A DNA stretch of 20,806 bases from IMG/VR virus record IMGVR_UViG_3300023700_000771, positions 1 through 20,806 of that record, one strand, 5' to 3'. The stretch comes from a virus. The translations under genes were made by a program, and so were the position numbers. Below, one piece after another: positions 1 to 20,806 of this stretch (the stretch's first letter is position 1; the number at the start of each line of letters is the position of its first letter). The notes beneath the pieces are model-generated. The model saw only the letters and a program-made list of their open reading frames with translations. It had not been told where the DNA came from and searched no databases.

Positions 1-11
1 GGGAAATTCCC

Positions 12-383
12 ATGAAAAAAGCACCCAAACAGATCATCAACTTCATACGCAATCCTGACGAGTGGGATGCTGTTGTATTTGAGACACAAATCCGTAACGA
101 AGTAGAGAACTCGACAGGCGCACTGACTGCGAGTGATGAAGCGTTGGTTGGAATGCTGGTCATGACCATGCAAAGTCTGATCGACGCTCAAAGTGCAATC
201 GCAAAGCATGGGCACATCGAACATTACAACTCCGGCCCTGCCACGTCGCCTTGGTACAAGATCAGAACCGAATCGCTCGACAAATCCGTCAAGATTTTGG
301 CGGAGCTGGGTTTGGTGGCCCGTGGCCGACCAAAGAAGACAAGCGCACCCACTGCGATAGATGAACTATTCGCCTCTGCTTGA
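12..383 (+). CDS. terS: Terminase small subunit (P27-like)
   Basis: A 123-residue protein immediately upstream of the large terminase, in the usual first position of a head operon. Small terminases bind the packaging site on phage DNA and hand the end to the large subunit. The C-terminal half, with its YKIRTESLDKSVKIL helix followed by the basic LVARGRPKK segment, resembles the end of P27-family small terminases; the acidic N-terminal half has no motif I can name. The gene starts at the first ATG in the window, preceded by a weak GGGA, and the first 11 bases form a small palindrome (GGGAAATTCCC) covering that site. Its end overlaps the start of the large terminase gene by 23 nt, suggesting coupled translation. 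Family assignment rests on position and C-terminal similarity, so it is fairly but not fully secure. Confidence 0.8.
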   Translation: MKKAPKQIINFIRNPDEWDAVVFETQIRNEVENSTGALTASDEALVGMLVMTMQSLIDAQSAIAKHGHIEHYNSGPATSPWYKIRTESLDKSVKILAELGLVARGRPKKTSAPTAIDELFASA

Positions 384-2034
384 GCCTGCGTTTAAGTACG
401 CGACAGCCGTAGTTCGCGGCGATCAACTTGCGTGTGAAGATGTCAGGATTGCGTGTCAACGGTTTCTCGATATGGTCGAGCGCAAAGACGCGCCCTATGA
501 GTTCGTCCCGTCAAAGGCCGAGCACATCCTCAAATTCGCCAAGTTCTGCCGCCACGTAAAAGGGCCTGATGCTGGCAAGTCGATTGAGCTTGAGGGATTT
601 CAAGTTCTATTCCTTGCTGCAATATATGGTTTCCGTGACAAGAAAGACCACAGCAAGCGATGGGTGACGGATGTCATCTTGTTCGTTCCCCGCAAGTCCG
701 GGAAGACCACGCTCGCCTCCATCATTGCCCTCTATGAGCTGTTGTTTGGTGAGGCTGGCCCTGAGGTGTTCACGCTGGCGACAAACCGCGAGCAGGCGTC
801 CATTTGCTTTGATTCATCCAAGGCGATCATGGAGAGCATGGTTCCCGAGTTGCAGAGCAGATTTATTCCGTTCCGCAGTGAGTTGAAAAAGGCCGGAGAC
901 TCCACTTCTACATACCGCGCACTGTCCCGCGAAAACCGCAAGACGGGTGACGGTAAAAACCCATCATGCGCCATGATTGACGAGGCCGCGCAGATCACAG
1001 AGCGCGGGTCGATTGAGGTGTTGCACTCGGGTATGGCTGCGCGTAAAAACCCGCTCCGCATGTATTTGACGACCGCGAGCTTCACCAAAGAGACAAAGTT
1101 CTATGAGGACTTGAATCACTTCCGCGCAGTGCTCCGTGGAGCCGCTGAAGACTCGTTCCGATGGTTTGGCCTGCTCTATTCTGTTGACCCCGGCGATGAG
1201 TGGTCTGACCCCGCCGTGTGGGGCAAGGCGAACCCTATGCTTGGCGTCTCTGTCACGACCGAAGCAATTCAGCACATGGCCGACGAGGCCAAGAGCAAAC
1301 CAGCGTCTCTGAACGAATTTTTATGCAAGCAGCTCAACATTTATGTGAGCTCGAATGCTGCGTGGGTTGATCGTCGATTCTGGGATGAGTCTGTTGCACC
1401 CATGCCGACTGACAAACCAGAGGCGACATTCATTGGATTCGACTTGGCACACAGCCGAGACTTGAATGCTGTGGTAACGCTCCATCGGTATGCCGAGGAA
1501 GACTTGTACGCTCGCTTCAAATTCTTCCTGCCAGAGGAATCGATTGACCTGATTCCCAACCATTACAAGTCGATCTTCAGTCAGGCTGTGGCATCCGGTA
1601 TATTGCACCTCACACCCGGTAACGTGACTGACCTGAATGAAATTGAATCCTACATACGTCAAGAGGCTGAGACACATGAAGTCAAGGAAATTGGTTATGA
1701 CCCTTACAACGCTGCTGCTCTTGTTGCCAACCTGTTCTCATACGGCCTTCCAGTCAAGAAAGTTGGACAGGGTATGGCAGTGCTATCCAACCCCTCGAAA
1801 ACGGCGGAACAGCTCATCCTAAAGAAGGCCATCAAACACGATGGAAATCCTTTTGTGGGATGGCAATTGGGCAACTGCGAGGTCTATACCGACGTGAATG
1901 GCAACGTAAAAGTGAGAAAAAACGAGGCCGACCCATCCGCGAAGGTTGACGGCATCATCGCCATGATCATGTCTTTGCATTGCCATTTGGATAACGTATT
2001 TGTGTCAGACTCTTATGGACTACGATTATTTTGA
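361..2034 (+). CDS. terL: Terminase large subunit (Terminase_1 type)
   Basis: ATPase and nuclease of the DNA packaging motor, acting at the portal vertex. The 557 residues carry both expected domains. The ATPase domain has a Walker A-like P-loop PRKSGKTT at residues 110-117 and a Walker B CAMIDEAA at 203-210, with the acidic pair D207-E208. The RNase H-like nuclease domain has three candidate metal-binding aspartates: D361 in FIGFDLAHS, D447 in EIGYDPYN and D530 in KVDGIIA. Length is normal for the family. The start at 361 is supported by the N-terminal pattern Y-x3-V-x2-G (residues 13-20) and the downstream ACQRFL, typical of Terminase_1 proteins. It overlaps the terS end by 23 nt. The stop at 2032-2034 is followed by the portal gene after 30 nt. 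The packaging mode (cos or pac) cannot be told from this sequence alone. Confidence 0.97.
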   Translation: MNYSPLLEPAFKYATAVVRGDQLACEDVRIACQRFLDMVERKDAPYEFVPSKAEHILKFAKFCRHVKGPDAGKSIELEGFQVLFLAAIYGFRDKKDHSKRWVTDVILFVPRKSGKTTLASIIALYELLFGEAGPEVFTLATNREQASICFDSSKAIMESMVPELQSRFIPFRSELKKAGDSTSTYRALSRENRKTGDGKNPSCAMIDEAAQITERGSIEVLHSGMAARKNPLRMYLTTASFTKETKFYEDLNHFRAVLRGAAEDSFRWFGLLYSVDPGDEWSDPAVWGKANPMLGVSVTTEAIQHMADEAKSKPASLNEFLCKQLNIYVSSNAAWVDRRFWDESVAPMPTDKPEATFIGFDLAHSRDLNAVVTLHRYAEEDLYARFKFFLPEESIDLIPNHYKSIFSQAVASGILHLTPGNVTDLNEIESYIRQEAETHEVKEIGYDPYNAAALVANLFSYGLPVKKVGQGMAVLSNPSKTAEQLILKKAIKHDGNPFVGWQLGNCEVYTDVNGNVKVRKNEADPSAKVDGIIAMIMSLHCHLDNVFVSDSYGLRLF

Positions 2035-2064
2035 GTGATAACATCACGAAAACTAGGAGCTGAC

Positions 2065-3462
2065 ATGGCTATTCTTGACATTTTTAAACGTAAATCAACC
2101 CAAGCTGACGAAAGCAACACGCTATTTGGTCAAACGGCTCTAGGCAACAACATCGTCTATCAGGGCGACAATAAACGCCCAACAGTCAACACTCAAATCC
2201 TCTATGTGACGACATCCAGCGCTAACTCCGCTGGTCGTCCGGTCGATATGAGCATGTTGACACGCAACAGCACGGTCATGGCCTGTATTGGAGCAAAGGC
2301 TCGCGCATTGGCTCAGTTGCCAATCAAGATCATGTCGGAAGCTGATGATGGCTCTTACCTCAACGCGGTCAAGGATGAGGCTGTCGGTGCACGCGACAAA
2401 AACAAGGCCAAGCAAGTCTACAAACTGCTGAACAACCCAAACAACTTCCAGTCGAAATATGAGTTCTGGTATCAGTGGCTCATGTGGTACGAGCTCTCCG
2501 GTGAGGCGTTTACTTTGTGGTGGCGCAAAGACCAAAAAGACCCATCTCAGACACCGCTTGAGATGTATATCTTGGACAGCACGTTGATCGCTGTGACGAT
2601 CACCCCAACGCGCTACCCATCGTATCGCTTGTCAACTCCCTCGTATGGATTTAGCAAGGACGAGCCTTTGGCGTCTCATCAAGTAATGCACGTCAAGGAG
2701 GCTGCGTGGCAAGGCTCCGCTGGTTTCAACAAAGGCATCTTGGCCGCTGAATTGGTGAGCCTAGACCAAGACATCGACGTGTATGCCAACTTCATCATGC
2801 TGAATGGCGCGAAGCCTTCCGGCATGTTCACGACCGAGCAAGCGATTCCTGATGCCAAGTACAAAGAGCTTGCTGCTCGTTTGAAAGAGGCTTGGTCGTC
2901 AATGGTGGGCAGTCAACGCACCGACGAGTCGAAGCCCGGCCAAGGCATGTTGCTTGATCAGGGTATGAAGTACACGCCATTGAACATGCTGAACTTGCAG
3001 GACACTGACGCACGCGAACTCAAGGTTCAGACCATGAAGCGTATTTGCGGTTTATTTGGTGTGCCCCCTGCAATGATCGGTATTCAAGATCAGAAGTACA
3101 ACAACACACAGACTTTGCTTGACGAGTTTTACAAGTCAACCATGAGCCCAACAATTGAAAACATCCAAGAGAAGCTGAAGATGCAATTGTTCGGTGGCTA
3201 TCCATCGTTGCATGTTCAGTTCGATACGGCAAACTTCCTTAAAGGCGCTCCGCTTGATCAAATGAACTACGTCAAGGCTGGTGTTGAATCTGGCATCTTC
3301 ACGCCCAATGAGGCGCGTGAATATCTTGGCAAGGCCAAAATCGCAGGTGGAGATGAGCTGAAGCAAGACGCCAAAGCAAGTGACCCAATTGCAGGCTCCA
3401 GTCCGCAAGATACAGGTGGCGGCGGCGGCAATCAGAAAAACAAGTTGAACATCGGCAAATAA
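2065..3462 (+). CDS. Portal protein (HK97 family)
   Basis: Portal proteins form the dodecameric ring at one capsid vertex through which DNA enters and to which the neck attaches. This protein (465 residues) has the family's typical features: an ACIGAKARALAQLP segment near residue 75, KVYKLLNNPN-like and FWYQWLMWYELSGEAF segments in the first third, and the conserved RICGLFGVPPAMIG block followed by an N-x-Q-T-L-L-x-E-F region near residues 325-360. The tail is glycine rich and polar. An in-frame GTG at 2035 would add ten residues, but the ATG at 2065 has a clear AGGAG at 2055-2059 five bases upstream, so I chose the ATG. The stop codon overlaps the ATG of the next small ORF by one base (TAATG). 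Capsid and protease genes downstream confirm the context. Confidence 0.95.
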   Translation: MAILDIFKRKSTQADESNTLFGQTALGNNIVYQGDNKRPTVNTQILYVTTSSANSAGRPVDMSMLTRNSTVMACIGAKARALAQLPIKIMSEADDGSYLNAVKDEAVGARDKNKAKQVYKLLNNPNNFQSKYEFWYQWLMWYELSGEAFTLWWRKDQKDPSQTPLEMYILDSTLIAVTITPTRYPSYRLSTPSYGFSKDEPLASHQVMHVKEAAWQGSAGFNKGILAAELVSLDQDIDVYANFIMLNGAKPSGMFTTEQAIPDAKYKELAARLKEAWSSMVGSQRTDESKPGQGMLLDQGMKYTPLNMLNLQDTDARELKVQTMKRICGLFGVPPAMIGIQDQKYNNTQTLLDEFYKSTMSPTIENIQEKLKMQLFGGYPSLHVQFDTANFLKGAPLDQMNYVKAGVESGIFTPNEAREYLGKAKIAGGDELKQDAKASDPIAGSSPQDTGGGGGNQKNKLNIGK

Positions 3463-3674
3463 TGTCGCTGATTTTTAAGATTATGGTAGCATCGTTGGTA
3501 GCAAATAGGCCAGCGGTTCCGCCCCCTCCTCGGAGGGGTAGGCCACCAAAAACAATACACGACATTGATTTATCCAAAGTCGATGAGGTAATCCATGACG
3601 CAAAAAAACTTGATGATGGTGTGCGAGGCCAAGCTGGTTCTCGAAAAGGCAGACAACACAGAACCCACGGGTAA
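3462..3674 (+). CDS. Small basic ORF overlapping the protease gene
   Basis: A 70-residue ORF that begins in the portal stop codon (TAATG) and runs 80 nt into the protease gene in another frame. Without it, 132 nt between portal and protease would be non-coding, which is unusual in this packed operon. The middle reads PPPPRRGRPPK, resembling an AT-hook-like basic motif, followed by an acidic helix-like IDLSKVDEVIHDAKKLDD. The last 20 or so residues, inside the protease gene, look like out-of-frame translation. There is no good ribosome binding site at 3462; an internal ATG lies at 3483. It may be a real small protein, or a leader whose translation is coupled to the protease. A GC-rich inverted repeat (3523-3538) lies inside it. 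I do not recognise a family. Confidence 0.4.
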   Translation: MSLIFKIMVASLVANRPAVPPPPRRGRPPKTIHDIDLSKVDEVIHDAKKLDDGVRGQAGSRKGRQHRTHG

Positions 3675-4416
3675 TATCGAAGCTGTTGTCACAACTTGGG
3701 GCCCGCGTGAAGGCGCTGATGGCCGAAAGTTCAACTATCAGCCAGAGGCATTTATGCAGTGGGCTGAGGACTTCTCCAAGGCTGGCCGACCATTGCCAAT
3801 GTTCGTGAATCACGATGCTGATTCAATTCCAGTTGGTGAGTGGACATCATTTGAATTTGATGATACAGGCATGACCGCATGTGGTCGCCTTTACATCAAC
3901 ACCACTCAAGGCTCCGATCTGTATCAAGTCATGAGCGAATCGCCCAATATGTTTGGCGGCGTCTCTGTTGGCGCATACGCTGAAGAATATCAGTGGACAA
4001 AAGAAGACGGTACTCCAATGACCGTTGGCTCTGACAATCCATACGAAGACGGCTATTTCCAAATCACCAAAGGTGGCTTGCGTGAAGTGTCCGTCGTGAT
4101 GTATCCAAACAACCCAATGGCAGAAGTCAACAAGCTGGAATACTTCCGCCCCGACGGCACTGCCGACCTGAAAGTTTTGGAGCAAGCACTGCGGGATGCA
4201 GGGTTAATCCGAAAAGATGCGGTCGCTGCCGCATCTATCTTCAAGAAAGTGATTGAACAGCGTGATGCTGGACATGAGCAACTTGAAATTGCGCCAAAGC
4301 AGAGTGATTCTGATGCGGAAGCGACCGAAGCTGCGAAAGTAGCAGAAGCTGCGATTCTTGCCGCTCTTGAGCAGCGTGAATTGCTCAAATCCCTCGATAA
4401 ACGACTGAAAGGTTAA
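3595..4416 (+). CDS. Prohead protease (HK97/U35 type)
   Basis: Serine protease that is packaged in the procapsid and cleaves the N-terminal arm of the capsid protein during maturation. The 273 residues show the family signature in order: H73 in FVNHD, S124 in GGVSVGA, and the diagnostic LREVSVVMYPNNPMAEV block at residues 162-178, in which E164 is the likely third active-site residue. Residues 195-205 (ALRDAGLIRKD) match the helical segment common after the protease core. From about 230 onward the protein is an alanine- and glutamate-rich helix that might contact the capsid arm. The ATG at 3595 follows GAGGT (3585-3589) at normal spacing. The gene ends three bases before the first capsid gene. 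The active-site assignment is by pattern with the family, not by alignment. Confidence 0.93.
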   Translation: MTQKNLMMVCEAKLVLEKADNTEPTGNIEAVVTTWGPREGADGRKFNYQPEAFMQWAEDFSKAGRPLPMFVNHDADSIPVGEWTSFEFDDTGMTACGRLYINTTQGSDLYQVMSESPNMFGGVSVGAYAEEYQWTKEDGTPMTVGSDNPYEDGYFQITKGGLREVSVVMYPNNPMAEVNKLEYFRPDGTADLKVLEQALRDAGLIRKDAVAAASIFKKVIEQRDAGHEQLEIAPKQSDSDAEATEAAKVAEAAILAALEQRELLKSLDKRLKG

Positions 4417-4419
4417 ACC

Positions 4420-5766
4420 ATGTCTCAAGTCATTCTTGACAAATTGGATGCCATCGAAGCTAAACAAGCTGAGAGCATCGTGGCCGTTGAAGCCAAAATC
4501 CCCGCCGCCGTCGAAGCCGTCAAAGCTGAGATGAGCGAGATGGTTGCTGCGTTGGAAGCCAAAGTTGCCTCCATCCAAGCTCCCGAATTCATCCGCACTC
4601 CTGCTAAGACTGTTCGCCAAGACGTGAACCGTAAAGTTGTTGAGCAATTGAAGACTTTGGCCTCTGGCTCGAAGACTACTTTTGAAAGCAAACTGCAAGT
4701 GTTTGCCGACGAAGCTCAGTACGATGCGTACATGAAAGAAGCCTCTGCTTTGACCGCTGGTGGTGATGGCAAGGGTGGTCGTACTGCGTATGACCCTGTG
4801 TTCGTCGCTCTGCGTTTGGCTAACCCATTGCGCGGCGTGTCGCGTACCGTGGCTACCGATGGCTCCAGCTATCAGTTCCGCGTGAAAACTGGCAACGCAG
4901 GCGCTCGTTGGGGCTACGGCATCCAAAACAACGGCGCGGAAACCACTGAGAACACAAAGATTTGGCAACAAGTCTTGAAGGACATCAACGTCCAGTTCCC
5001 AATCCGTACTGCTGCATTGGACGACATCGACGGCTTGGAAGCCAACGTGGTTGACGACATGCTGGCCGAATTCGCTGAGAGCGAAGGCTTGGGCATGATC
5101 AAGAACTTTGAAGCTGTGGGTGACGGTACAACCAACCCATACGGCGGCTCTGATGGCGTTCGTGGCATCAACAGCTACCCCGGCGCTAACGCATCCTACA
5201 CAGGCGGCGTGGTTTCGGTGTCTTCGTTCGGCCCCACAGGCACTGGCGCATCAAGCGGCTTGCACAACCTCGCCACTTATGACCAGTTGACTACCAACGG
5301 TGACGCTCAAGTCAACGAAGTGGTCTACAAGGACATGATCAACTTCATCTATTCCTTGCCACAACAATACTGGACTCCAAATGCGAAGTTCATGATCAAC
5401 CCATTGATGTTGGCCGCTATCCGTGGCTTGACAGACCAAAATGGCACTCCGATCTTCAAGCAAATGGAAGCCATGACCTTGGACGGTATCGTTGGTCAAA
5501 TGTTGGGCTTCGACGTGGTGGTGAACAAGTACATGGACAATCCGTTCGGTACTGGCGTGACTGGTACAACCAGCCTCTACCCAATCCTGTTCGCTGACTT
5601 CCCACGCTATCACACCATTGTTGATCGCTTGAACATGGTTCTGCGTCGCTACGACCAGACCTTGCCCGGCTACATCACCTTCTACGGTGAGAAGCGTTTG
5701 CAGTCCGGTATTCGTGACCCCTTCTCTGGTGTCCGTTACCGTTCAACTGCCACTGCAACTGTCTGA
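4420..5766 (+). CDS. Major capsid protein 1 (HK97 fold, with scaffold arm)
   Basis: Main shell protein, 448 residues, directly after the protease as in HK97. Residues 1-56 are a heptad-like coiled coil rich in Ala, Glu, Lys and Val, and residues 1 to about 105 look like the delta (scaffolding) domain removed by the protease. The mature core begins around EASALT at residue 107 and continues with the FVALRLANPLR segment typical of the Phage_capsid family, a GGSDGVRGINSYPG glycine-rich turn and a C-terminal GEKRLQSGIRDPFSGVRY. No separate scaffold gene is visible, which fits an attached arm. The start has GAAAGG at 4407-4412. A strong intrinsic terminator begins 11 nt after the stop, and a shorter paralogue follows. 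The exact cleavage point is not visible from sequence. Confidence 0.95.
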   Translation: MSQVILDKLDAIEAKQAESIVAVEAKIPAAVEAVKAEMSEMVAALEAKVASIQAPEFIRTPAKTVRQDVNRKVVEQLKTLASGSKTTFESKLQVFADEAQYDAYMKEASALTAGGDGKGGRTAYDPVFVALRLANPLRGVSRTVATDGSSYQFRVKTGNAGARWGYGIQNNGAETTENTKIWQQVLKDINVQFPIRTAALDDIDGLEANVVDDMLAEFAESEGLGMIKNFEAVGDGTTNPYGGSDGVRGINSYPGANASYTGGVVSVSSFGPTGTGASSGLHNLATYDQLTTNGDAQVNEVVYKDMINFIYSLPQQYWTPNAKFMINPLMLAAIRGLTDQNGTPIFKQMEAMTLDGIVGQMLGFDVVVNKYMDNPFGTGVTGTTSLYPILFADFPRYHTIVDRLNMVLRRYDQTLPGYITFYGEKRLQSGIRDPFSGVRYRSTATATV

Positions 5767-5777
5767 TAGTTGCCATT

Positions 5778-5802
5778 GGAGGGGCTTCGGCCCCTCCTTT
5801 TT
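5778..5802 (+). terminator. Intrinsic terminator between the two capsid genes
   Basis: A perfect 8-bp GC-rich stem, GGAGGGGC (5778-5785) with GCCCCTCC (5790-5797), closed by a TTCG tetraloop and followed at once by five T residues (5798-5802). This is a classic Rho-independent terminator. It sits 11 nt after the capsid 1 stop and 23 nt before the capsid 2 ATG. No promoter can fit in that remaining gap, so capsid 2 and later genes presumably depend on readthrough, antitermination or a promoter inside capsid 1. Confidence 0.93.
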
Positions 5803-5825
5803 CGGCTCTCACTAGGAAAAACAAA

Positions 5826-6842
5826 ATGACCATCATCGAAAAAATCCTGAACGGCATCAAGCAAGCCATCACTGAAAACCAAGAGGTCACAATTGACCTG
5901 AAAGAAGCCTCTGCGCTGACTGGCTCTGGTTCGGGTGTTGGTGGTAACGTCGTATTTGATGACGCATTCGCTGCGCTTCGTCAAGCTAACCCTCTGCGCC
6001 AAGGCGCTCGTGAAATTCCCGTCATGGGTTCTGATGCTCAATTCGTTGCCAAGACTGGTAACGCTGCGAATGCAACAAACCCATGGACTTATGTGCCCAA
6101 CCCAAACAGCGGCACTCCAAACATCAACACTTCAATCTGGCAATTGCCTGTGCGCGTCCTGACCGCCCAGTTGCCAATTCGCTCTGCTGTGTTGTCTGAT
6201 GTGAATCAATTGAATGCGGCCATCGTTGATGACTTGGCGCTCGAATTCGCACAGCTCGAAGGTCAATCCATGGTCTTGAACAATGACCAAGATGGTTCGA
6301 CAACAACCAGCACTGGTGGCACTGATGGCCTGCGCGGCTTGGACTCGTATCCATCCAACTCGGTGAGTCAATACGGCTCTAGCGGCACTGCAATCACCAA
6401 CGGCCTGCATAAGATCGCCACCGTGTCATTGGGCGGCTCTGCTGTCACTTACGACAAAGTGGTTGCCATGGCTAAAGCGTTGCCTGCTCAATACTGGTCG
6501 CTGCCCGGCACTGCTTGGCACATGAGCCCCGACATGATCTTGGCTCTGCGCGAGCTGAAGGACTTGCAAGGTCTGCCATTGTTCCTTGAGCTTGGTGACT
6601 CTGACGGCGCGGCGGTCGGTTACGTCTTCGGCTTCCCTGTTGTGCCAAACCCATTCTTGAGCGCCGCCTTCCCAATTTACTTGGGCAACTGGCCTCGTTT
6701 CCTGACCATTGGCGACACCGAGCAAATGACCATCAAAGGCTTTGAGCAAACAGCTCCCGGCTTCGTGACCATGTTCGCCGAAAAGCGTGTTGTGTCTACT
6801 GTGCGCGACCCCTTCGCTGGTGTTCGCATGTCTGCCGCCTAA
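5826..6842 (+). CDS. Second HK97-fold capsid protein (paralogue, no scaffold arm)
   Basis: A 338-residue capsid paralogue. Residues 27-81 align without gaps to residues 107-161 of capsid 1 with 30 of 55 identities by eye, both starting EASALT and sharing ALR-x-ANPLR and KTGNA. Other shared blocks are GGTDGLRG-x-DSYP and the C-terminal AEKR-x2-S-x-VRDPFAGVR. The copy lacks about 80 N-terminal residues: only about 26 residues precede the conserved core, so the coiled-coil scaffold arm is missing. It has its own ribosome binding site (AGGA 5814-5817, ATG 5826) but follows a terminator, so it is probably made in smaller amounts. Possible roles are a vertex (pentamer) subunit, a minor shell component or a decoy duplicate. 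It is intact, without frameshift, which argues for a maintained function. Confidence 0.9.
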   Translation: MTIIEKILNGIKQAITENQEVTIDLKEASALTGSGSGVGGNVVFDDAFAALRQANPLRQGAREIPVMGSDAQFVAKTGNAANATNPWTYVPNPNSGTPNINTSIWQLPVRVLTAQLPIRSAVLSDVNQLNAAIVDDLALEFAQLEGQSMVLNNDQDGSTTTSTGGTDGLRGLDSYPSNSVSQYGSSGTAITNGLHKIATVSLGGSAVTYDKVVAMAKALPAQYWSLPGTAWHMSPDMILALRELKDLQGLPLFLELGDSDGAAVGYVFGFPVVPNPFLSAAFPIYLGNWPRFLTIGDTEQMTIKGFEQTAPGFVTMFAEKRVVSTVRDPFAGVRMSAA

Positions 6843-6854
6843 TAGGGGTTCCGC

Positions 6855-7523
6855 ATGTCCGTTGACCAAGTTGGCTATTTGAATTACGGGGCTCCCACAA
6901 GGAACCCGTTCAATTACGCAAAGACCGAGCAGATCAAGCGTGACATTGCAACGTCTTGGTTGACTCTCGACGAAATCACCAATCAACTCAACTTGTTCGG
7001 TGATGAAAGTCAAGACAGCTACTTGACTGGCCTTGAGCTGGCCGTGCGCATGACGATTGAAGACTTCCTTGGGATGTCCATCTTCCCGGTGTCTTATCGC
7101 GTCTGGTACAACGCGGCAAGCCTGTATGGCACGCCTTTGTCTTTGGACTTGCCTGAGGTGAGCCAGAACTTTGACCCTGCACAGCCGGGCATCACGATCA
7201 ATGCTGTGAAGTATTGGACTGGCGATCAAGTGCCCGTCATTCATGTGATGTCGAAGACCTCGTATTACTACGACGCCTCGGGCAACAAGGTGATCTTGGA
7301 CAGCCTGCCAAGCGATCTGAATACGGTGATGACATCGCCAATCTATTGCGAGTACACAACAGCAGCAAACCCCTTGGCGGCTTACCCCGTGATCAAACAG
7401 GCTGGTTTGCTGTTGTTGACTCACCTCTACAACAATCGTAGCGACACGACTGGCCCGATTCAGCACAACATCCCTTGGGGTGTTCAGACCTTGCTTCGTC
7501 CGTACAAACCACTGGTGATGTAA
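6855..7523 (+). CDS. Head-tail connector (HK97 gp6-like)
   Basis: A 222-residue protein in the first neck position after the capsid genes. Such proteins form the adaptor ring under the portal. The helical N-terminal half (SWLTLDEITNQLNLF and SQDSYLTGLELAVRMTIEDFLG) is the usual pattern of gp6-like connectors, where an early helix pair is followed by a beta-rich insertion. The C-terminal LLLLTHLYNNRSDTT and the end GVQTLLRPYKPLVM match the family's closing signature, a helix followed by a leucine-arginine-proline-tyrosine ending. The insertion between about residue 85 and 175 is longer than in HK97 gp6 itself, as in the phiE125 gp8-like subgroup. An AGGGG upstream of the ATG serves as ribosome binding site. 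The stop abuts the next ATG directly. Confidence 0.85.
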   Translation: MSVDQVGYLNYGAPTRNPFNYAKTEQIKRDIATSWLTLDEITNQLNLFGDESQDSYLTGLELAVRMTIEDFLGMSIFPVSYRVWYNAASLYGTPLSLDLPEVSQNFDPAQPGITINAVKYWTGDQVPVIHVMSKTSYYYDASGNKVILDSLPSDLNTVMTSPIYCEYTTAANPLAAYPVIKQAGLLLLTHLYNNRSDTTGPIQHNIPWGVQTLLRPYKPLVM

Positions 7524-7868
7524 ATGGCAATTGCACGTTTTGAGAATGTCGATGTGAACAACCTTACCTTCGGTACTGATGCCGTGGGTGAGTACACGAC
7601 GACCATCTCCAAGTGGTTCACCACTCGCGCACGCGTGCAAGACGTAAAGAACAACCTTGAGATTGACTCAAAATACCGCGTCTATCAAGACCTTGTGAAC
7701 CTGATCTTCAACTACACGCCCAACATGAAGGAAGTGGTTGACAATCAGAATCTTTACTCGATTACATGGCGCGGATTGGACTGGCGTATCACTGATGTCT
7801 TTGAGTCAAATGATCGGATGAATGTTCGATTGCTCTGCTATCGTAATGACCCATCCACAAGGGTTTAA
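7524..7868 (+). CDS. Head closure / head-tail joining protein
   Basis: A 114-residue protein in the second neck position. Head-tail joining proteins close the connector channel and form the interface for the tail. The C-terminal part, YSITWRGLDWRITDVFES followed by a beta-strand-like MNVRLLCYR, matches the small beta-barrel pattern of the Phage_H_T_join family, in which a Y-x-I-x-W-x-G-x-x-W/Y-x-I sequence precedes alternating strands. The N-terminal WFTTRARVQDVK segment (residues 31-42) also fits the common arginine-containing strand. It starts immediately after the connector stop codon, with no gap, so its translation is probably coupled. Assignment depends on size, gene order and the C-terminal pattern. 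Confidence 0.75.
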   Translation: MAIARFENVDVNNLTFGTDAVGEYTTTISKWFTTRARVQDVKNNLEIDSKYRVYQDLVNLIFNYTPNMKEVVDNQNLYSITWRGLDWRITDVFESNDRMNVRLLCYRNDPSTRV

Positions 7869-7870
7869 GC

Positions 7871-8293
7871 ATGACCACTCAACAGAATCCAGTCCTATAC
7901 GCGGAAGCGATTCAAGCGCAACTCAAGGCCGTTCTCGGCAGCGGGATTCCTGTCTATGCGCTGATGAACCGCAACTACGCAACAGAGGGTTCGGGCTTTG
8001 TGACTTGGCAGTTGCGCAATGTGCACCAGCCTGTTTACACTGGCACGAATCAAAGCATCAAAGGCATTGATCGTCCAACATTCCAAATCAGCGTGTTTGC
8101 GCAAAACGCGAATACAGCTCTTGCAATGTCGAACACTATCTTGCAGTCGATGCACGGCTATTCGGGCATGTATGGTGGCTCAGAGGGAATCTATGTGGCG
8201 AAGACTGACATCCTGTGGTTATACAACTCGTATGACGACAAATTAGGTCTATACCAAATTTTCCTAGACGCTACAATCGACATACCTACATAA
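7871..8293 (+). CDS. Tail terminator / tail completion protein (DUF3168-like)
   Basis: A 140-residue protein in the position where siphoviruses encode the tail terminator that caps the tail tube and binds the head. The pattern PTFQISVFAQNANTALAMSN, a helix, then HGYSG and a C-terminal strand YNSYDDKLGLYQIFLDATI, is the usual profile of DUF3168-type tail completion proteins, which end with a strand predicting oligomer packing. It has AAGGG (7859-7863) seven bases ahead of the ATG. In HK97-like phages a gp10-like gene normally sits between the head-closure and terminator genes; here that gene is missing from this place and a candidate appears after the tail chaperones instead. Confidence 0.72.
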   Translation: MTTQQNPVLYAEAIQAQLKAVLGSGIPVYALMNRNYATEGSGFVTWQLRNVHQPVYTGTNQSIKGIDRPTFQISVFAQNANTALAMSNTILQSMHGYSGMYGGSEGIYVAKTDILWLYNSYDDKLGLYQIFLDATIDIPT

Positions 8294-8334
8294 CACGACA
8301 TCTTCATCTTTAACCCGTTTTTAAAGGAAACGTC

Positions 8335-8829
8335 ATGGCTCTCCCAAATAAAGTTTTACCCGGTTTTAGTGCTGCTCTGTATTGCCAGCCAACCGCAACT
8401 CCAACCCCATTGACCACTTCGGCTTTGTCCACAGTGTCAAGCGTGTCTGCTCTTGCAATCTCTGCAAACCAAATCCCAGTTGAAGCAATTCCTGCATTTG
8501 GTCAAGACGACGCTGTGGCATCTTTCGGTGTTGCTGGTTCACGTCAATCGGACAAGATTCCTGTGCAAGCAGCCCCAACCAGCATGACCATCACTGCTGC
8601 TTGGAACCCTTCTGATGCAAACCTGTTGTTGATGCGCGGTGACGCGTACAGCGGCGTGGTTGATCGCACATTCGTGATCTCTGCAACCGACGGTACTGGC
8701 ATCGTGTACTACGCATTCAACGGTCGTGTTGGCGAATTCAAGATTGACTCGGCTCCCGGCGCTGAAGCCAAGTGCACATTCACCGTGCACCCACGCGGCA
8801 ACCAGTACGGCTGGTCTAACAACGCCTGA
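8335..8829 (+). CDS. Major tail (tube) protein
   Basis: A 164-residue protein in the position of the tail tube subunit, which stacks in hexameric rings to form the tube around the tape measure. The sequence is beta rich with few charged residues. It contains a GVVDRTFVISATDGTG segment followed by YYAFNGRVGEFKIDSAPGAEAKCTFTVHPRG, which resembles the closing strands of lambda V-like tube proteins. It has its own strong ribosome binding site, AAAGGA (8323-8328), after a 41-nt gap, the widest gap so far, which suits high-level translation. The stop overlaps the next ATG by one base. Possible confusion is with a decoration protein, but the position before the chaperone gene favours the tube. Confidence 0.8.
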   Translation: MALPNKVLPGFSAALYCQPTATPTPLTTSALSTVSSVSALAISANQIPVEAIPAFGQDDAVASFGVAGSRQSDKIPVQAAPTSMTITAAWNPSDANLLLMRGDAYSGVVDRTFVISATDGTGIVYYAFNGRVGEFKIDSAPGAEAKCTFTVHPRGNQYGWSNNA

Positions 8830-9038
8830 TGATGCAAGTCATTGACGCCATCAAGGAACTGACTTCCACATACAAACCCTTGGTCGAAGTTGCCAAGGGG
8901 CTTGATGTGGATGCAACCGAGGTGGCCTCTGCTTTGGCAAAGGCTGACCCCGAGAGTGAGGAATTCACCGTTCTCACAGTTCTCGCCAATCTGAATCCAG
9001 TGAACGTCAAAGCGACGCCAGTGGAATCTAAAAACTAA
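8829..9038 (+). CDS. Small protein of unknown function after the tail tube gene
   Basis: A 69-residue acidic protein starting in the stop codon of the tail tube gene (ATG at 8829, a second ATG at 8832), so it is probably translated by re-initiation. The N-terminal half is predicted helical (VIDAIKELTSTYKPLVEVAKG), followed by DVDATEVASALAKADP. I recognise no family. Its position between tail tube and chaperones, ahead of a terminator, means it is made from the same transcript as the tube protein and could be a tube-assembly helper or chaperone-like factor. Composition and codon use resemble its neighbours, and the TGATG coupling is a genuine-gene signature. Confidence 0.65.
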   Translation: MMQVIDAIKELTSTYKPLVEVAKGLDVDATEVASALAKADPESEEFTVLTVLANLNPVNVKATPVESKN

Positions 9039-9039
9039 G

Positions 9040-9061
9040 AAAGCCCCTTCGGGGGCTTTTT
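9040..9061 (+). terminator. Intrinsic terminator after the tail tube operon segment
   Basis: A perfect 8-bp stem, AAAGCCCC (9040-9047) with GGGGCTTT (9052-9059), TTCG tetraloop (9048-9051), running into a T tract that ends at 9061. It lies 1 nt after the stop of the small gene that follows the tail tube gene, and only 7 nt before the next ATG. Together with the hairpin after the first capsid gene it makes two TTCG-loop terminators placed after the two genes needed in highest copy. Confidence 0.93.
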
Positions 9062-9068
9062 ACAAGAT

Positions 9069-9296
9069 ATGACAAACTCAGTTGAAAACCCACAAGACTT
9101 GCTCCGATACCTTGCCGACAGAATGCTGTCTGGCGACAAAAATTGGTTTGATTACCCAGAGCAAAAAGTAACTGGCATCTCGCTGGTTCATCGCATTGCG
9201 GCAAATCACGCCGACAAGATGGCCCCCGAGGAAGTTGTAGACTACGTGGTGCGTCTAAACAACGCAATTTTTCAACGCATGATCTTACGGAAATAA
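9069..9296 (+). CDS. Small protein of unknown function upstream of the tail chaperones
   Basis: A 75-residue protein that begins 7 nt after a terminator and ends three bases before the tail chaperone ATG. The Shine-Dalgarno is weak (only a short purine stretch before ATG 9069). The sequence is largely helical (DLLRYLADRMLSGDKNWFDYPEQ; VTGISLVHRIAANHADKM) with no recognised motif. Its place between tube and chaperone suggests a role in tail assembly, but that is position only. The tight spacing on both sides supports it as a true gene even though the family is unknown. Confidence 0.6.
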   Translation: MTNSVENPQDLLRYLADRMLSGDKNWFDYPEQKVTGISLVHRIAANHADKMAPEEVVDYVVRLNNAIFQRMILRK

Positions 9297-9299
9297 AAC

Positions 9300-9773
9300 A
9301 TGACACGACTATCACAAGCCCTTGGCTCAAAATTCGCGGATGCGGTAAATGAAATCCGCACTCGTACCTTCACCCTTGGCAAGCACGAATTCAAAGTTCG
9401 CGTGCCATTGAATGCTGAGATGGACGCCTTGCTCAAGCGCGTCACAGAGGTGAACCCAGAAGTCGCAGAAGCTCGACTCAAAAAAATGACTGAGGCGCTT
9501 CGCTCTAACCCTCCTGATGGCGTCGAGCTCAAAGAAGATGGCGATGTGGTTGTCGAAGGCCGCTCCACGCGAGAGACTGTCAACGCTATTCTGATGCTCG
9601 AAAATCGCGTCGTAGAGTACATGAAGCTGCTCGTGACTGAAGATGGCATGTTGGACGACATCACTTATGAGGAAGTTGATGCAGAGCTTCCATTTGCCTC
9701 TCAGCTTGACTTGATCGACGCGATCAACGAAGCCATTCAACCCGGCTTCAAAGACACGCGAAAAAACTCCTAA
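9300..9773 (+). CDS. Tail assembly chaperone (G-type, zero frame)
   Basis: A 157-residue protein occupying the place of lambda gpG or HK97 gp13, which coat the tape measure and prevent aggregation before the tube polymerises. The FTLGKHEFKVRVPLNAEMDALL segment (about residues 24-45) matches the conserved start of these chaperones, where a strand pair leads to an R-x-P and a helix. The C-terminus contains the slippery heptamer A AAA AAC (9761-9767), and the stop TAA at 9771-9773 lies in the spacer before a stem-loop. A fraction of ribosomes should therefore continue in the -1 frame into the next ORF. The normal product would be the more abundant of the two. Confidence 0.87.
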   Translation: MTRLSQALGSKFADAVNEIRTRTFTLGKHEFKVRVPLNAEMDALLKRVTEVNPEVAEARLKKMTEALRSNPPDGVELKEDGDVVVEGRSTRETVNAILMLENRVVEYMKLLVTEDGMLDDITYEEVDAELPFASQLDLIDAINEAIQPGFKDTRKNS

Positions 9774-9826
9774 GGGACATTCACCAGCAAGCCAGAGCCT
9801 ATATTTGGGCTCATGGTGGCTGTCCC
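9761..9826 (+). promoter_or_regulatory. Programmed -1 ribosomal frameshift signal
   Basis: Slippery heptamer A AAA AAC at 9761-9767, read as AAA AAC in the zero frame. A 6-nt spacer (9768-9773) contains the zero-frame stop TAA. It is followed by a bulged stem-loop: outer 6-bp stem GGGACA (9774-9779) with TGTCCC (9821-9826), a 2x2 internal loop, an inner 5-bp stem CACCA (9782-9786) with TGGTG (9814-9818), and an upper AGCC/GGCT pairing. The downstream ORF is in the -1 frame and has no stop between here and 10118. All four features of an X XXY YYZ frameshift site are present. Confidence 0.9.
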
Positions 9827-10120
9827 GATGAGATTCCGGTGCTTGACATGCGGAACATCGAAATCATGATCAGCGACGGCATGATTGGCAACAGGGCCAT
9901 CTTGTTGGCGTTGAGCACGTTGACGACTGGCAACCTCAATTCAAAATTGAAGCAAGGTGTCAATCCCTTTACAATCAAGACGGTTCTTCCGTCCACGCAT
10001 GACTACATCATTCCTCCTTTGTCCGATGAGGAACAAGCGCTTCAAGCAAGTAAGCAATTGTTAAGTTTCATGGCCTTGGCTCCGGGAGCTCCTCGTTCGT
10101 TCACGGAAAGGCTGACATGA
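9767..10120 (+). CDS. Tail assembly chaperone frameshift extension (T-type)
   Basis: The -1 frame extension of the chaperone, reached by slippage at 9761-9767. The full fusion would run from ATG 9300 to the stop at 10118-10120: 156 residues (the slipped AAA AAA codons being 155-156) plus 117 more, 273 in total. An internal GTG at 9839 could give a separate 93-residue start, but the reading frame is open back to the slippery site and the first 24 codons look coding (RAYIWAHGG), so fusion is preferred. In lambda the equivalent GT fusion binds the tape measure and recruits the tube protein. The stop overlaps the ATG of the following gene (ATGA). Confidence 0.87.
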   Translation, partial: LLRDIHQQARAYIWAHGGCPDEIPVLDMRNIEIMISDGMIGNRAILLALSTLTTGNLNSKLKQGVNPFTIKTVLPSTHDYIIPPLSDEEQALQASKQLLSFMALAPGAPRSFTERLT

Positions 10121-10587
10121 CGCAAATCATTTTCAAGATAGAAGGATTGGAGTCGCTGGAAAGTCAATTGCTTGGCCTTGCAGAAGGATTCCGAACCGAT
10201 CTGGTGTTAAGAAACACCGTCACCAAAGCCGTGAAGAAAGCGATTGAGCCAATTGCCAATGCGATGGCCGAGACGCCTATTCCTTACAACGAAAAAAACA
10301 CCAAGAATATTCACCTTCGTGATACATTGAGAACTGATGCGCGGATACCAAATGCTAGAGACAAAGACTCTACTATGGTGAGCCAAACTGATGTTGTGAT
10401 TGGCCTTGTGACGGTAAAGAAAAGTGCCGTATCTCTCTCTCAAGAGTTTGGTAATGCGCGGACGGTTGCGCAGCCTTTTATCCGTAGCGGCCTTGAAAGG
10501 TCATATCAAGAGGCTGTGACAATTTTCAAGAATGAGATGGCAGATTTGATACCGCCATACGCGGCAAAGTTGGCTAAGAGGAAATAA
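10117..10587 (+). CDS. HK97 gp10-like neck/tail protein
   Basis: A 156-residue protein whose layout matches the HK97-gp10-like family (PF04883): a short N-terminal strand IIFKIEGLESLESQLLGLAE, a helix with VTKAVKKAIEPIANAMAE, a TIPYN-like loop with LRDTLRTDARI, then a strand and the diagnostic SQEFGNARTVAQPFIRSGLE (around residues 107-126), where E-F-G and P-F-x-R-x-x-L-E are the conserved points. Such proteins sit in the neck or at the tail completion site. Here the gene lies between the tail chaperones and the tape measure rather than beside the tail terminator, an unusual location. It begins inside the frameshift ORF stop (ATGA) and ends in a TAATG overlap with the tape measure gene. Confidence 0.8.
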   Translation: MTQIIFKIEGLESLESQLLGLAEGFRTDLVLRNTVTKAVKKAIEPIANAMAETPIPYNEKNTKNIHLRDTLRTDARIPNARDKDSTMVSQTDVVIGLVTVKKSAVSLSQEFGNARTVAQPFIRSGLERSYQEAVTIFKNEMADLIPPYAAKLAKRK

Positions 10588-12977
10588 TGGCAAACCAAAT
10601 TCTCGCCCGTCTGGGCATCGTAATGGGGGTGGACTCAGGCGAGCTTGAGATTGGTCTTAAAGCCGCCCAAGAAAAGTTCAAAGGCTTCACTCAGGAGGTG
10701 AAGCGTCAAACCAGCGAAGCCGCCAAGCAGACGATGGCCTTGAAGATGGCTACTGAGTCTTATGGCAAAACACTGACTGAAGTTGACAAGCTAGAGCTCG
10801 AACTGAAGTATGGCCGGATGGCTGGCAACATGGTCGAAGAAAAGACCTTGAATTTGCTTCGTCAACAAGCCGCCGCATATGACGCCGTTAAAGCCGCCGC
10901 AGACAAAGCAAACAAAGCCAAATCTGGCGGACTCACAGCTCAACAGCAAGCGGCTTTAGGCTATCAAACAACCGACATCGTGACCAGCTTGGCTGGCGGT
11001 CAAAACCCCATGATGGTTTTGCTGCAACAGGGTGGTCAACTGAAAGACCAGTTTGGTGGGTTCAAGCCCATGTTTGCTGGTATTGCTGAAGCGATCACGG
11101 CTACCAAAGTTGCTGTGGTTGGCTTTGGCGGAGCAATCGCTGGTGTGGCCTATGGCATCTACAAGGGCCGTGAAGAACAGAAACAATTCAACAATTCGCT
11201 CATTCTTACGGGTCATTATCTGAACATGACAGAGGGCCAATTTACGGCTCTGTCAAAGTCAATTTCCAGCAAATACAACGTCTCTTTGAGTGACACGCGA
11301 TCTGCAATGCAGGCCGTTGTTTCGACAGGTCAATTCACATCAACATCTCTGTCTTCTGTGACTGAGGTGATTGCTCGAATGTCAAAGCTGACGGGAGAAA
11401 CAGCATCGACTATTGCTGGAAATCTGATTCCATCATTTGATGGTTCTGCCGCTTCTGCCAAGCGATTGAATGATCAATATCACTTTTTGAGTGTCGAGCA
11501 ATACAGACAAATTCGACAACTTGAAGCGCAAGGAAAACTTCAGGAGTCGATCAAGCTGACTGCTGACGCTTTGAGCGCAAGTCTCAACAAGCAGAAGGAT
11601 GAGCTTGGTTCGTTGGAAAAGGCTTGGAATGCCGTCACAAAGAGCGTTGGCGACTTCTGGCAGAGCATTAAAAATATCGGCAAGAAAGACCTAGACAAAG
11701 AGGTTGAAGCGGCATACAACGCAATTGGCATTGCCATGCGTAGGGCTGAAAATGAAAACTCCACAGAACTTGACAAGCTCATGCTTGCCAACGCCAAAGC
11801 ACGGTACGAAAAGCTCGTGCTCGAACGCGGCCAAAAAATTGCCGATGATGCAAAGGCCGAACAAGAGGCTGTCAAAAACTCAAAGAAGATCAATGACATC
11901 GCATCCGGCAATGAAGCATTGCGTCGCAATAAAGAGTTTGAGCTGGAAAAGCTAAAGAGCGATGAAAAGTTCAATCTATCAATTGAAGCTCTAGATAAGA
12001 TCAGCGAAATTGAGGCTCGCCGCATCAAAGATCGTGCTGACGCGGAGATCAAGTACAAAAAGCTAAATCTCGATGAGTTAGGCCGAGCAACTGTTGAGAA
12101 TGCAAAACTCTTGGCCGAGGAGCTTAATCAAGCTGATATTCGCGCCGCCAGAAACAAAGAGGAAGTCTACGCAAAAGCCAGAGAGGCATATCGTTTGTCG
12201 GCTCAAGCAGAGCAGGACGCTGTTGATAAAGAACGTGAGCGCATTGAGTTCTACAAAGAGCACATTTTCTTGCAGGGCGCTGAACTTGAGATTGCTCTTA
12301 GCCGTCAAAAGGTAGAGCAGGAGATCGCCGCCATTTATGCCAAGAAAGACAGTGGCAAAGAAAAAGACAAAGCCGATGCTGCTGATCGCTTGCGAGACAT
12401 TCAAAAACAACGTGAGGCTGTCATTCAACAAGGCACGCAGCTCAAGATGTTGCAAGACATGAATCAATCTGTCTACAGCAACATGAGCAATGCCATTGAC
12501 AACTTTGTTCGCAACGGAAAAATGTCATTCAAAGATTTGGCTCGCAGCATCATTCAAGACCTGATCTCTATTTCAATGCGAGCGCAAATGCTTGCCATGT
12601 TCAAAGGTTTCAGTTTCTTTGGCGGCGGCGGTGGATTTAAGGATGTTGGCGGCATGGGTGCTGCAAGCAATGACTACTTGGTATCAAGTGGCATTCTTAC
12701 CAGCGCTGTTGGTGGCCCGTTGGCTTCTGGTCAAGCATCTATCGTGGGCGAGAATGGCCCAGAGATTTTTGTGCCAAAGGGCGCAGGAACAATCATTCCC
12801 AACACTGGCGATCTGAGCGGATTGAACATGGGCCAGAGCGTCGTTTACAACGGCCCATACATTGCGAACATGAATGCGATTGATACCCAATCTGGCATTC
12901 AGTTCCTGACCAAAAATAAACAGGCCGTTTGGGCCGCAAACCAAAGCGCACAGCGTTCATTACCAGCGAGCCGATGA
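10587..12977 (+). CDS. Tail length tape measure protein
   Basis: A 796-residue protein that fixes tail length and is ejected with the DNA. The N-terminal region (about residues 120-195) contains LLQQGGQLKDQFGG (Q147-G158) and a hydrophobic helix ATKVAVVGFGGAIAGVAYGI (172-191), both typical of the TMP_2 / lambda H family. Residues 335-620 are a charged, alanine- and lysine-rich helical stretch typical of a coiled coil. The C-terminus has FKDLARSIIQDLISIS, a glycine cluster FFGGGGGF and VGENGPEIFVPKGAGTIIPN around residues 720-739, the conserved end of lambda-type tape measures. At about 0.15 nm per residue it implies a tail near 120 nm. It shares ATGA overlap with the next gene. No peptidase or lysozyme motif is seen in it. 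Confidence 0.93.
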   Translation: MANQILARLGIVMGVDSGELEIGLKAAQEKFKGFTQEVKRQTSEAAKQTMALKMATESYGKTLTEVDKLELELKYGRMAGNMVEEKTLNLLRQQAAAYDAVKAAADKANKAKSGGLTAQQQAALGYQTTDIVTSLAGGQNPMMVLLQQGGQLKDQFGGFKPMFAGIAEAITATKVAVVGFGGAIAGVAYGIYKGREEQKQFNNSLILTGHYLNMTEGQFTALSKSISSKYNVSLSDTRSAMQAVVSTGQFTSTSLSSVTEVIARMSKLTGETASTIAGNLIPSFDGSAASAKRLNDQYHFLSVEQYRQIRQLEAQGKLQESIKLTADALSASLNKQKDELGSLEKAWNAVTKSVGDFWQSIKNIGKKDLDKEVEAAYNAIGIAMRRAENENSTELDKLMLANAKARYEKLVLERGQKIADDAKAEQEAVKNSKKINDIASGNEALRRNKEFELEKLKSDEKFNLSIEALDKISEIEARRIKDRADAEIKYKKLNLDELGRATVENAKLLAEELNQADIRAARNKEEVYAKAREAYRLSAQAEQDAVDKERERIEFYKEHIFLQGAELEIALSRQKVEQEIAAIYAKKDSGKEKDKADAADRLRDIQKQREAVIQQGTQLKMLQDMNQSVYSNMSNAIDNFVRNGKMSFKDLARSIIQDLISISMRAQMLAMFKGFSFFGGGGGFKDVGGMGAASNDYLVSSGILTSAVGGPLASGQASIVGENGPEIFVPKGAGTIIPNTGDLSGLNMGQSVVYNGPYIANMNAIDTQSGIQFLTKNKQAVWAANQSAQRSLPASR

Positions 12978-13657
12978 TGAGCTTACAAACGATTCTTTCT
13001 ATCTCTGAGTCTGTTGGGATTAACGACCAACGATTTGTCGGCCAGACATTGAGCCGCAATCAAAAGATCATTACGTCAGAATTGCTGACTGTGGTTCCTT
13101 TTGAGTTCACGATGAAGCCGATGAACTATCTGCTCTACAGCCAAAATCGCTCGGTGCTCGCTGCCTTGCGGGCTGCTGACAAATCGCTTGAACAGAACTT
13201 GAACTTCGGCTCAACCGGATGGCTGAACTACATCAAGTATCAAGGCGACATGACTGGCGCACAGATCGCTGCCTGCCAATGGCAAACATCCAGCGCAGCA
13301 AAGACTTTGGTGTTGGGTAGCCTGCCTTCAATTGCATCGACCCTGTATATCGTTAAGACTGGAGACTTCGTTCAGGTTGGCCGATATGCATACATCGTCA
13401 CAGCAGACGTTCAGCGCGGTATTGGCACGACCGTCAACATTCCAGTTCATCGCGCTTTGATGGCAACCCTGTCGGCCCCTGTGAATGCCGTTATTGGGCA
13501 ATACGGAACCACCGTCAGCATTGGTGGCTCCACATACACGGGAATCACGTTTCCTGTGATCTTGCGCCAGTACCCAACATACACCCTTGTGCCAATGACC
13601 AATGATTCATTCCTTCAGTGGAGTGGGACATTCAACGCAATTGAGTCAGTGCTATGA
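12974..13657 (+). CDS. Minor tail protein (M/distal-tail position)
   Basis: A 227-residue protein directly after the tape measure, in the slot of lambda M or a distal tail protein. The tract could begin at an earlier ATG (12929), but that start lies 48 nt inside the tape measure gene and has no reason to be used. The ATG ATG at 12974-12979, of which the first overlaps the tape measure stop (ATGA), fits the coupled-translation style of the operon. It is beta rich. The C-terminal half has FVQVGRYAYIVTADVQRG, a TVNIPVHR strand and an ending W-S-G-x-F-x-x-IESVL, all of which resemble minor tail proteins of related phages, though I could not assign a Pfam family. Role at the tail tip is inferred from position. 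Confidence 0.75.
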   Translation: MMSLQTILSISESVGINDQRFVGQTLSRNQKIITSELLTVVPFEFTMKPMNYLLYSQNRSVLAALRAADKSLEQNLNFGSTGWLNYIKYQGDMTGAQIAACQWQTSSAAKTLVLGSLPSIASTLYIVKTGDFVQVGRYAYIVTADVQRGIGTTVNIPVHRALMATLSAPVNAVIGQYGTTVSIGGSTYTGITFPVILRQYPTYTLVPMTNDSFLQWSGTFNAIESVL

Positions 13658-14247
13658 ACGTGATCACGCCTGTTGACGGAACCAGCAACATTCGATTTGC
13701 GGATTTTGTCCGCATAACCACGAATGGGAATGTCTATCGTTTTACGACATTGCCGTATGACATCACCGTTCCTGCCGTTGACTCATCGGCCTTCAGTGCT
13801 GTTGGCGTGCTGATGAAAGTGGGTGAAGCGCAGCGTGACATCAAGAGCACGGCAAATGAGACGACGGTCACTTTGACTGGAATCGACACGGCGATGCTTG
13901 GTTTTGTTCTGAGCAACAACATCAAAGGCTCTCAGATTGAGATGTGGCATGGGTTCTTTGATACAAACGATACCCTGATCACCTCTGGTGGCACTGGTGG
14001 CCTTTACAAGTTCTTCAATGGATTCATCAACTCTTTCTCAATCTCTGAGAATTGGATGGAAGAACAGCGCATGTATGTGGGCACAGTGTCTGTGAGCGCG
14101 TCTTCCGTTCAGCTCATCTTGCAGAACCGAATCGCTGGCCGATACACCAACAACAACTCATGGCAATTCTTCAGCCCCAACGACACTTCCATGAACCGCG
14201 TGAACTTCATTCAGAGCATCAATTACCAATTCGGTAAAACAGCATGA
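13654..14247 (+). CDS. Minor tail protein (L-like position)
   Basis: A 197-residue protein starting in an ATGA overlap with the previous gene. It has a beta-rich layout with VTLTGIDTAMLGFVLSN, a WHGFFDTN turn, a FFNGFINSFSISEN strand pair, and a C-terminal R-x3-N-N-S-W-Q-F-F-S-P-N-D-T-S-M-N-R-V. That ending, where a pattern of arginine, paired asparagines and D-T-S precedes a final GK, is common in phage minor tail proteins near the baseplate hub (DUF2163-like or lambda L-position). Lambda L carries an iron-sulphur cluster with four cysteines; this protein has no cysteine cluster, so it is not an L orthologue in that respect. The stop overlaps the acetyltransferase ATG. Confidence 0.65.
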   Translation: MNVITPVDGTSNIRFADFVRITTNGNVYRFTTLPYDITVPAVDSSAFSAVGVLMKVGEAQRDIKSTANETTVTLTGIDTAMLGFVLSNNIKGSQIEMWHGFFDTNDTLITSGGTGGLYKFFNGFINSFSISENWMEEQRMYVGTVSVSASSVQLILQNRIAGRYTNNNSWQFFSPNDTSMNRVNFIQSINYQFGKTA

Positions 14248-14690
14248 AAGTTCGTGACGCGTCACCGTTCGACATTCCTCAAATTCTTGACATGCTTCGG
14301 CAGTACAGGAAGCAAACTCCAATTCCATTTTTGGCCGACGCGGACAACGCTGAATACATCACACGCATGTTGACGGAGCTGATGGCTGGCCGTGGTGTGG
14401 TTTTGGTGTCAGAGGATGAGGAACTGACAGGGATGCTGATTGCCATCATCTCGCCTAGCCTATGGTCGCCAGAGCACCTTCTTTTGACTGAGATGGCATA
14501 TTGGGTCAACCCATACTGTCGGGGCAGCACAGCGGGCTATAGGCTGCTTGCTGCCTATCAGCAGCGCGGCGCGGCGCTGAAGGCAGAAAAGCGCATCTGC
14601 AATTTCGTAATCAGTAAAATGTCAAACAGCCCGAATCTTCAATACCAGAAGTTCGGTTTCACAAAAGTAGAAGAATCTTGGGTGGGTTGA
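14244..14690 (+). CDS. GNAT-family N-acetyltransferase in the tail-tip operon
   Basis: A 148-residue protein with the GNAT fold pattern. Residues 1-20 (MKVRDASPFDIPQILDMLRQ) match motif C/D; ELTGMLIAII gives the central strand; EMAYWVNP is the conserved strand leading to the acetyl-CoA pyrophosphate loop R93-G94-S95-T96-A97-G98; and YQKFGFTKVEESWVG is the closing GNAT motif B. Substrate is unknown. It overlaps the previous gene by ATGA and is one nt from the tip protein gene, so it is within the tail-tip operon and not a cargo gene between modules. In lambda this slot holds K, an NlpC/P60 peptidase; no peptidase is present here. It might acetylate a virion or host protein, or have become a structural remnant; the loop appears intact. 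Confidence 0.85.
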   Translation: MKVRDASPFDIPQILDMLRQYRKQTPIPFLADADNAEYITRMLTELMAGRGVVLVSEDEELTGMLIAIISPSLWSPEHLLLTEMAYWVNPYCRGSTAGYRLLAAYQQRGAALKAEKRICNFVISKMSNSPNLQYQKFGFTKVEESWVG

Positions 14691-14691
14691 T

Positions 14692-17600
14692 ATGCCAGCA
14701 TCAATAATTGTTGCTTACGAGGCTGTTGCGGCCTATTACGCAACAAACGCAGCTTTTGCTTTTGCGGTCAACATGGTCGCGTCTGCGATTATTTCAAAGA
14801 CTCTTGGCCCAAGCGGCCCCAATGTCAATGACGCTCAAGGCAACCCAAACCCCGGAAGCCGCGCCCAAGTTCCGCCCGCTGGTGACAATAAGCTGCCTGT
14901 GGTCTATGGCGCTGCCTATGTGGGTGGCATCATCACAGACCTCAGCATCACATCGGACAATCAGCAGCTCTATTACGTTTTGTCGTTGGCTGAAGTGACA
15001 AACACCGAGACTGGCGGAACGCCTGACACCTACACCTTTGGCAATGTGTATTACGGCGGCAAGAAAGTCATCTTCAATAGCACAAACCAATATCAGGTTG
15101 ACAGTCTGTTGGATGAATCGACTGGCGTGTACGACACCGCTGTGGCTGGCAAGCTGGAAATTTATCTTTACCAAAACGGTTCAAGTTCTGGCGTAAACAC
15201 AACCAAGACAGCCATTGAAGTGATGAACAGCACTGGGCTTGTTTACACATGGGACTCGACCAAGTTGATGAGCAATTGCGCTTTTGCGATTGTCAAGATT
15301 GTCTACAACCAAAATGCCGGGACGACTGGTCTTCAGCAAACCAAATTCCAGCTCACCAATAGTCGTTACAAGCCCGGTGATTGCTTCTCTGATTACCTGA
15401 CATCGGAGCGCTACGGCGCGGCCATTCCTGTCTCTGCAATTAACACTGCAAGCCTCACTGCGCTGAACACTTATTGTGATCAGTCGTTCTCGTACACGAC
15501 CTACTCGGGAACGACCACAACGCAGACTCGATTCCGTTTTGACGGAACGCTGGACACAAGCCAGACCATCATGACCAATTTGCAGCTCATGGCCGCTTGC
15601 TGTGATTGCTTGCTCAAGTACAACGAGATCACTGGCCTCTGGGGTGTGATTGTTCAGACATCGACCGTTGTGCCCGTGATGGACATCAACGACTCAAACA
15701 TGGTGTCGGCAATCTCAGTGTCACCCATCGACATTGCATCCAGCTACAACATTGCTGAAGTCAAGTTCCCAGATAGCACAGCACAAGATTCATTCAATTC
15801 CGCAGCGTTTGATTTGTCGGTAATTGACCCTGCCTTGCTTTATCCAAACGAACCAGTCAACAAGCAGACGATCAGCCTTCCATTGGTGAACAACAGCGTT
15901 CGTGCGCAATACCTTGCCAACCGTTTCCTGAAGGCGGCGCGTGAAGATTTGCAAATGCAATGCGAGGTTAACTATTCTGGTCTTCAGCTTGAGGCTGGCG
16001 ATGTTGTTACCGTGACCAATGCCAATTACGGATGGACGGCAAAGCAGTTCCGCATCAACAAGGTGGTGGAGAAGTTTGCTGACAATGGCGCGATTACAGT
16101 GACTCTGAATCTGGCAGAGTTCAATGCGTCCGTCTACAACGATGTGTCGATCACTCAGTTCACACCATCGCCCAACAGCGGCATTGGCGACCCTACATTC
16201 TTTGGCGTGATTTACGCGCCTACAGTTGTCAGCTCGCAGCCTTTTGCAACTACCCCTTCGTTCAGCGTTCAGGCTCGCGCAAGCAGCGCTGGCGTTGTTC
16301 AGTACGCAGAGATTTGGTACAGCGCATACTCAAACCCAACAGCATCTCAGCGCATCTTTGCTGGCACGACTGCTGTCAATCCCGGCGGCAATCCGTACAA
16401 CCCCGGCGCTACGCTTCCCGCTGTCAGCCTGACCAACATTCCAAACGGTGACTGGTACTTTTTTGCTCGAATGGTCAACGCCTTGGGCATAAGCGTGTTC
16501 TCATCGGCCTCGTCAGTTTTTGTGTGGCGACCAACCACATTCCAGTACACGAACCGCTATTTGGCCGTAGCCTATGCTGACAACGCGACAGGAACGTCCG
16601 GGTTCAGCTACAACCCACGCAACAAGGCTTACTACGGCCTCTACAACAACGTCACAGCCAACGGCGGCACAGACCCCACGCTCTACACATGGTACGCAGC
16701 GTCACCAACATTCAGCACAGCCAACTACATTCTTTACACGAACCGACAGAACCGAAAGTTCAGTTTCAACGTGGGAAGCGCTGGCTACCTGAACTTGGGT
16801 GGAGCATTTGTTCCTTTGGAGACATCGGTCTATGACTCAAGCTCATGGTCTGGCTTGCTTGACCCTACAGGCTCATTGCAGAGCTTCATTGACCTTGATG
16901 CCCGCACAGGTCAAACAATCGTTGCTGGAGCCACTGGAGCCAACGTGAACGATGGCTTCTTGGCTGTGACAAACAACACCGACGGTTCGATGAAAGTCAA
17001 CTTGCATGACTTCCTAAACTTTGGTGCTGGCGTTTACTCCAAGTCATTCAATGCAGCGACCCTGACGATTGACGTTTATGGTCGCGTGGTGGGATTTACC
17101 GAAGCTGACCAGTTCTATTACACCGAGCAAGTGTTCACGGCCACCGCAGGGCAGACAAGTTTCTCGTTCACTCATACGGTTGGATGGATTCTCGTGTTCC
17201 GCAACGGAGCGTTGTTGGGCTCATCGGACTACAGCGAAACAGGTACTACCGTTGTGATGACGAATGCCTGTGCTGTTGGCGAGAACGTGGTGATTATTTA
17301 CGCCAGAGGCGTGAGTACCAGTGTGTTCTATGAGCCGCTGAACATCACGATTGCGTCCAGCACGACCAACACGATCACTTATGCAAGCGCACCGTGGAAC
17401 CAGATTGCAATTGGTGACCAGCTTTGCTTCTCCAATACTGGCACTCCAACGCTCTACACCGTCACAGGGGTAAACGCGACCACCAAGGTTGTGACATTCA
17501 GCGGAGCCATCTCTGGTGCGACCGCAGGATTGACCGTCTATCGCTATCGCGCAGCGGGTTCAAGCTATGCTCCGTTCACTCGTTACGACCAAGCAATCTC

Positions 17601-18015
17601 TGGCATCACGACTTTCACCCCATCGACTTACTCGATCAACAACGGTTTCGAGTCGATTTATGTTGATGGCGTTCAGTTCAGCGACATTGACTACAACATT
17701 ACTGGTGCGGCGGTTGATGGCTTCCCCGGCGCTGTGAGTGGCAACCTGACCATCCTGATGTGGACACCAAACAACTTGGGCGTTCCGGCAAGCAACATCA
17801 CCAACACGGTGGCTTATTCAACCAACGGCCAGACGACCTATCCATTCTCAAGCAATCCGCTTGCAATGGAGGTGTACGCCAATGGTGCGCTGTTGTCTAA
17901 AGGCACAGGTTACGATTACACAGCAAGTGCCTCCAACTTCATTTTGTCTACCGCTTTCACCAACAACATTACGTTGCTTAACCAACAAACTTTTGCGAGA
18001 ATTGGCGCGGCTTAA
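14692..18015 (+). CDS. J-like tail tip / host specificity protein
   Basis: A 1107-residue protein that forms the tail tip and contacts the receptor. The first 40 residues are a hydrophobic segment (AFAFAVNMVASAIISKTL), reminiscent of lambda I, and the next contains DNKLPVVYGAAYVGG (residues 64-78), the conserved opening of J-type proteins. Residues 100-500 form the beta-rich hub region, including YFDE-free but typical LRAQ-like strands such as AQYLANRFLKAAREDLQMQC. Residues about 510-614 resemble a fibronectin type III domain. The C-terminus holds three diverged copies of a fibre-type repeat with V-x-x-NG/DG-x-x-L-x-x-x-DY: about 814-873, 965-1024 and 1038-1107. It begins one nt after the acetyltransferase stop. 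Receptor binding by the C-terminal repeats is inferred from the family. Confidence 0.9.
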   Translation: MPASIIVAYEAVAAYYATNAAFAFAVNMVASAIISKTLGPSGPNVNDAQGNPNPGSRAQVPPAGDNKLPVVYGAAYVGGIITDLSITSDNQQLYYVLSLAEVTNTETGGTPDTYTFGNVYYGGKKVIFNSTNQYQVDSLLDESTGVYDTAVAGKLEIYLYQNGSSSGVNTTKTAIEVMNSTGLVYTWDSTKLMSNCAFAIVKIVYNQNAGTTGLQQTKFQLTNSRYKPGDCFSDYLTSERYGAAIPVSAINTASLTALNTYCDQSFSYTTYSGTTTTQTRFRFDGTLDTSQTIMTNLQLMAACCDCLLKYNEITGLWGVIVQTSTVVPVMDINDSNMVSAISVSPIDIASSYNIAEVKFPDSTAQDSFNSAAFDLSVIDPALLYPNEPVNKQTISLPLVNNSVRAQYLANRFLKAAREDLQMQCEVNYSGLQLEAGDVVTVTNANYGWTAKQFRINKVVEKFADNGAITVTLNLAEFNASVYNDVSITQFTPSPNSGIGDPTFFGVIYAPTVVSSQPFATTPSFSVQARASSAGVVQYAEIWYSAYSNPTASQRIFAGTTAVNPGGNPYNPGATLPAVSLTNIPNGDWYFFARMVNALGISVFSSASSVFVWRPTTFQYTNRYLAVAYADNATGTSGFSYNPRNKAYYGLYNNVTANGGTDPTLYTWYAASPTFSTANYILYTNRQNRKFSFNVGSAGYLNLGGAFVPLETSVYDSSSWSGLLDPTGSLQSFIDLDARTGQTIVAGATGANVNDGFLAVTNNTDGSMKVNLHDFLNFGAGVYSKSFNAATLTIDVYGRVVGFTEADQFYYTEQVFTATAGQTSFSFTHTVGWILVFRNGALLGSSDYSETGTTVVMTNACAVGENVVIIYARGVSTSVFYEPLNITIASSTTNTITYASAPWNQIAIGDQLCFSNTGTPTLYTVTGVNATTKVVTFSGAISGATAGLTVYRYRAAGSSYAPFTRYDQAISGITTFTPSTYSINNGFESIYVDGVQFSDIDYNITGAAVDGFPGAVSGNLTILMWTPNNLGVPASNITNTVAYSTNGQTTYPFSSNPLAMEVYANGALLSKGTGYDYTASASNFILSTAFTNNITLLNQQTFARIGAA

Positions 18016-18024
18016 AGGAAAACT

Positions 18025-18366
18025 ATGACTCAGGCTTATAACCTTTCGCAACTGGCGAACAACTTAAATTCCAATGGTCAGCTTGACGCTACCGATGGTC
18101 TGGTGAATGCCGTTCCGATTGCGAATGGCGGCACTGCTGCGGCGACTGCTGCTGCGGCAAGGACAAATCTGAATGTTCCCGAAAGAGATGGCACTGATGC
18201 GTCGGGCACATGGCCGATCAACATTACTGGCGAGGCTGGCTCTGTTGCTTCGCTAACCACAACCAATTGGACAGTGACTCAAGTGGGCACTGATCTTGTC
18301 TTTGAATACAATGGCGTAACCGTTGCTAAGATCACATCGACTGGTGTGATTACTGCGCAACCATAA
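18025..18366 (+). CDS. Short tail-fibre module (GG-T-rich repeat)
   Basis: A 113-residue fibre-type protein. The segment VPIANGGTAAATAAAARTNL (residues 30-49), followed by GTDASGTWPINITGEAGSV, is a widely found repeat unit in phage tail fibres, in which I-x-x-GGT-x-A-x-x-AR-x-NL leads to a G-x-W-x-I-x-ITG-x-A element. Only one copy is present, so the protein is far shorter than normal fibres. AAAGGA ahead of the ATG is a good ribosome binding site, 10 nt after the tip protein stop. It could be a stand-alone fibre section that stacks on the J-like tip, or a remnant of a longer fibre gene split into modules. The reading frame is intact. Confidence 0.75.
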   Translation: MTQAYNLSQLANNLNSNGQLDATDGLVNAVPIANGGTAAATAAAARTNLNVPERDGTDASGTWPINITGEAGSVASLTTTNWTVTQVGTDLVFEYNGVTVAKITSTGVITAQP

Positions 18367-18376
18367 GGAGTAAAAA

Positions 18377-18820
18377 ATGGCATCAAGTCTTAATGGAACA
18401 GGCATCACGTTCAGCGATTCATCAACGCAATCAGTAGGTACATCCGGTAACTTCAAATTCAATTCTGGATATGGTTCGGAAGCAATTTCCTACGGTTGCC
18501 GAGCTTGGGTGAACTTTAACGGCACAACAAGTCCTGGGACAATTCGCTCAAGTGGCAACGTCACTTCAGTATCTAAAACAGGCACTGGCGACTTCACTGT
18601 GAACTACACAACGGCAATGCCAGACGTAAACTACAGTGTGACTGCCTCAGGCATGCGAAATATTGCAGAAGGTACTTCAGCTCAGCCATTGACTATTCGC
18701 CCATACCACTCAACTGTGTACGGCGATGCTTTCACCACAACGTCCATCCGCTTAAAGTCAACAGTGTATTCAGGCTCGGTAGATGACCCACTTGCTTGCA
18801 GTGTTGCAATCTTCCGCTAA
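18377..18820 (+). CDS. Stand-alone tail-fibre domain
   Basis: A 147-residue protein whose core (about residues 40-85) is the pattern CRAWVNFNGT, IRSSGNVTSVSKTGTGDFTVNYTTAMPD, which ends many large phage tail fibres. Here it stands as its own gene. The opening (MASSLNGTGITFSDSSTQSVG) is also a common fibre head motif in which G-I-T-F-x-D-x-S/T-x-Q-S precedes the fibre. The ribosome binding site AAGGAG (18365-18370) overlaps the preceding stop codon and gives strong translation. It may be a receptor-binding tip that trimerises on another fibre. Function is inferred from the domain family only. Confidence 0.8.
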   Translation: MASSLNGTGITFSDSSTQSVGTSGNFKFNSGYGSEAISYGCRAWVNFNGTTSPGTIRSSGNVTSVSKTGTGDFTVNYTTAMPDVNYSVTASGMRNIAEGTSAQPLTIRPYHSTVYGDAFTTTSIRLKSTVYSGSVDDPLACSVAIFR

Positions 18821-18838
18821 CCCATAGGAACAAACAAA

Positions 18839-19180
18839 ATGTCAAAAGTAATCGTCTATCCAAACAACCGTGGCGGCATCGCAATCGTCTATCCTGCTAT
18901 CAACTGTGGAATTTCGCTTGAGGAAATTGCTCGCAAAGATGTTCCATCAAATGTTCCTTATCTCCTCATTGATGAATCGACCATACCAACTGACTATGAC
19001 TTTTTTGAGGCATTTGAAGCAGATTTCTCATCTCCCTATGGTTATGGAGTAGGTGCTCAGGCTTGGTTCATCGAGCAATACGAGGCAGAGCTGGCAACAC
19101 TTAGCCCTGAAACAGATCAGGCGCGTATCATTCAACTTAACCAGCAAATTGCAATTCAAAAAATGGAGGTATCAGCATGA
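18839..19180 (+). CDS. Conserved small protein after the fibre genes
   Basis: A 113-residue protein of a type I associate with the region following tail fibres in environmental phages: an opening that reads IVYPNNRGGIAIVYP, an ISLEEIARKDVPSNVPYLLIDES block and a IPTDYDFFEAFEADF segment rich in aromatic and acidic residues. The closing helix (QYEAELATLSPETDQ, then a Gln-rich stretch) may be coiled coil. Such proteins may help fold or attach fibres, but no function is established here. It starts after AGGA (18826-18829) and its stop overlaps the next ATG (ATGA). Domain family unknown to me by name. Confidence 0.65.
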   Translation: MSKVIVYPNNRGGIAIVYPAINCGISLEEIARKDVPSNVPYLLIDESTIPTDYDFFEAFEADFSSPYGYGVGAQAWFIEQYEAELATLSPETDQARIIQLNQQIAIQKMEVSA

Positions 19181-19410
19181 TCACGATCAATATGACCAAG
19201 GCAAAGACCATTGGCCACGACATGCGACGCGCAGCTCGTGCGGAGGAGTTCAAGCCCTTCGACGAGATCATCGCCAAGCAAATTCCCGGCACGGATATTC
19301 AATCAGTTGAAGCGCAACGTCAATCTGTACGTGATAAGTATGCAGATATTCAGGCAAAGATTGATGCTGCGAACACGGTTGATGAGATTAAAGGGGCGTT
19401 CAATTCATGA
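19177..19410 (+). CDS. Small helical protein of unknown function
   Basis: A 77-residue, mostly helical and charged protein starting in an ATGA overlap with its upstream neighbour. It contains KTIGHDMRRAARAEEFKPFDEIIAKQIPG, then EAQRQSVRDKYADIQAKIDAA, with a heptad-like pattern that suggests a helical bundle or coiled coil. No family recognised. The gene is the third of a coupled string of four (18839, 19177, 19407) and its stop overlaps the next ATG. Its position between fibre-associated genes suggests an assembly helper, which is inference from location. Confidence 0.65.
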   Translation: MITINMTKAKTIGHDMRRAARAEEFKPFDEIIAKQIPGTDIQSVEAQRQSVRDKYADIQAKIDAANTVDEIKGAFNS

Positions 19411-19502
19411 TTTTTAGCCTCATAGAAAATGAATGGCACGAACTCGAAGCGCTGGAAGATGGCACTGTGTTCGTGAATGTGTTCGCTGAAGGCAAATATT
19501 GA
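19407..19502 (+). CDS. Micro-ORF of 31 codons in the coupled fibre string
   Basis: A 31-codon ORF starting in an ATGA overlap with the preceding gene and ending at TGA 19500-19502. The product is acidic (MIFSLIENEWHELEALEDG, then an aromatic-rich end AEGKY). The stop-start overlap is the same as between the other genes of this group, and the residue composition is not repetitive, so it may be a real micro-protein. It is too short to identify a family and could also be fortuitous, since ATGA overlaps are easy to form. No hairpin terminator follows; the next gene begins 91 nt later. Confidence 0.5.
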   Translation: MIFSLIENEWHELEALEDGTVFVNVFAEGKY

Positions 19503-19545
19503 AGTCTTTTTGACTTTGAACGACAATACAAGATAAGACCCGGAG

Positions 19546-19586
19546 CCCTGTGAGTACATGGGGAGCGTCACAACCTGAGAACAGGG
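19546..19586 (+). promoter_or_regulatory. Possible hairpin covering the ribosome binding site of the TTG-started gene
   Basis: CCCTGT (19546-19551) is complementary to ACAGGG (19581-19586), which holds most of the AGGGA ribosome binding site (19583-19587) of the TTG gene at 19594. A six-base pairing with a 29-base loop is weak, but the site is placed so that it would hide the Shine-Dalgarno. This is seen in sequence; any regulation is inference. Confidence 0.3.
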
Positions 19587-19593
19587 AACTATC

Positions 19594-20082
19594 TTGGCTG
19601 TATTCAACAAAAACTCAATCACGCAAGTAAGCGGATTCAACAATCCTTGCATTACTGGCGAACTCGTCTATCAGCAACAGACTTACTGGAATCTTGTGCT
19701 CACCGCAGAAGATGGCGTAACTCCTATCAGCCTGACTGATGCAATCATCGACGCGCAGATCGTTCGTCGCACACTCACCAACGTACAAGACACTCGCTAC
19801 GGCCTGTCGTTTGACATTGGCAACTATCAGCCAACTCCAACTCCAATTCCATTGACCATCGTCAACCGCAATGACGACGCTGGCTCTTTCACGCTTGTGA
19901 TTGACGACAATTCGTGGAGCTTGGTGGACACAGACGCAGAGATGGCGATCAACTCCGTCAATGGCGCTGGCTTTTCTGGTCGCATCAAAATCAGCTTCCC
20001 TCAGGTAAGCGCAACGCCCCCAGAAGACAACATCATCTTTTTGCTGTTCATTGTTCGTTCTGATGGCATCGTAAAAGTTTAA
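19594..20082 (+). CDS. Phage virion-associated protein, BppU-like beta domain (TTG start)
   Basis: A 162-residue, beta-rich protein. The opening ITGELVYQQQTYWNLVLTAEDGVTPISLTDAIIDAQIVRR (residues 20-59) follows the pattern of N-terminal domains of baseplate or fibre attachment proteins, in which a strand is followed by D-G-x-P-I-x-L-T-x-A and an A-Q-I-R strand. The start codon is TTG: no in-frame ATG lies near the start, a TGA at 19576-19578 closes the frame upstream, and AGGGA (19583-19587) is six bases before the TTG. A weak hairpin may cover that site. It is followed at normal distance by the next gene. Function in the tail or fibre base is inferred from pattern and position. Confidence 0.7.
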   Translation: MAVFNKNSITQVSGFNNPCITGELVYQQQTYWNLVLTAEDGVTPISLTDAIIDAQIVRRTLTNVQDTRYGLSFDIGNYQPTPTPIPLTIVNRNDDAGSFTLVIDDNSWSLVDTDAEMAINSVNGAGFSGRIKISFPQVSATPPEDNIIFLLFIVRSDGIVKV

Positions 20083-20087
20083 GGAGG
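20081..20087 (+). promoter_or_regulatory. Strong Shine-Dalgarno overlapping the upstream stop
   Basis: AAGGAGG at 20081-20087 is a full-length ribosome binding site that overlaps the upstream TAA and lies four bases before ATG 20092. It is the strongest such site in the window and suggests the next protein is made at higher level than its neighbours. Confidence 0.8.
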
Positions 20088-20091
20088 GCTC

Positions 20092-20385
20092 ATGGCAAAT
20101 TTGAATGTCAGTGCCGTCCCAAGCAATACGAATGTCACAGTTCAAGATGCAAACAATATTCAACTTTCTGTCAAGCCTGCAAGCGCGATCAAAGTTGAAG
20201 TCACCCCGGTTGCTACGCAAATTGTGCAGATCAATCGTGGAGTTCAGGGCCCAAGTGGAAACAACAATATTGGCGGCTATCCGGTCGCTCTTGATGGCCC
20301 CCAGAACTACGACGCGCTCATGTTTCTCAACAATGAATGGGTGAATATCCCGCAAACCGAAATCGCCGACGGCGGCAACTTTTAA
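20092..20385 (+). CDS. Small fibre-associated protein
   Basis: A 97-residue protein with a beta-rich start (MANLNVSAVPSNTNVTVQDA), a short G-x-x-G linker (GVQGPSGNNN) and a C-terminal GGYPVALDGPQNYDALMFLN segment ending EIADGGNF. The latter resembles the standard opening of phage tail fibre segments, in which a short P-V-x-L-x-G-x2-N/Q-x-D-x-L-x-F motif is followed by the fibre shaft. The strong AAGGAGG ribosome binding site ahead of the ATG marks it as well expressed. The following gene, whose N-terminus also begins like a fibre, starts only nine bases after the stop. It may be a fibre adaptor. No enzymatic motif was seen. Confidence 0.7.
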   Translation: MANLNVSAVPSNTNVTVQDANNIQLSVKPASAIKVEVTPVATQIVQINRGVQGPSGNNNIGGYPVALDGPQNYDALMFLNNEWVNIPQTEIADGGNF

Positions 20386-20394
20386 GGAACTATC

Positions 20395-20806
20395 ATGTCA
20401 AACACAATCCGCATCAAACGTCGCGCCAACGGTGGCGGTGCAGGCGCTCCCGCAGTCTTGCAAAACGCCGAGATGGCATTCAACGAACAGACGAATGTTC
20501 TGTACTACGGCACTGGCACTGGCGGCACTGGCGGCTCTGCCACGGCAATCATTCCTATTGCTGGCAACGGGGCCTTTGTTGATCTCGTGAGTGATCAAAC
20601 GATTGGCGGCGTCAAGACGTTCACTGATACCGTTGAAGCCAACGTGACTGGCAATGCTGGCACTGCCACAAAGCTCGCCACACCACGCGACATCTCTGTG
20701 TCTGGCGACGCCTCTGGCACGGCTTCGTTTGACGGCTCTGCGAATGCTGACATTGCCATGACTCTGGCAACCGTGAACACAAACGTGGGCACATTTACAA
20801 AGGTCA
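20395..20806 (+). CDS. Tail fibre protein, 5' part (cut by window end)
   Basis: The open frame starts at ATG 20395, preceded by AAGGA, and is still open at the last base, giving at least 137 residues. The opening (NTIRIKRRANGG, then NAEMAFNEQTNVLYYGTG) is the standard N-terminal module of tail fibres: a basic start and an A-E-x-A/L-x-F-N-E-x-x-x-x-L-Y-Y-G motif. It is followed by a Gly-Thr linker, IGGVKTFTDTVEANVTGNAGTA, and GDASGTASFDGSANADI, all typical fibre repeats. The size and C-terminal receptor-binding part lie beyond the window. Confidence 0.88.
   Translation, partial: MSNTIRIKRRANGGGAGAPAVLQNAEMAFNEQTNVLYYGTGTGGTGGSATAIIPIAGNGAFVDLVSDQTIGGVKTFTDTVEANVTGNAGTATKLATPRDISVSGDASGTASFDGSANADIAMTLATVNTNVGTFTKV

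Follow-up and report, generated by a model that had tools for sequence, protein, structure and literature searches.

In HK97 a single capsid gene yields both hexamers and pentamers, as in most phages of ~40 kb, and separate penton and hexon proteins are rare in phages, T4 being the example named and the arrangement being tied to its large genome (PMC13185644). A dedicated vertex protein is thus not needed a priori in phages of this size, most of which use one protein for both capsomers. In T4, the vertex protein gp24 is present in 55 copies, against 960 of the major protein gp23 (PMC5694885); gp24 loses 10 residues on processing and gp23 loses 65, and gp23 carries an extra A-loop that stabilises the hexamers (PMC9958956). 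Gordonia phages of cluster DR resemble the locus described here in having two capsid genes, a likeness at the level of annotation, the proteins being labelled "hexamer and pentamer" (PMC9413003).

The stretch of DNA analysed here (the window) comprises 20,806 nucleotides of IMG/VR virus record IMGVR_UViG_3300023700_000771. Both of its capsid proteins are encoded, at 100% identity, on a 40,006-base IMG/VR contig, in which 400 consecutive bases of the window also recur exactly. The genes run in the order terminase small and large subunits, portal, S78 protease, MCP1, hairpin, MCP2, head-tail connector and tail genes (Table 1). Further downstream, a likely programmed -1 frameshift resembling that of lambda gpG/gpGT lies at 9300-10120, in the region of the tail-assembly chaperone, directly ahead of that of the tape measure gene; a slippery A-AAA-AAC is found at 9761, just 5' of the stop of a 157-aa ORF, and the -1 frame is open to 10120. 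An acetyltransferase (phrog_1249, E 1e-17) is encoded at 14244-14690, within the tail gene block.

Table 1. Features of the two-capsid-gene region, in window coordinates
Feature	Position	Strand	Basis or remarks
Prohead protease (Peptidase_S78)	3595..4416	+	PF04586, E 1.2e-9; presumed to cut the capsid proteins
MCP1 (capsid 1), major capsid protein with N-terminal delta (scaffold) domain, 448 aa	4420..5766	+	PF05065, E 8.1e-29; TIGR01554, E 1.3e-28
MCP1 delta/scaffold region, residues 1-106, predicted largely helical	4420..4737	+	AF2 helices 2-51, 65-82 and 98-112, low confidence
MCP1 junction motif EASALTAGGDGKGGR, presumed protease cut region	4738..4782	+	Conserved in MCP1 relatives, common to MCP2
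MCP1-specific insert 1, residues 255-262	5182..5205	+	Absent from most MCP2 relatives (alignment)
MCP1-specific insert 2, ~residues 290-296	5287..5307	+	Absent from most MCP2 relatives and three outgroups
MCP1-specific insert 3, ~residues 376-384	5545..5571	+	Absent from most MCP2 relatives and three outgroups
Hairpin, 8-bp GC-rich stem and 4-nt loop, then T-tract; putative leaky terminator and/or 3' mRNA barrier	5778..5802	+	GGAGGGGCTTCGGCCCCTCC then TTTTT
MCP2 likely ribosome binding site, AGGAAA	5814..5819	+	Sequence reading
MCP2 (capsid 2), HK97-fold capsid paralogue without long delta domain, 338 aa	5826..6842	+	PF05065, E 2e-23; AF2 pTM 0.72; Foldseek
MCP2 short conserved leader, residues 1-26	5826..5903	+	Family consensus MTITEKILxGIKQALxEGxxVTIDLx
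MCP2 junction motif EASALTGSGSGVGGN, counterpart of the MCP1 junction	5904..5948	+	

The two capsid reading frames have the extents and lengths given in the earlier note, which regarded their products as paralogues, and the comparison bears this out: residues 107-161 of MCP1 and 27-81 of MCP2 align without gaps with exactly 30 identities in 55 positions, RDPF-x-GVR is found at the C-terminus of both, and over the full core 134 of 340 residues are identical (39%, E 3e-64). Pfam, PHROGs and NCBIfam all identify the two as HK97-type capsid proteins, with scores well above the cut-offs of Phage_capsid PF05065 (101.3 bits for MCP1 and 83.6 for MCP2, cut-off 24.2) and TIGR01554 (100.2 and 76.5 bits, cut-off 27.5). 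They belong to the HK97-type delta-domain capsid family, MCP2 without most of the delta domain. A single-sequence search of the PDB with MCP2 gave no match, and profile searches found mainly the RcGTA capsid. The AF2 model of MCP2 (pTM 0.72, with the N-arm and E-loop region poor in parts) has as its best Foldseek matches the capsids of RcGTA (E 7.7e-14, TMt 0.62) and HK97, so that the predicted fold is of the kind the earlier note had expected. The MCP1 model is poor (pTM 0.38), and its top structural matches are still HK97-fold capsids. With its N-terminal scaffold of ~100 residues, helical according to low-confidence AF2 predictions, and the S78-type protease encoded beside it, MCP1 has the delta-domain layout of HK97 gp5 and the RcGTA capsid; MCP2 has a leader of 26 residues only in place of such a scaffold. 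The delta region of MCP1 is conserved less than the core, and three inserts, placed on an alignment that included three outgroups, further distinguish MCP1 from most MCP2 relatives.

The arrangement most like this one is that of T4 gp23 and gp24, likewise HK97-fold paralogues, with the vertex gene lying 3' of the major gene and after those for portal and protease (the T4 order is portal, protease, scaffold, gp23, gp24). MCP2 resembles gp24 in being a paralogue encoded beside the major capsid gene, probably in being less numerous than its partner, and in having a far shorter N-terminal propeptide, if its leader is indeed cut off as the junction described below suggests. The two systems differ in that T4 has a separate scaffold, gp22, whereas that of MCP1 is fused to it as the delta domain; in genome size, 169 kb against ~38-40 kb; and in the identity between the paralogues, about 20% against 39%. 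No Gp23 family match to MCP1 or MCP2 was present among the Pfam matches at E up to 0.001. By sequence, MCP2 therefore falls outside the T4 gp24 family, and the analogy with gp24 appears to be the best available reading of it.

The same pair recurs throughout related phages. Scans of IMG/VR with single proteins and with alignments found 121, 167, at least 580, at least 524 and 349 stretches, in overlapping sets, and among 366 related loci MCP1 and MCP2 are both present, adjacent and in the same order in 349. Of the remaining 17, 16 show one gene with the contig end within 190 bases, and L166, with no more than a 44-residue match close to the end of its contig, is ambiguous, so that no clear case of MCP1 occurring without MCP2 emerged among the 366; as the searches are weighted towards close relatives, there may be a more distant sister with a single MCP. 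The S78 protease lies upstream of MCP1 in all 276 loci with room for it. The few contigs from metagenome-assembled genomes carried mixed labels and were not informative as to prophage origin or host. In a tree with seven single-MCP phages as outgroup, MCP2 forms one clade (99/97) and MCP1 and MCP2 together split from the outgroup (100/100), which makes one duplication before the radiation of the lineage the simplest reading; the monophyly of MCP1 is weak (52/80), and the exact place of the duplication is accordingly not fixed. Four loci (L118, L200, L243 and L248) have one capsid gene with a broken frame and look like assembly errors or isolated defects, and the MCP2 relative at L152:5931-7253 has a frame of 441 aa, ~100 residues longer than the others.

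Both capsid genes are under purifying selection (median pairwise dN/dS over unsaturated pairs 0.154 for MCP1 and 0.142 for MCP2), and MCP2 is old, kept and constrained. Tandem duplicates are common, and MCP2 might be a decaying or recent spare copy with no specific role; with an old duplication, 349 adjacent pairs, no clear loss and a dN/dS of ~0.14, the probability of this explanation is close to negligible. Actual decay is ruled out by the selection values and the census of loci, and capsid 2 is intact, as the earlier note had maintained.

A search of 50,697 phage records at E 1e-5 found a relative of MCP2 in one alone, Methylophilaceae phage P19250A (KX815270, 38.7 kb); the further matches that appeared at a limit of 10 are marginal and to single major capsid proteins. 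P19250A, the only cultured relative found, belongs to the same lineage: its genes 0005 and 0006 have the same order, with both proteins 56-57% identical to those of the window, and the hairpin between them has a weaker T-tract than that of the window. Its capsid 1 is annotated as such, while the orthologue of capsid 2 (L001:6066-7124) is labelled "hypothetical protein". Phage Venkman has been described as similar to P19250A in synteny (PMC8163748). It was considered as a second cultured member (MT375522, our L291) and rejected, having one annotated capsid gene and a separate scaffold; it was not among the tblastn matches to either capsid protein.

Relatives of MCP2 have a leader of ~26 residues followed by E-A-S-A-[LI]-T-G-S-G-x-x-x-G-G, and a motif of the EASALT...GG type also closes the delta region of MCP1. 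The earlier view that capsid 2 starts at the core, as if already processed and with no delta domain, thus holds as regards the absence of a long delta, but a conserved 26-residue leader precedes the junction. In the TIGR01554 alignment, residue 30 of MCP2 corresponds to position 103 of the 385 in the profile, near the site, after residue 103, at which HK97 gp5 is known to be cut. Together, the conserved leader and the MCP1-like junction suggest that the same protease probably cuts both proteins, with the leader of MCP2 being removed as in T4 gp24. A serine/alanine residue in the junction motif agrees between MCP1 and MCP2 in 157 of 159 loci (143 SS, 14 AA, 2 mixed). This co-variation was set aside as proof of a shared cut site and is suggestive only, as the strong raw counts reduce to just four independent changes, of which 3 agree, 0 oppose and 1 is neutral (p 0.25). 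The idea that the leader is a remnant of the MCP1 delta domain was also dropped, since the profile alignment is no better than with shuffled columns (251/500). The HK97-fold shells of encapsulins have no delta domain, and the long delta is likewise missing from MCP2, which could accordingly assemble into a separate particle, either encapsulin-like or a small accessory one; this is highly improbable, however, as MCP2 keeps a leader and an MCP1-type junction, lies inside the head operon and is adjoined by no cargo-like gene, the next gene encoding a head-tail connector.

The hairpin between the two capsid genes has a minimum free energy of about -17.7 kcal/mol and the make-up of an intrinsic terminator, a GC-rich stem-loop followed by a T-tract; no Rfam match to it was found. 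Of 165 distinct MCP1-MCP2 spacers, 163 have a GC-rich stem of 6 bp or more, and 150 of these a T-rich tail as well; most of those without the tail have the stem with a weaker T-tract. The stem is kept while its sequence varies (114 different stem-loop sequences over all spacers), and the same test is rarely positive elsewhere: 8/254 after MCP2, 18/242 before MCP1, and 0/269 and 2/268 inside genes. At L147:6360-6418 and L152:5891-5930 the stem is kept and the T-tract lost. Since some members have the stem alone, the hairpin may act beyond termination, as a 3' barrier or processing site. In the window only 23 bases separate the T-tract from the start of MCP2, and no promoter was found between the capsid genes on the + strand in a search of 3500-8000, so MCP2 and the genes after it probably depend on read-through. 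The earlier prediction that a terminator lowers the expression of capsid 2 is thus half borne out: a terminator-type hairpin is there, but it precedes all of the downstream head and tail genes and would lower the connector and tail genes alike, MCP2 not being singled out. In T7, similarly, the terminator Tphi lies directly after major capsid gene 10 and ahead of lower-copy genes; the minor T7 capsid form 10B comes from gene 10 itself, with no paralogue involved.

Codon bias, which is a proxy for expression only, was compared over 167 dereplicated loci. It is highest for MCP1 (1.54), followed by tail tube (1.40), MCP2 (1.37), tape measure (1.30) and portal (1.25), with connectors (1.22-1.23), protease (1.22) and terminase (1.16) at the lower end. 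The value for MCP1 is above that for MCP2 in 153 of 167 loci, and the MCP2 value is above that for portal in 109 of 122, though the loci are related and sign-test p-values overstate their independence. The rank of MCP2, between portal and MCP1, agrees with tens to a few hundred copies, and we infer that its output is lower than that of MCP1 but still substantial, the hairpin being the presumed cause of the lowering. Lacking the scaffold arm, MCP2 could in principle act outside the mature virion, as an assembly factor or decoy subunit that is degraded or excluded, for example limiting aberrant assembly. We think this decidedly unlikely, given that a full HK97 core is maintained under purifying selection, that the maturation junction is conserved and that codon bias is above that of portal and connector.

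A shell role away from the vertices deserves more weight, though we regard it too as unlikely: MCP2 might enter hexamers, or form a capsomer ring by the portal, tuning head size or nucleating assembly. Its membership of the MCP1 family with a shared junction, a codon bias fitting tens to a few hundred copies and its lower-expression position behind the hairpin would all suit such a role, and from sequence alone pentons and minor components of hexamers cannot be told apart. A paralogue present across the lineage, with consistent indels and no clear loss, is, however, most easily accommodated by one distinct geometric site, and in T4, the well-studied two-gene HK97-fold precedent, that site is the vertex. 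The balance therefore tips slightly in favour of a two-paralogue shell in which MCP1 forms the hexameric lattice and MCP2 serves as a dedicated minor subunit, most probably that of the pentons.

On this penton reading, the shell would consist of two HK97-fold paralogues. MCP1, which has the delta scaffold fused to it, would be made in high amount and form the hexameric lattice, while the hairpin directly after it would cut the output of all genes downstream; MCP2, the first gene past the hairpin and equipped with a short leader only, would be made at a lower yet substantial level. We infer that MCP2 is incorporated into the virion, joining the prohead, where it most likely forms the pentamers of the 11 vertices not occupied by the portal (~55 copies). 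The delta domain of MCP1 and the short leader of MCP2 would then be taken off by the S78 protease at like junctions, so that the mature chains would start at an equivalent residue.

It is an even call whether this amounts to an independent second origin of a dedicated vertex protein, in a large clade of freshwater delta-domain phages with genomes of ~38-40 kb, with a stoichiometry controlled by a hairpin and a truncated, co-processed leader, although phages with genomes this small otherwise make do with one capsid gene. Well-studied small tailed phages form hexamers and pentamers from one capsid protein, and the use of a distinct vertex protein, as in T4, has been treated as a rare speciality of a large phage; a small, environmentally widespread lineage appears to match it independently. 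With its closer paralogues (39% identical) and a scaffold fused to only one of them, the pair would offer a simpler system for studying five- versus six-fold specialisation, and it lets one ask how the subunit ratio is set and why the split persists. It also gives a testable function to a gene called "hypothetical" in P19250A, whose capsid 2 orthologue could be re-annotated as an HK97-type capsid paralogue.
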